From: Streptomyces sp. Q6
GTDB taxonomy: Bacteria; Actinomycetota; Actinomycetes; Streptomycetales; Streptomycetaceae
Direction of reading: 5' to 3'
DNA: 64,000 bases
NCBI RefSeq assembly: GCF_036967205.1
Contig: NZ_CP146022.1
Span: 6,882,001 to 6,946,000, forward strand
Under the pieces are notes generated by a model. It had not been told where the DNA came from. It worked only from the letters and a program-made list of their open reading frames with translations, and made no database searches. Below are positions 1 through 64,000 of the stretch, in pieces. The translations under genes and the position numbers were made by a program. Within the stretch, counting starts at the first letter, position 1. Each line of letters opens with the position of its first letter.

Positions 1-490
1 CGGGCCTCACCCCTGGCAGGACGCGGTCCGCCTCGCCGCGGCGCACCCCGGCTCCGGGCTCACCGCGGCGACCCGCGCCCTGTACGCCTCGCTGTCCCGC
101 GGGACCGGGCGCACCCCCGGCGACCTCGCCCGCGCGGTCGCGGCCTGGAGACAAGGCAGCGGAGCGACGTCCCCGGAAGGGCGCTGGGAGGCGAGAGGCG
201 GGTGCCAGGGCGGACTCGACGGCCTCTCGGTCCTGGAGGAGGAGTGGGACCCGCCGGCCGGACCCTTCGACCGCGCCCGCCCGTCCCTGATCGCCGCGGG
301 CTTTCCCGAGTTCCGCCCCCGTCGCAACCACCTGTCCACCGCGGCGTTCCAACTCCGTCTTGGCCGCGACGGGTTGTGGTACGGCTACGAGTCGGACCCG
401 GGCCGCGACGACTGGTGGCCGCGTGGCGACCCGAGCCCCGACCCGGTGGCGGCCCTCGACTCGCTCCTGGACAGCCCCGAGTTCGGCTAG
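1..490 (+). CDS. C-terminal part of an unidentified protein, cut by the window edge
   Basis: An open frame enters from the left edge (reading phase begins at base 2) and ends with TAG at 488-490, giving about 162 residues with no start in the window. The sequence contains EEEWDPPAGPFDRARP, then AAGFPEFRPRRNHL, and a tail with LRLGRDGLWYGYES. I have an uncertain memory of such tails at the C-termini of SWIM zinc-finger or SNF2-associated proteins of Streptomyces, but no zinc-binding residues or helicase motifs lie in the visible part. Codon use is typical high-GC Streptomyces, which makes the frame credible; the function does not follow from this fragment. Confidence 0.55.
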   Translation, partial: GPHPWQDAVRLAAAHPGSGLTAATRALYASLSRGTGRTPGDLARAVAAWRQGSGATSPEGRWEARGGCQGGLDGLSVLEEEWDPPAGPFDRARPSLIAAGFPEFRPRRNHLSTAAFQLRLGRDGLWYGYESDPGRDDWWPRGDPSPDPVAALDSLLDSPEFG

Positions 491-539
491 GGCCCGTCAG
501 GGGGTCTTCCGGCCTCCGGTCGGGGCCCTGCCAGGGGGC

Positions 540-998
540 CTAGCGCACGGTCGGTGCGACCGCCGCCACGAAGGCGTTCAGGGCGTCCTTCGCGCGCCGG
601 GACCGCTCGTCGCGGTCGGTCTCGTCGGTGGCCTCGTGCAGGCAGTGCGTCAACTCGAAGGCATGGTCGGCGAGGTGGCGCAGCCGCGGGTCGTCGCAGA
701 CCAGCTGGACCCGGACCAGCGCGGCACGGGCCGTGATGCGTGCCTCGTACGAGGCGAAGCGGGATGCCTCGGCCACGGCGTCCGGGGCGTTCTCGTGGGC
801 CCGGAACCACCGGTCGTTCTGCCCGCGCCGGTAGTCGTGCACGGCACCGGCGAACGCGCTGTAGCTGGAGATCCGCTCCTGGCGCAGCTGTTCGGCGCGG
901 GCCAGTTCCGCGCCGCGCACCGTCGCACGGCCCTGGAAGTAGTGCGTGACGACCGAGCCGAGGAGCGTGCCGAGTACGGCTATGAGGGCGGCGTCCAC
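540..998 (-). CDS. Small membrane-anchored hypothetical protein
   Basis: This 152-residue protein starts MDAALIAVLGTLLGSVVTHY, a single N-terminal membrane segment (about residues 3-19), followed by a charged, mostly helical domain rich in Arg, Glu and Ala (RAELARAEQLRQERISSY). The architecture suggests a type II or N-in anchored protein with a cytoplasmic helical bundle. I do not recognise a named family. Its ATG lies 3 bases after the stop of the upstream cysteine-peptidase-like gene on the same strand, so the two are probably co-transcribed and translationally coupled. It ends with TAG at 540-542 and converges on the partial gene at the left edge. Confidence 0.7.
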   Translation of the reverse strand: MDAALIAVLGTLLGSVVTHYFQGRATVRGAELARAEQLRQERISSYSAFAGAVHDYRRGQNDRWFRAHENAPDAVAEASRFASYEARITARAALVRVQLVCDDPRLRHLADHAFELTHCLHEATDETDRDERSRRAKDALNAFVAAVAPTVR

Positions 999-1001
999 CG
1001 G

Positions 1002-1652
1002 TCAGCCCTTCGGCGTGAGCGACATGCCACGCCCGGCGAAGTAGTCCGCGAACCGGGTCACCGGCAGATCCGCCGTGCGGGTCGCCGCGTCCGTGCCCGA
1101 CGGGTTGTGGAAGTGGAACCCCGCGCCGTCCGGCGTGCGGGCCGTGACGAGCACCAGGTGCCCGCCCTTCCGCTCGGGCGCCGGATCGTGCGGGCGGCGG
1201 ATCGCGTAGTGGACGGAGGCGATGACGACCCGGCCCGCGTCGAGCAGCGCGCCGGTCTCCTCGACCGTGAGCTCACGGTGCACCTGGGCGTCGACGCCGT
1301 GCGCCTCCCGCACGTACTCGACCGCGGGGGCGTAGATCATGCCGTGGATCTCGCCCTCGGCGTCCACCGTGTACGCGCCGAACTTCAGCGCGCCGTCGCG
1401 GAGTTCGAACAGCGAGGGCGCCTCGGCCCCGGATCCGCCGAGGGCCATCCGCAGACAGGTCGCGCCGCACAGGTGCCCGCACCAGCGGGCGTAGTCCTCG
1501 ACCGTCGCCGCGCCGGACTCCTGCCACGCCGGGTCCTGCGCCCGGTCGAACTCGCCCGCCACGATCGCCCCGACCAGCTCGGCCGAGGCGAACTGCGTAT
1601 GACTGGGAAAGGTGCAGCTGGTGCAGGCGGTGCGGGTCGAGCTGGACGTCAC
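1002..1652 (-). CDS. C39-like (papain-fold) cysteine peptidase family protein
   Basis: The 216-residue product looks like a peptidase C39-like family protein, a papain-fold cysteine hydrolase. The segment WCGHLCGATCLRMAL (about residues 57-71) carries the nucleophile Cys, probably Cys62. KGGHLVLVTA supplies the catalytic His and FHFHNPSGTD the Asn/Asp position. The family motif TQFAS..LVG near the N-terminus argues that little is missing there. GTG at 1652 is preceded by GGGAG five bases upstream. No signal peptide is evident, so it probably acts in the cytoplasm; the substrate is unknown. The membrane-anchored gene downstream is only 3 bases away. The N-terminal 15 residues (many Ser, Thr and Cys) are unusual, so the start is less certain. 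Confidence 0.75.
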   Translation of the reverse strand: MTSSSTRTACTSCTFPSHTQFASAELVGAIVAGEFDRAQDPAWQESGAATVEDYARWCGHLCGATCLRMALGGSGAEAPSLFELRDGALKFGAYTVDAEGEIHGMIYAPAVEYVREAHGVDAQVHRELTVEETGALLDAGRVVIASVHYAIRRPHDPAPERKGGHLVLVTARTPDGAGFHFHNPSGTDAATRTADLPVTRFADYFAGRGMSLTPKG

Positions 1653-1686
1653 GGATGCTCCCGGTGCGGCGCCGACGGTCGGTCGG

Positions 1687-2895
1687 TCACTGACGATAGC
1701 CGCTCAGGAAGCGGCCGATCCGGCTGATCGCGGCGTCCAGGTCGTCGGCGTGCGGGAGTGTGAGGATGCGGAAGTGGTCGGGGCGCGGCCAGTTGAAGCC
1801 GGTGCCCTGCACGACCTGGATCTTCTCGCGCAGCAGCAGGTCGAGGACGAACTTCTCGTCGTCGACGATCTTGTGCACGGCCGGGTCGATGCGCGGGAAG
1901 GCGTACAGCGCGCCCTTCGGTTTCACACAGCTGACGCCCGGGATCTCGTTCAGCTTCTCCCACGCCTTGTCGCGCTGCTCGTGCAACCGCCCGCCGGGCG
2001 CGGTGAGTTCATGGATGGACTGGCGGCCGCCGAGCGCGGCCTGGATGGCGTACTGGGCGGGGGCGTTGGCGCACAGCCGCATGGAGGCCAGCATCGTGAG
2101 CCCCTCCAGGTAGTTCCTGGCGTGCTGTCGCGGGCCCGTGACCACCAGCCAGCCGGAGCGGAACCCGGCGACCCGGTACGTCTTCGACAGGCCGCAGAAC
2201 GTGAGGACGACCAGGTCGGGAGCGAGGGCGGCGGCGCTGTGGTGGACGGCGTCGTCGTACAGGATCTGGTCGTAGATCTCGTCGGCGAGCACCATCAGGC
2301 CGTGCCGTCGGGCGAGGTCGAGGATGCCCTCGACGATCTCCTTCGGGTAGACGGCGCCTGTCGGGTTGTTCGGGTTGATGATGACGACGGCCTTCGTCCG
2401 GTCCGTGATCTTGGCCTCCATGTCGGCCAGATCCGGGTTCCAGTCGGCCTGTTCGTCGCACATGTAGTGGACGGCCCGGCCGCCGGCGAGCGTGGTGACG
2501 GCCGTCCACAGCGGGAAGTCCGGTGCGGGGATGAGGACTTCGTCCCCGTCCTCCAGGAGCGCCTGGACGGCCATGGTGATCAGCTCGGAGACGCCGTTGC
2601 CGAGGAACACGTCGTCGACGCCCACCTCCAGGCCGAGGCTCTGGTAGCGCTGGGCGACGGCGCGGCGGGCGGAGAGGACGCCGCGCGAGTCCGTGTAGCC
2701 GTGCGCCTGGGGAAGCATCCGGATCATGTCCTGGACGATCTCCTCCGGCGCCTCGAAGCCGAACAGGGCCGGGTTGCCGGTGTTCAGGCGCAGCACACTG
2801 TGGCCGGCCTCCTCGAGCGCGTTCGCATGCTCGATCACCGGGCCGCGGATCTCGTAGCAGACCTCGCTCAGCTTGCTCGACTGCCGGAACTCCAT
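1687..2895 (-). CDS. alaA: Alanine aminotransferase-type PLP enzyme
   Basis: The 402-residue protein is a fold-type I, class I/II aminotransferase closest to bacterial AlaA-type alanine transaminases, which exchange amino groups between alanine/pyruvate and glutamate/2-oxoglutarate. Visible landmarks are the N-terminal EIRGPV and LNTGNPA.FGF, the conserved NPNNPTG loop, LADEIYD (cofactor-ring Asp and Tyr) and the PLP lysine in FCGLSKTYRVAGFRSGW. Length is normal for the family. ATG 2895 has a perfect AAGGAGG eight bases upstream. It is divergent from the HxlR-type regulator at 2976; the 80-base gap holds two palindromes that probably let that regulator control both genes. The symbol is by family resemblance only. 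Confidence 0.88.
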   Translation of the reverse strand: MEFRQSSKLSEVCYEIRGPVIEHANALEEAGHSVLRLNTGNPALFGFEAPEEIVQDMIRMLPQAHGYTDSRGVLSARRAVAQRYQSLGLEVGVDDVFLGNGVSELITMAVQALLEDGDEVLIPAPDFPLWTAVTTLAGGRAVHYMCDEQADWNPDLADMEAKITDRTKAVVIINPNNPTGAVYPKEIVEGILDLARRHGLMVLADEIYDQILYDDAVHHSAAALAPDLVVLTFCGLSKTYRVAGFRSGWLVVTGPRQHARNYLEGLTMLASMRLCANAPAQYAIQAALGGRQSIHELTAPGGRLHEQRDKAWEKLNEIPGVSCVKPKGALYAFPRIDPAVHKIVDDEKFVLDLLLREKIQVVQGTGFNWPRPDHFRILTLPHADDLDAAISRIGRFLSGYRQ

Positions 2896-2918
2896 GTGCG
2901 TTCCTCCTTGCTGGGGTA

Positions 2919-2953
2919 CTTGGTTTTACCAAGCGGGAGCTTGGAAAGTCCAA
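2919..2953. promoter_or_regulatory. Two tandem TTGGNNNNNCCAA palindromes between the divergent aminotransferase and HxlR genes
   Basis: TTGGTTTTACCAA (2920-2932) and TTGGAAAGTCCAA (2941-2953) are two near-identical 13-base palindromes whose centres are 21 bases apart, about two helical turns. The second overlaps a likely -35 (TTGGAA) that is followed 16 bases later by TAGACT at 2963-2968. That -10 lies only about 8 bases before ATG 2976, suggesting a leaderless mRNA for the regulator. Autoregulation and control of the aminotransferase are inferred from position. Confidence 0.7.
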
Positions 2954-2975
2954 CAAGTTGCATAGACTGCGAGCC

Positions 2976-3632
2976 ATGCCACGCCGAAGCTACGACCAGT
3001 ACTGCGCCGCCGCCCGCGCCCTCGACCTCGTCGGGGACCGCTGGACGCTCCTGATCGTGCGCGAACTCCTCGCCGGTCCGCGCCGCTACACCGACCTGCA
3101 CGCCGATCTGCCCGGCGTCAGCACGGACATGCTGGCCACGCGCCTGAAGGACATGGAACGCGACGGGCTCGCCGTGCGGCGGCGGCTGCCCGCGCCCGCT
3201 TCGGCGTACGTGTATGAACTCACCCCGCGCGGACGCGCGTTGCTGCCCGTCTTGCAGGCGCTGGGGGAGTGGGGCGCGCCCGAGCTGGCCGAGCGGCGGC
3301 CGACGGACGCGGTCCGGGCGCACTGGATGGCGTTGCCGGTGCTCCGCGAGCTGGAGCGCGGTGGCGTGACCGGCGTCGTCGAGGTGCGGGTCGACGAAGG
3401 GGTGTTCCACGTCCGAGTGGGCGGCGGCGAACCGGTCTACGGGGACGGGGAGTTCGCGGGGGAGCCGGACGCGCGGCTCGACCTCCGCGAAGGCGCGGAC
3501 ACCGCGAACCTCTCCGGTGTCGCGAATCCCGCCGGTGCCGTGAACCTCTCCGGTATCGCGAACTTCTCCGGTGTCGCGAACCTCGCCGGCATCTCGAATC
3601 CCTCCGGCGCTTCCAGCCCCTCCGGCGATTGA
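2976..3632 (+). CDS. HxlR-type winged-helix regulator with an 18-bp-repeat-encoded tail
   Basis: The 218-residue protein has an N-terminal HxlR-type winged helix (YDQYCAAARALDLVGDRWTLLIVRELL, then PRRYTDL, ML..RLKDMERDGL and YELTPRGRALLPVL; about residues 5-100), followed by a roughly 65-residue SCP2/effector-like region. ATG 2976 is preferred because TAGACT at 2963-2968 fits a leaderless promoter; an in-frame ATG at 2958 lies upstream of that promoter. From about residue 177 the protein is a run of hexapeptides (ANLSGV, ANPAGA, VNLSGI, ANFSGV and so on) encoded by seven 18-base units ending at the stop. This tail looks like repeat expansion rather than a conserved domain. It probably represses itself and the divergent aminotransferase. 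Confidence 0.85.
   Translation: MPRRSYDQYCAAARALDLVGDRWTLLIVRELLAGPRRYTDLHADLPGVSTDMLATRLKDMERDGLAVRRRLPAPASAYVYELTPRGRALLPVLQALGEWGAPELAERRPTDAVRAHWMALPVLRELERGGVTGVVEVRVDEGVFHVRVGGGEPVYGDGEFAGEPDARLDLREGADTANLSGVANPAGAVNLSGIANFSGVANLAGISNPSGASSPSGD
3504..3629 (+). repeat. Seven tandem 18-bp units encoding the C-terminal hexapeptide tail
   Basis: Units start at 3504, 3522, 3540, 3558, 3576, 3594 and 3612, each with the pattern GCGAACCTCTCCGGTGTC or a variant, exactly in frame and followed directly by TGA. The last unit merges into CCCTCCGGCGATTGAGG, a motif I recall as very common after Streptomyces genes, which suggests the array grew from that dispersed element. Confidence 0.85.
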
Positions 3633-3745
3633 GGAGCGGGGCCGGGGCGGAGCCCCGAGGCTTCATGCCGGAAGGGCCGAGGGACGAGACGCGGGTGCGC
3701 CGTCGCCGTGGTCGCTCGCGCGGTTCCCCGCGCGCCCGACGGGGC
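3612..3745. repeat. Streptomyces-type dispersed intergenic repeat with hairpin, plus one arm of a second family
   Basis: The intergenic stretch after the HxlR gene starts with CTCCGGCGATTGAGGAGCGG and a short hairpin, CGGGGC (3643-3648) and GCCCCG (3652-3657), that could terminate transcription. It continues with a copy of GCTCGCGCGGTTCCCCGCGC (about 3715-3734), the left arm of the 155-bp element found complete at 33761 and 58327. No gene is visible up to 3760. Confidence 0.6.
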
Positions 3746-3760
3746 GCACCCGCGGCCCTG

Positions 3761-4498
3761 TCAGACCCGCGCGGGCCTGCCCGCGCCGCGCGTCAGGGCG
3801 TAACCGCCGATCCCCGCCAGCGCCGCCAGCACGGCACCCGCCCCGGTCCACAGCCAGCGGCTCGTCCACCAGCCCGACGACCAGTCGTGGTCATCGGACG
3901 CCGTGGTGGCGGTCAGCGGCGTCGACAGCGAACCGTCGACCGCCGCCGCGCCGCCGATCTCCTTCGAGGTCGCCTCCGCGGACGCGGACACCGGCAGCCC
4001 CAGGTCCGCGTCGTCCAGCGAGGTCACCGTCAGCCGGACGTAGTACGTGCCGGGCAGCGGATCGTCGGCCCACGGCTCCGACCAGGCCCGCACCGTACGC
4101 AGCGTGCACGCCAGGTCGACCCGGGCCGCGTCCGCCGCCACCGTGCGCGCCTGCGTCCCGTACTGGCACGACTGGCGGCGCCGCAGGCCGTCGTACACGT
4201 CGATTCGCCAGGTCTGCGCGCCGTGCCGGGCCTGCGCCTCGGGCAGGTCGACGCTCGCCCGCACGGTCGGCCGCTGCCCGGAGTCGGCCGGGAACGACCA
4301 GTACAGGTAGTCGCCGGTCGAGGCGCTCGCCGTCGCCTTCTGCCCCTGCTCGAACGCCGCCGCCGTACGGAACGACGTCCCTGCCTCGGTCGGCGCCTTC
4401 GGCTCGTCGTCACCGGCGGCGGCCGCGACCGGCCCCGCGGCCGAGAGCAGCACGCCGAGACCCAGCAGAGCACCCGTCAGAAATCTTGTACGTCGCAT
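3761..4498 (-). CDS. Secreted, C-terminally membrane-anchored hypothetical protein paired with a vWA protein
   Basis: The 245-residue product begins MRRTRFLTGALLGLGVLLSA with a signal peptide ending around AAAAGDDEP. It has a beta-rich exported domain containing GDYLYWSFPAD and two Cys residues, in RRQSCQYGT and DLACTLRT, that could form a disulfide. A C-terminal transmembrane helix (WLWTGAGAVLAALAGIGGYAL) is followed by a short basic tail. It therefore sits on the outer face of the membrane. ATG 4498 overlaps the TGA of the vWA gene by one base, so the two are translationally coupled and probably form one surface complex. The family is unnamed to me; such pairs are common in actinobacteria. 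Confidence 0.8.
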   Translation of the reverse strand: MRRTRFLTGALLGLGVLLSAAGPVAAAAGDDEPKAPTEAGTSFRTAAAFEQGQKATASASTGDYLYWSFPADSGQRPTVRASVDLPEAQARHGAQTWRIDVYDGLRRRQSCQYGTQARTVAADAARVDLACTLRTVRAWSEPWADDPLPGTYYVRLTVTSLDDADLGLPVSASAEATSKEIGGAAAVDGSLSTPLTATTASDDHDWSSGWWTSRWLWTGAGAVLAALAGIGGYALTRGAGRPARV

Positions 4499-5772
4499 CA
4501 GTTGGTCCTCCATACGGCGATGCGCCAGCGCGAGATCCAGCCCCACAGGACACCCGCGAGGAAGCCGACCACGACCAGCGCGGCCAGCAGCCACCAGCCG
4601 TGCCCGAGCCCGAAGGACGCCACGTCGGACGCGCTGTCGGGACCGTCGACGACGTCGACCGTCAGCTCGACCGGCAGGCCGGGCGTCGTCTTCACGGACG
4701 CGGCGGCGGAGTAGGAGTTCGAGACCTGGAGACACACGGACTCCGCCTGCGACGCACCCGAGTCGGAGTCGTCGTCGAGCTCGGGCTTCGGATAGCGCAG
4801 GCCCGTCGAGATCACGTCCGTGCGCCCGTCGCCGGATTCCTGACCGCGCACGATCTCCCGGCCGTGCGTGGTGACCGCGCGCAGCAGCACGCCGTAGTCC
4901 CGGTTCACGGCGCGGTCGGCCGCGACGCTCACCGAGGCGCGCAGCTCCTTGCCGGGCTCGACGTCCACCCGGTAGAAGCGGTGCTCGCCGAACTTCTCGC
5001 GGTCCGTGAACAGGCCGGGCTTGAGCTGCGGCGCGTCGGCGCACTGCGCGGCGCCGTCCACCGCGACCGGCGTGACCACCGGATCGGCCGCGCGGTCCAC
5101 CAACTGGCCGACACGGTCGGTCAGTTCGTCCTTGTGACGCACCGAGGTGTACGTGCCGCCGGTGGCGTCGGCGATGCAGGAGAGCTGTTCGCGGGTCTTG
5201 GCGTCGGCGACCAGGCCCAGCGTGTCGATGGTGAGGCCGATGCCCTTCGCGGAGATCTCGCGGGCCACCTCGCACGGGTCGAGCGGCTGACAGGTGTCCT
5301 CGCCGTCGCTGATGAGGACCATGCGCTTGGTGCCGTCGCCGGAGCCCAGGTCGTCGGCCGCCTTCAGCAGCGCGGGACCGATGGGCGTCCAGCCGGTGGG
5401 CTGAAGCGTGGCCACGGCCGTCTTCGCCTCGGTGCGGTCCAGCGGGCCCACGGGGTAGAGCTGCGCGGTGTCCTTGCAGCCCGTCTTGCGGTCGTCGCCG
5501 TGGTAGTTGGCGCCGAGGGTCCTGATGCCGAGCTCGACGTCCTCGGGCGTCGCGTCGAGGACCTCGTTGAACGCCTGCTTCGCGGCGGCCATCCGGGAGC
5601 CGCCGTCGATGTCGCGGGCGCGCATGGAACCGCTGACGTCCAGGACGAGCTCCACCTTGGGGGCGGGTCCGTCCGTCTCGTCCGCGTACGCCTGGGCGGG
5701 GGACAGTCCGCCCAGGGCCAGGGTGGCCAGCAGGGCGCAGGTGCCCGCCGCCAGCCGTTGTCTTGTGATCAT
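4498..5772 (-). CDS. Secreted von Willebrand factor type A domain protein, membrane anchored
   Basis: The 424-residue protein has a signal peptide (MITRQRLAAGTCALLATLAL to about AYADE). A vWA domain (about residues 38-215) shows a complete metal-ion-dependent adhesion site: DVSGSMR, a Thr in PTGWTPIGPAL, and LISDGEDTC. A beta-rich region follows, then a transmembrane helix near the C-terminus (GWWLLAALVVVGFLAGVLWGW) and a basic tail RWRIAVWRTN. It is extracellular and membrane bound, likely holding Ca or Mg and binding a protein partner, most simply the product of the coupled downstream gene at 3761-4498. Residues SQAESVCLQVSNSY before the anchor resemble a PPC-like segment. The substrate or process is unknown. 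Confidence 0.85.
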   Translation of the reverse strand: MITRQRLAAGTCALLATLALGGLSPAQAYADETDGPAPKVELVLDVSGSMRARDIDGGSRMAAAKQAFNEVLDATPEDVELGIRTLGANYHGDDRKTGCKDTAQLYPVGPLDRTEAKTAVATLQPTGWTPIGPALLKAADDLGSGDGTKRMVLISDGEDTCQPLDPCEVAREISAKGIGLTIDTLGLVADAKTREQLSCIADATGGTYTSVRHKDELTDRVGQLVDRAADPVVTPVAVDGAAQCADAPQLKPGLFTDREKFGEHRFYRVDVEPGKELRASVSVAADRAVNRDYGVLLRAVTTHGREIVRGQESGDGRTDVISTGLRYPKPELDDDSDSGASQAESVCLQVSNSYSAAASVKTTPGLPVELTVDVVDGPDSASDVASFGLGHGWWLLAALVVVGFLAGVLWGWISRWRIAVWRTN

Positions 5773-5951
5773 CGGCGGATCCTATGGATCAAGGCGCGGC
5801 TGTGCCAAAACGGCGGCCGGCACCGAAGGGCCGTCAGTCGCCCGGACGGGCAAGGGACTTGGGCGCCCGGGGCGCGCACCGCGAGGCGGGAGCGGACCGG
5901 CCGGGCGCTCGGCCTGCCGCCGCGCGGCACCCGCTGATCTACAGTGGCGGA

Positions 5952-6857
5952 GTGCTGCGCGAAGTGACTGCTGTCCGTTATGTGAACCCGCTGCGCACCG
6001 GAGGCTCGGTCCCCGGTGTGGTGGAGGCGGACGACCTGGGCACGTACGTGCTGAAGTTCACCGGCTCCGCGCAGGGTGTGAAGGCGCTGGTCGCGGAGAT
6101 CGTCGTCGGGGAGCTCGCCCGCCGCCTCGGCCTGCGCTTCCCGGAACTGGTGCTCGCCCACTTCGACCCGGCTGTCGCCGTCGACGAACCGCACCAGGAG
6201 GTCCAGGACCTGCTGCACGCCAGCGCCGGGCTCAACCTAGGGATGGACTTCCTGCCGGGCGCGGTCGACTTCACGCCGGACATCGCCGAGTCGTTCCCTC
6301 TCGACCCGCTCGAAGCGGGCCGGATCGTCTGGCTCGACGCGCTCACCGTCAACGTCGACCGCACGGTGCACAGCTCGAACCTGATGGTCTGGCCGACCTT
6401 CGGCACCGCGCCGCCCCGGCTCTGGCTCATCGACCACGGCGCGGCCCTCGTCTTCCACCACCGGTGGGAGGGGGCCGAGCCCGCCAAGGCGTACGACTTC
6501 AAGCACCACGCGCTGGGCGGCTACGGCCCCGACACGCGCGCGGCCGACGCCGAGCTCGCGCCGAAGGTCACCGAGGAACTCCTGCGCGAGGTCGTCGCGC
6601 TCGTCCCGGACGCCTGGCTCACCGACTTCGCGACGCCGGACGAGGCGCGGGACGCGTACGTGGCGTATCTCCTGGCCCGCGCCCGTGCGTCGGCCGCCTG
6701 GCTCCCGACGGACTTCCCGTCCCGGGACGAGCTGGCGGCGGCGGACGCCCGGCGCGCGGCCGCCATGGAGAAGGGTCGCCCCGCATGGCTGAAGCGGGTG
6801 CCCGATCTCCACGGCAAGCCGGGCGCCGAACAGGACTGGTCCGTCCACCTGGGGTGA
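5952..6857 (+). CDS. HipA-like kinase-fold protein
   Basis: The 301-residue protein starts at GTG 5952 (VLREVTAVRYVNPLRTGGS), the N-terminus I associate with the Streptomyces HipA-family kinase group; the open frame continues further upstream without a ribosome site. Kinase-like landmarks are YVLKFTGSAQGVKALVAEI (ATP-binding Lys), WLDALTVNVDRTVHSSNL (catalytic Asp and Asn of the HipA loop) and LWLIDHGAALVF (metal-binding Asp). No HipB-like antitoxin gene is adjacent, so a toxin-antitoxin role is not supported here. It converges on malate synthase with a strong shared terminator between them. Confidence 0.75.
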   Translation: MLREVTAVRYVNPLRTGGSVPGVVEADDLGTYVLKFTGSAQGVKALVAEIVVGELARRLGLRFPELVLAHFDPAVAVDEPHQEVQDLLHASAGLNLGMDFLPGAVDFTPDIAESFPLDPLEAGRIVWLDALTVNVDRTVHSSNLMVWPTFGTAPPRLWLIDHGAALVFHHRWEGAEPAKAYDFKHHALGGYGPDTRAADAELAPKVTEELLREVVALVPDAWLTDFATPDEARDAYVAYLLARARASAAWLPTDFPSRDELAAADARRAAAMEKGRPAWLKRVPDLHGKPGAEQDWSVHLG

Positions 6858-6906
6858 GCTGAGCGCGCCTGCCGAGCGAGTACGACGAGGTCCGCGCTCG
6901 CACGAG

Positions 6907-6942
6907 AAGGTCCCCCGGCGCTGTGCGATGCCGGGGGACCTT
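6907..6942. terminator. Bidirectional hairpin terminator
   Basis: AAGGTCCCCCGGC (6907-6919) and GCCGGGGGACCTT (6930-6942) form a perfect 13-bp stem with a 10-base loop, lying between the converging HipA-like and malate synthase genes. Confidence 0.9.
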
Positions 6943-6954
6943 GGTGGGCGTCGG

Positions 6955-8577
<1,623 letters not shown>

Positions 8578-8695
8578 GAGGCTGTCACTTCCTTCAGCGA
8601 ACGGGTGGCGGCCGCGGCACGGGGTGCCGGGGCGTCCGGGTACGGCTGCTGGCCCCGCCAACGGGGACCGGCCCTTCTGATCAGTGGATACTAGT

Positions 8696-8756
8696 TTCCT
8701 CATTGTGGAAGTTCAATGGTTTGTTGATGTCGAGATTCTCCGGTTCGACAGAACGT
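8696..8756. promoter_or_regulatory. Palindromes upstream of malate synthase, candidate AllR sites
   Basis: TTCCTCATTGTGGAA (8696-8710) is a near-perfect palindrome. TTCAAT-N5-GTTGAT (8712-8728) matches the geometry of the perfect TTCAAC-N5-GTTGAA in front of allantoinase (16926-16942). TTCGACAGAACGT (8744-8756) differs by one base from the left part of that allantoinase site. The coincidence suggests binding of the IclR-type regulator encoded at 15942-16742; this is an inference. Confidence 0.55.
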
Positions 8757-8776
8757 GGCGCTGGGTGCCACGCCCT

Positions 8777-9379
8777 TCACCGAAGGTGTCCGAGGTCCGC
8801 TTCGGTGTCGATGTCGTACGCCTCGGCGACATCCCCGCACTCCACGAGCTCGACCGCGTCCGTGTGCTCCTTGAGATAGGCGCGCGCCCCCCGGTCCCCG
8901 GCCGCGCTCGCCGCGATCCCCGCCCAGTGGTCGCGCCCGAACAGCACCGGATGCCCGCGCTCCCCGTCGTACGCGGCCGCCACCAGGGACGCGGGCGAGC
9001 GGTACGCCTCCCGTACGCGGACGATCGCCTCGGCGCCGATGCCCGGCTGGTCGACGAGGAGCACCAGGGCGGCCCGCGCGTCGGTCCGCGCGAGCGAGTC
9101 GAGCCCCGCCCGCAGCGACGACCCCATGCCGTGTGCCCAGTCCGTGTTCTCCACCACGGCGCATCCCTCCAGAGAGGCCCGCTCCCGTACGTCGCCTGCC
9201 GCCGCTCCGAGTACCACGTGCACCGGACCGCATCCCCCCGCGCGCAGCATCCGTACCGCGTGCTCCACGAGGAGGCCGCCCCGATGGGGCAGCAGCGCCT
9301 TCGGCCGGCCTCCCAGGCGGCGTCCGCCACCGGCGGCGAGCAGCAGGCCCGCGACCCCGTTCGTCCCTGTCGTCGTCAT
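8777..9379 (-). CDS. MobA-like nucleotidyltransferase
   Basis: The 200-residue protein has the NTP-transferase fold of MobA/MocA-type enzymes, which attach CMP or GMP to molybdopterin. The signature LLLAAGGGRRLGGRPKALLPHRGGLLVEHAV (about residues 12-42) includes the nucleotide loop and the Lys; GMGSSLRAGL and LVLLVDQPGI (metal-binding Asp) follow. ATG 9379 is preferred over an upstream GTG at 9397. It lies upstream of malate synthase in the same direction. Proteins like this often serve xanthine dehydrogenase maturation, so a place in purine degradation next to the allantoin genes is plausible, though no xanthine dehydrogenase gene is in the window. A small hairpin, CGTGGC/GCCACG at 8754-8772, follows it. 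Confidence 0.8.
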   Translation of the reverse strand: MTTTGTNGVAGLLLAAGGGRRLGGRPKALLPHRGGLLVEHAVRMLRAGGCGPVHVVLGAAAGDVRERASLEGCAVVENTDWAHGMGSSLRAGLDSLARTDARAALVLLVDQPGIGAEAIVRVREAYRSPASLVAAAYDGERGHPVLFGRDHWAGIAASAAGDRGARAYLKEHTDAVELVECGDVAEAYDIDTEADLGHLR

Positions 9380-9556
9380 GACCCCTGCATACCGCACCGG
9401 GGGGCACCCGGGATTTAAGTTGCCCTACGCAACGGACTGGCGCCGAACGGTGGTCGTGGCGTTAACTGGGCGCCCACAAACCCCGGTTGGGCGATTGACC
9501 ACCGCCCGGCACGGGGTCGTACGGCAGACGCACAACGACGTGCGAGGGGGAGAGCT

Positions 9557-9877
9557 GTGTTGCGGAGCGTGGAGCAGAGGCTTGTGACGGGCAGCGACGA
9601 GGATCCACGGGTGACGGAGTTGCGCACCGCTGTGTCCCGGCTGCGCCGCGAACTCGCCGCCCACCCGGCCGAGTTCCCGGACCGGGGCATCGCCGAGGAC
9701 GAACTCGCGGCGCTCGACGCCATGGCGAGCGGCGGCGTGCCCGAGGTGCCGAGGCTGCGGCGCTCGCTGCTGCTGGTCGCGGGGGCGATCGGCTCGGTGA
9801 GCGCGCTGGCTACGGGACTGGCGCAGGTGCGGGGCGCCGTCGAACTGTTCGGAGGGCCGCAGCCCGGACGGGAGTGA
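9557..9877 (+). CDS. DUF5955-type small protein
   Basis: This 106-residue protein has a charged helical N-terminal half (DPRVTELRTAVSRLRRELAAHPAEF), an Ala/Glu-rich middle (ELAALDAMASGGVPEVPRLRRSL) and a hydrophobic C-terminal helix (LLLVAGAIGSVSALATGLAQV). I recognise the pattern as the DUF5955 family found in Streptomyces; its function is unknown. GTG 9557 is chosen because GAGGGGGAGAG lies just upstream; an internal GTG at 9584 is weaker. It stands alone between two minus-strand genes. Confidence 0.75.
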   Translation: MLRSVEQRLVTGSDEDPRVTELRTAVSRLRRELAAHPAEFPDRGIAEDELAALDAMASGGVPEVPRLRRSLLLVAGAIGSVSALATGLAQVRGAVELFGGPQPGRE

Positions 9878-9909
9878 GACGACCGGGCGCGGCCGCCGGT
9901 CAGGGGCAG

Positions 9910-9957
9910 GGCGGGCTCCGCGCCACCCGGTCGCGAGGCGGGCTCCGCGCCACCCGG
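9910..9957. repeat. Two 21-bp direct repeats between convergent genes
   Basis: GGCGGGCTCCGCGCCACCCGG occurs at 9910-9930 and again at 9937-9957 (period 27). The 118-base gap between the DUF5955 gene and the MocR gene contains little else. Confidence 0.8.
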
Positions 9958-9995
9958 CTGAGCAGCGGGGCCCGAGGCGCCCCGCCGAAGAGGCG

Positions 9996-11483
9996 CTACG
10001 CCACCCAGTGCGGCCGCCCCGGCGCGTCGCCCGTCGCGCCCAGCCCGGCGTCGAGGGCCGCCGCGACCCGGCGCACCGCCTCCTCGGCGACATCCGTCGA
10101 CTGGGTGTACGGCCAGCGCAGCCGGTGCTCGAACGTCCCCGGGTCCGCGCCGAACCGTGACCCGCCCTCGATCCGCACCCCGTGCCGCAGCGCGGCGGCG
10201 GCCAGCGCCGAGGCGAGCGGGCGGCCCAGGTCGATCCAGAGGGACAGGCCGCCGGGCGGCAACGCCCAGCGCCAGTCGGGGAATTCACGCCCGAGCGTGT
10301 CCGCCAGATGATCGCGCTGCTCGCGCAGGAGCGGGAGCCTGCGGCGCAGGATGTCCTCCTCGCGCGCCACGAGCCGCCCCGCCACCAGCTGGTCGAGGAC
10401 CGAGCCCGACATGTCCGCCATGACCCGCAGCGTCGTCAGCTCGGTGATCAGCCGGGTGCCCGCCCGCACCCAGCCGACCCGCAGCCCGCTCCAGTGCCCC
10501 TTGCTCAACGAGCCGACGGTGACGATCTGTTCACCTCCGCCGTGCGGGGCGAGCGAGGCGAACGGCGGCGGCGTCGGCGTGTCGAGGGCGATGTCGGAGA
10601 CCGTCTCGTCGACGACGAGCCAGGTGCCGGTGGCGCGCGCCTCGGCGATGAGCCGGCGCCGCTGCTCCTGCGGCATCAGCCGGCCCGTCGGATTCTGGAA
10701 GTCCGGGATGAGATAGGCGAGCCGGGGCGCCGACTGCCGCAGCGTGGCACAGAACAGATCCATGTCCCAGCCGTCCTCGGTCACCGGCACGGGCGCGGTG
10801 CGCAGCCCCAACTGCCGTATGACGGAAAGGGCGTTGGCGTACGACGGGTTCTCCACGACGATCCGGTCGCCGGGGCGGCCCAGCAGGGTGAGCGTCAGCG
10901 ACACGGCCTGCTGCGCACCGGTCGTGATGAGGATCTGCTCGGGCAGCGTCGGCAGTCCGCGCCGCGTGTACCGCTCGGCGATCGCCGCGCGCAGCTCCTC
11001 CAGGCCGAACGGGTGATAGCCGGGCGTCGCCGCGTGCCGTGCCACGTCCGGGGCCGCGTCGGCGTACGCGGCCGACAGCTCCTCCCGCAGCGCGCCCGGC
11101 GCCGCGATCGCCAGGTCGATCACGCCGTCACCGGCGGCGGGCGTCGCCACGACGGTGGGCCGCACGCCCTCCGGCAGCTCGGTCCACGTGCCCGCGCCCC
11201 GGCGGCTGTGCGCGTACCCGCTCTCCCGCAGCAGGTCGTACGCCGAGGTGACGGTGGCCCGGCTCACCCCGAGCGCCGCCGCGAACTCGCGCTCGGCGGG
11301 CAGCCGCACACGCAGCGCGATCCGCCCGTCGAGCAGCAGCGTCCGCACGCCCTGCGCCAGGGCGCGATAGCCGGGCCGCGCCCCGGCGACCCCGGTCACG
11401 AGGTCGGCGAGCCGCCGGCTGCCGAGCCCCTGGCCCATGCCGCTCCTGCCGTCCATGCTGCGGACCACTGCGTCTGACGCCAT
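9996..11483 (-). CDS. MocR-type transcriptional regulator (GntR DNA-binding domain fused to aminotransferase domain)
   Basis: The 495-residue protein joins an N-terminal GntR winged helix (about residues 30-105; LLLDGRIALRVRLPAEREFAAALGVSRATVTSAYDLLRESGY) to a fold-type I aminotransferase-like domain. PLP landmarks are TTGAQQAVSL, ENPSYANAL, LIPDFQNPTGRLM, VVDETVSDI and the Lys in TVGSLSKGHWSGLRVGW. MocR proteins use PLP or an adduct as effector and usually control a divergent gene. Here the divergent neighbour is a frameshifted universal-stress gene rather than the YczE-like membrane protein or vitamin B6 genes often seen. ATG 11483 lies 14 bases from a strong inverted repeat, consistent with autoregulation. 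Confidence 0.88.
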   Translation of the reverse strand: MASDAVVRSMDGRSGMGQGLGSRRLADLVTGVAGARPGYRALAQGVRTLLLDGRIALRVRLPAEREFAAALGVSRATVTSAYDLLRESGYAHSRRGAGTWTELPEGVRPTVVATPAAGDGVIDLAIAAPGALREELSAAYADAAPDVARHAATPGYHPFGLEELRAAIAERYTRRGLPTLPEQILITTGAQQAVSLTLTLLGRPGDRIVVENPSYANALSVIRQLGLRTAPVPVTEDGWDMDLFCATLRQSAPRLAYLIPDFQNPTGRLMPQEQRRRLIAEARATGTWLVVDETVSDIALDTPTPPPFASLAPHGGGEQIVTVGSLSKGHWSGLRVGWVRAGTRLITELTTLRVMADMSGSVLDQLVAGRLVAREEDILRRRLPLLREQRDHLADTLGREFPDWRWALPPGGLSLWIDLGRPLASALAAAALRHGVRIEGGSRFGADPGTFEHRLRWPYTQSTDVAEEAVRRVAAALDAGLGATGDAPGRPHWVA

Positions 11484-11497
11484 GCCACATCTCCGAT

Positions 11498-11521
11498 ATT
11501 GGCCCTGCTGTCCAGGCCAAT
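11498..11521. promoter_or_regulatory. Inverted repeat ATTGGCC-N10-GGCCAAT, probable MocR operator
   Basis: ATTGGCC (11498-11504) and GGCCAAT (11515-11521) form a perfect 7-base inverted repeat with a 10-base spacer just upstream of the MocR start. The spacing puts the half-sites on one face of the DNA. Confidence 0.65.
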
Positions 11522-11667
11522 CAGCGCACAGACTCGGACACGGCCGACGAGAAAGTGGCCTGGGTGGGTACGAGGAGGCACGGCATGTACGCCGACAGGA
11601 GTGGGTTCAGCGACCGGGACGAGCGCACGCTGCAACGCCGCGCGGAGAGCGGGGACGGGGCGCGGCC

Positions 11668-12197
11668 GTGGGGTGCGCGCCGCCGCCGGACCCCGGGCCG
11701 ACGGCCGTGCCGGACCGTGGCGGCCGGGTCGTGGTCGGCGTCAGCGGTTCCCCGGCGAGCACCGCCGCGCTGCGCGTCGCGGTGGCCGAGGCCCGGCACC
11801 GCGGACTGCCGCTCGTCGCGGTGGCGGCCTGGGAGCCGCCCGAGGGCGAGAGCCTCTACGCGCGCTCGCCCGACCGGGCGTGGGCCCGGCAGTGGTTCGA
11901 GGCGGCCCGCGACCTGCTGACGGGAACGTTCGAGGAGACGCTCGGCGGGGTGCCCGCCGACCTCGACGTGATCCTCCGGGTGGTCCGGGCACGCCCCGGT
12001 CCCGCGCTCCTGTCCTTCGCCGGGCGCCCGGACGACCTGCTGGTCATCGGCGTACGCCCCGGGCCCGCCGCGGCGCGGTCCAGCGCTTCGTGCGACGGCA
12101 CGCGGTGTGCCCGGTGCTGACCGTGCCGGTGCGCGGGGTGGCCCGCTCGGAGCTGCGCGCCCTGCGCCGCGTCCGGGCGGCGGACTTCGTCGCGTAG
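11668..12197 (+). pseudogene. Universal stress protein gene with a frameshift near its 3' end
   Basis: From GTG 11668 (or 11707) one frame encodes a UspA-fold protein: GRVVVGVSGSPASTAALRVAVAEARHRGLPLVAV (first strand and nucleotide region), then WFEAARDLL and a late DDLLVIGVRPGPAAAR. That frame ends at 12120 with an unrelated tail. A different frame, entered around 12063-12080, continues with the expected family ending (VQRFVRRHAVCPVLTVPV) to TAG at 12195-12197. One extra or two missing bases in about 12055-12080 would restore a normal protein. It may be a true pseudogene or a sequencing error; both possibilities remain open. Confidence 0.75.
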
Positions 12198-12212
12198 AAC
12201 CTGACGAGGAGA

Positions 12213-12836
12213 TTACGGACGCATCAGGCCGCGGGAGGTGGCCGCGGCCACCGCCGACGTGCGCGAGTCGACGCCCAGCTTGGCGTAGACGTGCACCAGA
12301 TGGGACTTCACCGTGGCCTGGCTCAGGAACAGCTCACGGGCGATGTCCGCGTTCGACAGGCCGTCCCGGACGAGCTGGAGGACCTCAAGCTCGCGGCGGC
12401 TGAGCGCCTCCGCGGGCGCCCGCATCCGGTCCATCAGGCGCAGCGCGACCGCGGGGGCGAGCGCGGACCGGCCGGAGGCGGCCGTGCGGACGGCCGCCGC
12501 CAGCTCCTCCGGCGGCGCGTCCTTGAGGAGATAGCCCGCGGCGCCCGCCTCCACCGCGGCGAGGATGTCCGCGTCGGTGTCGTACGTGGTCAGGACGAGG
12601 ACGCGCGGCCCCTCGGGCAGCGCGGCGATGAGCGCCGTGGCCTGCGACCCGTGCATGCCCGCGCCGAACTGAAGGTCCATGAGGACGACGTCGACCCCTC
12701 CGGCACCGGCGAGTTCGACCGCCCGCTCCGCCGACGGCGCCTCCGCGACGATCTCGAAGTCCGGTTCGGCGGCGAGGACGGCGCGCAGACCGGCCCGTAC
12801 GACGGGATGGTCGTCGGCGAGCAGCAGCCGGATCAC
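12213..12836 (-). CDS. NarL/FixJ-family response regulator
   Basis: The 207-residue protein has a receiver domain (IRLLLADDHPVVRAGLRAVL; phospho-acceptor Asp54 in VVLMDLQFG; Thr in VLVLTTYD; Lys in YLLKDA) and a C-terminal LuxR-type helix-turn-helix (SRRELEVLQLVRDGLSNADIARELFLSQATVKSHLVHVYAKLGV). GTG 12836 overlaps the stop of the histidine kinase gene by four bases (GTGA), so the pair is coupled and functionally linked. The probable targets are the divergent ABC transporter genes and its own operon, through palindromes in the 14011-14148 gap. Confidence 0.92.
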   Translation of the reverse strand: MIRLLLADDHPVVRAGLRAVLAAEPDFEIVAEAPSAERAVELAGAGGVDVVLMDLQFGAGMHGSQATALIAALPEGPRVLVLTTYDTDADILAAVEAGAAGYLLKDAPPEELAAAVRTAASGRSALAPAVALRLMDRMRAPAEALSRRELEVLQLVRDGLSNADIARELFLSQATVKSHLVHVYAKLGVDSRTSAVAAATSRGLMRP

Positions 12837-14011
12837 GCGGCACCCCCGGCGGGCAGCGGCAGCGTGACCGCCACCGCCGTGCCGCGGCCCGGCGCCGACT
12901 CGACGGCGAACGTGCCGCCGAGCTCCCGTACCCGCGAGCGCATCGCGGGCAGTCCGAAGCCGCCGTCGCCGGACACCGCGCGGGCGGGGTCGAAGCCGCG
13001 GCCGTCGTCCACCACGTCCAGGGTCACCGAGGTCTCCATGAAGCTGAGAGTGATCTCCACGCGGCCCGCGTCCGCGTGCCGCAGCGTGTTGCCGAGCGCC
13101 GACTGGGCGATCCGCAGCAGCGCCACCTCGTACGGGGTGGGCAGCGGGAGCGGGGTGCCGCTCGACGAGAAACGGGCGGTCGGGCCGGGCGCCGTGGCGC
13201 ACAGCCGCTCCAGCGCCGCCGCCAGCGAGCCCTGCGCCAGGTCCGGCGGGGTGAGGGCGCGCACGAAGCGGCGGGCCTCGGCGAGGTTGTCCTGCGCGGT
13301 GGCCCTGGCCTGCTCGATGTGCGCGGCGGCCGGTGAGCCCGCGGGCAGCTCCCGCTGGACCGCGCGGAGCAGCAACTGGATCGAGGACAGGCCCTGCGCG
13401 AGGGTGTCGTGGATCTCGCGGGCGAGCCGCTCCCGCTCGGCGAGCGTGCCGGCGGCGCGCTCGGCGTCCGCGAGTTCGGCCCGGGTGGCGATCAGCTCGT
13501 CGATGAGCTGCCGCCGCCGCTCGCTCTCCCGGTACAGCGCCTGATAGCCGAGCACGGTCGCCACGGCGACGGCCGCGCCGAGCAGCGGCCCTATGAACGC
13601 GCCCGGATTGACCGCGCCGTCATGGCCGACGTACGAGGCGATGGCCGCGCCCGCGGCGACCGCCACGGCGGGGACGCCCCAGCGCGCGGGCAGCAGGTGC
13701 AGCAGCAGGAAGTACAGCGGGAACGCCAGCCACAGACCGTCCGGCGACAGCACGAGCAGCACCGCCCACACCGCGCCCAGCGCGGCCAGCCAGCAGGCGG
13801 CGCCGGCCCGCGAGACGCGGACGGCGGGCAGCAGCGGCCCCACCGCGTAGACGACGCCGAGCAGGACGGCCACGCCCACCACCGCGCCCGCCGGTTCCGC
13901 CGACCGCCCGGATGCGGCACGGGCGACGACCAGCGCGAGCAGTCCCGCCATCAGCAGATGCAGGCACAGGCGCAGGACGCGCAGGACGGGGGTGAGTGAA
14001 CGTGGATCCAT
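12833..14011 (-). CDS. NarL-type sensor histidine kinase
   Basis: The 392-residue kinase begins with about six hydrophobic segments (residues 8-155) in place of a large extracellular sensor. A coiled coil (RESERRRQLIDELIATRAELADAERAAG) and a HisKA_3 dimerisation domain with the phospho-accepting His201 in REIHDTLAQGLSSIQLLL follow. The ATPase domain shows the N box as ALGNTLRHADA and the G box DDGRGFDPA. ATG 14011 is preferred; GTG 14020 is an alternative three codons upstream. It is coupled to the response regulator and divergent from an ABC transporter pair, a layout typical of envelope-stress or antimicrobial-sensing modules. Confidence 0.9.
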   Translation of the reverse strand: MDPRSLTPVLRVLRLCLHLLMAGLLALVVARAASGRSAEPAGAVVGVAVLLGVVYAVGPLLPAVRVSRAGAACWLAALGAVWAVLLVLSPDGLWLAFPLYFLLLHLLPARWGVPAVAVAAGAAIASYVGHDGAVNPGAFIGPLLGAAVAVATVLGYQALYRESERRRQLIDELIATRAELADAERAAGTLAERERLAREIHDTLAQGLSSIQLLLRAVQRELPAGSPAAAHIEQARATAQDNLAEARRFVRALTPPDLAQGSLAAALERLCATAPGPTARFSSSGTPLPLPTPYEVALLRIAQSALGNTLRHADAGRVEITLSFMETSVTLDVVDDGRGFDPARAVSGDGGFGLPAMRSRVRELGGTFAVESAPGRGTAVAVTLPLPAGGAA

Positions 14012-14050
14012 ACCGTTCACCAGCGTACGGACCGGACCGCCGGGGCCGGT

Positions 14051-14093
14051 CAACCGAAAGGTTGAAAGGGACGTCCACCCTTCGATTCGGGTG
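14051..14093. promoter_or_regulatory. Two palindromes in the kinase/transporter divergent promoter
   Basis: CAACC-GAAA-GGTTG (14051-14064) and CACCC-N8-GGGTG (14076-14093) lie in the 136-base gap between the divergent kinase and permease genes. They are candidate response-regulator sites; which one is used cannot be told from the sequence. Confidence 0.45.
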
Positions 14094-14147
14094 AAGCGTG
14101 CTGTGGCGCGATGCCCCGGCGGGCCCCCGGGCAGCAGGGTGGGGGCC

Positions 14148-15212
14148 ATGTTCGTCGCATGGAGAGATCTACGGTTCGCCAGGGGCAGGTTCGCCCTGAT
14201 GGGGACGGTGATCGTACTGATCACGCTGCTGGTGGGGCTGCTGTCGGGGCTGACCGCCGGGCTGGCGCGGGACAACACGTCCGCGCTGACCGGGCTGCCC
14301 GCCGACCACCTCGCCTTCGCCCGTCCCGCCGACGGCCAGTCGGTGTCCTTCACCGGCTCGGCCGTCACGCCGGAGCAGTGGCGGGAGCTGGCCGGGCGAC
14401 CGGGCGTCGACAGCGCCGAGCCGCTCGGCATCGGCACCGTCAACGCCGTGGCCGGTGACCAGACCGCCGCGGTCTCCGCGTTCGGGGTGCGGCCCGGCTC
14501 CGGGATCGCGCCGGACGCGACGCGGCCCGGCACCGTCGTGCTGTCGCAGAAGGCGGCGGACGAACTGGGCGCCTCGCCCGGGGACGAGGTCGACCTCGGC
14601 GGCGGTGATCCGCTCACCGTCTCCGCCGTCTCGGGCGACGCCTCCTACAGCCACACCCCCGTCGTCTGGACCGACCTCGGCGACTGGCAGTCCGTGACCG
14701 GCTCGGACGGCGCCACGGTCGTCGCTCTGCGGACCGGCTCCGGCGCCGATCTGTCCGCCGCCGACCGGGCCGCGGGCACGGACACCACGACGATCGACGG
14801 CGCCCTGTCCGCCATAGGGTCCTACCAGGCGGAGAACGGCTCGCTCCAGCTGATGCGCGGCTTCCTGTTCGTCATCTCGGCGATGGTCATAGGAGCCTTC
14901 TTCACCGTCTGGACGATCCAGCGCAGCGGCGACATCGCCGTCCTCAAGGCGCTCGGATCGTCCACCGGACATCTGCTCAGGGACGCGCTCGGCCAGGCCG
15001 CCGCGATGCTCGTCGGCGGAACGGTCCTCGGGACCGGCCTCGCCGCGCTCGTCGGTGCGTTCGTGCCGGACAGCGTGCCCTTCGTGATGGAGCCGCTGAC
15101 CACGATCGGCCCGGCCGTCGTGATGACCGCCCTCGGCCTGCTCGGCGCCGCCCTGTCCATCCGGCGGATCACCGCCGTCGACCCCCTGATCGCGCTCGGG
15201 AGCGCCCGATGA
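14148..15212 (+). CDS. FtsX/MacB-type ABC transporter permease
   Basis: The 354-residue protein has an N-terminal membrane helix (MGTVIVLITLLVGLLSGLTAG), a roughly 190-residue extracellular domain and three C-terminal membrane helices (LFVISAMVIGAFFTVWTI, AAMLVGGTVLGTGLAALVGAF, VVMTALGLLGAALSI). That is the topology of FtsX-like permeases, which usually drive efflux, lipoprotein handling or signal relay. The coupling segment QRSGDIAVLKALGSSTGHLL is characteristic. ATG 14148 follows GGGTGGGGG. It overlaps the ATPase gene by four bases (ATGA), and the two subunits form a dimeric transporter with the protein from 15209-15898. Control by the divergent two-component system is likely. Confidence 0.9.
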   Translation: MFVAWRDLRFARGRFALMGTVIVLITLLVGLLSGLTAGLARDNTSALTGLPADHLAFARPADGQSVSFTGSAVTPEQWRELAGRPGVDSAEPLGIGTVNAVAGDQTAAVSAFGVRPGSGIAPDATRPGTVVLSQKAADELGASPGDEVDLGGGDPLTVSAVSGDASYSHTPVVWTDLGDWQSVTGSDGATVVALRTGSGADLSAADRAAGTDTTTIDGALSAIGSYQAENGSLQLMRGFLFVISAMVIGAFFTVWTIQRSGDIAVLKALGSSTGHLLRDALGQAAAMLVGGTVLGTGLAALVGAFVPDSVPFVMEPLTTIGPAVVMTALGLLGAALSIRRITAVDPLIALGSAR

Positions 15213-15898
15213 CCCTGCTGCTCGACGACATCACCCTGACCTACCCCGACGGCGACGGGCGGCTCACCGCCCTCGACCGGGTGAGTCTCGACGTCTCCGC
15301 CGGGAGCCTGACGGCCGTCGTCGGGCCGTCCGGATCGGGCAAGTCGAGCCTGCTCGCGGTCGCGGCGACGCTCGTGACGCCGGACAGCGGGCGGGTGGTC
15401 GTCGACGGGGCCGAGGCCAGGACGCTGAGCCGGTCCGACGCGGCCCGGCTGCGCCGCCGCGCCATCGGCATCGTCTTCCAGCAGCCGAATCTGCTGCCGT
15501 CGCTCACCGCCCTGGAGCAACTCCAGGTGATGGCGCACCTGGACGGCCGCCGCCCGCGCGAAGTCCTTTCGGCGGCCGAGGAGTTGCTGGACGCGGTGGG
15601 TCTGGCCGCCCAGGCGCACCGGCGGCCGCACCAGCTCTCCGGCGGTCAGCGCCAGCGCGTCAACATCGCGCGGGCCCTGATGAACGCTCCACGGGTGCTC
15701 CTCGTCGACGAGCCGACCAGCGCGCTCGATCACGAACGGGGCGCCGCCGTCCTGGAACTGCTGGGCGCACTGACGCGGGAGCGCGGGACGGCGACGGTGC
15801 TCGTGACGCACGACCGGGGGGCCCTGGGGGTCGCCGACCGGGTCGTGGAGATGGTGGACGGCCGTCTGACGGAGGCCGGAGTGCCGACCGGGCCGTGA
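15209..15898 (+). CDS. ABC transporter ATP-binding protein (MacB/LolD type)
   Basis: The 229-residue ATPase has Walker [12 protein letters not shown], the Q-loop in VFQQPNLLPSLTALEQLQ, the signature QLSGGQRQRVNIARAL, Walker [13 protein letters not shown] and the switch His in VTHDR. The small size and close similarity to LolD/MacB-type ATPases fit partnership with the FtsX-like permease encoded directly upstream, whose stop codon overlaps its start. The pair probably exports a hydrophobic compound or peptide, or relays a signal to the divergent kinase. Confidence 0.92.
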   Translation: MTLLLDDITLTYPDGDGRLTALDRVSLDVSAGSLTAVVGPSGSGKSSLLAVAATLVTPDSGRVVVDGAEARTLSRSDAARLRRRAIGIVFQQPNLLPSLTALEQLQVMAHLDGRRPREVLSAAEELLDAVGLAAQAHRRPHQLSGGQRQRVNIARALMNAPRVLLVDEPTSALDHERGAAVLELLGALTRERGTATVLVTHDRGALGVADRVVEMVDGRLTEAGVPTGP

Positions 15899-15915
15899 CG
15901 GGGGTGCGGGTCCGG

Positions 15916-15931
15916 GGTGCGGGCCCGCACC
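15916..15931. terminator. GC-rich palindrome between convergent genes
   Basis: GGTGCGGGCCCGCACC is a perfect 16-base palindrome lying between the converging ATPase and allR genes; it probably terminates transcription on both sides. Confidence 0.5.
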
Positions 15932-15941
15932 GGACCGGCGG

Positions 15942-16742
15942 TTACGCCCCCGCGCCGGAGCTGGCCAGTGCCTCGGAGAGTTCGGCGGCCACCTGCTGGA
16001 GCACCGGCACGATCTTCTCGGTGGCGGCCTCCGTCACGCGGCCCGCGGGCCCGGAGATGGAGATGGCGGCCGCCGTCGGCGAGTTCGGGACCGGCACCGC
16101 CAGGCAGCGCACCCCGATCTCCTGCTCGTTGTCGTCGACCGCGTACCCGAGGCGGCGCACCTCCTCCAGCGCGTCGAGGAAACCGTCCGGCGTCGTGATC
16201 GTCTTCTCGGTCGCGGCCGGCATTCCGGTCCGCCCGAGCAGCGCCCGCACCTCGTCCGCGGGGGTGTGCGCGAGCAGCGCCTTGCCGACGCCCGTCGAGT
16301 GCGGCAGCACCCGCCGGCCGACCTCGGTGAACATCCGCATCGAGTGCTTGGACGGCACCTGGGCGACGTACACGATCTCGTCCCCGTCGAGCAGCGCCAT
16401 GTTCGCCGTCTCGCCGGTCTCCTCGACGAGCCGCGCCAGATACGGGCGGGCCCACGTGCCGAGCAGCCGGGCGGACGATTCGCCGAGCCGGATCAGGCGC
16501 GGGCCGAGCGCGTAGCGGCGGTTGGGCTGCTGACGTACGTAACCGCAGGCGACCAGCGTGCGCATCAGACGGTGGATCGTGGGGAGCGGCAGGCCGCTGC
16601 TCGCGGAGAGCTCGCTCAGGCCGACCTCGCCGCCCGCGTCGGCCATCCGCTCCAGCAGGTCGAAGGCGCGCTCGAGAGACTGGACACCGCCGCTGGGCGC
16701 TGACTTGGCGGTGTCGGTGGTGCTGGCGCTGGACGTCGGCAC
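15942..16742 (-). CDS. allR: IclR-family regulator of allantoin degradation
   Basis: The 266-residue protein has an IclR winged helix (GGVQSLERAFDLLERMADAGGEVGLSELSASSGLPLPTIHRLMRTL; about residues 18-75) and the C-terminal effector domain (VGRRVLPHSTGVGKALLAH, CLAVPVPNSPTAAAISISGPAGRV). It is divergent from allantoinase and allantoicase, the same order as allR in S. coelicolor, where the protein represses allantoin genes and malate synthase and responds to allantoin and glyoxylate. GTG 16742 has GAGAGGA eight bases upstream. The symbol rests on family plus gene neighbourhood. Confidence 0.85.
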   Translation of the reverse strand: MPTSSASTTDTAKSAPSGGVQSLERAFDLLERMADAGGEVGLSELSASSGLPLPTIHRLMRTLVACGYVRQQPNRRYALGPRLIRLGESSARLLGTWARPYLARLVEETGETANMALLDGDEIVYVAQVPSKHSMRMFTEVGRRVLPHSTGVGKALLAHTPADEVRALLGRTGMPAATEKTITTPDGFLDALEEVRRLGYAVDDNEQEIGVRCLAVPVPNSPTAAAISISGPAGRVTEAATEKIVPVLQQVAAELSEALASSGAGA

Positions 16743-16861
16743 GGCGCGATCCTCTCGAGGTGGGTGACGGGCGGGCAGAGATGCAGCGTACCCGCCGGGT
16801 TCCGGCCCGGTGATCCCTTGACCTCTAAGTTCGTCGATAGCTACGTTCTGCGTACCGGAAT

Positions 16862-16942
16862 AATAATTTCACTTTGTGGAAACGTCCAGACCCTTGACGG
16901 TTCGCGAAGTCGGAGTGAAAACTCCTTCAACAGAACGTTGAA
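16862..16942. promoter_or_regulatory. Allantoinase promoter region with candidate AllR operator
   Basis: TTCAAC-AGAAC-GTTGAA (16926-16942) is a perfect 6-base inverted repeat with a 5-base spacer, 21 bases before the allantoinase start, where bound repressor would block transcription. TTTCACTTTGTGGAAA (16867-16882) resembles the TTCCTCATTGTGGAA site upstream of malate synthase. A weak TTGACG at 16894-16899 may be the -35. Confidence 0.6.
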
Positions 16943-16963
16943 ACTCGGTACGGGAGGTCCAGG

Positions 16964-18310
16964 GTGTCGGACGGCGAAGTCGAACTGGTGCTGCGCTCGA
17001 CCCGCGTCATCACCCCCGACGGTACGCGGCCCGCCTCGGTCGCCGTCGCCGCGGGGAAGATCGCCGCGGTGCTGGCGCACGACGCGGAGGTGCCGGAGGG
17101 CGCGCGCCTGGAGGACTTCGGCGACGACGTGCTGCTGCCGGGCATCGTCGACACCCACGTCCATGTGAACGACCCGGGGCGCACCGAGTGGGAGGGCTTC
17201 TGGACCGCCACCCGCGCCGCCGCGGCCGGTGGCATCACGACCCTCGTCGACATGCCGCTCAACTCCCTGCCGCCGACCACCACGGTCGACAACCTCCGGA
17301 CCAAGCAGGAGGTGGCCGCCGCCAAGGCGCACATCGACGTCGGCTTCTGGGGCGGTGCCCTGCCCGACAACGTCAAGGACCTGCGCCCGCTGCACGACGC
17401 CGGCGTCTTCGGCTTCAAGTGCTTCCTCTCGCCGTCCGGCGTCGACGAGTTCCCGCACCTGAACGGCGACCGGCTCACCGCGTCCATGGCCGAGATCGCC
17501 GGATTCGGCGGCCTGCTCATCGTGCACGCCGAGGACCCGCACGAGCTCGACGTCGCCCCGCACACCAGCGGCCCGAAGTACGACGACTACCTCGCCACCC
17601 GGCCCCGGGTCTCCGAGGACGTGGCCATCAAGGGCCTCATCGACACGGCCAGGCGGATCGGCGCCCGCGTCCACATCCTGCACCTGTCGTCGTCCGACGC
17701 GCTGCCGCTGATCGCCGCCGCCAAGGCCGAGGGCGTCAAGCTCACCGTCGAGACGTGTCCGCACTACCTCACGCTCACCGCGGAGGAGGTCCCGGACGGC
17801 GCCAGCGAGTTCAAGTGCTGCCCGCCCATCCGCGAGGCCGCCAACCAGGACCTGCTGTGGCAGGCCCTCGCCGACGGCACCATCGACTGCGTCGTCACCG
17901 ACCACTCGCCGTCCACCGCCGACCTGAAGACCGACGACTTCGCCACCGCCTGGGGCGGCATCTCCGGCCTCCAGCTCAGCCTCTCCGCCGTCTGGACGGC
18001 CGCCCGTACGCGCGGCCACTCCCTGGAGGACGTGGTGCGCTGGATGTCGACGCGCACGTCGGAGCTGGTCGGCCTCGACGACCGCAAGGGCGCCATCGCC
18101 GTCGGCCGCGACGCCGACTTCGCCGTCCTCGCCCCCGAAGAGACCTTCACCGTCGACCCGGCCGCGCTCCAGCACCGCAACCGCGTCACCGCGTACGCGG
18201 GCAAGACGCTGCACGGCGTCGTGAAGTCGACCTGGCTGCGCGGCGAACGCATCGTCGCCGACGGCGAGTTCACCGCCCCGCGGGGCACGCTGCTCGAAAG
18301 GAACCACTGA
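16964..18310 (+). CDS. allB: Allantoinase
   Basis: The 448-residue amidohydrolase opens the hydantoin ring of allantoin to allantoate. It carries the cyclic-amidohydrolase zinc motifs: [10 protein letters not shown] (about residues 60-69), the Lys to be carboxylated in [27 protein letters not shown] and the catalytic Asp in VTDHSPST. Length and motif order match bacterial AllB. GTG 16964 follows a GGGAGG about ten bases upstream. It is followed four bases later by the allantoicase gene and is divergent from the IclR regulator, so induction by purine breakdown products is expected. Confidence 0.95.
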
Positions 18311-18314
18311 CCTC

Positions 18315-19439
18315 ATGTCCGCGCATTCCGGGATACCCAGCTTCACCGGCGACGCCAGCCCCTACGGCGGCGGCGACCCGTACGCCGACTACCGCACCGC
18401 GGACTTCCCGTTCACGCGGTACACCGACCTCGCCGCGCGCTCGCTCGGCGCCGGTGTGATCGCCGCGAACGACGAGTTCTTCGCGCAGCGCGAGAACCTG
18501 CTCGTCCCCGGACGCGCCGAGTTCGACCCGGAGCACTTCGGCCACAAAGGCAAGATCATGGACGGCTGGGAGACCCGCCGTCGCCGCGGCGCGGGCGCCG
18601 ACCACCCGTGGCCCACCGCCGAGGACCACGACTGGGCGCTCGTCCGCCTCGGCGCGCCGGGCGTCGTCCGCGGCATCGTCGTCGACACCGCGCACTTCCG
18701 CGGCAACTACCCGCAGGCCGTCTCGGTGGAGGCCACGTCCGTCGCGGGCGCGCCCACCCCCGAGGAGCTCCTCTCCGACGACGTGAAGTGGACAACCCTC
18801 GTCCCTCGTACGGCGGTTGGCGGGCACGCGGCGAACGGGTTCGCGGTCGACGTCGAGCAGCGCTTCACGCACCTGCGCGTCAACCAGCACCCCGACGGCG
18901 GCATCGCCCGCCTCCGCGTGCACGGCGAGGTCGTCCCCGACCCGAAGTGGCTCGCCACGCTCGGCACCTTCGACGTCGTCGCCCTGGCCAACGGCGGCCG
19001 GGCCGAGGACGCCTCGAACCTCTTCTACTCGCCCGCCTCGAACACCATCCAGCCGGGCTACTCCCGCAAGATGGACGACGGCTGGGAGACCCGGCGCCGC
19101 CGCGACGACGGCAACGACTGGATCCGCTACCAGCTCGTCGCCCAGTCGCAGATCCGCGCCCTGGAGATCGACACGGCGTACCTGAAGGGCAACAGCGCCG
19201 GCTGGGCGTCCGTCTCCGTGAAGGACGGCGCCGACGGCGCATGGGTCGAGGTGCTGCCCCGCACCCGCCTCCAGCCCGACACGAACCACCGCTTCGTCCT
19301 CGACACCCCGGCGGTCGGCACGCACGCCCGGATCGACATCTACCCCGACGGCGGCATCTCGCGCCTGCGCCTGTTCGGCTCGCTGACCGAGCAGGGCGCC
19401 GCCCAACTGGCGGCGCGCAGCGCCGAGTTGGGCGCGTAG
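18315..19439 (+). CDS. alc: Allantoicase
   Basis: The 374-residue protein hydrolyses allantoate to urea and ureidoglycolate, from which glyoxylate is later released. It consists of two tandem copies of the allantoicase jelly-roll domain. This is visible from the repeated KIMDGWETRRRR (near residue 80) and KMDDGWETRRRRDDGNDW (near residue 252), each followed by a VDTAHFRGNYP / IDTAYLKGNSAG pair. ATG 18315 lies just after the allantoinase stop, so both are in one operon closed by the perfect terminator at 19452-19488. The glyoxylate it yields can be used by the malate synthase at 6955-8577. Confidence 0.95.
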   Translation: MSAHSGIPSFTGDASPYGGGDPYADYRTADFPFTRYTDLAARSLGAGVIAANDEFFAQRENLLVPGRAEFDPEHFGHKGKIMDGWETRRRRGAGADHPWPTAEDHDWALVRLGAPGVVRGIVVDTAHFRGNYPQAVSVEATSVAGAPTPEELLSDDVKWTTLVPRTAVGGHAANGFAVDVEQRFTHLRVNQHPDGGIARLRVHGEVVPDPKWLATLGTFDVVALANGGRAEDASNLFYSPASNTIQPGYSRKMDDGWETRRRRDDGNDWIRYQLVAQSQIRALEIDTAYLKGNSAGWASVSVKDGADGAWVEVLPRTRLQPDTNHRFVLDTPAVGTHARIDIYPDGGISRLRLFGSLTEQGAAQLAARSAELGA

Positions 19440-19451
19440 CGCAGAAAGGCC

Positions 19452-19488
19452 CGCGGGGTGCCCGGCCGACAAGGCCGGGCACCCCGCG
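19452..19488. terminator. Perfect 16-bp hairpin terminator after allantoicase
   Basis: The arm 19452-19467 (CGCGGGGTGCCCGGCC) pairs fully with 19473-19488 around the loop GACAA, between the converging allantoicase and dehydrogenase genes. Confidence 0.92.
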
Positions 19489-19507
19489 CACGCATGCCGT
19501 CACGCCC

Positions 19508-20239
19508 TCACGCGGCGAACCCGCCGTCGACGGCCAGCTCGGTGCCGGTGACGTACGCGGCGTCGGGACCGGCGAGATACGCGACCGTCCCGGCGACCTC
19601 CTCGGCGCTGCCGTACCGGCCGAGCGTCGTCAGCGACGCCTGCCAGTCCGCGGTCGGCCCGTCCGCCGGGTTCATGTCGGTGTCGATCGGCCCCGGGTGC
19701 ACGATGTTCGCCGTGATCCCGCGCCCGCCCAGCTCCCGCGCGAGCGCCTTGGTCAGGCCGATCAGCGCCGCCTTGCTCATCGCGTACAGCGTGCCGCCCG
19801 GTCCGGGGACGCGCTGCGCCATGCACGAGCCGATGGTGATGACCCGGCCGCCGTCGGGCAGCACGGGGGCCGCGGCCTGCGTGGTGAGGTAGACCCCGCG
19901 CACGTTCGCCCCCAGCGCCCGGTCGACGTCGGCGGGGGAGTGGGTCTCCAGGGGGCCGAGCGCGCCGACCCCCGCGTTGTTGACGAGGACGTCGAGTCGG
20001 CCCAGCCGCTCGACCGCGGCGCTCACCACCCCGGCCGCCTCCGCCGCGTCGCACGCGTCCGCGCGCAGCGCAGCGCCACGCCGCCCCAGGGCCTCGATCC
20101 GGCGCACCACGTCCTCGGCGCCCTCCTTGCCCCGGACATAGCTGACCGCGACGTCGAACCCGTCCTCGGCCAGTCGCAGCGCCGTCGCCGCACCGATCCC
20201 GCGCGAGCCGCCGGTCACCAGGGCCACCTTGCCGTTCAT
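19508..20239 (-). CDS. Short-chain dehydrogenase/reductase
   Basis: The 243-residue protein is a classical SDR oxidoreductase. The cofactor loop is TGGSRGIGAA near the N-terminus; the NNAG motif appears as VLVNNAGVGAL; the catalytic Ser lies in TIGSCMAQ and the YxxxK in YAMSKAALIG; the C-terminal VTGTELAVDGGFAA is typical. The basic residue after the first Gly-rich loop segment favours NADP. ATG 20239 has a strong AGGAGAAATC leader, so an in-frame ATG 36 bases upstream is rejected. The substrate is not predictable. A 226-base divergent region separates it from the EamA transporter. Confidence 0.88.
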   Translation of the reverse strand: MNGKVALVTGGSRGIGAATALRLAEDGFDVAVSYVRGKEGAEDVVRRIEALGRRGAALRADACDAAEAAGVVSAAVERLGRLDVLVNNAGVGALGPLETHSPADVDRALGANVRGVYLTTQAAAPVLPDGGRVITIGSCMAQRVPGPGGTLYAMSKAALIGLTKALARELGGRGITANIVHPGPIDTDMNPADGPTADWQASLTTLGRYGSAEEVAGTVAYLAGPDAAYVTGTELAVDGGFAA

Positions 20240-20465
20240 GATTTCTCCTGAGGTCGTCGGTCGTTGTGGGTTCAAGTACAGCGACGTACGACCCGGAAAG
20301 CTGGCGGCAAACGGACACTCAGCCCGGGACGCGCGTCCCGTACGGCAGTCGGTGCCGACGCGACCATGGCCTTCGTGGCAGCGGCGCGGGTACGGTGATC
20401 GCTCCCGTGCGAGCCGCCGACGTCTCCACAGCCGTCAGAAGTCCGACGTAGCCGGAGACCCGCCC

Positions 20466-21371
20466 GTGAGCACGCTCGCCCTGCCCGCACCCCGCCCCCG
20501 CGCCTGGCTCACCGACGCTCCGCTGCTCGCGGTCGCCGTCGTGTGGGGCGCCAGCTATCTCGCGGCGAAGGGCGTCACCACGCAGTCCACCGTGCTCGCG
20601 GTGCTCGTCCTGCGCTTCGGGATCGTGCTGCCCGTGCTCGCCGCCGTCGGGTGGCGGGCGCTGCGCGCGCTGACCGCCGCCCAGTGGCGCGGCGCCTGCG
20701 CGCTCGGCCTGATCCTCAGCGGGATCTTCCTCCTGGAGACGTACGGCGTCGTGCACACCTCGGCGACCAACGCGGGTCTCATCATCAGCCTCACCATGAT
20801 CTTCACGCCGCTCGCCGAGGCGGCCGTCACCCGGGTCAGGCCCTCCCGCGCGTTCCTCGCGGCGGCCGGGACGTCCGTGCTCGGCGTCGTCCTGCTCACC
20901 CAGGGCGGTGGTTTCACGGCACCGTCGACGGGCGATCTGCTGATGCTGCTCGCCGCCCTCGCCCGTACGGTCCACGTCCTGACGATGGCCCGCCTGAAGT
21001 CCGTCCAGGGGGCGGAGGCGCTGCCCCTGACGAGCGTCCAACTCGGCTCGGCCGTCGTGGTGTTCGCGCTGCTCTGCGCGGCACCCGGCACCGGCTCCAC
21101 CCCGTGGGACGCGGCGGCGGCCTTCGAACCCGCCGACTGGGCGGGCCTGTTGTTCCTGTCCGTCTTCTGCACGCTCTTCGCGTTCTTCGTGCAGATGTGG
21201 GCCGTACGCCGCTCGTCCCCTTCCCGCGTGAGCCTGCTGCTCGGCACCGAACCGCTCTGGGCCGCGGCGACCGGCATCGCCCTCGGCGGCGAACACCTGG
21301 GAGCCGTGGGCCTGTTGGGCGCCGCCTTGGTGCTGGCCGGAACCGGGTGGGGCCGCCGGGCCACGAGTTAA
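20466..21371 (+). CDS. EamA/DMT-family transporter
   Basis: The 301-residue protein has about ten membrane helices in two EamA halves (WGASYLAAKGVTTQSTVLAVLVLRF in the first; the second begins near PSTGDLLMLLAALARTVHVLTM and ends with TEPLWAAATGIALGGE). EamA proteins export metabolites or amino acids. GTG 20466 is preceded by GGAG at about eight bases; the frame extends upstream without support. The TEPLWA motif close to the C-terminus is typical of the drug/metabolite superfamily. There is no partner gene, so the substrate is unknown. Confidence 0.88.
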   Translation: MSTLALPAPRPRAWLTDAPLLAVAVVWGASYLAAKGVTTQSTVLAVLVLRFGIVLPVLAAVGWRALRALTAAQWRGACALGLILSGIFLLETYGVVHTSATNAGLIISLTMIFTPLAEAAVTRVRPSRAFLAAAGTSVLGVVLLTQGGGFTAPSTGDLLMLLAALARTVHVLTMARLKSVQGAEALPLTSVQLGSAVVVFALLCAAPGTGSTPWDAAAAFEPADWAGLLFLSVFCTLFAFFVQMWAVRRSSPSRVSLLLGTEPLWAAATGIALGGEHLGAVGLLGAALVLAGTGWGRRATS

Positions 21372-21398
21372 CTCCTGGAAAACAAGCGGTAGTTGTCG

Positions 21399-21429
21399 TT
21401 GACATGCCCCCGTCTACGCGCGTCACACT
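21399..21429 (+). promoter_or_regulatory. Candidate promoter for the secreted ribonuclease
   Basis: TTGACA (21399-21404) is followed after a long 19-base spacer by CACACT (21424-21429), only 6 bases from ATG 21436. If used, it would give a nearly leaderless transcript. Confidence 0.35.
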
Positions 21430-21435
21430 AGGGGC

Positions 21436-21852
21436 ATGAAGACACCCCCACGCTTCTTCAGTGCCGTAGCCCTCGCCGCCGCCCTCCTCGTCGGCGGCTC
21501 CGCCGGCGCCACGGCCCACGCGGCCCCCGCCCCCACCACCCCGTCCGTCACCGTCTCCGCCGCCGCGGTCGGCGACATCTGCTACTCCGCCCTGCCCTCC
21601 CAGGCGTACGACACCCTCGAACTCATCGCGGCCGGCGGCCCGTTCCCGTACAGCCAGGACGGCACCGTCTTCCAGAACCGCGAAGGCGTCCTGCCGAGCC
21701 GGTCGACCGGCTACTACCACGAGTACACGGTCATCACGCCGGGCTCCTCCGACCGGGGCGCCCGCCGCATCGTCACGGGCGAGGCGAGCCAGGAGGACTA
21801 CTACACGGCGGACCACTACGCCACGTTCGACCTGATCGACCACTCCTGCTGA
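21436..21852 (+). CDS. Secreted guanyl-specific ribonuclease (RNase Sa / N1-T1 family)
   Basis: The 138-residue precursor has a Sec signal peptide (MKTPPRFFSAVALAAALLVG to about AHAAPA) and a mature domain strongly resembling RNase Sa of Streptomyces, an extracellular RNase cutting after guanosine. Family residues are all present: Glu96 in YYHEYTVITPG (general base), Arg111 in GARRIVTG, His127 in ADHYATF (general acid), and Cys49 with Cys138 for the single disulfide. The sequence GPFPYSQDGTVFQNREGVLP is diagnostic. No barstar-like inhibitor gene is adjacent, as expected if the enzyme is folded only after export. Confidence 0.95.
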   Translation: MKTPPRFFSAVALAAALLVGGSAGATAHAAPAPTTPSVTVSAAAVGDICYSALPSQAYDTLELIAAGGPFPYSQDGTVFQNREGVLPSRSTGYYHEYTVITPGSSDRGARRIVTGEASQEDYYTADHYATFDLIDHSC

Positions 21853-21864
21853 CCGCTCCAAGCC

Positions 21865-22110
21865 CTAGCGGCTCCTGCGGCCCTCGGCGGCCGCGAACAG
21901 GGCGATCGCGAGCACCACCAGCGCGATGCTCCCGTACACCTCGCGGCCGTCGAGCAGCCCGACGAACCCGACCGGACCCCAGCCGGACCAGCCCGTGCAC
22001 GCGCGGACGATGCCGAGCACGCCCTGGAACAGCGCGAGCCCGCCGACGACCTCCAGCAGTCGCTGGGGCCGCCGGCCCCGCCTGTCGTCCGGGTTCCCGT
22101 CTCGGTCCAT
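21865..22110 (-). CDS. Small two-helix membrane protein
   Basis: The 81-residue protein has two hydrophobic helices (LLEVVGGLALFQGVLGIV and VYGSIALVVLAIALFAAA) joined by a short Gly/Trp-rich loop (CTGWSGWGPVGFVG), with charged ends. ATG 22110 is preceded by GAGGG seven bases upstream; longer frames lack such a site. It converges on the ribonuclease gene 12 bases away. I know no named family for it; the conserved-looking loop argues for a real gene. Confidence 0.6.
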   Translation of the reverse strand: MDRDGNPDDRRGRRPQRLLEVVGGLALFQGVLGIVRACTGWSGWGPVGFVGLLDGREVYGSIALVVLAIALFAAAEGRRSR

Positions 22111-22289
22111 GCACGAACCCTCGCCCCGCGGACCCCCCACGCACATCAGCCGCGGGGCGAGCCCGTGTCCGCCCGAGGTCGCCGCCCACGCCGTCCGCCC
22201 GCTACCGAAGTCGACGGGTGGGCGACTTTGGTCGCGAGAAGGCCGCGCGAGGCGGCCCACGGCGCCTGACGTGCGTAGATTTGTCGACC

Positions 22290-23564
22290 ATGGAGGCATC
22301 GCGGCGGACCACGGGGGACACGGAGCGGGGCGACGGGACACCGCTGCCGTGGCGGCGCCGTCTGCTGACCTCCGCCGACGCCGACGAACTGGACCTGGAC
22401 TCCGAGGGGCGGCCGGGACGCGGGCGGCGCACCGTCCGCGACTGGCTCGTCGACTTCGGCTGCTTCCTCGTCGCCGTCTTCCTCGGCCTGATCCTCGCCG
22501 AACAGGTCTGGGACGACCCGAACACCTCCGACACGCTGGCCCTCGTCGACCAGGTGATCGGGGCGCTGGCCTGCGCGGGCGTCTGGGTGCGCCGGCGGTG
22601 GCCGCTCGGATTCGCGGTGGCGATGGTGCCGGTCGGCTTCGTGTCCAACACCGCGAGCGGCGCGGTCATGATCGCGATCTTCACGCTCGCCGTGCACCGC
22701 CCCTTCCGCTACGTGGCCTGGGTCGGCGGCGCGTCGATCGCTCTGGTCCCGATCTTCTTCTGGCTGCGGCCCGACCCCGAGTCGACCTACGCCCTGTCGG
22801 TGGCGTTCACCGTGATCCTCACCGTCACCGTCGTCGGCTGGGGCATGTTCGTGCGCTCCCGGCGCCAGCTCCTGATGTCGCTGCGGGACCGTGCCCTGCG
22901 CGCCGAGACCGAGGCCGGGCTCCGCGCCGAGCAGGCGCAGCGGCTGGCCCGTGAGGCCATCGCCCGCGAGATGCACGACGTCCTCGCGCACCGGCTGACG
23001 CTGCTGAGCGTGCACGCGGGCGCCCTGGAGTTCCGCCCCGACGCGCCCCGCGAGGAGATCGCGCGGGCCGCCGGCGTCATTCGGGAGAGCGCGCACGAGG
23101 CGCTCCAGGACCTGCGCGAGATCATCGGCGTGCTGCGCGCCGCCGACCACGGCGAGGAGTCGGGGCGCCCGCAGCCCACGCTCGCCGCCCTCGACACCCT
23201 CGTCGCCGAGTCCCGCGAGGCCGGCATGAAGGTCGTCCTCGACAACCGCGTCGGCGACCCCGACTCCGTACCCGCCTCCACCGGCCGCACCGCGTACCGC
23301 ATCGCCCAGGAGGGCCTGACCAACGCCCGCAAGCACGCCCCCGGCGCCGAGGTCGCCGTCACCGTCACCGGCGCCCCCGGGGACGGCCTCGCCATCACGG
23401 TCACCAACCCGCCGCCGCCCGGCGACGTCCCGCACGTGCCCGGCTCGGGCCAAGGCCTGATCGGGCTCACGGAACGCGCCACGCTCGCGGGCGGCACGCT
23501 CGACCACGGGCAGCGCCCCGAGGGCGGCTTCGCGGTACGGGCCTGGCTGCCGTGGAGCGGGTGA
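22290..23564 (+). CDS. NarL-type sensor histidine kinase
   Basis: The 424-residue kinase has an acidic and basic N-terminal tail of about 50 residues, four to five membrane helices (about residues 54-190), a HisKA_3 domain with phospho-accepting His229 in AREMHDVLAHRLTLLSVHAG, and an ATPase domain with AQEGLTNARKHAPGAE (N box) and GSGQGLIGLTERATLAGG (G2 box). ATG 22290 has no obvious ribosome site, but TAGATT at 22275-22280 lies 10 bases before it, suggesting a leaderless transcript. It is followed after 42 bases by its likely partner response regulator. The signal is unknown. Confidence 0.9.
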   Translation: MEASRRTTGDTERGDGTPLPWRRRLLTSADADELDLDSEGRPGRGRRTVRDWLVDFGCFLVAVFLGLILAEQVWDDPNTSDTLALVDQVIGALACAGVWVRRRWPLGFAVAMVPVGFVSNTASGAVMIAIFTLAVHRPFRYVAWVGGASIALVPIFFWLRPDPESTYALSVAFTVILTVTVVGWGMFVRSRRQLLMSLRDRALRAETEAGLRAEQAQRLAREAIAREMHDVLAHRLTLLSVHAGALEFRPDAPREEIARAAGVIRESAHEALQDLREIIGVLRAADHGEESGRPQPTLAALDTLVAESREAGMKVVLDNRVGDPDSVPASTGRTAYRIAQEGLTNARKHAPGAEVAVTVTGAPGDGLAITVTNPPPPGDVPHVPGSGQGLIGLTERATLAGGTLDHGQRPEGGFAVRAWLPWSG

Positions 23565-23606
23565 CGGGGCCTGTCGTCCCGTGACGGCGTGACTACGGTG
23601 GGGCCC

Positions 23607-24272
23607 ATGAACGCGATCCGCTTGCTCCTCGTCGACGACGACGCCCTCGTCCGCTCGGGCCTGACCTTCATGCTCGGCGGGGCGCACGACGTCGAGATCG
23701 TCGGAGAGGCGGCCGACGGCGCGCAGGCGCTCGACGTGGCCGCGGCCGTCCGGCCCGACGTCGTCCTCATGGACATCCGCATGCCGGTCATGGACGGCCT
23801 CGACGCCACCGAGCGGCTGCGCGCCCGCCCGGACGCGCCCGAGGTCGTCGTCCTGACCACGTTCCACGCGGACGAGCAGGTGCTGCGGGCGCTGCGCGCG
23901 GGCGCGGCCGGATTCGTGCTCAAGGACGCGACGCCCGCCGAGATCCTCGGCGCGGTCCGCAGCGTCGCGGCCGGCGATCCGGTCCTGTCGCCCGCCGTCA
24001 CCCGCCAGCTGATCTCCCACGCGGCGGCCGCCGACCGCGAGACGCGCACGGCCGGCGCCCGCCACCGCCTCGCCGAACTCGCCGACCGGGAACGGGAGGT
24101 GGCCGTCGAGGTCGGTCGCGGCAAGTCCAACGCGGAGATCGCGGCGACCCTCTACCTCAGCGTCGCCACGGTCAAGGCCCACGTCTCCCGCGTCATGACG
24201 AAACTCGGCCTCAACAACCGCGTGCAGATCGCGCTGCTGGTCCACGACGCGGGGTTCCTGGAGGAGCGCTGA
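23607..24272 (+). CDS. NarL/FixJ-family response regulator
   Basis: The 221-residue protein has a receiver domain (IRLLLVDDDALVRSGLTFML, phospho-acceptor Asp56 in VVLMDIRMPVMDG, Thr in VLTTFHAD, Lys in FVLKDATPAE) and a LuxR-type helix-turn-helix (LADREREVAVEVGRGKSNAEIAATLYLSVATVKAHVSRVMTKLGLNNR). ATG 23607 follows GGTGGGG. It forms a two-component pair with the kinase encoded just upstream. Targets are not evident; the next gene, a ROK regulator, starts 111 bases downstream with its own leader. Confidence 0.92.
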   Translation: MNAIRLLLVDDDALVRSGLTFMLGGAHDVEIVGEAADGAQALDVAAAVRPDVVLMDIRMPVMDGLDATERLRARPDAPEVVVLTTFHADEQVLRALRAGAAGFVLKDATPAEILGAVRSVAAGDPVLSPAVTRQLISHAAAADRETRTAGARHRLAELADREREVAVEVGRGKSNAEIAATLYLSVATVKAHVSRVMTKLGLNNRVQIALLVHDAGFLEER

Positions 24273-24383
24273 GTGCCGACGGCGGCGTCGGGTAAATTCA
24301 CACCGTGATCTAAGTGCGGTCGATGTGCTCGGCCGATCTTGATCCCTCTTGATCGATGCGGTGCACAGGGGCGGGAGTACGGG

Positions 24384-25625
24384 ATGCCAGGACCACGTCG
24401 GCGAACGGTGCGCGATCTGCGCCGGGGCAACCGGGCCGTCGTGCTGCGCAAGCTGTACTTCGACGGACCGCTCAGCAGACAGGAGTTGGGGCCGCTGACG
24501 GCGCTCAGCTCGGGCTCCATCAGCAACGTCGTCGCGGAGCTCGTCGCCGACGGCCTCCTGGAGGAGGCGGGTTCCGTCGACTCCGACGGCGGCCGGCCCC
24601 GCACCCTGCTGCGCGTCGCGCCCGGCAGCGGCCACGTCGTCGGCGTGGACGTGGGCGAGACCCGCGTCCGGGTGGAACTGTTCGACCTCGCGCTGAACGA
24701 ACTGGCGCGCGCCGACGCCCCGTTGCCCGACGGGCGGCGCGACGGCAAGTACGACGCGCACGACGTCGTACGGCTCATCGCTCGCGGTCTGACGCAGGTC
24801 ATCGCCGGAGCGGGCGTGGCGCCGGAGACGCTGATCGGCGTCGGCATCGGCGTACCCGGCATCGTCGACGCCTCGGGCCCCGCCGGCGCCGTCGTGCACG
24901 GTCAGACCATCGGCTGGGACGCCGTCCCGCTGGAGGAGATGCTCCGCGCCCCCGGCGAACTCCCGCCCGAACTGCCCCTGTTCATCGACAACGGGGCCAA
25001 GACGCTCGGCCGCGCCGAGATGTGGTTCGGCGCGGGCCGCGGCGCCCGCAACGCCGTGATCGCCCTCATCGGTTCCGGCGTCGGCGCCTGCGTCATCGCC
25101 GACGGCGTCCCGTACCAGGGCTCGTCCAGCAGCGCGGGGGAGTGGGGCCACACCGTCCTCCAGGTCGGCGGCCGGGAGTGCCGGTGCGGCGCGCGCGGCT
25201 GCCTGGAGGCGTACGTCAGCGCCGAATCGCTTCTCGAACGGTGGCGGGAGGCGGGCGGCACCTGGACATCACCGGACGAGGAGGGCGCCCTCGCCGAACT
25301 CCTCGAAGACCCCGCCACCGAGGGCCTGTTGGACGAGACCGCCGAGTACCTCGGCGCGGGCATCGCCGATCTCGTCAACCTCTTCAACCCCGAGCGGATC
25401 GTCGTCGGCGGCTGGGCCGGACTGCTGCTCGGACCGCGCCTGATCGAACCGGTGCGGCGCGCGGCCGCCGCGTACGCGCTGCGCCACCCCTTCGCGCAGA
25501 CCACCGTCGAACTCGGCCGCCTGGGCACGGACGCGGTCACCGTCGGCGCGGCCACCCTGCCGCTCGAACGGTTCCTGGAGACGGGCGGGGCGCGCAGGGA
25601 ACGGATCGTGAGCGGGGCGAGTTAG
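24384..25625 (+). CDS. ROK-family transcriptional regulator/sugar-kinase-like protein
   Basis: The 413-residue protein combines an N-terminal MarR-like winged helix (RTVRDLRRGNRAVVLRKLYFDGPLSRQELGPLTALSSGSISNVVAELVADGLL) with a ROK kinase-fold domain. The ROK domain keeps the phosphate loop VGVDVGETRVRVELFD, the catalytic-type Asp in LFIDNGAKTLGRAEMWFG, EWGHTVL and the zinc motif CRCGARGCLEAYVS. Such proteins are usually sugar-responsive repressors. ATG 24384 has GGGAG nine bases upstream. The cytochrome P450 and thioesterase downstream on the same strand may be co-regulated, but gaps of 46 and 25 bases leave this open. Confidence 0.9.
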   Translation: MPGPRRRTVRDLRRGNRAVVLRKLYFDGPLSRQELGPLTALSSGSISNVVAELVADGLLEEAGSVDSDGGRPRTLLRVAPGSGHVVGVDVGETRVRVELFDLALNELARADAPLPDGRRDGKYDAHDVVRLIARGLTQVIAGAGVAPETLIGVGIGVPGIVDASGPAGAVVHGQTIGWDAVPLEEMLRAPGELPPELPLFIDNGAKTLGRAEMWFGAGRGARNAVIALIGSGVGACVIADGVPYQGSSSSAGEWGHTVLQVGGRECRCGARGCLEAYVSAESLLERWREAGGTWTSPDEEGALAELLEDPATEGLLDETAEYLGAGIADLVNLFNPERIVVGGWAGLLLGPRLIEPVRRAAAAYALRHPFAQTTVELGRLGTDAVTVGAATLPLERFLETGGARRERIVSGAS

Positions 25626-25671
25626 GCAGGGCAGGGGGACGCGGAGACCACACACGCGGGAGGCGCACGGC

Positions 25672-26853
25672 ATGGGCGAGATCGTCGACCTGGGGGAGTA
25701 CGCGGGCGGATCGGCCGAGTTCTTCGCCGACCCCTATCCGGTGTACGAGCGGCTGCGCCGCCTGGGCCCCGTCCACCACGTGCGCACCCCGGGCCCCGGA
25801 CCGACCGAGGAGCTGTGGCTGATCGTCGGGCACGAGGCGGCGCGCGCCGCGTTCACCGACCCCCGGCTGGTCAAGACCCCGCCGTGGGGCCTCGACGGCA
25901 GCGACGTGGGGCGGCACCTGCTCTTCACGGACCCGCCGGAGCACGGCCGGCTGCGCTCCCTGGTCACCCGGGAGTTCACCCCGCGCAGGGTCGCGGCGCT
26001 CGCCCCGCGCATCCAGAAGATCACCGACGAGCTGCTCGACGACATGGTGCCGCGCGGCAGCGCCGACCTCGTCGCGGCGCTCGCCTTCCCGCTCCCGTTC
26101 GTCGTCATCTGCGAACTGCTCGGCGTCCCGGACATCGACCGCGGCCGGTTCCGCCGCATGTCGATCCAGATCGTGGCGCCGACCAGCGGTGAGGAGGAGG
26201 CCGCGGCGTTCTTCGAGATCACCGCGTTCCTCGACGAGCTGATCGAGGACAAGCGCTGCACGGCCCCCGCCGACGACCTGCTGAGCGCGCTGATCCGGAC
26301 CACTGCGGAGGACGGCGACCGACTCTCCTCGCACGAACTGCGCGGCATGGCCTTCCTCCTGCTGGTCGCCGGCCACGAGACCTCCGTCAACCTGATCGGC
26401 AACGGCGTGCGCGCGCTCCTCGACCACCCCGGCCAACTGGCCGACCTGCGCGCCGACATGAGCCTCCTCGACGGGGCCGTGGAGGAGATGCTGCGCTACG
26501 ACGGCCCGGTCGAGACGGCCACGCACCGCTTCGCCGCCGAGCCCGTCGACATCGACGGCACGGTGATCCCGGCGGGCGCCCCCGTCCTCGTCGGGATCGG
26601 CACGGCGGGCCGCGATCCGGAGCGGTTCGAGGTGCCCGACCGCTTCGACATCCGCCGCGACGCCCGCGGTCACCTGGCGTTCGGCCACGGCATCCACTAC
26701 TGCCTGGGCGCCCCGCTCGCCCGCATGGAAGGCCGGATCGCGATCCGCTCCCTCCTGGAGCGGTGCCCCGACCTCGCCCTGGACGGGGAGCCGGACAGCT
26801 GGCTGCCCGGAATGCTGATGCGTGGGGTTCGTACACTGCCGGTGCGCTGGTAG
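25672..26853 (+). CDS. Cytochrome P450 (bacterial class I)
   Basis: The 393-residue monooxygenase has all core P450 motifs: the I-helix oxygen-activating LLLVAGHETSVNLIGNGV, the ExxR of helix K in EEMLRYDGPVE, and the heme loop FGHGIHYCLGAPLARMEGRIA with the Cys thiolate ligand near residue 342. The C-helix DPPEHGRLRSLVTREFTPRRV is typical of CYP107-like Streptomyces enzymes. It needs external ferredoxin and reductase; none are encoded nearby. ATG 25672 is preceded by GGGAGGCGCACGGC. The substrate cannot be predicted. The neighbours are a ROK regulator and a hotdog thioesterase. Confidence 0.93.
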   Translation: MGEIVDLGEYAGGSAEFFADPYPVYERLRRLGPVHHVRTPGPGPTEELWLIVGHEAARAAFTDPRLVKTPPWGLDGSDVGRHLLFTDPPEHGRLRSLVTREFTPRRVAALAPRIQKITDELLDDMVPRGSADLVAALAFPLPFVVICELLGVPDIDRGRFRRMSIQIVAPTSGEEEAAAFFEITAFLDELIEDKRCTAPADDLLSALIRTTAEDGDRLSSHELRGMAFLLLVAGHETSVNLIGNGVRALLDHPGQLADLRADMSLLDGAVEEMLRYDGPVETATHRFAAEPVDIDGTVIPAGAPVLVGIGTAGRDPERFEVPDRFDIRRDARGHLAFGHGIHYCLGAPLARMEGRIAIRSLLERCPDLALDGEPDSWLPGMLMRGVRTLPVRW

Positions 26854-26878
26854 CCGCCGACCCCGCCGAGGAGCCCCG

Positions 26879-27301
26879 ATGTCCACCGAACCCGCCGTCC
26901 TCGACCTCGAACTCGCCCGCAAGGCCCTGGAGTCGCAGCCGTTCAGCCAACTGCTCCAGGCCCGCCTCACCGAGTTCGGCGACGGCGCGGCCACGCTCGA
27001 ACTGGACATCAGGCCCGAACTCCACCAGCAGAACGGCTTCGTGCACGGCGGCGTCCTCGCCTACGCCGCGGACAACGCCCTGACGTTCGCCGCGGGCGCC
27101 GCCCTCGGCCCGTCCGTGCTGACCTCCGGTTTCTCCATCCAGTACGTCCGCCCCGCGCAGGGCGTGACCCTGGTGGCCCGCGCCGAGGTGGTCACCGCGG
27201 GCCGCCGCCAGGCCGTGATCAGGGCCGACCTGGTGGTGGTGGACGAGGAGGGCGCGGAGAAGCTGTGCGCGGTCGCGCAGGGCACGGTCCTCACCGTGTA
27301 G
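26879..27301 (+). CDS. PaaI-type hotdog thioesterase
   Basis: The 140-residue protein is a single hotdog-fold domain of the PaaI/4HBT group that hydrolyses acyl- or aroyl-CoA thioesters. Characteristic pieces are LHQQNGFVHGGVLAYAADNALTFAAGAAL (the HGG..D/E active-site segment), TSGFSIQYVRPAQG and ARAEVVTAGRRQAVIRADL. ATG 26879 has GAGGAG in front. It starts 25 bases after the P450 stop on the same strand and may be co-transcribed. A palindromic terminator separates it from the converging oxidoreductase gene. Confidence 0.9.
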   Translation: MSTEPAVLDLELARKALESQPFSQLLQARLTEFGDGAATLELDIRPELHQQNGFVHGGVLAYAADNALTFAAGAALGPSVLTSGFSIQYVRPAQGVTLVARAEVVTAGRRQAVIRADLVVVDEEGAEKLCAVAQGTVLTV

Positions 27302-27305
27302 CGGG

Positions 27306-27321
27306 CCCGCCGCGCGGCGGG
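27306..27321. terminator. CCCGCC/GGCGGG hairpin between convergent genes
   Basis: CCCGCCGCGCGGCGGG is a perfect 16-base palindrome filling the gap between the thioesterase and oxidoreductase stops. Confidence 0.6.
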
Positions 27322-28326
27322 TCAGCCCCCGTCGACCTCCTCCATCCGCACCACGCGCCGCCCGGCCCGCGACATCTCGCACGCCTCCGCGACCCGCAGC
27401 GCCCGCAGCGCCTCCCACCCGTCGCACGGGTTCTCCCTGGCCCCGCGGACCACGTCCACGAACGCCTTCAGCTCGGCCTCGTAGGCCGGCGCGAAGCGCT
27501 CCAGGAAGCCCGGCCACGGCTTGTCCGCGGCGGGCGGGCCCTGCGGTTCCGTCGACGCGACCGGCGTACGGTCGTCGAGGCCCACGACCACCGTGTCGCG
27601 CTCGCCGGAGAGTTCCATGCGCACGTCGTACCCCGCGCCGTTGCACCGCGTCGCCGTGGCCGTGGCCAGCGTCCCGTCGTCGAGGGTCAGCACGACCGCC
27701 GCCGTGTCCACGTCCCCGGCCTCCCGGAACATCGCGGGCCCCGCGTCGGACCCGGTCGCGTACACCTCGACGACCTCGCGCCCGGTCACCCACCGCAGGA
27801 TGTCGAAATCGTGCACCAGGCAGTCCCGGTAGAGGCCGCCGGACAGCGGCAGATACGCGGCCGGCGGCGGTGCCGGGTCGGACGTCATCGCCCGCACGGT
27901 GTGCAGGCGCCCGAGCCTGCCCTCCCGTACGGCCTCGCGCGCGGCCGTGTACCCGGCGTCGAAGCGCCGCTGGAACCCGAGCTGGAGGATCGTGCCCGCC
28001 GACTCGACCTCCCGGAGCGCGGCCAGGGTCCCCGGCAGATCGAGCGCGATCGGTTTCTCGCAGAACACGGGCAGCCCGGCCCGCGCCGCCCGCCCGATCA
28101 GCTCGGCGTGCGCGGCGGTGGCGGCCGTGATCACCAGCGCGTCCACGCCCCAGGTGAAGATCTCGTCGACGCTGGGCGCCGCCGTCGCCCCGATCCGGTC
28201 GGCGAGGGCGACGGCCCGCGCGGGCTCGGCGTCGGTGACGACGAGCGAGCCCACCTCCCGGTACCGCTCCAGGACGCCCGCGTGAAAGGTGCCGATGCGG
28301 CCCGTTCCGATGAGTCCGATGCGCAT
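27322..28326 (-). CDS. Gfo/Idh/MocA-family oxidoreductase (inositol 2-dehydrogenase-like)
   Basis: The 334-residue protein has the N-terminal Rossmann loop MRIGLIGTGRIGTFHAGVLERY, the family EKP motif in VFCEKPIALDL with the active-site Lys, and a second-domain HDFDILRWVTGREVVEVYA carrying the substrate-binding Asp and His. It closely resembles bacterial inositol 2-dehydrogenases, but sugars or sugar acids are equally possible. ATG 28326 is used. The palindrome TTTGTCCTGACAAA lies 39 bases upstream and matches sites near the GntR regulator and the binding-protein gene, which ties this enzyme to the ABC sugar uptake genes at 29727-35156. Confidence 0.9.
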   Translation of the reverse strand: MRIGLIGTGRIGTFHAGVLERYREVGSLVVTDAEPARAVALADRIGATAAPSVDEIFTWGVDALVITAATAAHAELIGRAARAGLPVFCEKPIALDLPGTLAALREVESAGTILQLGFQRRFDAGYTAAREAVREGRLGRLHTVRAMTSDPAPPPAAYLPLSGGLYRDCLVHDFDILRWVTGREVVEVYATGSDAGPAMFREAGDVDTAAVVLTLDDGTLATATATRCNGAGYDVRMELSGERDTVVVGLDDRTPVASTEPQGPPAADKPWPGFLERFAPAYEAELKAFVDVVRGARENPCDGWEALRALRVAEACEMSRAGRRVVRMEEVDGG

Positions 28327-28364
28327 GGTCCCAACGTGCCGTCCCGTACAGATACTGTCAATCC

Positions 28365-28378
28365 TTTGTCCTGACAAA
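28365..28378. promoter_or_regulatory. Palindrome TTTGTCCTGACAAA, candidate GntR operator
   Basis: This perfect 14-base palindrome (2-base centre) lies in the oxidoreductase promoter. Its core TGTCCTGACA recurs as TGTCCGGACA at 28724 and TGTTCTGACA at 29637, which defines a likely regulon of the HutC-type regulator. Confidence 0.7.
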
Positions 28379-28723
28379 TACGCGAGTGCGTGGTGCCGAG
28401 CTCACGCCCTGTCGAGCCGCGGTACCTCCACCCCGTACGGGTCCCACGTCACCGCCTCCACCGCCGTGCCGTCGCGCGCTCGGCCGCCGGCCCTCGGCGA
28501 CGAGCGGCTCGACCGGCAGCTCGCGGGCGCACCGGCTGACCAGTCACACCCACCGGTGCCCGGCCGGATGCGCCACGAGGTCCACCGCGACCCGCGGGTC
28601 CGCCACGGTCACCCCGGCCGGGTTCACCAGCCCGTTCCGGCGCACCGGTCGTCCTCCATCCGGTACGTGCGGGCCGAGACCGTCGCACGGCCGGGCCGTG
28701 TCCGCATCCAGGAGCGATTGATG
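28379..28723. other. Intergenic region with a possible gene remnant on the minus strand
   Basis: No intact gene is seen in these 345 bases. On the minus strand, pieces such as LVNPAGVTVADPRVAVDLVAHPAG and, in another frame near 28400-28450, AVTWDPYGVEVPRLD look protein-like but are separated by stops and frame changes. This would fit a decayed gene that once ended near 28405. It could also be chance coding character of high-GC DNA. Confidence 0.3.
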
Positions 28724-28733
28724 TGTCCGGACA
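28724..28733. promoter_or_regulatory. Palindrome TGTCCGGACA at the GntR regulator start
   Basis: This perfect 10-base palindrome ends one base before ATG 28734. Binding here would block the regulator's own expression. It is one of three related sites. Confidence 0.65.
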
Positions 28734-29549
28734 ATGGAACGTCAGGACTATCCGTCAACCACGCCTGCCGATACCCTCGCCCCCGTGGCCAAACCCGTAG
28801 CCGACCCGACCGTCCGGCTGGAACTCGGAGTCGACCGCAGCAGCCCCGTCCCGCTCTACTTCCAGCTCGCGCGGCAGCTGGAGGCGGCGATCGAGCGCGG
28901 CGCCCTGACGCCCGGCAGCCTGCTCGGCAACGAGATCGAGCTGGCGGCCCGCCTCGGTCTGTCCCGGCCCACCGTCCGCCAGGCCATCCAATCCCTCGTC
29001 GACAAGGGCCTGCTCGTCCGGCGCCGGGGCGTCGGCACCCAGGTCGTGCGCAGCCAGGTCAGGCGCCCGCTCGAACTGAGCAGTCTCTACGACGACCTGG
29101 AAGCGGCGGGTCAGCGCCCTGCGACCCGCGTCCTCGCCAACACCCTGGTGCCCGCCTCGGCGGAGGCCGCCGCCGCGCTCGGTATCGCCGAGGGGCAGGA
29201 GGTGCACCGTGTCGAGCGGCTGCGCCTGGCCCACGGCGAACCGGTCGCGTACCTGTGCAACCACCTGCCGGTCGGCCTGATCGCCCTGGAGGACGAGCGC
29301 CTGGAGGCCACCGGCCTGTACCGCCTGATGCGCTCCGCCGGCATCACCCTGCACAGCGCCCACCAGTCCATCGACGCTCGTGCCGCCACCGCCGCGGAGG
29401 CCGAGCGGCTCGGCGAACCCGGGGCGACGGCGCTGTTGACCATGCGGCGCACGACGTTCGACGACAGGGGCCGCGCGGTCGAGTTCGGCTCCCACGCCTA
29501 CCGCGCGTCCCGCTACTCCTTCGAGTTCCACCTTCTCGTACGGTCCTAG
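28734..29549 (+). CDS. GntR-family (HutC subfamily) transcriptional regulator
   Basis: The 271-residue protein has a GntR winged helix (VPLYFQLARQLEAAIERGALTPGSLLGNEIELAARLGLSRPTVRQAIQSLVDKGLLVRRRGVGTQVV; about residues 40-105) and a UTRA ligand domain (residues about 120-265, ending YRASRYSFEFHLLVRS). UTRA domains bind sugars or sugar phosphates. The start is uncertain: ATG 28734 directly follows a likely operator, while GTG 28785 is a later option; neither has a clear ribosome site. It probably controls the oxidoreductase, itself and the ABC transporter through TGTCC(T/G)GACA-type sites. Confidence 0.9.
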   Translation: MERQDYPSTTPADTLAPVAKPVADPTVRLELGVDRSSPVPLYFQLARQLEAAIERGALTPGSLLGNEIELAARLGLSRPTVRQAIQSLVDKGLLVRRRGVGTQVVRSQVRRPLELSSLYDDLEAAGQRPATRVLANTLVPASAEAAAALGIAEGQEVHRVERLRLAHGEPVAYLCNHLPVGLIALEDERLEATGLYRLMRSAGITLHSAHQSIDARAATAAEAERLGEPGATALLTMRRTTFDDRGRAVEFGSHAYRASRYSFEFHLLVRS

Positions 29550-29627
29550 CCGCCCGTCACGGTCCTAGCCGCCCGTCACGGTCCTGGCCGCCCGTGCTCG
29601 TCGTGCTCGTCGTGTTCATTGTGTTCG
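29541..29627. repeat. Three 19-bp tandem repeats followed by 9-bp repeats
   Basis: CGGTCCTAGCCGCCCGTCA starts at 29541, 29560 and (with changes) 29579; the regulator's TAG stop lies in the first copy. From about 29596 a 9-base unit (TGCTCGTCG and variants) follows four times. No function is apparent. Confidence 0.8.
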
Positions 29628-29636
29628 TCGTCCGAA

Positions 29637-29682
29637 TGTTCTGACAAAGTCATTGACGTTGCCGTGGGACCCCCGCTACAAA
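29637..29682 (+). promoter_or_regulatory. Operator and promoter in front of the first substrate-binding protein
   Basis: TGTTCTGACA (29637-29646) is a one-base variant of the GntR-type palindrome and lies immediately upstream of a likely promoter: TTGACG (29653-29658), 18-base spacer, TACAAA (29677-29682). The regulator would therefore act on polymerase binding. Confidence 0.6.
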
Positions 29683-29726
29683 CACCTCCAGCCGCACCGG
29701 GCGGCCGGAGGAGAGGTGGCTCGACC

Positions 29727-30728
29727 ATGCTCACGACGCGAACAGCCCGTACGGCCGCGGCCCTCGTCGCGGTGATCGCCCTCGCCGCCGGATGCAGCGG
29801 ATCGGGCGGCAAGGATTCCGAGGACAAGCCGGACGGGAGCGCCACCGGCGGCAAGGCCGTCGGCACGCCGCGTATGAAGATCGCGATGGTCACGCACTCC
29901 GGCGAGGGCGACACCTTCTGGGACATCGTGCAGAACGGCGCCGAACAGGCGGCCGCCAAGGACAACGTGCAGTTCCTCTACTCCAACGACAAGGAGGCGA
30001 AGGGGCAGGCCGAGCTCGTCCAGGCCGCGATCGACAAGAAGGTCGACGGGATCATCGTCACGCTCGCGAAGCCGCAGGCCATGGAGGCGGTCCTCGCGAA
30101 GGCGACGGCCGCGGGCATTCCGGTCGTGTCGATCAACTCGGGCTCCGAGTTCTCGGCGAAGTTCGGCGCCCTCAGCCACATAGGCCAGGAGGAGTCGGTG
30201 GCCGGCGAGGCGGTCGGCACCGAGCTGGCGAAGCAGGGCAGGAAGAAGGTCCTCTGCGTCATCCACGAGCAGGGCAACGTCTCGCTGGAGCAGCGCTGTG
30301 CCGGTGTGAAGAAGACCTTCAAGGGCTCCGTCGAGAACCTCAACGTGGACGGCACCAACGCCCCGAGCTCCCAGTCCTCCATCGAGGCCAAGCTCCAGGC
30401 CGACAAGTCCATCGACGCGATCGTCGCGCTCGGCGCCCCCATCGCGGCGCTCGCCGTCAAGGCGAAGGACGACGCGGGCAGCAAGGCGGACATCGCCACG
30501 TTCGACCTGAACGCCGAGGTCGTACGCCGCCTCAAGGCCAAGGAGGTCTCGTTCGCCGTGGACCAGCAGCCCTATCTCCAGGGCTATCTGGCCGTCGACG
30601 AACTCTGGCTCTACAAGACGAACGCCAACGTCCTCGGCGGCGGAAAGCCCGTCTTCACCGGCCCCGCGCTCGTCACAGAGAAGGACGTGCCGAAGCTGGA
30701 GAAGTACACCGCGCGCGGCACCCGGTGA
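29727..30728 (+). CDS. Sugar ABC transporter substrate-binding lipoprotein (first copy)
   Basis: The 333-residue protein has a lipoprotein signal peptide (LTTRTARTAAALVAVIALAAGC; lipobox LAAGC, about residues 16-20) and a periplasmic-binding-protein type I domain of the ribose/xylose class ([84 protein letters not shown]). It captures a sugar or polyol outside the membrane. ATG 29727 has GGAGGAGAGG upstream. A second, clearly related binding protein follows at 30869. The two share motif order and many identical stretches, including [13 protein letters not shown], so they are tandem duplicates. Confidence 0.92.
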   Translation: MLTTRTARTAAALVAVIALAAGCSGSGGKDSEDKPDGSATGGKAVGTPRMKIAMVTHSGEGDTFWDIVQNGAEQAAAKDNVQFLYSNDKEAKGQAELVQAAIDKKVDGIIVTLAKPQAMEAVLAKATAAGIPVVSINSGSEFSAKFGALSHIGQEESVAGEAVGTELAKQGRKKVLCVIHEQGNVSLEQRCAGVKKTFKGSVENLNVDGTNAPSSQSSIEAKLQADKSIDAIVALGAPIAALAVKAKDDAGSKADIATFDLNAEVVRRLKAKEVSFAVDQQPYLQGYLAVDELWLYKTNANVLGGGKPVFTGPALVTEKDVPKLEKYTARGTR

Positions 30729-30767
30729 ATGGATGCATGATCCCCGTGACCCATACTTGTGCGTTTG

Positions 30768-30805
30768 GGACCGCAAACTGGTCCCCAAGGACCAGTAAAT
30801 GGTCC
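30768..30805. promoter_or_regulatory. Tandem GGACC-N7-GGTCC palindromes before the second binding protein
   Basis: GGACCGCAAACTGGTCC (30768-30784) and GGACCAGTAAATGGTCC (30789-30805) are two 17-base palindromic units with a 21-base period in the 140-base gap between the two binding-protein genes. No similar pair was seen before the first copy. A transcription-factor site is likely; an RNA hairpin (CTGGTCC/GGACCAG) is also possible. Confidence 0.7.
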
Positions 30806-30868
30806 ACCGGGTCCGGCCCACCGCCGGCCCCGGTGTACGACGCAGCAGACCAAGAAGGGCACGGCCTC

Positions 30869-31873
30869 GTGGCACGGTTTCGGACCTGGGTGAGCATCGC
30901 CGTAGCGGGGGCCCTCGGCCTCACGCTCGCCGGGTGCAGCAGCACCGGCGGCAAGCGGGCGGAGGATGCCAGGAAGGCCCAGCAGGCCCAGGGCAAGGCG
31001 GCAGTGGACACACCCCGCTGGACCATCGCGATGATCACCCACTCGGGTGATGGCGACACCTTCTGGGACATCGTCCAGAGCGGCGCCGAGCAGGCGGCGG
31101 TCAAGGACAACATCAACTTCCTGTACTCGCACAACGACGAGGCCCAGCAGCAGGCCCAGCTGGTCGACGCGGCCGTCGACAAGAAGGTCGACGGCATCAT
31201 CGTCACGCTGGCCAAGCCCGACGCGATGAAGGCGGCCGTGGCCCGCGCCGAGAAGGCGGGCATCCCCGTCATCACCGTGAACTCGGGCTCCGCGGAGTCC
31301 AAGCGGTTCGGCGCGCTCACCCACATCGGCCAGGACGAGACCATCGCCGGTGAAGCCGTCGGCGAGGAGCTCGACAAGCGCGGCAAGAAGAAGGCCCTGT
31401 GCGTCCTGCACGAGCAGGGCAACGTCGGCCACGAGCAGCGCTGCGCCGGAGCGAAGTCGAAGTTCGACGGCCGGATGACGAACCTCTACGTCGAGGGCAC
31501 CAACATGCCCGACGTGCAGTCCGCGATCGAGGCCAAGCTCCAGTCCGACCCGTCCATCGACTCGGTCGTCACGCTCGGCGCGCCGTTCGCCGCCACCGCC
31601 GTGAAGGCCAAGGAGGACGCGGGCAGCAAGGCCGAGATCGAGACCTTCGACCTGAACGAGAAGGTCGCCCAGGGCCTCCAGGACGGCAGCCTCGGCTTCG
31701 CCGTCGACCAGCAGCCGTACCTCCAGGGCTACGAGGCCGTGGACCTGCTGTGGCTGTACAAGTACAACGCCAATGTGCTCGGCGGCGGCAAGCCGGTCCT
31801 CACCGGACCGCAGATCGTCACCAAGGATCAGGCCGCCGAGCTGGAGGAATACGCGAAGCGGGGGACACGATGA
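30869..31873 (+). CDS. Sugar ABC transporter substrate-binding lipoprotein (second copy)
   Basis: The 334-residue paralogue of the preceding gene begins at GTG 30869 with a signal peptide and lipobox LAGC ([19 protein letters not shown]). The mature part repeats the same fold and key stretches ([72 protein letters not shown]). Its TGA overlaps the permease ATG by four bases, so this copy, not the first, is coupled to the transporter. Separate palindromic control in front of it suggests the two copies respond to different signals or bind different ligands. Confidence 0.92.
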
Positions 31874-32925
31874 CCACGACCGTTCCCGAGAAGCAGCCCG
31901 AGCCGCAGCTCGACGAACGGCTCCTGAGAACCTCGCCCTGGAAGAAGCTGATGGGCCGCCCCGAGCTCGGCTCGGTGGTCGGCGCGATCGCCGTCTTCAT
32001 CTTCTTCTCGGTCGTCGCGGACAGCTTCCTGCGGCCCGCGAGCCTGGCCACCGTCCTGTACGCGGCCTCGACCCTCGGCATCATGGCCGTCCCGGTCGCG
32101 ATGCTGATGATCGGCGGCGAGTTCGACCTGTCGGCGGGCGTCCTCGTCACGTCGTCGGCGCTGATCTCGTCGATGTTCAGCTACCAGATGACGGCGAACA
32201 CCTGGGTCGGAGTGGGCGTCTCGCTCCTGGTCACCCTGGCCATCGGCGCCTTCAACGGCGTGATGCTGACCCGCACCAAACTTCCCAGCTTCATCATCAC
32301 GCTCGGCACCTTCCTGATGCTGACCGGCATGAACCTGGGCTTCACCAAGCTCATCAGCGGCACGGTGTCGACGAAGTCGATCGCCGACATGGAGGGCTTC
32401 TCCTCCGCCAAGGACGTCTTCGCCTCGACGATCACCATCGGCGGCGTCGACTTCAAGATCACCATCCTGTGGTGGCTCGCCCTGATCCTGGTCGCGACAT
32501 GGATCCTGCTGCGCACCCGCGCCGGAAACTGGATCTTCGCCGTCGGCGGCGACGTGGACGCGGCCCGCGCGGTCGGCGTCCCGGTCAACAAGACCAAGAT
32601 CGGCCTCTACATGGGCGTCGCGTTCGGCGCCTGGATCTCCGGCCAGCACCTGCTCTTCAGCTACGACGTCGTGCAGTCCGGCGAGGGCGTCGGCAACGAG
32701 CTGATCTACATCGTCGCGGCGGTCATCGGCGGCTGCCTGATCACCGGCGGCTACGGCTCCGCGGTCGGCGCGGCCATCGGTGCCCTGATCTTCGGCATGA
32801 CGAGCAAGGGCATCGTGTTCGCCGAGTGGAACTCGGACTGGTTCAAGTTCTTCCTCGGAGCGATGCTGCTCCTCGCGACCCTGCTCAACGCGTGGGTCCG
32901 CAAGCGCGCGGAGGCGATCAAGTGA
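31870..32925 (+). CDS. Sugar ABC transporter permease (ribose/xylose class)
   Basis: The 351-residue membrane protein has about ten helices and the class signatures [43 protein letters not shown] and the coupling segment [25 protein letters not shown], as in RbsC/XylH-type permeases. It forms the channel, probably as a homodimer, with the binding lipoproteins and the ATPase encoded next. Start and stop both overlap neighbours (ATGA with 30869-31873, GTGA with 32922-33743), indicating tight translational coupling. Confidence 0.93.
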
Positions 32926-33743
32926 CGACCCCCTTGGTGGAGCTGGCCTCGGTCAGCAAGTACTACGGCAACATCCGCGCTCTCGAGGACGTCTCGATCG
33001 AGGTCCACGCGGGCGAGATCACCTGCGTCCTCGGCGACAACGGCGCCGGCAAGTCGACCCTCATCAAGATCATCGCGGGTCTGCACCAGCACGACGCGGG
33101 CACCTTCTCGATCGAGGGCGAGGAGATGCGCCTCTCCAACCCCCGCGACGCCCTCAACCGCGGCATCGCCACGGTCTACCAGGACCTCGCCGTCGTCCCG
33201 CTGATGCCGGTCTGGCGCAACTTCTTCCTCGGCTCCGAGCCGACGAAGGGCACCGGCCCCTTCAAGCGCATGGACGTCGAGCTCATGCGCCGCACGACGC
33301 ACGAGGAACTGGCCCGCATGGGCATCGACCTGCGCGACGTCGACCAGCCCATCGGCACGCTCTCCGGCGGCGAGCGCCAGTGCGTGGCCATCGCCCGCGC
33401 CGTCTACTTCGGCGCGAAGGTCCTCGTCCTCGACGAGCCGACGGCGGCACTCGGCGTCAAGCAGTCCGGCGTCGTCCTCAAGTACGTCGCGGCGGCGCGG
33501 GACGCGGGCCTCGGCGTGGTCCTCATCACTCACAACCCGCACCACGCGTACCTGGTGGGCGACCGTTTCGTCCTCCTCAAGCGCGGCGCGATGTTCGGCA
33601 GCCACACGCGGGACGGGATCTCGCTGGACGAGCTGACCCGGCAGATGGCCGGTGGCAGCGAGCTCGACGACCTCCGCCACGAACTGGAGCGCGCCCCGGT
33701 CCCCACGCACCTTGGGGGCCACCCGACGGACGCCCCCAAGTAG
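32922..33743 (+). CDS. Sugar ABC transporter ATP-binding protein, single-domain
   Basis: The 273-residue ATPase has Walker [19 protein letters not shown], the Q-loop [20 protein letters not shown], the signature [19 protein letters not shown], Walker [16 protein letters not shown] and the switch His in LITHNPHHA. Unlike RbsA or XylG it has one nucleotide-binding domain, so it must dimerise; this is the FrcA-like arrangement. GTG 32922 overlaps the permease stop. A 155-bp dispersed hairpin element follows and may terminate the operon before the ROK kinase. Confidence 0.93.
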
Positions 33744-33760
33744 GCGGATGCGGCCGTTCC

Positions 33761-33915
33761 CGCGGCTGCGGTGCCGTCGTGGCCGCTCGCGCGGTTCCCC
33801 GCGCCCCTGAAGGCTGAGCGGCTTCGCCGCTCAGCCTTCATCGACGAGATGCCGCACCACAGGTGCGCATCTCAGGGGCGCGGGGAACCGCGCGATCAGC
33901 CCCCACTCACCCGCA
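33761..33915. repeat. 155-bp dispersed repeat with nested hairpins (copy A)
   Basis: The outer arms GCGCGGTTCCCCGCGCCCCT (from 33789) and its complement (ending 33893) extend to a perfect 22-bp inverted repeat, 33789-33810 with 33872-33893. Inside is a second perfect 13-bp hairpin, AAGGCTGAGCGGC (33810-33822) with GCCGCTCAGCCTT (33826-33838). An equally long copy lies at 58327-58481. The remaining bases to 34004 hold no gene. Confidence 0.85.
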
Positions 33916-34004
33916 CCCGCACACCGGACCCCGCTCCCCGGGAGCCCCGCCGCACAGGAAACCCGGCATGCGGCGGAGCCGCCGCGTGAGGCAGAATCGC
34001 CGCA

Positions 34005-35156
34005 ATGAGCACCTACCGCGACCTAGCCCACCGTGGCAGCGCCCGAGCCACGGTCCTGCGGACCGTCGGCACCCGGGAGCGCCGCTCGCACCTGACGGCC
34101 CCCCGCGTCCCCACCGTCGGGATCGACATCGGCGGCACCAAGGTGATGGCGGGTGTCGTCGACGCGGACGGCGTCATCCTGGAGACCCTGCGCACGGAGA
34201 CGCCGGACAAGTCCAAGAGTCCGAAGGTCGTCGAGGACACCATCACGGAACTGGTGCTCGACCTCTCCGACCGCCACGACGTGCACGCCGTCGGCATCGG
34301 CGCGGCCGGCTGGGTCGACGCGGACCGCAACCGCGTCCTGTTCGCCCCGCACCTCTCCTGGCGCAACGAGCCGCTGCGCGACCGCCTCGCGGGCCGGCTC
34401 TCCGTCCCCGTCCTCGTCGACAACGACGCGAACACCGCCGCCTGGGCGGAGTGGCGCTTCGGCGCGGGCCGCGGCGAGGACCACCTGGTCATGATCACGC
34501 TCGGCACCGGCATCGGCGGCGCGATCCTGGAGGACGGCCAGGTCAAGCGCGGGAAGTTCGGCGTCGCGGGCGAGTTCGGCCACATGCAGGTCGTGCCCGG
34601 CGGACACCGCTGCCCGTGCGGCAACCGCGGCTGCTGGGAGCAGTACAGCTCCGGCAACGCCCTGGTCCGCGAGGCCCGCGAACTCGCCGCCGCCGACTCC
34701 CCGGTCGCGTACAACATCATCGAGCGGGTCAAGGGCAACATCCCCGACATCACCGGGCCCCTCATCACCGAGCTGGCCCGCGAGGGCGACGCCATGTGCG
34801 TCGAACTGCTCCAGGACATCGGCCAGTGGCTCGGTGTCGGCATCGCGAACCTCGCCGCCGCCCTCGACCCGTCCTGCTTCGTCATCGGCGGGGGCGTGAG
34901 CGCCGCCGACGACCTGCTCATCGGCCCCGCCCGTGACGCCTTCAAGCGCCACCTCACCGGCCGCGGCTACCGCCCCGAGGCCCGGATCGCCCGCGCCCAG
35001 CTCGGCCCCGAGGCCGGCATGGTCGGCGCGGCGGACCTGGCCCGGCTGGTCGCCCGCCGCTTCCGTCGTGCCAAGCGCCGCCGGGTGGAGCGCTACGAGC
35101 GGTACGAGCGCTACGCGCGCACCCTCGGCGGCGCCGACAGCGGCCGCGAGCAGTGA
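34005..35156 (+). CDS. ROK-family sugar kinase (glucokinase-like)
   Basis: The 383-residue kinase has the ROK phosphate loop VGIDIGGTKVMAGVVD (about residue 38), sugar-binding residues in VDNDANTAAWAEWRFG with the catalytic Asp, GTGIGGAILEDG, EFGHMQVVPGGHRCPCGNRGCWEQYSSG (Glu, His and the Cys zinc motif) and VIGGGVSAA. It lacks the DNA-binding domain of ROK repressors, so it is an enzyme phosphorylating the sugar brought in by the upstream transporter. Its C-terminus is a basic extension with ERYERYERYAR repeats. ATG 34005 lacks a strong ribosome site. Its stop overlaps a possible GTG of the next gene. Confidence 0.9.
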   Translation: MSTYRDLAHRGSARATVLRTVGTRERRSHLTAPRVPTVGIDIGGTKVMAGVVDADGVILETLRTETPDKSKSPKVVEDTITELVLDLSDRHDVHAVGIGAAGWVDADRNRVLFAPHLSWRNEPLRDRLAGRLSVPVLVDNDANTAAWAEWRFGAGRGEDHLVMITLGTGIGGAILEDGQVKRGKFGVAGEFGHMQVVPGGHRCPCGNRGCWEQYSSGNALVREARELAAADSPVAYNIIERVKGNIPDITGPLITELAREGDAMCVELLQDIGQWLGVGIANLAAALDPSCFVIGGGVSAADDLLIGPARDAFKRHLTGRGYRPEARIARAQLGPEAGMVGAADLARLVARRFRRAKRRRVERYERYERYARTLGGADSGREQ

Positions 35157-35170
35157 CAGGAAGACCCGCC

Positions 35171-35764
35171 ATGATGCTGCCCCGCCAGCCCTCGTCCCCG
35201 GACGCCTCCGAGGCCCCGGGCCGCGGCGCGCGACCGGCCGAGGACCGCGGCCGCATGATCCGCCGCCGCGCCCTCACGCTCCTGACCATCGTGCTGCTCA
35301 TCGGTATCCCCGCCGGCTACCTGGTGATCTCCGCGAACCAGAGCCGCGACAGCGGCAAGGACAAGGAAGCCAAGTACTCGGCGACCGGCCTCACCATCGG
35401 CTGGCCGTCCAAGGTGCAGCGCCGCCTCTACCAGATCCCGATCCCGGCGGGTTCGCGCAGCGTCGCGTACTACGAGACGAACAACTACAAGGTCAGCCGC
35501 CTGTACGCGCAGTTCGTCACCAGCAACAAGGGCCTGGGCACGTTCCTGAAGAACATCGACCGCACCGCGTCCGACCTCAAGAAGAACGACCTCGCGATCA
35601 GCGACCGCGACCAGCAGGTCGCGGGCTGGAACTTCACCGGCCCCGGCCCCTGGTACGGCCTCACCCACGGCCAGCAGGACCCGTCCCCCACCCAGACGGT
35701 CGTGGTGAACCGCTCGAACCCCGACCACCCCATGGTCTACGTGGTCTCCACGACCCACCCCTGA
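35171..35764 (+). CDS. Membrane-anchored extracytoplasmic hypothetical protein
   Basis: The 197-residue protein has a disordered, charged N-terminus of about 30 residues, one membrane helix (RALTLLTIVLLIGIPAGYLVI) and an extracellular domain rich in polar beta segments (YSATGLTIGWPSKVQRRLYQIPIPAGSRSVAYYETNNYKVSRLYAQFVT). ATG 35171 is chosen for the AGGAAG eight bases upstream; GTG 35153 overlapping the kinase stop is an alternative. Its position 14 bases behind the sugar kinase suggests the same operon. I do not recognise the family. Confidence 0.75.
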   Translation: MMLPRQPSSPDASEAPGRGARPAEDRGRMIRRRALTLLTIVLLIGIPAGYLVISANQSRDSGKDKEAKYSATGLTIGWPSKVQRRLYQIPIPAGSRSVAYYETNNYKVSRLYAQFVTSNKGLGTFLKNIDRTASDLKKNDLAISDRDQQVAGWNFTGPGPWYGLTHGQQDPSPTQTVVVNRSNPDHPMVYVVSTTHP

Positions 35765-35791
35765 CCGCCGACCGGGCCCTATCATCCGGTC

Positions 35792-36589
35792 ATGCAATCG
35801 GACAGACGGCCGAGCGTGAGTGTCGTGACGGCGGTCCACGCGCCGTACGTACGCTTCCTGCCGGACGTCTGGGACTCCCTGCGGGCCCAGGACCTCACGT
35901 CGTGGGAGTGGCTGGTCCAACTCGACGGGCCGGGTGGGGGAGCGGTAGCCGAGGCACTGGCCTCCTGCGGCGCGGACCGCGACCCCCGGGTCCGCGCCGA
36001 GGCGCACGGCACCGCGGTCGGGCCCGGACCCACCCGCAACATCGCCCTCGCCCGCGCCGCCGCCCCGCTCGTCCAGAACGTCGACGCCGACGACCTCCTC
36101 GAACCCGGCGCCCTCACCACCCTCACCCGCGCCCTGGCCGCGCGACCGCACGCCGGTTACGCGGTGGGCCGCGCCCGCGACCTCCTGCCCGACGGCCGGC
36201 TCCGGGACCACCCGCTGCCCCTGAAGCCCGGCCCCGTGCCCCGTGGCACCCTCCCCGCCCACTGGCTGACGGCACCGCACGGCTACAGCCTCCCCGTCCA
36301 CCCGGCGGGCATCCTGTGGCGGCGCGCCCTGCTCGTCGAACTCGGGGCGTGGACCGCTCTGCACGGCATGGAGGACACCGGTCTGCTGATGGCGGCGGGC
36401 GCCCGCGCCACCGGCGTACTCGTCGACGCGAACACCCTCCGCTACCGCAAGCACGCCGCCCAGGGCTCGGCGCAGCCCACGAATTTCATCGGGGCGGGGT
36501 CCCAGATTTCGTTGATACGGCAGCGGGTGGCGGTGCTCTCGGGGTTGCCCGAGTGGCGTGATCCGGAAATATCTGTGCCCGTGAAGTGA
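35792..36589 (+). CDS. Family 2 glycosyltransferase
   Basis: The 265-residue protein has the GT-A fold start (PSVSVVTAVHAPYVRFLPDVWDSL), a DxD-like metal site in LVQNVDADDLLEPGALTTL and an acceptor-side GMEDTGLLMAAGARATGVLVD. It would transfer a sugar from a nucleotide sugar in the cytoplasm. TATCAT at 35779-35784 lies eight bases before ATG 35792, so the mRNA may be leaderless. The last 40 codons use more A/T than the rest (AATTTCATCGGGGCG, TTGATACGG). No glycan locus is adjacent, so the acceptor is unknown. Confidence 0.85.
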   Translation: MQSDRRPSVSVVTAVHAPYVRFLPDVWDSLRAQDLTSWEWLVQLDGPGGGAVAEALASCGADRDPRVRAEAHGTAVGPGPTRNIALARAAAPLVQNVDADDLLEPGALTTLTRALAARPHAGYAVGRARDLLPDGRLRDHPLPLKPGPVPRGTLPAHWLTAPHGYSLPVHPAGILWRRALLVELGAWTALHGMEDTGLLMAAGARATGVLVDANTLRYRKHAAQGSAQPTNFIGAGSQISLIRQRVAVLSGLPEWRDPEISVPVK

Positions 36590-37023
<434 letters not shown>

Positions 37024-37040
37024 CGCTGACACGCGCTGAG

Positions 37041-37080
37041 TAGCTGGGGCCCGCATCCTTCGGGGTGCGGGCCCCAGCTG
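37041..37080 (+). terminator. Strong UUCG-capped hairpin after the cold-shock gene
   Basis: A stem of about 18 pairs (AGCTGGGGCCCGCATCC from 37042, GGGGTGCGGGCCCCAGCT to 37079) closes a TTCG tetraloop at 37059-37062. It lies 18 bases after the stop. Confidence 0.92.
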
Positions 37081-37141
37081 CACGCATTTTCAGCGAAAAC
37101 ATCGGTCGGCCCCGAATTCGTTCCCACCGGTTCATACTCGT

Positions 37142-37200
37142 AATTGCCTGCGGCGTTCATGGCCGCCGCAATTCCTTGATATGTGCCACGTCAAGGAAGG
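37142..37200 (+). promoter_or_regulatory. Leader hairpins that can mask the helicase ribosome binding site
   Basis: TTCCTTGA (37172-37179) is perfectly complementary to TCAAGGAA (37191-37198), which includes the AAGGAAGG ribosome site of the helicase. A competing upstream hairpin, AATTGC..GCGGC (37142-37154) with GCCGC.GCAATT (37162-37173), shares two bases with the first. A temperature- or protein-dependent switch is an inference. Confidence 0.5.
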
Positions 37201-37206
37201 CACCGT

Positions 37207-38574
37207 ATGAACCGTATGAACCGCACGCGCCCGAATGCCCGCCGGTCCACCGCGCCGCGAGGTGAGTTCGCACTCCCCGTGACGACCACCCCCGCGCTGC
37301 CCGCCGTGACCGCGTTCGCCGATCTCGACATGCCCGAGCAGCTCCTCGCCGAGCTCGCCCGGCAGGGTGTGACGGCACCGTTCCCGATCCAGGGCGCGAC
37401 GCTGCCGAACTCCCTCGCGGGCCGCGACGTCCTGGGCCGCGGCCGCACCGGATCCGGCAAGACCCTCGCCTTCGGCCTCGCCCTGCTCGCCCGCACTCGC
37501 GGCCGGCGCGCCGAGCCGCGCAGGCCGCTCGGGCTGATCCTCGTACCGACGCGTGAACTGGCCCAGCAGGTGACCGACGCGCTCACGCCGTACGCCCGCT
37601 CCGTCCAGGTGCGCCTGGCCACCGTCGTGGGCGGGATGTCCATCGGCCGGCAGGCCGGCGCGCTGCGGCGCGGAGCCGAGGTCGTCGTCGCGACCCCCGG
37701 CCGCCTCAAGGACCTCATCGACCGGGGCGAGTGCCGGCTGAGCGACGTGGCCGTCACGGTCCTCGACGAGGCCGACCAGATGGCCGACATGGGCTTCATG
37801 CCCCAGGTCACCGCGCTGCTCGACCAGGTCCGTCCGGAGGGCCAGCGGATGCTGTTCTCCGCCACGCTCGACCGCAACGTCGACCTGCTGGTGCGTCGCT
37901 ACCTCAACGACCCCGTCGTGCACTCGGTCGACCCGTCGGCCGCCGCGGTCACGCGCATGGAACACCATGTCCTGCACGTCCACGGAGCCGACAAGCACGC
38001 CGCCACGACTCACATCGCGGCCCGTGAAGGCCGCGTGATCATGTTCCTGGACACCAAGCACGCGGTGGACCGGCTGACCCAGGACCTGCTCGGCAGCGGC
38101 GTCCGGGCGGCCGCGCTGCACGGCGGCAAGTCGCAGCCGCAGCGCACCCGCACGCTGGCGCAGTTCAAGTCCGGGCACGTCAGTGTCCTGGTGGCCACCA
38201 ACGTCGCGGCGCGCGGCATCCACGTCGACAACCTCGACCTGGTTGTCAACGTCGACCCGCCGACCGACCACAAGGACTACCTCCACCGCGGTGGCCGTAC
38301 CGCCCGCGCCGGAGAGGCCGGCAGCGTCGTCACCCTGGTCACGCCGAACCAGCGCCGCAGCATCGCGCGCCTGATGTCGGACGCCGGTATCAGGCCGCAG
38401 ACCACCCAGGTCCGCTCCGGTGACGAGGCGCTGAGCCGGATCACCGGCGCGCAGGCCCCGTCCGGCATCCCCGTCGTCATCACCGCGCCGGTCGAGGAGC
38501 GCCCCGGCAGCGTTCCGCGGGCCGGGGCCGCCGCCGCCCGTCGGGCGCCGCCCGGCACGCGTCCGCGCGCGTGA
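37207..38574 (+). CDS. DEAD-box RNA helicase
   Basis: The 455-residue protein contains all helicase motifs in order: FPIQGATLP (Q motif), GRGRTGSGKTLAFG (I), VPTRELAQQV (Ia), VATPGRLKDL (Ib), VLDEADQMADMGF (II), LFSATL (III), VLVATNVAARGIHV (V) and HRGGRTARAGEAG (VI). A basic C-terminal tail rich in Arg, Pro and Ala (about residues 420-455) probably binds RNA. ATG 37207 has AAGGAAGG in front; ATG 37216 is a second option. It remodels RNA and ribosomes, especially in the cold, which fits its place after the cold-shock gene. Confidence 0.94.
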   Translation: MNRMNRTRPNARRSTAPRGEFALPVTTTPALPAVTAFADLDMPEQLLAELARQGVTAPFPIQGATLPNSLAGRDVLGRGRTGSGKTLAFGLALLARTRGRRAEPRRPLGLILVPTRELAQQVTDALTPYARSVQVRLATVVGGMSIGRQAGALRRGAEVVVATPGRLKDLIDRGECRLSDVAVTVLDEADQMADMGFMPQVTALLDQVRPEGQRMLFSATLDRNVDLLVRRYLNDPVVHSVDPSAAAVTRMEHHVLHVHGADKHAATTHIAAREGRVIMFLDTKHAVDRLTQDLLGSGVRAAALHGGKSQPQRTRTLAQFKSGHVSVLVATNVAARGIHVDNLDLVVNVDPPTDHKDYLHRGGRTARAGEAGSVVTLVTPNQRRSIARLMSDAGIRPQTTQVRSGDEALSRITGAQAPSGIPVVITAPVEERPGSVPRAGAAAARRAPPGTRPRA

Positions 38575-38629
38575 ACGCGGCCGCCTAGAGCGTGACCCGG
38601 ATCCCTTTCCACTCCGTAGGAGGCACCTT

Positions 38630-38920
38630 TTGACGCTGGTTCAGGCGCAGTACCGACCGTCGAGCGCCGGTCCCCGACACAGGACACGGGTCGAGCCTCC
38701 GGAAGCCGTCGGACCGCAGGTCTGCGACGACATGAGCGTCGAGGTGGCGCTGGCCGTCATGCGCGCCGCCCGCACCGGCCGGCTGGTCGTCTGCGACCAG
38801 GACGACCAGCGCACCGGATTCGTCACCCGCAGCGGCCTCGTGGCCGTCCGTGACAGCTCCGCCTACACGGACCACGTGCGCCTGCGCGACGTCCTCGCCC
38901 TCTCCCGCCGAACCCGCTGA
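38630..38920 (+). CDS. Small CBS-domain-like protein
   Basis: The 96-residue protein starts at TTG 38630, supported by TAGGAGG seven bases upstream. After a disordered basic N-terminus it contains one CBS-like unit: ICDDMSVEVALAVMRAARTGRLVVCDQDDQRTGFVTRSGLVAV-type sequence (here from VCDDMSVEVAL to VRLRDVLAL). CBS units usually bind adenine nucleotides as pairs, so a dimer is likely. It lies 55 bases after the helicase and 20 bases before the SCO5918-type gene, within the cold-shock cluster. Confidence 0.8.
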   Translation: MTLVQAQYRPSSAGPRHRTRVEPPEAVGPQVCDDMSVEVALAVMRAARTGRLVVCDQDDQRTGFVTRSGLVAVRDSSAYTDHVRLRDVLALSRRTR

Positions 38921-38940
38921 ACTTCTCCCTGTGAGGTCCC

Positions 38941-39249
38941 ATGCGCTGCGTCATCGCCCGCTTTCCCTTCGAGCTCACCAAGAACGGCGTGATGGAGTCG
39001 ATGAAGGGCATCAAGCCCGAACCGGTCACCGGTGAGTCGGTGATCATCGGCCGCCGCCACTACCCGGTCAAGCAGGTCGGCCAGGTCATCACCCGCCAGG
39101 ACCGCCGCGACTTCACCGCCGCCGAAGTCCTGCGGGCCATGGAACGGCTCGGCTTCACCTGCCGTGCCAGGGCCGGGGCCGAACCCGTCGCCGCCGTCGA
39201 CCCGTTCCAGCGGGCGTCCGAACTGCTCGGAGCCCCCGCGGCCGCCTGA
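38941..39249 (+). CDS. SCO5918-family protein
   Basis: The 102-residue protein begins MRCVIARFPFELTKNGVMES and continues MKGIKPEPVTGESVIIGRRHYPVKQVGQVITRQDRRDFTAAEVLRAMERLGF. I recognise it as the small Streptomyces family named after SCO5918, encoded beside a DEAD-box helicase and cold-shock gene in S. coelicolor as well. Its biochemical role is unknown; conserved linkage suggests a function in RNA or ribosome handling during cold. A perfect 19-bp terminator follows, closing the cluster. Confidence 0.85.
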   Translation: MRCVIARFPFELTKNGVMESMKGIKPEPVTGESVIIGRRHYPVKQVGQVITRQDRRDFTAAEVLRAMERLGFTCRARAGAEPVAAVDPFQRASELLGAPAAA

Positions 39250-39261
39250 ACCCGAGGAAAC

Positions 39262-39303
39262 CAGTGTGGCCCCGCCCGGCGAACGCCGGGCGGGGCCACA
39301 CTG
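39262..39303. terminator. Perfect 19-bp hairpin terminator
   Basis: CAGTGTGGCCCCGCCCGGC (39262-39280), loop GAAC, and GCCGGGCGGGGCCACACTG (39285-39303) pair completely. It ends the cold-shock cluster and also lies just downstream of the converging gene at 39326. Confidence 0.95.
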
Positions 39304-39325
39304 CTGTGTTCAGCGGCTGCGGCGG

Positions 39326-39685
39326 TCAGCGGTCCGAATAGCTGAAGTCGCCCACGGTCCAGGCGCTGACGTCCTCGATCGCGACGCGGTACATCCCACC
39401 CGTCTCCGGGATGCCCACGGTGCCCTGAAGGATCCGGGCCACGTGGAAGTGGAGATGGGTCGGAGGTCCGTCCCGCTTGTCCAGCGCTTCGAACACGCCG
39501 GAGAACTCGCCCAGGTGGTCCGAGTCCGTCAGGACCTCGGAGACCCTTCGCCTCCACACTGCTTCGGGCGCCAGCCGGCCGGTGATGACGGCACCACAAG
39601 TGACCACGGTCAGGGACATCTGGTTGCTCTCCTCGGACTCCACCAGGGCGGCGACGTCAACGAGCAACTCGTCAGGCTTCGACAT
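39326..39685 (-). CDS. Small hypothetical protein resembling GvpU-type accessory proteins
   Basis: The 119-residue protein starts at ATG 39685 (MSKPDELLVDVAALVESEES). It contains QMSLTVVTCGAVITGRLAPEAVW, a mixed charged middle and THLHFHVARILQGTVGIPETGGMYRVAIEDVSAWTVGDFSY. The LTVVTCGAVITGRL segment recalls GvpU-like gas-vesicle accessory proteins, but no other gas-vesicle gene is in the window, so the likeness may only be of fold. TATAGT about 11 bases before the start could be a -10 for a near-leaderless message. Confidence 0.6.
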   Translation of the reverse strand: MSKPDELLVDVAALVESEESNQMSLTVVTCGAVITGRLAPEAVWRRRVSEVLTDSDHLGEFSGVFEALDKRDGPPTHLHFHVARILQGTVGIPETGGMYRVAIEDVSAWTVGDFSYSDR

Positions 39686-40243
39686 GGCCCCACTATATTT
39701 CGCCGCCGCCGGGCGGTCCGGCCCGTACCGATGCTCGGGGGTCGTACTCAAGATGGACTTCCTCTTCTTCGAACACGCGAAAATCTATGTCGGCCGGAGT
39801 AGACATTGGGTCGTGGGCTGGCTATGGTTTCTCTCGTAGCCGAGATCGACAAGATCGAGATGCGAGACGGTGCGGCGGTGGAGTTCTGAAGCCAGAGAAG
39901 GTGCAGGTCGGCGACGGGACTGACGGCCGGACCGGGTGGCCCGAGGTGAGAAGGGGCCGCCGGCAGCAAGTTGGTACGACAGAGGGAAAGAACGGAGGGA
40001 TCGAACGCCATCAGGATCGCCCGGACGGAAGCAGTGAGTCCGGGTACCGCAGGACATCGATAGGCAGGTGGTCTCCGGTCACGCATCCGCGATCCCCGCA
40101 CCCCCGGCAGAAACCGGGTCAGGTGTGCGGCAAGAATAGGTCGGCGCAGTACAAGAGCCGGCAGATGGTGTAGTAGTTCCTTCGGGGCCCTGGTGCCGGT
40201 ACGGCGCCAGGGCCCCTCGACGCGTTTCACAGAGAAGGTGCAA
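39686..40243 (+). ncRNA. Long structured leader or non-coding RNA upstream of the MerR-like gene
   Basis: These 558 bases are clearly less GC-rich and more purine-rich than the surroundings (AGAGGGAAAGAACGGAGGGA, GAGATCGACAAGATCGAGAT). A 128-codon frame (39787-40173) exists but looks non-coding: no hydrophobic core, many Arg, Gly and Ser. Local helices include TCTCG-TAGC-CGAGA near 39835 and the strong stem at 40184-40216. I have the impression that this stretch is highly conserved between Streptomyces genomes, but cannot confirm it. A cis-regulatory leader or small RNA is the best explanation. Confidence 0.45.
40184..40216 (+). promoter_or_regulatory. Strong hairpin just upstream of the MerR-like gene (attenuator-like)
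   Basis: GGGGCCCTGG (40184-40193) pairs with CCAGGGCCCC (40207-40216), extended inside by GCC/GGC around GGTAC. It lies 28 bases before ATG 40244, where it could end or slow transcription of the long leader. Confidence 0.65.
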
Positions 40244-40585
40244 ATGACAGCAGAGGATTCGTTCGGCCGTCTCGACGACGACGACTACCCCGCCTACACC
40301 ATGGGCAGGGCCGCCGAGATGCTCGGTACCACCCAGGGCTTCCTCCGGGCCATCGGCGAAGCCCGCCTCATCACCCCGCTGCGCTCGACCGGCGGACACC
40401 GGCGCTACTCCCGCTACCAGCTGCGCATCGCCGCGCGTGCCCGCGAGCTCGTCGACCAGGGCACCCCCATCGAGGCCGCCTGCCGCATCGTCATCCTCGA
40501 GGACCAGCTCGAAGAGGCTCAGCGGCTGAACGCCGAGTACCGCCGCGCCGGTGAAGCGGCCCGGCAGTCGGACGCGCCGTCCTAG
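40244..40585 (+). CDS. MerR-like helix-turn-helix regulator
   Basis: The 113-residue protein has an acidic start ([27 protein letters not shown]), a MerR-type winged helix ([46 protein letters not shown]) and a C-terminal helix ([26 protein letters not shown]) likely used for dimerisation. It lacks a ligand domain. AGAAGGTG precedes ATG 40244. The very long leader upstream suggests post-transcriptional control. Its TAG shares bases with the TAG of the converging ComB-like gene (CTAG overlap). Confidence 0.85.
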
Positions 40586-41265
40586 AACGGCGCCACGGCG
40601 CACGGGCGCAGGACCATGATCGCGCCTTCCGGGGCCGCCACCATGGCGAAGGGGAATCGGTCGAGCTCCAGGCAGAGCGCGACGTCATCAGGGTGAACTC
40701 CTTGGCGTATTCCCTGCGCCAGCTCGGCGGCGGCGCGCGAGCGCGCGGCGCGAGCGAGGAACGCGGCCGCATCCGTCCCGGACCCTGCGGCCCTTCCCGC
40801 GATGTACTGGGCGCACGCCAGATCCTCGTCGGCGTGACCGTCCTCGCCGGTCACCACGTACGTGACGTCGTCGGCCGCGCGTTCCCGCAGGAGCCGGGCC
40901 GTCGCCTCCGCGACCACGAATCCGGCGCACAGCACGAGCGACGCGTCCTTGACCGCGAGTGCGCCGACCGTCCCGGCCGTGGTCTTCTGCACCACGGTCC
41001 GTCCCTTGAGGTCGGTGGAGCGCAGCAGACCCGGTGAGTTAACGGCGTCGAACCCGGGCGCGGGCGGACCGTCCTTGAGCGCCACCCACCGCGGATGCCG
41101 CGCCTTGAGCGCCAGCGCCTCGTCCAGCGACCCGGCGAGAACGATCTTCTCCGCGCCCTGCGCGAAGGCCCATGCCGCGACCGTGAAGGCCCGCATGACG
41201 TCGACGACGACCGCGACGGAAGGGGCTTCGGTCAGCTCGGCTGTCCCGAGGAAACGTGCGTCCAT
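40582..41265 (-). CDS. ComB-like 2-phosphosulfolactate phosphatase family protein
   Basis: The 227-residue protein belongs to the ComB family, first described as the Mg-dependent phosphatase making sulfolactate in coenzyme M synthesis. Streptomyces do not make coenzyme M, so the actual substrate probably differs. Family motifs are [16 protein letters not shown], an N-S-P in [11 protein letters not shown], and the [11 protein letters not shown] loop, with [19 protein letters not shown] near the C-terminal half. It converges on the MerR-like gene with four shared bases. Start ATG 41265 is the first in frame. Confidence 0.8.
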
Positions 41266-41279
41266 CGGGTGATGATCGC

Positions 41280-41654
41280 CTATGCCCCCGCGTGTCGCGG
41301 CTTCTTTTTCCGCCGTGCCCCGTGAGCCGCGACGCGCCGCCCGTCATGAGCCCTTCCCGGCGGGTCTCCCCGCGGCCGGTTCAGCGGGTGTGCTTGTGCG
41401 TGGTGCGATCGCGGCGGCGGCGCGCCGGGAACCGGCCACGGCCCCCGTCGCGATGATCGTGCCGGGGGCCGGCGGCGCCGACCGCGGGAGTGTCCCCCGC
41501 CGGTCGGGTCGGCGGGGGCCCGGCCGTCGGGCAGAGCGCGGGTGGAGGGGTGCAAGGCGTTCCTCTCGGCGTTCCGGACGGTGAGGCGGTGGATCACGTA
41601 CGCGGCCACGGTGAGCAGGAGCAGGAAGGCGGCCGCGGTGAGTGCGGCGTCCAT
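41280..41654 (-). CDS. Small single-helix membrane protein with Arg/Pro-rich tail
   Basis: The 124-residue product starts [34 protein letters not shown] with one membrane helix and a basic segment, then becomes a Pro/Arg/His-rich tail that looks non-conserved. Its ATG lies five bases after the stop of the DUF5994 gene, with GGTGACCGGG in front, so coupling is likely. The N-terminal half is credible; the true stop could be altered by mutation, as the last 70 residues look like unselected GC-rich translation. Confidence 0.45.
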
Positions 41655-41659
41655 CCCGG

Positions 41660-42220
41660 TCACCACCCGGCGGCCGTGCGGACGGAGTGGGTGGAGGTGG
41701 CGCCGCCCTCGTACTCCCACGACTCCTGCGGGCTCTGCGGGCGGTCGCCCACGGTGGCGTCGCGCGCGGTCTCGGCGGCGATGAGATCGGTGGCGGTCAG
41801 CGGCGGCCCGTCCGGGTCGCAGGCCGCGCTCATGAGCCGGCGGGCGCTCGCCTCGTCCGTCTCGGGCGGGATCACCAGGAGGTCCCAGCGGCCGCTGCCG
41901 TAGGACAGCAACAGCAGCTTGTGCGGGTCGAGTTCAGGGGTGAACCAGCCGATCTTGAGCACATGGCCGTGGACCGCCACGCTGCGCGGGACGACCGGCC
42001 AGAGCATCGGGTTGACGGCGACGCGGGTGATGCGTCCCCACAGCGGATCGAGTTCGGCCGACAGGGCGGGGAGTTCGGCGGCGAGGTCGCGCGAGCGGGG
42101 CCACCAGGCGCCGTCGAGCAGGCCGCGGCCGGTCGGGGACTTCAGCGCCACACGGGCGGACGGTGGCGGCAGGGTGGTGAGGGTCGTGAGGGTGGGGGAG
42201 GGCGTGATGGTCGCGGTCAT
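41660..42220 (-). CDS. DUF5994-family protein
   Basis: The 186-residue protein contains ARVALKSPTGRGLLDGAWWPRSRDLAAELPAL, WGRITRVAVNPMLWPVVPRSVAV, then GHVLKIGWF and LLLLSYGSGRWDLLVIPPETDEASARRLM. I recognise this as DUF5994, a Streptomyces family of unknown function. A second family member lies at 43750-44265 in the same order (DGAWWPRS, LW.., GRWDL.V.PP.T). ATG 42220 has no clear ribosome site. A large hairpin and two GGAGTACG motifs sit upstream in the divergent region shared with the desaturase. Confidence 0.8.
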   Translation of the reverse strand: MTATITPSPTLTTLTTLPPPSARVALKSPTGRGLLDGAWWPRSRDLAAELPALSAELDPLWGRITRVAVNPMLWPVVPRSVAVHGHVLKIGWFTPELDPHKLLLLSYGSGRWDLLVIPPETDEASARRLMSAACDPDGPPLTATDLIAAETARDATVGDRPQSPQESWEYEGGATSTHSVRTAAGW

Positions 42221-42673
42221 GATGCGAACCCGTCTTCGGCGCGGCGCGGTGGCCGCTTCCGATGCCAGCTGGTCACCGAGGACGAGACCCGCGTGGATGC
42301 CGGAGTACGAAATGCCCTTGGTAGCTCCAGCGTACTCCTGCGGGCCGGACCCCCGGCCTCCTCGGCCGGTTCTCTCGCGCGAACCCACGACCGCGGGTCA
42401 TGGGTTCGCGCGAGACATTGAACACGCCCGTGCGAGAAGCCGGTTCGCGTGCCTGGTCAGCGGCGTGGGGCCGTCCGCTGTCCGCCTCGTCCGGGCGGCG
42501 GGCGCGGAGGTCCAGCCCGTTTACGGTCCGGCCGGAGTACGGTGGAGAAGGCGAGGACGTGTGAATGCCGGTGCCCGTTCGTCTCCGAGCACCCACTTTT
42601 CCCTCGCCGTCCACTCAGGGGCAGCCCCCGACCCCGGCCGCGCCATCCGCAACCAGGCCGAGGAGCTCCGCTC
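42221..42673. promoter_or_regulatory. Divergent region between DUF5994 and desaturase genes
   Basis: These 453 bases contain no convincing gene. GGAGTACG occurs at 42302, inverted at 42331 (CGTACTCC) and again near 42534, so it may be a regulator or stress-sigma element. The most striking structure is a 43-base hairpin: arm 42373-42387 (TCTCGCGCGAACCCA) pairs with 42401-42415, and GACC-GCG-GGTC extends it inside. Confidence 0.55.
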
Positions 42674-43657
42674 ATGTCCCTGCTCTCCACTCCGCGTACC
42701 GCCACACCCCGGCCCGACGGGGACTACGACGGCACATCGCCCTTCCCTGAAGGAAGTTCGCCACCGCGGGACGGCGGTGCGCGTCTCGACGTGACGGTGA
42801 CAGCCATGATCGTCGCGCTGCCGTTCCTGGCGCTCGGCGTCCTCGGATGGCTGCTGTGGGGGCGGTTGATCCACCCCAGCGACATCGTGCTCGGAGTCGC
42901 CCTCTACGCGATCACGGGGTTCGGCGTCACGGTCGGCTTCCACCGCGGTCTCACCCACGGCAGTTACCAGGCCGTCCGCCCCGTGCGCGTCGCGCTCGCG
43001 GTGGCGGGATCGATGAGTTTCCAGGGCGATGTCGTCAGCTGGGTCGCCACGCACCGCCGCCACCACGCGTTCACCGACCGCCCCGGAGACCCGCACTCCC
43101 CGTACCGCTACGGCACCCATCTGCGCGGCCAGTTGCGCGGCCTGCTGGACGCTCACGTCGGCTGGCTGTTCCGCAACGACCCGACACCGCCCGAGCGTTA
43201 CGCCCCCGACCTGCTCGCCGACCCCGACATCCGCGCGATCTCCCGCGCCTTCCCGCTGCTGTGCCTGGTCACCCTCGCCCTGCCGTTCGGCCTGGGCTGG
43301 GCGATCGGCGGCAGCTGGCTCTACGGAGTAACCGGCCTGCTGTGGGCCGGACTTGTCCGGATCGCTCTGCTGCACCACGTCACCTGGAGCGTGAACTCGC
43401 TGTGCCACATGATTGGTGACCGCCCGTTCCGCACCCGACGGCACGACCGCGCCACCAACCTGTGGCCGCTCGCCCTGCTCTCCTTCGGCGAGAGCTGGCA
43501 CAACCTCCACCACGCGGAGCCGACCAGCGCCCGGCACGGCGTGGGCCGCGGCCAGATCGACCCTTCGGCCGCCCTCATCCGTCTCCTCGAACGCCTCGGA
43601 CTCGTGCACGACGTGCGCTGGCCGACGCCGGAACGCGTCGCCGCCCGCCGCCTCTGA
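42674..43657 (+). CDS. Acyl-CoA (delta-9 type) fatty acid desaturase
   Basis: The 327-residue membrane enzyme carries the three His clusters of di-iron desaturases: HRGLTH (about residues 90-95), HRRHH in WVATHRRHHAFTDRPGDPHSPYRYGTHL, and HNLHH in SFGESWHNLHHAEPTSARHG. Four membrane helices surround them. It would introduce a double bond into acyl chains to adjust membrane fluidity and needs an electron donor encoded elsewhere. ATG 42674 has GAGGAG nine bases upstream. It is flanked by two DUF5994 genes, an arrangement that suggests a common envelope or stress function. Confidence 0.92.
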   Translation: MSLLSTPRTATPRPDGDYDGTSPFPEGSSPPRDGGARLDVTVTAMIVALPFLALGVLGWLLWGRLIHPSDIVLGVALYAITGFGVTVGFHRGLTHGSYQAVRPVRVALAVAGSMSFQGDVVSWVATHRRHHAFTDRPGDPHSPYRYGTHLRGQLRGLLDAHVGWLFRNDPTPPERYAPDLLADPDIRAISRAFPLLCLVTLALPFGLGWAIGGSWLYGVTGLLWAGLVRIALLHHVTWSVNSLCHMIGDRPFRTRRHDRATNLWPLALLSFGESWHNLHHAEPTSARHGVGRGQIDPSAALIRLLERLGLVHDVRWPTPERVAARRL

Positions 43658-43749
43658 ACCGCCTTCCTCGGTCCCCTACGTCGGCGAACGTCCGTCATCA
43701 GCACCCGCAACCACACGCCCACGCACGACAGCCGGCAGGAGCCGCACTC

Positions 43750-44265
43750 ATGACACTCGCACCGCAACCCCCGCTTTCCTCCCAGCCCCTGCTCCGGCTG
43801 CGGCTGGCACCCCAGGCCGGTGGGCCCCGCGCTATCGACGGGGCATGGTGGCCGCGCTCGTACGACCTGATGGCCGAACTCCCGCCGCTGCTCGCCGGGT
43901 TGCCCCGCGCCTGGGGGACCATCGCGGGCGTCCTGCTCAACGGCGCGCTGTGGTCGCCGACGCCGGGCCGGATGTTCGTCGCCGGACAGGTCGTCAGCCT
44001 GCACCGGAGCCTGGCCGCCACCGCCGCGCACACCGTCGTCCTCACGGCGCCGGGCCACGGGCGGTGGGACCTGATCGTCGTACCCCCGGATACGGCGGAG
44101 GAGGCCGCGGAGCCGATCATGGCGCGGGCCGCGGGCACGAGGGCGACCGCCGCCACGCGTGACGGGCGGGTGGGTGCTCGTCGTGACTCCGGCCCTGGTG
44201 CCCGCCGTCGCTCACGCGGCACGCCGGCGGGCGACCGGACGCATGGTGGGCCCGAGGGTGGGTAG
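43750..44265 (+). CDS. DUF5994-family protein (second copy)
   Basis: The 171-residue paralogue of 41660-42220 shows LLRLRLAPQAGGPRAIDGAWWPRSYDLMAELPPLLAGL, WGTIAGVLLNGALWSP and HGRWDLIVVPPDTAEEAAEPIM. The roughly 55 C-terminal residues turn into Arg/Gly-rich sequence without the order of the first copy, so the frame may have shifted late in the gene. ATG 43750 follows CAGGAG. It lies 92 bases behind the desaturase on the same strand and may be co-transcribed. Confidence 0.75.
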   Translation: MTLAPQPPLSSQPLLRLRLAPQAGGPRAIDGAWWPRSYDLMAELPPLLAGLPRAWGTIAGVLLNGALWSPTPGRMFVAGQVVSLHRSLAATAAHTVVLTAPGHGRWDLIVVPPDTAEEAAEPIMARAAGTRATAATRDGRVGARRDSGPGARRRSRGTPAGDRTHGGPEGG

Positions 44266-44507
44266 ATAGGTGCCCTACGTGCCCCGCGACCCCGGGTGCG
44301 GTCCAGAAAACGGCCGGACCCGCGACGCCGACACGCGCGGTTCCGGTACCGCGTCCCTCCGGACAGTCATCACCGGGGCACTCCCGCCGTTTCAGGAGTC
44401 GCAGGGGGCGTGGTGGGCGAGAGGACACTGAAGGGGAGCATGTCGTCTCGCCGGAGCGGTCCCCGGCGATGTTCTTCGGATTTCCGCCGGGGGCTTTTCC
44501 GTGGCGT

Positions 44508-45263
44508 CTACCGTGGCCCGTCGGAGCGCCACGTCCACACGAGCCGGCTGTGTGTCTTGTCCAGCAGGTGCCCCGCGGGCAGCTCGGTGTCAGGCGTTCC
44601 GGCGGGGTGGACTTCCAACGCGGGGTATCCGCGGCCCCGTTCGTGAACGTCCCAACGTACGACGGCTGCGGCGAGCCGATCGGCCAGGGCGGGCCCGGTC
44701 GGACCGAAGCCGTGAACCACGAACTCCGACCGGCGCTGGTCGGGCGTGGGTCCGTCCTGCACGAGGGTGTGGGTGAGGTGGGCGAGAGAGCCGTCGGCTG
44801 TGATCGCGGCGGCGTCCGAGCGCCGGGGCAGCGTGGTGATCCCGCTGTCCTGATCACGGTTACGGGTGAGTCGGCAGAAGCCGGGCAGTGTCGTGGCGAG
44901 GAACAGTTGCAGGGTCTCGAACGACTCGTCGCCGGCCACGGTCACGCCGGTCGCCGCTTCGTGGCGCGGGCCCGCGAGGGCCTCGTCGAGCCCGGCGGTG
45001 TCGGCGTGCACGCCGTCGGGGAAGCGCAGACGCAGTTCGCCGTCGCCGAGATCGACGGCAGGCACCACGCGGGCAGTGGGCCCTCGGTCGCGGACGAACC
45101 CGCAGAACGTGAAGCCGGTCGCACGCAGCACCTGGCCGTGCTTCCGGAAGGCGATGGAACGGGTGTAGCCGTGGACCTCCAGGCGGGCGGGACCCGCGCG
45201 GCTAGGGCATCTCGATGGGGCACCGAACCGGACCAGAACGTCCCGCGGGGCGCCGAGCCTCAT
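44508..45263 (-). pseudogene. Remnant of an FxLD-system-type methyltransferase (C-terminal domain only)
   Basis: The 251-codon frame matches the C-terminal half of protein-isoaspartate-methyltransferase-like enzymes annotated as methyltransferase, FxLD system. It shows RLEVHGYTRSIAFRKHGQVLRATGFTFCGFV, ATGVTVAGDESFETLQLFLATT, then FVVHGFGPTGPALADRLAAAV and the tail LEVHPAGTPDTELPAGHLLDKTHSRLV. The SAM-binding N-terminal domain is absent, and the first 25 codons read like a frameshifted end of it. Such enzymes methylate Asp in lanthipeptide-like precursors; no precursor or synthetase is present. The truncation lies at the left border of a less GC-rich island. Confidence 0.7.
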
Positions 45264-45461
45264 TCATCGATCGCCACGAAGCTCCTCGCCCCAGTCACCA
45301 CCGCGGAGCATGCGATCAGCAGTACCGCCACGAAGGGGCGAGGCTCTCCGTGCCAGCACCGCGGATCGGCCAGCGTGGCCGGCCGGTCGGCCGGCGAACC
45401 GATCGCACGGTGCTGACGGGTGGGCGACTTAACCTTGCGAACGGTGGCAGTCTGACGACAC

Positions 45462-45521
45462 ATCGAAGCTCCGTTGGGTGCAGGCGACTTGAAAAGGTCA
45501 CCTCCGCAACGGAGCTTCGAT
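45462..45521. repeat. Perfect 15-bp inverted repeat with 30-base spacer
   Basis: ATCGAAGCTCCGTTG (45462-45476) and CAACGGAGCTTCGAT (45507-45521) are exact complements. It could be a terminator, an operator or a former mobile-element end; no transposase gene is near. Confidence 0.8.
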
Positions 45522-45665
45522 ACGTGTGGTCGCGCGCCCATCGACCATCGTCACGCTGCTGTGACCTGCGCACTCACAAGATCCCCAGGACTTTGCAATC
45601 GCCCTGGCCTCCGGGATACGCCCCCTCCCTGGCCGGAGCACCCCAAAGCGAACAAAGAGGCCAGG

Positions 45666-45725
45666 GTGCAAAACATCATGACATCACGACTACCTGAAAT
45701 CACTCGGGTCTCCGTGTACGGGTAG
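45666..45725 (+). CDS. Possible 19-residue peptide
   Basis: GTG 45666 is preceded by AAAGAGG at five bases and opens a frame for MQNIMTSRLPEITRVSVYG before TAG; ATG 45678 would give 15 residues. It lies 180 bases upstream of the beta-propeller gene and runs the same way. It may be a leader or precursor peptide, or chance. Confidence 0.25.
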   Translation: MQNIMTSRLPEITRVSVYG

Positions 45726-45904
45726 TTTCAAAGTGCACTCACCTACTGGCAATGAGGTATCAAAGGGCTCGCAAGAGTAAGCAAAGGGCCTTCCTGTGAT
45801 CTGTGCACACGTGGCAAGCTCCCGTCATCAGCACAGCTCTCCAAAGAAACCCAACGGCGGGTTCGCGTCGTAGGTTTTCGCTGCGTGGTGAACGGGAGTC
45901 ATTC

Positions 45905-47626
45905 ATGCCGAGCCCTTGGCGCCGCCATAGCGACGCACCATTGTCTCATCCGCAGGCGGTTATCGAGACGGCACTCCCACTCAGGGGGTTGGGTCGGGTT
46001 CCGCAGGTCATCGAGGGTGACCTGTCACTCTTGACCTACGTGGATGCGACAAAGTCGTACGACTATCGACGTGTTCGCGCGGACGGGACGGTCCTATGGC
46101 ATCAGGCCTACCCCTCTGGCGGGTACGCGTCTGCGGCCTACAATAGTGGCACTAATTCCCTCTGTGGACCGTCCGGTTACTTCGGTTACGTCGAAATTGA
46201 TTGGGAAACCGGCGATCTCATCAGGCGCTATTACCTTGAGCGTCGAGTTCGCGCTACACCCGTACCCGTGGATTCCGGTTTCATGGCTACAGCAGGAAAC
46301 CGGATCTACCGACTCTCTCAGGACAGCGGGGTCCGCCACGGCGAGCAGGAAAGGCACGTGTTCTTCGGTCACGCGGTGACCCACGACGGCCTGTTCATCA
46401 CGGCCGGGGTCGAGCGTGACGGCACTGACACGTTCACGATCGTCGCGGCGTTCGATACGAACACCCTCGAGCAGGTATGGCACACGCGGCTTGCCGAGGC
46501 CGTCATGCCCAGCTGTGACACCAGCGGGCTGGTCCTTCATGGCGGGACCGTCTACATCAACTTGCCGGGCCCCATGTCCGCGGCAGTGGATGCGAGGACG
46601 GGATCGCTGGTGTGGCGGAGCGAGCTCCCGACGGACGCGAGCAGGCCGTCCATCGTGTGCCGAAGTCGCCCCACCATCGAAACCGTGACTGATAGCAGCC
46701 CGAACCTGCTGGTCACCAGCCTGCAGGGCGAAGTGTTCAGCCTCGACGCGCTGTCCGGGGCCCTCAACTGGACGTCAGTCCCGGATGTAAGCGCCGGTAT
46801 CTGGTCCCCGGCCATCGCAATCGGCGACGACATCGTTGTCCACAGCGGTGTGTTCCTCTTTGGTCTCGCACCGCGGACCGGCGAGTCACGTTGGTGCACG
46901 CCGGTCGGCTTCGACGCGTACACGATGCCGGTCGAAGTGGACGGACGGATCGTCCTGTGTGGCGGCGACCCGCCGAACGACGGCTACCTGGCCGTCATCA
47001 ACCCCAGCTGCAAGACGCCGCCGCCCCAGGTGACCACGGCCTATCAGCAGGGCGAATCGCGGGACGTGCTGTCCATCGTGTTCAGCCCCTCCGCTTCATC
47101 CCAGAAGATCGATGTCACCGTCGACCTGCGGATGTTCGGACGCTCCGCCCACGAGAAACTGCACCCCGACCTGACCGGACGCCTGGAATGGCGGGGAGAC
47201 GTCCTGCCGACCAAGCGATTGGGCGAAAGCGTCGTCTACGCCACCGTCCACACGGCCGGGCAGGACACCATCCTGCCGATCTACATCGATGCTGGCGCTC
47301 GTACGCATCCGTCCGAACCCAGCGCCTTGGCGATGGACACGGACGAAATGCCCGGGACACAGGAACGGCGCACCGATTCCGGAGGCCTCGTCGTATCCGC
47401 GGTCGCCCGCCGCCACGGTCACGACCTCGATCCTGACGAGATCGAGAACGCGGCTGCGTGGATGAGGGACGAAGGCATCAGCCCGCACTTCATCTGGCGT
47501 TCGGGAGCCGAGCGCATTCTTATGGCCTCTCAGCTGCCCCTGCCCGAGTCGCAGGGGCGCTCCATAGACACCCAGGAGATAGAGCGCGTTCTGTCCGCCT
47601 GGGAAAAGGACCAGGTCAGCAACTGA
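45905..47626 (+). CDS. PQQ-type beta-propeller repeat protein
   Basis: The 573-residue protein has at least six repeats of the PQQ/WD40-like kind, each with a Trp- or Gly-rich blade: DGTVLWHQAYPSGG, TNTLEQVWHTRLAEA, DARTGSLVWRSELP, DALSGALNWTSVPD, APRTGESRWCTPVG and NDGYLAVINPS. This part spans about residues 20-370. The rest (370-573) is a beta-sandwich-like region (VDLRMFGRSAHEKLHPDLTGRLEW) and a helical tail (DLDPDEIENAAAWMRDEGISPHFIWR). No signal peptide is visible. ATG 45905 has GGGAG seven bases before it. Codon use is visibly less GC-biased than in the flanks. It is followed by a C39-like gene; the function is unknown. Confidence 0.85.
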   Translation: MPSPWRRHSDAPLSHPQAVIETALPLRGLGRVPQVIEGDLSLLTYVDATKSYDYRRVRADGTVLWHQAYPSGGYASAAYNSGTNSLCGPSGYFGYVEIDWETGDLIRRYYLERRVRATPVPVDSGFMATAGNRIYRLSQDSGVRHGEQERHVFFGHAVTHDGLFITAGVERDGTDTFTIVAAFDTNTLEQVWHTRLAEAVMPSCDTSGLVLHGGTVYINLPGPMSAAVDARTGSLVWRSELPTDASRPSIVCRSRPTIETVTDSSPNLLVTSLQGEVFSLDALSGALNWTSVPDVSAGIWSPAIAIGDDIVVHSGVFLFGLAPRTGESRWCTPVGFDAYTMPVEVDGRIVLCGGDPPNDGYLAVINPSCKTPPPQVTTAYQQGESRDVLSIVFSPSASSQKIDVTVDLRMFGRSAHEKLHPDLTGRLEWRGDVLPTKRLGESVVYATVHTAGQDTILPIYIDAGARTHPSEPSALAMDTDEMPGTQERRTDSGGLVVSAVARRHGHDLDPDEIENAAAWMRDEGISPHFIWRSGAERILMASQLPLPESQGRSIDTQEIERVLSAWEKDQVSN

Positions 47627-47663
47627 CTGCTGCTTGGTCACTCAACAAGAGAACGAGGTGTAC

Positions 47664-48425
47664 ATGCTCGTCACTGACGGCTACAACGAAACCTCGGGTG
47701 TGGCTGGTGCCGGTTTGCTGGCCGGCAACTACTACGACCCCTACCCGCCGCGCTACATCGCCAACGCCAAGGAACTTCTGGCTCAGGGCCTGCCGATGAT
47801 CGTGCGTCAGCACCCTGGCGTGCGCTACCCGATGCCCGACCAGGAGCTCTTCGAGCGGGTCGACGCGGAAGGTCACATCGTCGCCCGTGTCGGCTACGAC
47901 CACGCAGCAGGTATGAGCATCCTGGCCGATCCGTGGGCGAAGAAGGAGTGGGGCGGCGACTACGGCGCCCTGTGCCAGGACCGCGAGGAGGACGACTCCG
48001 GTCTGATCAACATGAACTCCTCCTGCGACTACTCGTGCTTCGGCGTGCCGCTGCCGACCAAGCTGACGGTCAGCCAGCAGTCGGAGAGCACTGCGACCGT
48101 CCGGCTCGACGTCACATTCAAGATGCCGCACACCATGACTTCCACGGTGTCCAGCATCGAGAACCTGACGGTGAGCATCGCCCTTCCCAACGGGATGGAA
48201 CTCGTCGGGGAGCAGCGCCAGAGCCTTGGCGTCGTCACGCCGGGCGAGACGCGCACCGTCGAGTGGACCGTCCGTGAGACGGCCGATGTCGATGGAGAGA
48301 TCCGCGTTGCTGCCGTGGGCTTGGCCAACGGTACGCAGCCGTATCACTTCACCGATGTCATTGGTGGCCAGGCGCGCCTGGCCGTCCGCTCGCACCAGCG
48401 CGAGCACAGTGCTGCCGCAGCCTAG
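47664..48425 (+). CDS. C39-fold-like protein lacking the Cys segment, with a C-terminal Ig-like domain
   Basis: The 253-residue protein contains LLAQGLPMIVRQHPG, GHIVARVGYDHAAGMSILADPWAKKEWGG, which is exactly the His and Asp half of a C39-type peptidase (H-x-V-x-x-x-GYD ... DPW). The usual N-terminal 60 residues with the catalytic Cys are missing; the protein instead begins MLVTDGYNETSGVAGAGLL. A Cys pair (SSCDYSC, about residue 122) follows, then an immunoglobulin-like domain (TATVRLDVTFKMPHTMTST ... GETRTVEWTVRETADVDGEIRV). ATG 47664 has GAGGTG in front; GTG 47634 is weaker. It lies 37 bases after the propeller gene and is closed by a terminator. Confidence 0.7.
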   Translation: MLVTDGYNETSGVAGAGLLAGNYYDPYPPRYIANAKELLAQGLPMIVRQHPGVRYPMPDQELFERVDAEGHIVARVGYDHAAGMSILADPWAKKEWGGDYGALCQDREEDDSGLINMNSSCDYSCFGVPLPTKLTVSQQSESTATVRLDVTFKMPHTMTSTVSSIENLTVSIALPNGMELVGEQRQSLGVVTPGETRTVEWTVRETADVDGEIRVAAVGLANGTQPYHFTDVIGGQARLAVRSHQREHSAAAA

Positions 48426-48493
48426 GGCTTCGGCAAGTGCATCCGGACCGACCAGTTTGACGATGTCTTCTGATCGGAACGGCTGGTGAAGCG

Positions 48494-48530
48494 GCCGCAG
48501 CGGAGAACCCGTAACGTTCTCCGCTGCGGC
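48494..48530. terminator. Perfect 15-bp hairpin terminator
   Basis: GCCGCAGCGGAGAAC (48494-48508) pairs fully with GTTCTCCGCTGCGGC (48516-48530) around a 7-base loop, separating the propeller/C39-like pair from the MFS operon. Confidence 0.92.
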
Positions 48531-48551
48531 CCAGCAAAGACAGGGATTCTC

Positions 48552-49829
48552 ATGGGAAAACGCCGCAGTCTGTCGCTGTTCTGGGCAGGATACGCCGCCT
48601 CCCAGATAGGCACCGCGGCATGGCGGCTCGCACTGCCGTGGGTCGCTTTGGTGCAGACCAGCAGCGTGTGGTCTTTGGTGGCCGTATCACTGGCGACGAT
48701 CGTTCCGGAGCTTGTATTTGGTCCCCTAGGCGGAACGCTGGCCGATCGGCTGCCGCGCCTGCCGACCTTGATGACCATGGACGCGGGCCGCATGGTTCTC
48801 TATGGGATCACTTGTCTCCTCGTTATCGGGTCGGGGGACCATTCCTCGGCGATCACCTACGGGCTCACTGCGGTCCAGGCCCTGGATGCCAGTGTCGGGA
48901 TCCTGTACACCTCCACGCGTACGGCAGTGTTGCGCGAGCTCTCCACTCACGCTGATGTGCCGCTCAAGAGCCTTCTGGGCAAGGACCGTGCTGTCCGCAA
49001 CACCGCCGACATCGTCGGAACCGGCGCGGGCGGTGCCATGGTGGCCGCTACCTCAATGTCGGTTGTGCTGGGAGTGAATGCCGCTTCCTTCCTGCTGGCC
49101 CTCATCGGACTCAGTTTGGTCTGGTCACTGTTCCCTCGCGAGGCCCGGTGGGTTCGGCCTGCCACAAAAGCGCGCGATGGGAAGTCCTTCACCTGGGAAG
49201 GAGCACGTATCGCCAAGCACCAGCCGCTTGTCCGTGACGCACTCAGCAGGCAATTGGTCCTCAACCTTCCCATGCCTGTCATCACCCTCGGCTTTCCGCT
49301 CATTCTCGAGGCCAGAGGCGCCTCAGCCACGATGCTCGGACTCACCTGGGCCGCCTTTTCCCTAGGGTCCCTGGGCATGTCGCTCTACACCGGGCGGCGA
49401 AAGGATGAGTCGATGGGAAATCGCCCCCGCCGGGGCTGGCTGATCACCGCCGGGGCCACCTTCCTCTTGGCCGCCGCCCTAACGCTTCCGACACCCTGCA
49501 TGCCTGTCCTCCTTGTCGTCCTGGGTGTCCTGTTCACGCGCACGCTGCTGGATGCCAACCTTCAATGGCAGACCCGGCTCGATTCGCAAGTCACCGGACG
49601 AGTCGCCGCTTTGGCCTCCGTGCTCGCCAGAGTCGCGGCCGTCTTGTCAACGGTGGCCGTCGCAGCCGTCGCCTCCTGGGGGCACAAGAGCGCAGGACTT
49701 CCCTCAACAGCACTCGCCATAACGGTCATCGCGCTGGGCTTCCTCATGGCCGCGCCCTGCGGCGACACGGCATCGGCAGGGGCAGAACCCGCTCCGACAC
49801 CACCGGCACGAACTGTCGGCACCCGCTGA
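48552..49829 (+). CDS. Major facilitator superfamily exporter
   Basis: The 425-residue protein has about twelve membrane helices and the MFS loop motif in FGPLGGTLADRLPRLPTLMTMDAGRM (between helices 2 and 3). Its class resembles enterobactin- or macrolide-exporter MFS proteins (MFS_3: DALSRQLVLNLPMPVITLGFPLI, WAAFSLGSLGMSLYTGRR). ATG 48552 (MGKRRSLSLFWAGYAASQIG) follows CAGGGA. A TIM-barrel and a methyltransferase gene follow at 24 and -4 bases, so all three form an operon; the exporter may remove their product. Confidence 0.9.
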   Translation: MGKRRSLSLFWAGYAASQIGTAAWRLALPWVALVQTSSVWSLVAVSLATIVPELVFGPLGGTLADRLPRLPTLMTMDAGRMVLYGITCLLVIGSGDHSSAITYGLTAVQALDASVGILYTSTRTAVLRELSTHADVPLKSLLGKDRAVRNTADIVGTGAGGAMVAATSMSVVLGVNAASFLLALIGLSLVWSLFPREARWVRPATKARDGKSFTWEGARIAKHQPLVRDALSRQLVLNLPMPVITLGFPLILEARGASATMLGLTWAAFSLGSLGMSLYTGRRKDESMGNRPRRGWLITAGATFLLAAALTLPTPCMPVLLVVLGVLFTRTLLDANLQWQTRLDSQVTGRVAALASVLARVAAVLSTVAVAAVASWGHKSAGLPSTALAITVIALGFLMAAPCGDTASAGAEPAPTPPARTVGTR

Positions 49830-49853
49830 ATACCTTGCGAAAGGAGTGCCTGG

Positions 49854-50561
49854 ATGCACCTCTACAGTCTCACGTCGTCCAAAGTGATCGACGAAAAGAT
49901 CCACGTACTTCGAGAACTGGACCTCGCGCCCGCCGTCGTCTTCCACTCTGGCGACAGCGTCGACGACATCACAACAACTCTTAAATACGCGAAGGAGTTT
50001 GACCCACCTACGATCGCCCACCTCCCCTTCCGTGACATCCAACTCGACGAAGATGTCCCGGACCGGCGTGCAAGTGTGGACAAGCTCGTAGGGGCAGGAC
50101 TGCAAGCAGCCCGAGCTGGCGCGTCCCGACTGCTGCTGCACTCCTTCCTCCCCTATCAGGCCACCCGGGCCCCGTCCCAGGTCCTCGATGCCATGGCAGA
50201 AGTGGCACATCGGCTCCACCCCCACGCTGAGATCATCGTCGAGAACACCTTCGAGACGCGTCCTGGCCCGTTCGCCGCGCTACTCGAACACATCGATGCT
50301 CAGGCAGCCCTGGACATCCCCAGACTCGTCTGGCGCGGTTCGACCCCCTCACAGTGGTGGGACGCGGTCGGCCACCGCGTCGTCGCCCTTCATGCGTACG
50401 GCAGCCAAGGAGAGGACCATCACGGTCCTCTCACAGCAGCGGACACGGCCTGGTTGCGCCAAGCCTCCGACTACACCAGCGGGGTAGACGTCCTCCTCGA
50501 CGTACCGCGAGACGAGCTTGCGCCAAGCAAGTCGGCTGTCCTGGACGTTCTGAAGCAGTGA
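49854..50561 (+). CDS. Xylose-isomerase-like TIM-barrel protein
   Basis: The 235-residue protein looks like the AP endonuclease family 2 / sugar-phosphate isomerase TIM barrel. Metal-site-type residues appear at strand ends: AHLPFRD, LLLHSFLP (His), IIVENTFETRP (Glu), ALDIPRLVW (Asp) and VVALHAYGSQGEDHHGPL (His, His). It could be an isomerase, epimerase or a metal-dependent oxidase of this fold. ATG 49854 has AAAGGAG. The start of the methyltransferase gene overlaps its stop by three bases, so the two enzymes very likely act on the same pathway. Confidence 0.8.
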   Translation: MHLYSLTSSKVIDEKIHVLRELDLAPAVVFHSGDSVDDITTTLKYAKEFDPPTIAHLPFRDIQLDEDVPDRRASVDKLVGAGLQAARAGASRLLLHSFLPYQATRAPSQVLDAMAEVAHRLHPHAEIIVENTFETRPGPFAALLEHIDAQAALDIPRLVWRGSTPSQWWDAVGHRVVALHAYGSQGEDHHGPLTAADTAWLRQASDYTSGVDVLLDVPRDELAPSKSAVLDVLKQ

Positions 50562-51379
50562 CTACGGACAACGACCGGCGAGTCGAGTCCAACCGCACGC
50601 TGTGGAACGAGTGGGCTGCCCGCCACGGTGACAAAGCCATGGCCGCGACGGTGAAGCGGCTCCAGCCCGTCGGATCCACCACGCTCCGCGACTTCGAGGT
50701 CGAAGACATCGGAGACGTAGCCCAAGCCCGCTTGCTGCATCTGCAGTGCATGTTCGGTGCAGACACCATCAGTTGGAGCCGCCAAGGGGCACGCGCAACC
50801 GGTCTCGACTTCTCTGAGGAAGCCATCCACGTAGCCCGTCGCATAGCCGAGCGACTGGATGATCCCACGCAGTTTCACTGCGCAGAGATCGAGGAATTCG
50901 AAGCATCGCACGCAGGGAGCTTTGACGTCGTATATGCCTCGCGGGGTGTTGTGCGCTGGTTGCCCGACCTGAACCAATGGTTCAGCCACGTAGCTCGCTT
51001 GCTGAAACCCGGCGGCCTCTTCCATCTGAACGACACCCACCCAATCCTCAAGACGCTACGTGAAGACGCACTTGAGCCCACACCCACGTACGCCTACTTC
51101 TCGACAAGCAGCCCAAGTCGCATCCCGGTGCCGCGGGCCGGCTCGAACGGGCAGGCCGCGAAGTATCTTTGGACACATGATCTAGGTGCCATTGTCACTG
51201 CTGCGGCAGGTGCTGGGCTGACCGTATCCCGGCTATGCGAATACCCCTGGACCGAACGCGAACTTCCTTTCCTGCAAAGGGGTGTGCCAGCCTATCGCTG
51301 GAGACTAAAAAATGGCGAACTCCCTCTACATTTCTCCTTTAAGGCCGTGAGGCCGAGATATGAAACCGCTTCGGCTTAA
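50558..51379 (+). CDS. Class I SAM-dependent methyltransferase
   Basis: The 273-residue enzyme has motif I as LLHLQCMFGADTISWSRQGARATGLDFSEEAIHVAR (SAM-binding loop and acidic end of strand 2), FHCAEIEEFE (motif II region), SFDVVYASRGVVRWLPDLNQWFSHVARLLKPGGLFHLND (motif III) and HFSFKAVRP at the end. Small molecules or peptides are possible substrates. GTG 50558 overlaps the TIM-barrel stop (GTGA). Codons are relatively AT-rich near the 3' end (CTAAAAAATGGCGAACTC). It is the last gene of the island before decayed NUDIX genes. Confidence 0.9.
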   Translation: MTTDNDRRVESNRTLWNEWAARHGDKAMAATVKRLQPVGSTTLRDFEVEDIGDVAQARLLHLQCMFGADTISWSRQGARATGLDFSEEAIHVARRIAERLDDPTQFHCAEIEEFEASHAGSFDVVYASRGVVRWLPDLNQWFSHVARLLKPGGLFHLNDTHPILKTLREDALEPTPTYAYFSTSSPSRIPVPRAGSNGQAAKYLWTHDLGAIVTAAAGAGLTVSRLCEYPWTERELPFLQRGVPAYRWRLKNGELPLHFSFKAVRPRYETASA

Positions 51380-51409
51380 TGCGCTCCCGGAATTCTTCAT
51401 TGCCGCTGG

Positions 51410-52019
51410 TCAACGGCTTGAGTGTGAGGAGTGACAGTGCGTGGCGGTGAAGAACATCTGGATGCGGGGGATCAGGCTGTCCGGGGCGAGGTGGTCCAGG
51501 GTGTGGACCAGTCGGAGGTCCGTGGGGGCTACGGTGAGGCCGGTCTCCTCGGCGTACTCGCGGACCAGGCACGCGAGCGTGGACTCGCCGGGCTCGCGGT
51601 GACCGGTCGGCAGATGCCCGTACGAGGACGAGGTGCGCGCCGACGATGCTGCGGTCCTGGTGCGCGGCCGGTGCCGGTTCGGTGATCTGGAGGACGGCGG
51701 GCAGACCGGTCGTGTCGAGGCGGGGGCGCGGATCACGGCGGTGCTCGTCGAGGATCGCCAGGGTGCTGGGGCACATCGTCATCTCGGCGGTCTCCTCGAC
51801 GGACGTCCAGCGCAGTTGGACGCCTTCGCGGAGTGCGATCTCGTCGGCGCTCTCCCCGGGTTCGAGGCGGCCGCCGAGCAGGCACCAGTGGCCGGCCCGC
51901 CAGATCGGTCTGTTGGCCGCGCGCAGGTGCAGGAGGTACTCGCCGGCGCCGTTGACGAGGAGGGCGGCGGTGCCGTCCGTGGGGCGTACGGGCGCGGGGG
52001 CGGTGTCGGAAAGGGGCAC
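51410..52019 (-). pseudogene. Two NUDIX hydrolase genes collapsed into one decayed frame
   Basis: From GTG 52019 (AAGGAG in front) the frame encodes the start of a NUDIX protein (TDGTAALLVNGAGEYLLHLRAANRPIWRAGHWCLLGGRLEPGESADEIALRE). It then jumps straight to the C-terminal family part (GVQLRWTSVEETAEMTMCPSTLAILDEHR), missing about 50 residues including the EExG. A second NUDIX start follows (RSIVGAHLVLVR), then a frame change near 51625, and an intact NUDIX box in the other frame (GHREPGESTLACLVREYAEETGL) ending early at 51410. Both genes thus carry internal deletions at the right border of the island. Confidence 0.7.
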
Positions 52020-52039
52020 GGTGCTCCTTCGTGGTCCGG

Positions 52040-54019
52040 TCAGGCGGATTCGGTGGCCGGGGGGCGGGTCGGGCGGGGCAGGGTCGTGCCGTACTGCGCG
52101 GCCTGGACGCGGAACATGGACGCGTACTGACGGTCGGCCGCGACGAGTTCGTCATGGGTGCCGTGCTCGACGACGCGGCCCTTGTTGAGGACGTAGATGT
52201 GATCCGCCCAGCGCACCCCGGACATGCGGTGGGTCACCAGCACCACGGCGCGGTGGGGAGAGGCCAGTTCGCGGATGCGGTCGAAGGCGCGGATCTCGGC
52301 CTCGGGGTCGAGGGCCGAGGTCGGCTCGTCGACGATCAGGACGCTGTCCGCGACGGAGGTCTCGGTGCGCCGGTGCGAGCGCGCCAGGCCCACCTTCTGC
52401 CACTCGCCGCCGGACAGTTCGGTCGCGCCCCGGAACATGCGGGCCAGCAGGGTGTTGAGCCCGTCGGGCAGTTTCGCGAGCACCGGGGCGACTCCGGCGA
52501 ACCGAACCGACCGGTCCAACTCGCCCTCGGTGACTGGGTGTTCGGGGCGGCCGATGCGGATGTTCATCGCGGCCGTCATGGGCCATCGCTGGAAGTCCTG
52601 GGTCAGCTGTCCGACCCGTTCGAAGAGCTGGAAGCGGTCCAGCCCGGTGACGGGGCAGCCGCCCCAGGAGACCGATCCGGTGCTGGGGACGAGAAGGCCG
52701 CTGATGATCTTCACGAGGGTGGACTTGCCCGCGCCGTTGTCACCGACCACGGCTGTCACGCTGCCCATGGGCAGGGTCAACGACACCTCGTGCAGGGCGG
52801 GTTCGTCCCGGTCGGGGTAGCGGTAGCCGACCCGGTCCAGGGCGATCGCGTCGACGCGCTCCGGCGGTGCCGCGCCGCCCCGGGGGATGGCGCGCCGGGC
52901 CGCCTCGACCAGGAAACGCTCGTGGTCCTGGACGTACAGCGACTCCTCGTGGAGGTCGTTGACGGTCATCACCAGGGAGCCGAGGCTGGCCGAGCCCGAG
53001 CGGATGGCGAACACCGCGGTACCGGCGACGGCCAGGCTCATCCGCCCGCCCGTGATCAGCCAGAACATCACCGCGTAGGTCGCCGCCGTGGCGAGGCCGG
53101 ACAGCGCGGTCGCCAGGAGTTCCGTCGCGGCCTTGCCGTTGGCCAGCCGCTGCTGCTCCTCCTCCGCGTTCTCGGCCATGTCCCGGTAGCGGGCGAGCAG
53201 ATAGGGGCCCACGCCGTGCAGCCTCACCTCCTGGGCCGCGCTCCGCTCGGTCAGCAGATTGCCGATGAGGCGACTGGCCCGCAGGTGCTCGACCCAGTTC
53301 AGTACGGACACGTAGCGGCGCTGCGCGACCCGCATCGCGCCCCAGCCCCGGGGCGCCACGATCAGCAGCAGCATCGGGATGAGGGCCCAGTGGAGCACCA
53401 GCAGGATGCCCGCGGTCGAGACGAGCCCGATCGCGCTGTTCAGCCCCGCGACGCAGGTGGAGATCATGCGGCGGGCGTAGGTGGGGCCGTAGTAGGCGAC
53501 GTCGAGCAGCCGCCGGAAGGCCGGGTCCTCGATCGCCTCCAGCTCGACCGCCTGCGCCGCGTCCAGGTACTCCGTCGTGGCGATCCGCTCGACGAGCGGC
53601 TCCAGACGGCCCGCGCGCGAGGTCGACCAGCTCGCCAGGGCCGAGTTGACCACGGCGGCGCCCGCGCCGACGGCCAGCGCCGGCAGGGCCGTGCGGACCC
53701 GGTCGGCCGGGGTCCCCGTGCCCAGCAGGGCGTGCATGACGGCGTTCAGGACGAGGAGGTTCACCGCGGTGACGATCCCCTGCCCGATCTCGCAGAAGCC
53801 GACGCTCACCAGGGCGCCCCGGTCGGCCCGCCAAGCGCGCCGCAGCGTGCCCCACACCTGGCGGGGCGTGGAGCGCAGGGCGGTCCACAGCGTCAACTCC
53901 AGCCGGGCGTGCTCGTGTTCGGTCCATCCCATGTCGTAGCGCAGCGGCCCTCCGAACAGCTCCTGCTCGGAGGCGGAGACCTTGGGCTCGGCCACTCGCG
54001 GACGGCGCAGGATCCTCAT
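52040..54019 (-). CDS. ABC exporter (fused membrane and ATP-binding domains)
   Basis: The 659-residue protein has an N-terminal six-helix exporter domain (about residues 70-380) and a C-terminal ATPase: Walker [21 protein letters not shown]-loop QLTQDFQRWPMTAAMNI, signature TELSGGEWQKVGLARSH, Walker [17 protein letters not shown] and switch His in LVTHRMSG. There is no C39 leader peptidase. About 70 residues precede the first helix. It works as a homodimer to export peptides, lipids or drugs. ATG 54019 overlaps the stop of the NUDIX gene by four bases; upstream of that is a 42-residue peptide gene, so export of a modified peptide is one possibility. Confidence 0.9.
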   Translation of the reverse strand: MRILRRPRVAEPKVSASEQELFGGPLRYDMGWTEHEHARLELTLWTALRSTPRQVWGTLRRAWRADRGALVSVGFCEIGQGIVTAVNLLVLNAVMHALLGTGTPADRVRTALPALAVGAGAAVVNSALASWSTSRAGRLEPLVERIATTEYLDAAQAVELEAIEDPAFRRLLDVAYYGPTYARRMISTCVAGLNSAIGLVSTAGILLVLHWALIPMLLLIVAPRGWGAMRVAQRRYVSVLNWVEHLRASRLIGNLLTERSAAQEVRLHGVGPYLLARYRDMAENAEEEQQRLANGKAATELLATALSGLATAATYAVMFWLITGGRMSLAVAGTAVFAIRSGSASLGSLVMTVNDLHEESLYVQDHERFLVEAARRAIPRGGAAPPERVDAIALDRVGYRYPDRDEPALHEVSLTLPMGSVTAVVGDNGAGKSTLVKIISGLLVPSTGSVSWGGCPVTGLDRFQLFERVGQLTQDFQRWPMTAAMNIRIGRPEHPVTEGELDRSVRFAGVAPVLAKLPDGLNTLLARMFRGATELSGGEWQKVGLARSHRRTETSVADSVLIVDEPTSALDPEAEIRAFDRIRELASPHRAVVLVTHRMSGVRWADHIYVLNKGRVVEHGTHDELVAADRQYASMFRVQAAQYGTTLPRPTRPPATESA

Positions 54020-54468
54020 GCCGTGCCTCCCGCCCGGATCACGGCGTACAGGGTCCCTTCGACGAAGTGCCGGAGCACTCCGCGGGTGTACGGGTGGCAG
54101 TCGTCGGGCGGGTCGCCCGGCTCGGCCCACAGCAGTTCCGCGTGCTTCTCGGGCTCCATGTTGGCCGGGGTCCCCGCCCAGCGGCGGGTCACCCAGGCCG
54201 TCCCGAGGCGCCGGGTCCCGTCCGCGGCGACGAACTGGAACAGTCCGCAGAACTCCGCGTCCGCCGGATCGATCCTGATCCCCAGCTCCTCCTCGGCCTC
54301 CCGGATCGCCCCGTCCAGCGGGGACTCGCCCTCCTCCAGGTGCCCGCCCACGACGGTGAGCCGCCCCGCCGCGTACCGGCCCTCCGCCCGGCGCAGCAGC
54401 GGCATCCGTCCGTCCTCGCGGTACGGGAGCATGAGCACGTCGACGATGCTCGAGTAACGGTCGCTCAC
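54016..54468 (-). CDS. NUDIX hydrolase
   Basis: The 150-residue protein has a complete NUDIX box, GGHLEEGESPLDGAIREAEEELGI (about residues 38-61), flanked by MPLLRRAEGRYAAGRLTVV and FCGLFQFVAADGTRRLGTAWVTRRW. Such enzymes cleave nucleoside diphosphates linked to another group. GTG 54468 overlaps the stop of the 42-residue peptide gene (GTGA), and its own TGA overlaps the exporter start, so the three are translationally coupled. The substrate is unknown. The gene's relatives downstream of the exporter are decayed. Confidence 0.88.
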   Translation of the reverse strand: MSDRYSSIVDVLMLPYREDGRMPLLRRAEGRYAAGRLTVVGGHLEEGESPLDGAIREAEEELGIRIDPADAEFCGLFQFVAADGTRRLGTAWVTRRWAGTPANMEPEKHAELLWAEPGDPPDDCHPYTRGVLRHFVEGTLYAVIRAGGTA

Positions 54469-54593
54469 GCCGGCGCCCCCTCGGACGCCTCGCGGAGGTG
54501 TCGAGGAGCCCCGGTCCCGGGAGGTCCGAGGTGCACGGGCCCGGGATGTTCGAGCGTGGTGTGCGCGCCGACGGTCATGACGTGGCGGGGCAT
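54465..54593 (-). CDS. 42-residue peptide, first gene of the NUDIX/ABC exporter operon
   Basis: ATG 54593 is preceded by an excellent GAGGAGG six bases upstream, and the frame of 42 residues ends in a TGA that overlaps the NUDIX GTG. The product starts MPRHVMTVGAHTTLEHPG and continues PVHLGPPGTGAPRHLREA; it is rich in His, Pro and Gly and has no Cys. It may be a precursor of an exported peptide or a leader peptide coupling translation. I do not recognise a family. The perfect ribosome site and coupling argue that it is translated. Confidence 0.6.
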   Translation of the reverse strand: MPRHVMTVGAHTTLEHPGPVHLGPPGTGAPRHLREASEGAPA

Positions 54594-54876
54594 GGGGCCT
54601 CCTCGGTGTGCGTGCTGCTCGGACAGGTGCTCGGAACAACGGGCCGTCGGGCCATTCGTTCGGGGCACGGGAGGGGTATTTCTTGGAACGCATGTGCTGT
54701 TCTGGTGGTTTGCCCAGATACTCCCGCGTGCGCCGGGAAAGCGGGTCGCGCGCGCGTCACGCGTGTGGGGGGCGACGGCGCTGCCGGACCGTGTCGGAGG
54801 TTGCGGCCGCGCCGGATGATGGGCCGTCAGGCCGGGAGCAAAGGCCCTGAGGCCCACCCCGACGAGGTGACGGTCA

Positions 54877-56193
54877 GTGACGGATGAGAGGCTCGGGAGG
54901 GTGAGTGAGACACCGAAGAACACCCTCCAATACCGCTTTGACGGACCGGACGACGCTCCTGTCCTGATCCTGGGTCCCTCACTGGGCACCACCTGGCACA
55001 TGTGGGACCGGCAGATACCCGAGCTGACCCAGCAGTGGCGGGTGTTCCGTTACGACCTTCCCGGGCACGGTGGCGCCCCCGCCCACCCGGCGGGTTCCGT
55101 CGCGGAGCTCGCGGACCGGCTGCTCGCCACGCTCGACGAGGTCGGCGTGCAGCGGTTCGGGTACGCGGGCTGCTCGCTGGCCGGCGCGATCGGTGCCGAG
55201 CTGGCGCTGCGCCACCCGCACCGCGTCGCCTCCCTGGCGCTCATCGCGGCCTCGCCCCGCTTCGGCACGGCCGACGAGTTCCGCCAGCGCGGCGTCATCG
55301 TGCGCAGCAACGGACTCGACCCCATCGCCCGTACGTCCCCGGAGCGCTGGTTCACCCAGGGCTTCGCGACGGCGCAGCCCGCCATCACCGACTGGGCCGT
55401 GCAGATGGTCCGTACGACGGACCCCGGCTGCTACATCGCCGCCTGCGAGGCGCTCGCCGCCTTCGACGTCCGTGCCGAGCTCGGCGCCATCGGCGTCCCC
55501 ACGCTCGTGCTCGTCGGCTCCGAGGACCAGGTCACCGGACCGGCCGAGGCCCGCACCCTGGTCGCGGGCATCCCGGACGCGCGCCTCGCCGTCGTCCCCG
55601 GCGCCTCCCACCTGGCCCCGGTCGAGCAGCCCGCGGCCGTCACCGACCTCCTCGTACGCCACTTCTCCACGGCCTGGCTGCCCGGGTACGAGACCGGGCA
55701 GCACGCCATCCAGGCCGCCCCGGTCAAGCCGGTCCTCGCGCCGTCGCCGGTGCCGCTCGCGCCCCGCGCGGAGATCGCCGCGGCCGTCGTCCAGCCCGAG
55801 GCCGCCGGCCGCCCCGACCCGCACGACGTGGGTCTGAAGGTGCGTCGCGAGGTCCTCGGCGACGCGCACGTGGACCGGGCCCTGGCCACGGCCGACGACT
55901 TCTCCGGCGACTTCCAGCAGCTCATCACGCGCTACGCCTGGGGCGAGGTCTGGTCGCGTCCCGGCCTGGACCGCCGGATGCGCTCCTGCGTGACGCTGAC
56001 CGCCCTGGTCGCGGGCGGCCACCTCGACGAGCTGGCCTTCCACACCCGGGCCGCCCTGCGCAACGGCCTCACGGCGGCCGAGATCAAGGAGATCCTGCTC
56101 CAGAGCGCCGTCTACTGCGGGGTCCCCGCCGCCAACTCGGCGTTCAAGGTCGCCCAGCAGGTGATCCGTGAGGAGACGACGCCGCAGGAGTAG
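54877..56193 (+). CDS. pcaL: PcaL-type fusion: 3-oxoadipate enol-lactonase / 4-carboxymuconolactone decarboxylase
   Basis: The 438-residue protein joins an alpha/beta-hydrolase (PcaD; about residues 10-270) to a carboxymuconolactone decarboxylase domain (PcaC; about 310-430), as known from Streptomyces and Rhodococcus. PcaD features are GPSLGTTWHMWD, DLPGHGGAP, the nucleophile Ser in YAGCSLAGAIG, LVGSEDQVT (Asp) and PGASHLAPVEQP (His). PcaC features are RYAWGEVWSRPGLDRRMRSCVTL and HTRAALRNGLTAAEIKEILLQSAVYCGVPAAN. It catalyses two successive steps of the beta-ketoadipate pathway. GTG 54877 has GAGGTG eight bases ahead; GTG 54901 matches relatives' starts but has poor spacing. No other pca gene is nearby. 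Confidence 0.9.
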   Translation: MTDERLGRVSETPKNTLQYRFDGPDDAPVLILGPSLGTTWHMWDRQIPELTQQWRVFRYDLPGHGGAPAHPAGSVAELADRLLATLDEVGVQRFGYAGCSLAGAIGAELALRHPHRVASLALIAASPRFGTADEFRQRGVIVRSNGLDPIARTSPERWFTQGFATAQPAITDWAVQMVRTTDPGCYIAACEALAAFDVRAELGAIGVPTLVLVGSEDQVTGPAEARTLVAGIPDARLAVVPGASHLAPVEQPAAVTDLLVRHFSTAWLPGYETGQHAIQAAPVKPVLAPSPVPLAPRAEIAAAVVQPEAAGRPDPHDVGLKVRREVLGDAHVDRALATADDFSGDFQQLITRYAWGEVWSRPGLDRRMRSCVTLTALVAGGHLDELAFHTRAALRNGLTAAEIKEILLQSAVYCGVPAANSAFKVAQQVIREETTPQE

Positions 56194-56209
56194 GCGCAGG
56201 ATGGGTCGT

Positions 56210-56845
56210 ATGAAGTTCACGAAGAAGACCCATGCCTGTGTCCGCCTGGAGAAGGAAGGACAGACGCTCGTCATCGACCCGGGCGGGTTCTCGGAGGAGG
56301 ACGCGGCGCTCGGCGCCGACGCCGTCCTCGTGACGCACGAGCACCCCGACCACTTCGACGAGGCACGACTGCGCGCCGGGATGGAAGCCCGTCCCGGCGC
56401 ACAGATCTGGACGCTGAAAGCGGTGGCGGAGAAGATCTCGGCGGCGTTCCCCGGCCGTGTCCACACGGTCGGTCACGGTGACACGTTCACGGCCGCGGGC
56501 TTCGACGTGCAGGTCCACGGCGAGCTGCACGCCGTCATCCACCCGGACATCCCGCGCATCACGAACGTCGGCTATCTCATCGACGGCGGGGCCGTCTTCC
56601 ACCCCGGCGACGCCCTGACCGTCCCCGACCACCCGGTCGAGACGCTGATGCTGCCGGTCATGGCGCCGTGGAACAAGATCTCCGAGGTCATCGAGTACGT
56701 ACGCGAGGTGAAGCCGCGGCGCGCGTACGACATCCACGACGCGCTCCTGACCGACCTCGCGCGGCCGATCTACGACAACCAGATCGGCGCGCTCGGCGGC
56801 ACCGAGCACCTGCGACTGACCCCGGGCGCCTCCGCGCGGTTGTGA
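56210..56845 (+). CDS. Metallo-beta-lactamase-fold hydrolase (UlaG-like)
   Basis: The 211-residue protein has the metal motif VLVTHEHPDHFD (HxHxDH), a preceding VIDPGGFSEED, a further His in VHGELHAVIHPDIP, and FHPGDALTVPD with the bridging Asp. It resembles the short UlaG/YtnP-like group that lacks extra domains. ATG 56210 (MKFTKKTHACVRLEKEG) is the family-like start; ATG 56201 is three codons upstream. It begins 16 bases after the pcaL stop and may be co-transcribed. The substrate is unknown. Confidence 0.88.
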   Translation: MKFTKKTHACVRLEKEGQTLVIDPGGFSEEDAALGADAVLVTHEHPDHFDEARLRAGMEARPGAQIWTLKAVAEKISAAFPGRVHTVGHGDTFTAAGFDVQVHGELHAVIHPDIPRITNVGYLIDGGAVFHPGDALTVPDHPVETLMLPVMAPWNKISEVIEYVREVKPRRAYDIHDALLTDLARPIYDNQIGALGGTEHLRLTPGASARL

Positions 56846-56846
56846 A

Positions 56847-57443
56847 CTACCGTCGCTGGGCGAGGAGTTCGAGGACGTCCTCGGTCGTGCCCTGTTCGGC
56901 GATGCGCGGGAAGATCTTGCCGAAGCTGTGCGCGTGCGACGCGGCGTCCGTGTCGGTCGTCGCGTCCTCGACCACCAGCAGGTGGTAGCTCAGCTCGAAG
57001 GCGGAGCGCGCGGTCGACTCGACCCCGATCGACGACGAGATGCCGCCGAGCACGATCTGGGTGACTCCGCGGCGGCGCAGTTGCAGATCCAGCTCGGTGC
57101 CGGTGAACGCGCCCCAGTGCCGCTTGGTGATCACGATGTCGTCGCCCAGCGGGCCCAGCTCGTCGGGGAACGCGGAGAACTCCGGCGGCGGTGCCTGCGT
57201 CAGGCCCGGCGCGGCGGACCGGCTGACCGGCAGGTCGCCGCCGTCGGGCGACCAGGCGACCTTCACGCGGACGACAGGCAGGTCCTGGGCGCGGAACGCG
57301 TCGGCGAGCCGCGCGGCGTTCTTCAGGACGTCCGCGGAGGGGTGCACGGTCGGCAGGCCGAGGATGCCGTTCTGGAGGTCGATGAGGACGAGGGCGGGGC
57401 GCTCGTCGAGGGCGCGGGGGGCGCTGGCGCTGGGGGTGCTCAT
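56847..57443 (-). CDS. Isochorismatase-like family protein without the catalytic Cys
   Basis: The 198-residue protein has the isochorismatase-hydrolase fold: Asp in ALVLIDLQNGILGL, Lys in DIVITKRHWGAFTGTELDLQLRRRGVTQIVLGGI. The loop that usually carries the nucleophile (CVxxT) reads SSSIGVESTARSAFE, so Cys is replaced. A non-thiol mechanism or loss of hydrolase activity follows from family knowledge. ATG 57443 lies inside a palindrome-rich promoter without ribosome site, which suggests a short or leaderless message. It converges on the metallo-hydrolase one base apart. Confidence 0.85.
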   Translation of the reverse strand: MSTPSASAPRALDERPALVLIDLQNGILGLPTVHPSADVLKNAARLADAFRAQDLPVVRVKVAWSPDGGDLPVSRSAAPGLTQAPPPEFSAFPDELGPLGDDIVITKRHWGAFTGTELDLQLRRRGVTQIVLGGISSSIGVESTARSAFELSYHLLVVEDATTDTDAASHAHSFGKIFPRIAEQGTTEDVLELLAQRR

Positions 57444-57447
57444 ATTC

Positions 57448-57490
57448 GGCAGGTTACCTGCCTAACAGGCAAACTTGCAAGGTTGCCTGT
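57448..57490. promoter_or_regulatory. Overlapping palindromes in the isochorismatase/exonuclease promoter
   Basis: GGCAGGTTACCTGCC (57448-57462) is a perfect 15-base palindrome overlapping TGCCTAACAGGCA (57459-57471); a further GGTTGCCTG follows at 57481. This cluster sits directly upstream of ATG 57443 and looks like a MarR- or TetR-type operator. No such regulator gene is adjacent. Confidence 0.65.
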
Positions 57491-57545
57491 CTATATCCGA
57501 TCCGGGTCCGGGCCGTTGTCGTACCCGGCCGGTAGGTTGTGGAGC

Positions 57546-58325
57546 ATGCGCATTGCTACCTGGAACGTGAACTCGATCACCGCGCGCCTGCCGCGCCTCC
57601 TTGCCTGGCTGGAGAGCAGCGGCACGGACGTGCTGTGCGTGCAGGAGACCAAGTGCTCGGCCGAGCAGTTCCCCACGGACGCGCTGCGCGAGCTCGGCTA
57701 CGAGTCGGCGGTGAACGCGAACGGCAGGTGGAACGGGGTGGCACTGCTCTCCCGCGTCGGCCTGGACGACATCGTCAAGGGCCTGCCCGGCGACCCCGGC
57801 TACGACGGCGCCGAGGAGCCCCGCGCGGTCTCCGCGACCTGCGGCCCGGTCCGCGTCTGGTCGGTCTACGTGCCGAACGGGCGGGAGGTGGACCACCCGC
57901 ACTACGCGTACAAGCTCCAGTGGTTCGAGGCGCTGAAGGCGGCGGCCGCGGGCGACGCGGCGGGCGCGCGCCCGTTCGCGATCATGGGCGACTACAACGT
58001 GGCACCGACGGACGACGACGTCTGGGACATCGCCCAGTTCGACGGCGCCACGCACGTGACCCCCGCCGAGCGCGCCGCGCTGGCCTCGCTGCGCGAGACG
58101 GGCCTGAGCGATGTCGTGCCGCGGCCCTTGAAGTACGACCACCCCTTCACGTACTGGGACTACCGCGCCCTCGGCTTCCCGAAGAACAAGGGCATGCGGA
58201 TCGACCTGGTCTACGGGAACCCGGCATTCGCGGGAGCGGTCAAGGACGCGTACGTCGACCGCGAGGAGCGCAAGGGCAAGGGGGCGTCGGATCACGCGCC
58301 CGTGGTGGTGGATCTGGACGTGTAG
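57546..58325 (+). CDS. xthA: Exodeoxyribonuclease III / AP endonuclease
   Basis: The 259-residue enzyme belongs to the ExoIII/APE1 family that incises abasic sites in DNA repair. Motifs are MRIATWNVNSITARLPRL (Asn), VLCVQETKC (metal-binding Glu), GDYNVAPTDDDVWD (Asp and Asn), KNKGMRIDLVYGNP and the C-terminal SDHAPVVVDLDV (catalytic Asp-His). Length is typical. ATG 57546 follows GTGGAGC. It is divergent from the isochorismatase-like gene and is followed at once by the second copy of the 155-bp repeat. Confidence 0.95.
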   Translation: MRIATWNVNSITARLPRLLAWLESSGTDVLCVQETKCSAEQFPTDALRELGYESAVNANGRWNGVALLSRVGLDDIVKGLPGDPGYDGAEEPRAVSATCGPVRVWSVYVPNGREVDHPHYAYKLQWFEALKAAAAGDAAGARPFAIMGDYNVAPTDDDVWDIAQFDGATHVTPAERAALASLRETGLSDVVPRPLKYDHPFTYWDYRALGFPKNKGMRIDLVYGNPAFAGAVKDAYVDREERKGKGASDHAPVVVDLDV

Positions 58326-58326
58326 T

Positions 58327-58481
58327 CGCGGCTGCGGCGCCGTGGGGGGCTGGTCGCGCGGTTCCCCGCGCCCCTGAAAGCTTGCGGCTTCGCCGCTCAG
58401 CCTTCATCGGGGAAATGCGACGCGAAGCGTCTGCATTTCAGGGGCGCGGGGAACTGCGCGACCAGCCCCCACTCACCCGCA
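58327..58481. repeat. 155-bp dispersed repeat with nested hairpins (copy B)
   Basis: It has exactly the same length and architecture as 33761-33915: GCGCGGTTCCCCGCGCCCCT and its near-complement form the outer stem, GCGGCTTCGCCGC the inner. It ends with the same CCCCCACTCACCCGCA. Both copies follow a plus-strand stop codon, so they may act as terminators. Confidence 0.88.
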
Positions 58482-58487
58482 GACCAA

Positions 58488-60266
58488 CTACGGCTCCAGA
58501 ACGCGCAGGTCCACCGATTCCGCCAGCGCCCTCAGCCCCGCATCCCCAGGATGCAAGTGATCCCCGCTGTCGAACTCCGCGCGTATCCGCGAGGGGTGCG
58601 CGGGGTCCCGCACCACCGCGTCGAAGTCCAGCACCCCGTCGAACCCCGAGTCCGGGCCGCGCACGAACGCGTTCACCGCGACCCGCTCCGCGTCGGCGGC
58701 AGCCGTGCACAGCGCCTCGCCCTCGCACGGGGTGATCGTCGTCCCGACGACCCGCAGCCCCCGCGCGTGCGCCCGCGCCACGATCTCCCGCAGCCCCGCC
58801 ACGACCTGCTCGGCGCTCGCGCCCCATCGCACGTCGTTGACGCCCTGGAACACCACGACCGTACGGGCCGACGTCTGGGCCAGCACGTCCCGGTCCAGTC
58901 GGTGCAGTGCGCTCACGCCGCCCGTGTCCGTGGAGATCCCGTCGCCCACGTACCGGTCGGTGGCGACCTTGTTCGCCGAGATGCCCTGGTTCAGGACCCC
59001 GTAGCGCGGCACCCGGGACTGCGCGAGGAGCCGTGTCGCGAGCACGTTCGGCCAGCGGTGGTTGGCGTCCTGGGTCGACTTCACGCCGTCCGTGATGGAG
59101 TCGCCGAGCAGCACCACCGAACCGGGCCCGCCGCCGACGTCGACACCGGTCAGCAGCGGCCAGTACGAGATCGTCGACGTGTACGCCGTGCCCGCCGCCT
59201 CACCTGCGTGGTCCCCGGGCCCGCTCACGTACGAGCGCTGGATGGCCTGGCTGTGCACGGGCGCCGCGGCAACAGGGTCCGGCAGATGGAAGCTCACCAG
59301 GAGATCGGCGTCCGCGGGGACGTCGAAGTCCACCGGATCGCTGAACGCCTGCGTTCCCGCCGGGAGTTCGGTCCCCGTCGCGCCCCGGAACGTCAGCGGC
59401 ACCGGCGTGCCGCGCGCCCCGGCCCCCGACTCCCGCACCGCGACCGACGCGCCGCCGATCCGCACGGGCGTCGAGGCGAAGGTGTTGTCGAGCCGGACGC
59501 GCACCCGGGGTCCGCCCGTGCTCGTGTGCACGACGAGCCGCACCGTGCGGTCCACCCATGGGCCCACCGTCGGGTATCCGGCCGTGGACGCCGACCACGT
59601 TCCCGTCCAGCCCGTGGTGCGCGCCCGCACCGACAGCGCGAACACGTGCAGCGCGGCGCCGCCCGCCGTCGCCTCCGGCAGTTCCACGGAGGTGATCTGA
59701 CGGCCCGTCCGCACCGGCACCGTCACCACGTACAGCTTGGTCTTCTCCGTGAGTTGGCCGTCCGGGGTGTTCCGGTGGGGCAGCGCGACCGCCTTCGTCG
59801 CGAGCGGACCGGTCCGCCAGTCGGGCGCGGTCAGCGTGTACGCGGACCGGGAGCCGTCCGCGTACCGCACCGTGCCCGCCCCGCCGGCGTCGCCGCCCGT
59901 GCCCGCCACCAGGAAGGCGAGGGCGTCGCCGCGCCCGCTGACCCGGACCCGCTGCCCGTCCGCCGTCACGTTGTCGGCGCCGCCGCCGGCCGATCGCGGC
60001 CACGTCAGGCGCGCCCGCTCAACTCCCAGACCGCGACCGGGAGTCCACCCCGCGGCCGTCAGATCCTGCGCGGACAGCGAACCGCCCGTGCCGTCGAAGT
60101 CCGCTTCGCCCGGCGCTCGGTCGTCGCTGACCGCCCGGTTGTCGAAGAGCCGCTGCAGAGGGAGCGGCTCGGATCCGCCGGGGGCGGCCTGCGCCGTGCC
60201 CACCGGCGCGAGACCCGCGCAGACGGCCAGTAGGACGGCGGTTGTTCCCCAGGTACGTCGGCGCAA
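58488..60266 (-). CDS. Secreted SGNH/GDSL esterase
   Basis: The 592-residue precursor starts at TTG 60266, supported by GGAGGGAG six bases upstream; ATG or GTG alternatives in frame lack this. The signal peptide is LRRRTWGTTAVLLAVCAGL to about TAQAAPGG. A roughly 330-residue beta-rich domain precedes the SGNH hydrolase domain (about 365-592) with block I VVLLGDSITDGVKS (Ser), block II near GISANKVATD (Gly), block III FQGVNDVRWG (Asn) and block V SGDHLHPGDAG (Asp, His). It probably deacylates an extracellular carbohydrate or ester. Confidence 0.88.
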   Translation of the reverse strand: MRRRTWGTTAVLLAVCAGLAPVGTAQAAPGGSEPLPLQRLFDNRAVSDDRAPGEADFDGTGGSLSAQDLTAAGWTPGRGLGVERARLTWPRSAGGGADNVTADGQRVRVSGRGDALAFLVAGTGGDAGGAGTVRYADGSRSAYTLTAPDWRTGPLATKAVALPHRNTPDGQLTEKTKLYVVTVPVRTGRQITSVELPEATAGGAALHVFALSVRARTTGWTGTWSASTAGYPTVGPWVDRTVRLVVHTSTGGPRVRVRLDNTFASTPVRIGGASVAVRESGAGARGTPVPLTFRGATGTELPAGTQAFSDPVDFDVPADADLLVSFHLPDPVAAAPVHSQAIQRSYVSGPGDHAGEAAGTAYTSTISYWPLLTGVDVGGGPGSVVLLGDSITDGVKSTQDANHRWPNVLATRLLAQSRVPRYGVLNQGISANKVATDRYVGDGISTDTGGVSALHRLDRDVLAQTSARTVVVFQGVNDVRWGASAEQVVAGLREIVARAHARGLRVVGTTITPCEGEALCTAAADAERVAVNAFVRGPDSGFDGVLDFDAVVRDPAHPSRIRAEFDSGDHLHPGDAGLRALAESVDLRVLEP

Positions 60267-60443
60267 GACCGGCTCCCTCCATCGTGTGACCGGTGAGACA
60301 GGTGCGCCATGAACGTAGGGAGGGGGCGGGAACGCGTCAATGAGCCGCGTATGAAGCGGGCGCGAACTCGCCGCGAACCCGAGCCGCAACGTGGCCCGCG
60401 CGCCTGTGGTGCGCGACCCGGCACGGATGCCAGTCTGTGCGGT

Positions 60444-60896
60444 ATGAAGATCCCTTTCGTGGCTAATTGGCGCAAGAAGCACAGCCCCGCCTTCGGTATC
60501 GGCGTGTTCGGCGCGGACGGCGACGCGGGCGACGGCAGCGACGGGGGCCTCGCCGAACTCCTCTCCGAATGCGAGCTGTTGCGCTCCCAGGCCGAGGCGG
60601 CCGGAGTCGAACTCGACGACTCCGTAGGGTCGTTGGAGGCGCTCGACCAACTCGTGCCGCGCTGGCGGGAGGACGAGGAGGTGCTGCACTGGCTCGGCAA
60701 CGACGCGGGGCTGTACCTCGGCACCGTCCTGGTGCACCAGGTGCCGGGCGCGTCCTGGGTGATCTGGCCCAACGGGCAGCCGGTCGTACGGCTCGCCTCC
60801 GGCCGTGAGATCGACGTCGTGGAGACCGGCCACGCCTGGGCCGCGAGCGGCGCCCCCGAACTCTCCCAGTTCTACGCGGAGGCCGCGGAATCGTAG
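60444..60896 (+). CDS. DUF6278-type protein
   Basis: The 150-residue cytoplasmic protein begins MKIPFVANWRKKHSPAFGIGVFG, has an acidic Gly/Asp stretch (ADGDAGDGSDGG), then LAELLSECELLRSQAEAAGVELDDSVGSLEALDQLVPRWREDEEVLHWLGNDAGLYLGTVLVHQVPGASW. I recognise it as the DUF6278 group of Streptomyces; the function is unknown. ATG 60444 has no ribosome site, so a leaderless message is possible. The 177 bases to the divergent esterase gene contain no other gene. Confidence 0.75.
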   Translation: MKIPFVANWRKKHSPAFGIGVFGADGDAGDGSDGGLAELLSECELLRSQAEAAGVELDDSVGSLEALDQLVPRWREDEEVLHWLGNDAGLYLGTVLVHQVPGASWVIWPNGQPVVRLASGREIDVVETGHAWAASGAPELSQFYAEAAES

Positions 60897-61026
60897 GCCC
60901 GTACCCCGTAACGCAGTTGAGCCGCAAATACGGTTAATGCCCATAAGTGCGTGTCGTCAGTTAAGTCCCATATCGGCGTGGATAGTTTGCGCGGACCGAC
61001 ACAGCTGAGAGTGGGCAGGGACTGCC

Positions 61027-61770
<744 letters not shown>

Positions 61771-61789
61771 CGGGGGAGTGGAGCACCTG

Positions 61790-62701
61790 ATGATCGCCAA
61801 GTCGCTGCGGCTGCTCGCCGCGCTCCTCGTGACGGCCGCCGCCGCCACCGCCTGCGGCAAGGAGGGCTCCCCTCCCGTCAAGGGACCGTCCGCCGCCGAA
61901 CTGCCCAAGTACCCGATCGCGCAAGGGTTCTCGCTGCCCGACTCCGCGACGTGGAAGAAGGCGAAGAAGCGCGGCCACTTCGTCGTCGGCGCCAAGGAGG
62001 ACCAGCCGTACCTCGGCGAGAAGAACCCCGCCAACGGCGTCTACTCGGGCTTCGACATCGAGATCGCCAAGATGGTCTCCGCCTCCCTCGGCCTCGACCC
62101 GAAGAAGATCGCCTTCAAGACGATCGCCTCCGCGAACCGCGAGACCGCCCTCCAGAACGGGCAGATCGACTACTACGTCGGCACGTACACCATCAACGAC
62201 AACCGCAAGAAGCTCGTCGGCTTCGGCGGCCCCTACTACATGGCCGGCCAGTCGCTGCTCGTGCGCAGCGACGAGGAAGACATCCACGGCCCGGACGACC
62301 TCGCCGGCCGGCGCGTCTGCTCGGCGGCGGGTTCGACCCCGTACCAGCGCATCCAGGCCGACTACCCGAAGGCCGAACTCGTCGCGTACGACACGTACTC
62401 GATCTGTGTCGACAACCTGCTGACCTACCAGGTCGACGCGGTCACCACCGACGACGCGATCCTGCTCGGCTACGCGGCCAAGGTGCCCGACGAGCTGAAG
62501 CTGGTCGGCAAGCCGTTCTCGCAGGAGCCCTACGGCGTCGGCGTCCCCAGGAGCGACGACGCGCTGCGGTTCGCCGTCGACGACGCGCTCCGGCAGCGCG
62601 AGGACGACGGGGACTGGCACAAGGCCTACGACGCGACGCTCGGCCTGTCCGGCGTGCCCGCCCCGAAGCCGCCCGCCATCGACCGCTACCCGGCGAACTG
62701 A
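61790..62701 (+). CDS. gluB: Glutamate-binding lipoprotein of the ABC transporter
   Basis: The 303-residue protein has a lipoprotein signal (LRLLAALLVTAAAATACGK; Cys near residue 21) and a family 3 extracellular binding domain (HFVVGAKEDQPYLGEKNPANGVYSGFDIEIAKMV, KTIASANRETALQNGQIDYYVGTYTINDNRKKLVGFGGPYY, VTTDDAILLGYAA). The Arg in NRETAL and the Asp in TTDDAIL are the usual amino-acid ligands. ATG 61790 has GGAG seven bases before it; GTG 61778 is an upstream alternative. It starts 19 bases after the ATPase stop. Confidence 0.9.
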   Translation: MIAKSLRLLAALLVTAAAATACGKEGSPPVKGPSAAELPKYPIAQGFSLPDSATWKKAKKRGHFVVGAKEDQPYLGEKNPANGVYSGFDIEIAKMVSASLGLDPKKIAFKTIASANRETALQNGQIDYYVGTYTINDNRKKLVGFGGPYYMAGQSLLVRSDEEDIHGPDDLAGRRVCSAAGSTPYQRIQADYPKAELVAYDTYSICVDNLLTYQVDAVTTDDAILLGYAAKVPDELKLVGKPFSQEPYGVGVPRSDDALRFAVDDALRQREDDGDWHKAYDATLGLSGVPAPKPPAIDRYPAN

Positions 62702-62712
62702 GGAGGCGTCAC

Positions 62713-63357
62713 GTGAATGTCCTGACCGACAACTTCTCGACGTACTGGAAAGGCTTCCTCGGTACGGTCGAACTCACCGTCTACGCCTCGGTCCTTGCGC
62801 TGGTCCTCGGGTTCGTCATGGCCTCGTTCCGCGTCGCGCCCGTCGGCTCCTTCCGGGCCTTCGGGACGGCATGGGTCACCGTGCTGCGCAACACCCCGCT
62901 GACGCTGCTGTTCTTCGCCGTGCTGCTCGGTCTGCCGCGCTTCGGACTCGTGCTGCCCTTCACCGTGTTCGCGGTCCTGGCGCTCGGCTGCTACACCTCG
63001 GCGTTCATCTGCGAGGCGCTGCGCTCCGGCATCAACACCGTGCCCCGGGGGCAGGGCGAGGCGGCCCGCAGTCTCGGGATGACGTTCAGCCAGACCCTGG
63101 CTCACGTGATCCTGCCGCAGGCCTTCCGGTCCGTGATCCCGCCCGTCGGCTCCACGCTCATCGCGCTCGCCAAGAACTCGGCGATCGCGGGCGCCTTCAG
63201 CGTCACCGAGCTGCTCGGCACGTACAAGACGCTCAGTGAGCTCGGCTACAACATCATCTGGACGTTCGTCTGGATCGCGCTCGGCTACCTCGTCATCACG
63301 CTCGCCATCAGCGCGCTCTTCAACATCCTCGAGAAGCGCTGGGGAGTCGCCCGATGA
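62713..63357 (+). CDS. gluC: Glutamate ABC transporter permease (GluC type)
   Basis: The 214-residue permease has the HisMQ-type layout with helices from FLGTVELTVYASVLALVLGFVMA on, the coupling segment EAARSLGMTFSQTLAHVILPQAFRSVIPPVGS and LAKNSAIAGAFSVTELLG. It forms a heterodimer with the next gene's product. GTG 62713 follows GGAGG at seven bases; its TGA overlaps the next ATG (ATGA). Confidence 0.92.
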   Translation: MNVLTDNFSTYWKGFLGTVELTVYASVLALVLGFVMASFRVAPVGSFRAFGTAWVTVLRNTPLTLLFFAVLLGLPRFGLVLPFTVFAVLALGCYTSAFICEALRSGINTVPRGQGEAARSLGMTFSQTLAHVILPQAFRSVIPPVGSTLIALAKNSAIAGAFSVTELLGTYKTLSELGYNIIWTFVWIALGYLVITLAISALFNILEKRWGVAR

Positions 63358-64000
63358 AAGCCCTCGACCACAGCGCCACCGCCCTCTACGACATCCCGGG
63401 CCCGAAGACCGAACGCCGGCACAAGCTCTACGGCCTCCTCTCGACGCTCGCCGTGCTCGCCCTGGCCGGCTGGATCCTCTACCTCCTGTTCGACACCGAC
63501 CAGTTCACGCACACGAAGTGGATGCCCTTCGAGTACAAGGGCATCCAGGAACTGCTGCTCCGCGGGCTGGGCAACACGCTGAAGGCCTTCGCCCTCGCGG
63601 CCGTGCTCTCCCTCGTCCTCGGCACCGTGCTCGCCGTCGGACGGCTCTCCGACCACCGGCCGGTGCGCTGGATCGCCACGCTGTTCGTCGAGTTCTTCCG
63701 CGCGATGCCGGTCCTCGTGATGATCTTCTTCATCTACGTGGCCCTCAAGGTCGAGCCGCTGCCCGCGCTCGTCACCGGACTGGCGCTCTACAACGGCTCC
63801 GTGCTCGCCGAGGTGTTCCGCTCCGGCATCAACTCGGTGGAGCGCGGGCAGCGCGAGGCGGCGTACGCGCTCGGCATGCGCAAGACGCAGGTCATGGCGC
63901 ACGTGCTGGTGCCGCAGGCGGTACGGGCCATGCTGCCGGCCATCATCAGCCAGCTGGTGGTCGCCCTGAAGGACACCTCGCTCGGCTATCTGATCACCTA
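63354..64000 (+). CDS. gluD: Glutamate ABC transporter permease (GluD type), cut by the window edge
   Basis: From ATG 63354, overlapping the gluC stop by four bases, the frame stays open to the right edge (215 codons visible, no stop). It begins MKALDHSATALYDIPGPKTERR, with helices LYGLLSTLAVLALAGWILYLL, AFALAAVLSLVLGTVLAV and VMIFFIYVAL. The coupling segment is REAAYALGMRKTQVMAHVLVPQAVRAMLPAIISQLVVALKDTSLGYLIT, as in amino-acid permeases. About 60-90 residues should lie beyond the edge. Confidence 0.9.
   Translation, partial: MKALDHSATALYDIPGPKTERRHKLYGLLSTLAVLALAGWILYLLFDTDQFTHTKWMPFEYKGIQELLLRGLGNTLKAFALAAVLSLVLGTVLAVGRLSDHRPVRWIATLFVEFFRAMPVLVMIFFIYVALKVEPLPALVTGLALYNGSVLAEVFRSGINSVERGQREAAYALGMRKTQVMAHVLVPQAVRAMLPAIISQLVVALKDTSLGYLIT

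Follow-up and report, generated by a model that had tools for sequence, protein, structure and literature searches.

A GC-poor five-gene island, very probably acquired from elsewhere, in a decayed FxLD methyltransferase/NUDIX locus of Streptomyces sp. Q6

Related systems

Genomic islands of foreign origin are thought to account for a large share of the chemical diversity of actinomycetes. The locus described here lies between remnants of an FxLD methyltransferase/NUDIX locus (TIGR04364), a type of peptide-modification locus represented in our comparison by three loci, L064, L065 and L068. The gene order in L064 is an ABC transporter gene, a multi-NUDIX gene, other genes and an FxLD methyltransferase gene. 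The domains of these loci also occur in single chains: L064 (14339-16711) and L068 (7780-10161) each encode a fusion of about 790 residues, which joins a class I methyltransferase, a NUDIX domain and an FxLD-system methyltransferase, and in a further locus, L137 (6631-8781), an ABC transporter gene is followed downstream by one for a 716-residue methyltransferase-NUDIX-NUDIX fusion. No FxLD-like precursor motif is found in the L064 and L068 fusion loci. L068 contains an MFS gene whose product is 25% identical to part of P3, one of the proteins described below, indicating that FxLD loci can carry exporters of their own.

Three further families are relevant to the genes of the island. In C39 peptidases, the catalytic cysteine sits in the N-terminal half of the domain. 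MFS efflux pumps of the TIGR00900 and Tap types resemble P3. Among TIM-barrel proteins, CbiR is described as a cobamide-remodelling phosphodiesterase (PMC7733943), and TTHB071 of Thermus (PDB codes: 3ayt, 3ayv) is listed as uncharacterised.

The window analysed here is a stretch of 64,000 nucleotides, bases 6,882,001-6,946,000 of the 8,566,166-base contig. The flanks of the island show the same gene order as L064. In contrast to L064, L065 and L068, the window has only a truncated methyltransferase gene and lacks the middle of the locus.

A GC-poor block with five genes

The GC content is 0.60-0.66 across about 45.2-51.4 kb of the window and 0.70-0.74 in the adjoining DNA. The island proper, 45609-51408 (about 5.8 kb), has a GC content of 0.631, compared with a host mean of 0.711 (standard deviation 0.024) obtained from 1,440 sliding 5.8-kb windows over 20 segments of 20 kb placed at even intervals along the contig. 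Twenty-three of these host windows are as GC-low as the island, and all 23 fall within a single segment containing an rRNA operon with 23S, 16S and 5S rRNA genes, the sole sampled segment with GC that low. A GC-poor island, proposed previously from the letters and open reading frames (the sequence-only reading), is thus borne out. The proposed span of 45264-52019 holds in part: the island proper stops at about 51.4 kb, and 51.45-52.02 kb belongs to the flank. The block contains the following features.

P1, 45905-47626, plus strand: 573 residues, PQQ/BamB-like beta-propeller followed by a C-terminal part without assignment
P2, 47664-48425, plus strand: 253 residues, weak match to the end of C39_2, then an Ig/NEW3-like domain
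Hairpin, 48493-48531, plus strand: two perfect 16-base arms and a 7-base loop
P3, 48552-49829, plus strand: 425 residues, MFS exporter
P4, 49854-50561, plus strand: 235 residues, TIM barrel of the AP endonuclease 2 type, distantly CbiR-like
P5, 50558-51379, plus strand: 273 residues, class I SAM methyltransferase, overlapping the end of P4

Likely gene starts, chosen by visual inspection of the upstream sequence and of overlaps between stop and start codons, revise those given earlier, placing P1 at ATG 45905, P2 at ATG 47664, P3 at ATG 48552 rather than 48486, and P5 at GTG 50558; plausible ribosome-binding sites precede most of the five starts. No Rfam family is matched in 44-53 kb, no tRNA gene is present in the whole window, and a comparison of four proteins with phage protein families yields a single match with an E value of 0.029.

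Deviating codon use had also been proposed, and this is true of four of the five genes. The GC content at the third codon position (GC3) is low in P1 (0.78), P3 (0.74), P4 (0.72) and P5 (0.67), values reached by 13, 4, 4 and 0, respectively, of 244 sampled host open reading frames called by a program that favours high GC3, whereas P2 has an ordinary GC3 of 0.85 (44 of the 244 are as low). Codon-adaptation values overstate the contrast, since their reference set consists of 20 genes of the window picked for high GC3. The five intact reading frames share one strand and one GC-poor block with no further gene between them, and this arrangement would suit a single undescribed pathway, gained as a unit, for the synthesis and export of a peptide or small molecule. 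GC3 is unequal between the two gene groups (0.80 for P1 and P2 together, 0.72 for P3 to P5), which argues against a single pathway and suggests that the groups may be of separate origin.

The decayed locus on both sides

Three decayed features border the island.

FxLD-system methyltransferase gene, 44508-45184, minus strand: C-terminal part, with the N-terminal part gone
ISAs1-family insertion sequence (IS), 45185-45606, minus strand: 5' part with one terminal repeat at 45589-45606, the 3' part gone
Two-NUDIX gene, 51449-52019, minus strand: decayed, island-side end cut, collinear with residues 420-661 of the L137 protein

The methyltransferase remnant matches positions 181-394 of TIGR04364 with 156 bits, below the cut-off of 320, and is 53% identical to the L064 sequence and 36% identical to that of L137. 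It had been recognised as a methyltransferase remnant, and it is indeed the C-terminal part of an FxLD-system methyltransferase, but about the first 26 codons assigned to it are IS sequence. The truncated IS, which the sequence-only reading did not mention, passes at about 45185 directly into the C-terminal half of the methyltransferase gene. The fragment is 81% identical in nucleotide sequence to an element carried by a Streptomyces plasmid, with which it has its terminal repeat in common, and 77% identical in amino acid sequence to an annotated ISAs1 transposase; its match to Pfam DDE_Tnp_1_assoc is below the cut-off. Transposase homology and a terminal inverted repeat place it in the ISAs1 family as an incomplete element, whose 3' part is missing beyond about 45185. 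In the plasmid copy each end carries a repeat, and visual inspection shows a 10-base target-site duplication; 12 of the 13 plasmid records matching the IS are from Streptomyces. Searches of this genome find no second copy of the 5' part and, in a search run without a positive control, no remainder of the element.

The right boundary lies between the P5 stop codon (51379) and 51449. Alignment of 51449-52019 with the 716-residue L137 protein shows a 49-residue gap and a frame change. Decay of the NUDIX region, as proposed earlier, is thus evident, but the two collapsed genes proposed there correspond to one in L137, where both NUDIX domains belong to a single protein. The two edges are about 6.3 kb apart in the window. 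Since they match points about 7.9 kb apart in L064, the island and the IS fragment occupy the position of the middle of the locus. Either this middle was replaced in one step, or the island entered after the locus had decayed.

No empty site is present in 14 loci around homologues of the ABC transporter gene or in ten further loci, the nearest outside ABC homologue being 77% identical by DNA. Beyond the ABC gene, L137 has in common with the window the NUDIX gene of 54.0-54.7 kb, another of the 14 loci has two genes from the 22-24 kb region, and one of the ten further loci has the helicase gene of 37-38.6 kb (each at an identity of at least 45%).

A putative modification-and-export operon

P3 is matched over most of its length by MFS efflux pumps of the TIGR00900 and Tap types, but with scores far under the cut-offs (110 bits against TIGR00900 for the longer reading frame; cut-off 319.6), and it has no Pfam match. 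P4 scores 50.5 bits against the CbiR model NF041277, below the curated cut-off of 105, and shares with CbiR a TIM barrel in which His, Glu and Asp occupy motif positions where they could bind a metal. TTHB071 is a far homologue (E value of 0.003 over P4 residues 46-214), and the H, E and D motifs of the two proteins align. The motif positions of P4 hold His-56, His-96, Glu-130, Asp-154, His-180, Asp-188 and His-190, which suggests a putative metal site in which these residues may take part. No cobamide gene is found among eight proteins scanned in 44.5-54.1 kb.

P5 matches PF08242 with 55 bits and retains 38 of the 49 columns conserved in 32 relatives. A PADLOC scan for defence genes gives one match, that of P5 to mad2 (E value of 1e-12), which lies within the methyltransferase part of mad2. 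The start of P5 is inside the last codons of P4, and P3 and P4 are separated by 24 bases, so P3, P4 and P5 may well be co-transcribed. From what is known of the three families, they probably form a small-molecule modification-and-export operon. A search for peptide precursors, restricted to an FxLD-like motif, finds none in reading frames of 25-110 codons in 41-55 kb or in six relatives.

The fold of 48440-48560, which includes the hairpin between P2 and P3, has a z score of -4.31, and none of 200 shuffled sequences folds as well. The hairpin lacks a T-run and is missing from the list of a terminator scan. Since it stops 20 bases upstream of the P3 start, it could be either the terminator of P1-P2 or a leader element of P3-P5. 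A hairpin between the two gene groups speaks against a single pathway encoded by all five genes.

A beta-propeller protein and a weakly C39-like protein without the cysteine-bearing half

The propeller part of P1 scores 69.9 bits against PF13360, above the threshold of 27.6. Residues 1-125 of P2 show a weak resemblance to C39_2 (PF13529; E value of 0.005, 17.8 bits, curated cut-off 24), and its C-terminal half resembles the NEW3/NPCBM-associated domain (PF10633; 19.2 bits, curated cut-off 24.4). A single-sequence structure model of P2 has a mean pLDDT of 49, and the sole fairly confident part is an Ig-like sheet region at about residues 131-221 (pLDDT mostly 54-83). Assignment of P2 to the papain-type (C1) peptidases was dropped, as it has no Pfam C1 match.

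The cysteines of P2 are at positions 104, 121 and 125 only, all of them C-terminal of the candidate residues His-71 and Asp-89. Unlike C39 peptidases, P2 has no cysteine before residue 104, and so the half of the C39 fold that bears the catalytic cysteine is missing. The earlier description of P2 as a C39-fold-like protein without its Cys segment therefore holds as to the missing half, the likeness itself being weak and under the cut-off. One possibility is that P1 and P2 make up a binding pair; another is that P2 is what is left of a peptidase.

The second of these possibilities belongs to a wider explanation, that the whole stretch is a decaying fragment without present function, in which P2 would be the truncated end of a cysteine peptidase that was once secreted and P1 would have lost its signal sequence. 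The missing Cys half of P2, the absence of a hydrophobic N-terminus from both P1 and P2, and the decay of both flanks are consistent with this. On the other hand, all five reading frames are open, most of them with plausible ribosome-binding sites, P2 keeps its third-position GC bias, and P5 keeps its motifs, so that decay of the island as a whole is possible but doubtful.

Distribution and origin

Searches with P2 in 245 other genomes of the genus and in 393 other genomes of the class give no match, and the same is true of P4 in 245 other genomes of the genus and in 295 other genomes of the class. Neither protein is matched in plasmids, phages, viral contigs or genome contigs, where the viral-contig and genome-contig scans, seeded by exact 8-residue patterns, detect close relatives only. 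P1 is absent from 196 other class genomes at a threshold of 1e-6, has a single match among plasmids, a 28% identical propeller of Halorussus, and has no useful relative in viral contigs. The genome searches with P1, P2 and P4 scored at most 6-11 candidates per genome in partly overlapping samples, from which distant relatives can have escaped. Other queries in the same genome search did find matches: the methyltransferase remnant in 30 of 60 genomes, the NUDIX/ABC stretch in 135 of 241, and P5, at 1e-15, in 58 of 196 other class genomes with an identity of at most 41%. P3 has no match at 1e-10 in plasmids, the set searched for it.

The P5 family is also common in plasmids (43 records, the best on Nocardia plasmids), with no useful relative in viral contigs. 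The nearest plasmid relatives of P5 are on two Nocardia plasmids with a similar backbone; these methyltransferases have 37-40% identity to P5 across 93-98% of its length, and their genes follow a GntR regulator gene, with no MFS or TIM-barrel gene annotated nearby. In the 29 genome loci of P5 relatives that were read, with flanks of at most 1.5 kb, none of P1 to P4 occurs at an E value of 1e-3. No paper on this gene set was found in the open-licence part of PubMed Central.

The joint pathway of synthesis and export suggested by the sequence-only reading is not borne out by these data: P1 to P4 do not accompany P5 relatives in the 29 loci, and the hairpin parts the gene groups. In its fullest form, such an undescribed system would comprise a cytosolic propeller and a C39-like protein without the Cys half that together bind or shape a peptide or small molecule, a new TIM-barrel enzyme and a methyltransferase that modify it, and an MFS protein that exports it, the unit coming from an unsequenced lineage. 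P1, P2 and P4 are absent from the searched genomes, which leaves no other genome in which co-occurrence of the five genes could be scored. Both the general and the fullest form of a single pathway are unlikely.

The stretch of about 6 kb was very probably acquired from elsewhere. Horizontal gain, which had been put forward earlier, agrees with the composition, the absence of P2 and P4 from the same-genus genomes and the IS at the edge, and as judged from sequence the case for lateral acquisition is good, falling short of proof for lack of an empty site. No donor or second copy of the island was found in the sets searched. The stretch could instead be old resident DNA of odd composition that relatives have lost, as the failure to find a donor and the position of the strain's nearest relatives outside the sample would allow. 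The absence from 245 other same-genus genomes would require very many losses, and together with the low GC content and the IS fragment at the edge it makes long residence highly improbable.

A single explanation that combines the island, the scars at its edges, the P3-P5 operon and the P1-P2 pair has, in our estimate, a probability of about 0.55. A genomic island of about 5.8 kb would have displaced or entered the central part of a decaying FxLD/NUDIX locus, leaving an IS scar at the left edge and a cut NUDIX gene at the right edge, and would carry two gene groups with a strong hairpin between them. A metal-dependent isomerase or hydrolase with a TIM barrel (P4) and a SAM methyltransferase (P5) would alter a small molecule, and P3 would pump the altered molecule out of the cell for production or self-protection. 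The P1 propeller and P2, the C39-like protein without the catalytic cysteine, may form a cytosolic binding pair, the link of which to P3-P5 is unproven.

Three of the five island genes have no close relative in the searched collections, which points to a gene pool missed by present sampling. Should P3-P5 turn out to modify and export a compound, P4 would represent an additional branch of the CbiR-like TIM barrels. Elsewhere in the window, at 29619-31873, two adjoining and similar genes for substrate-binding-protein-like products also have a lower GC content (0.66-0.68).
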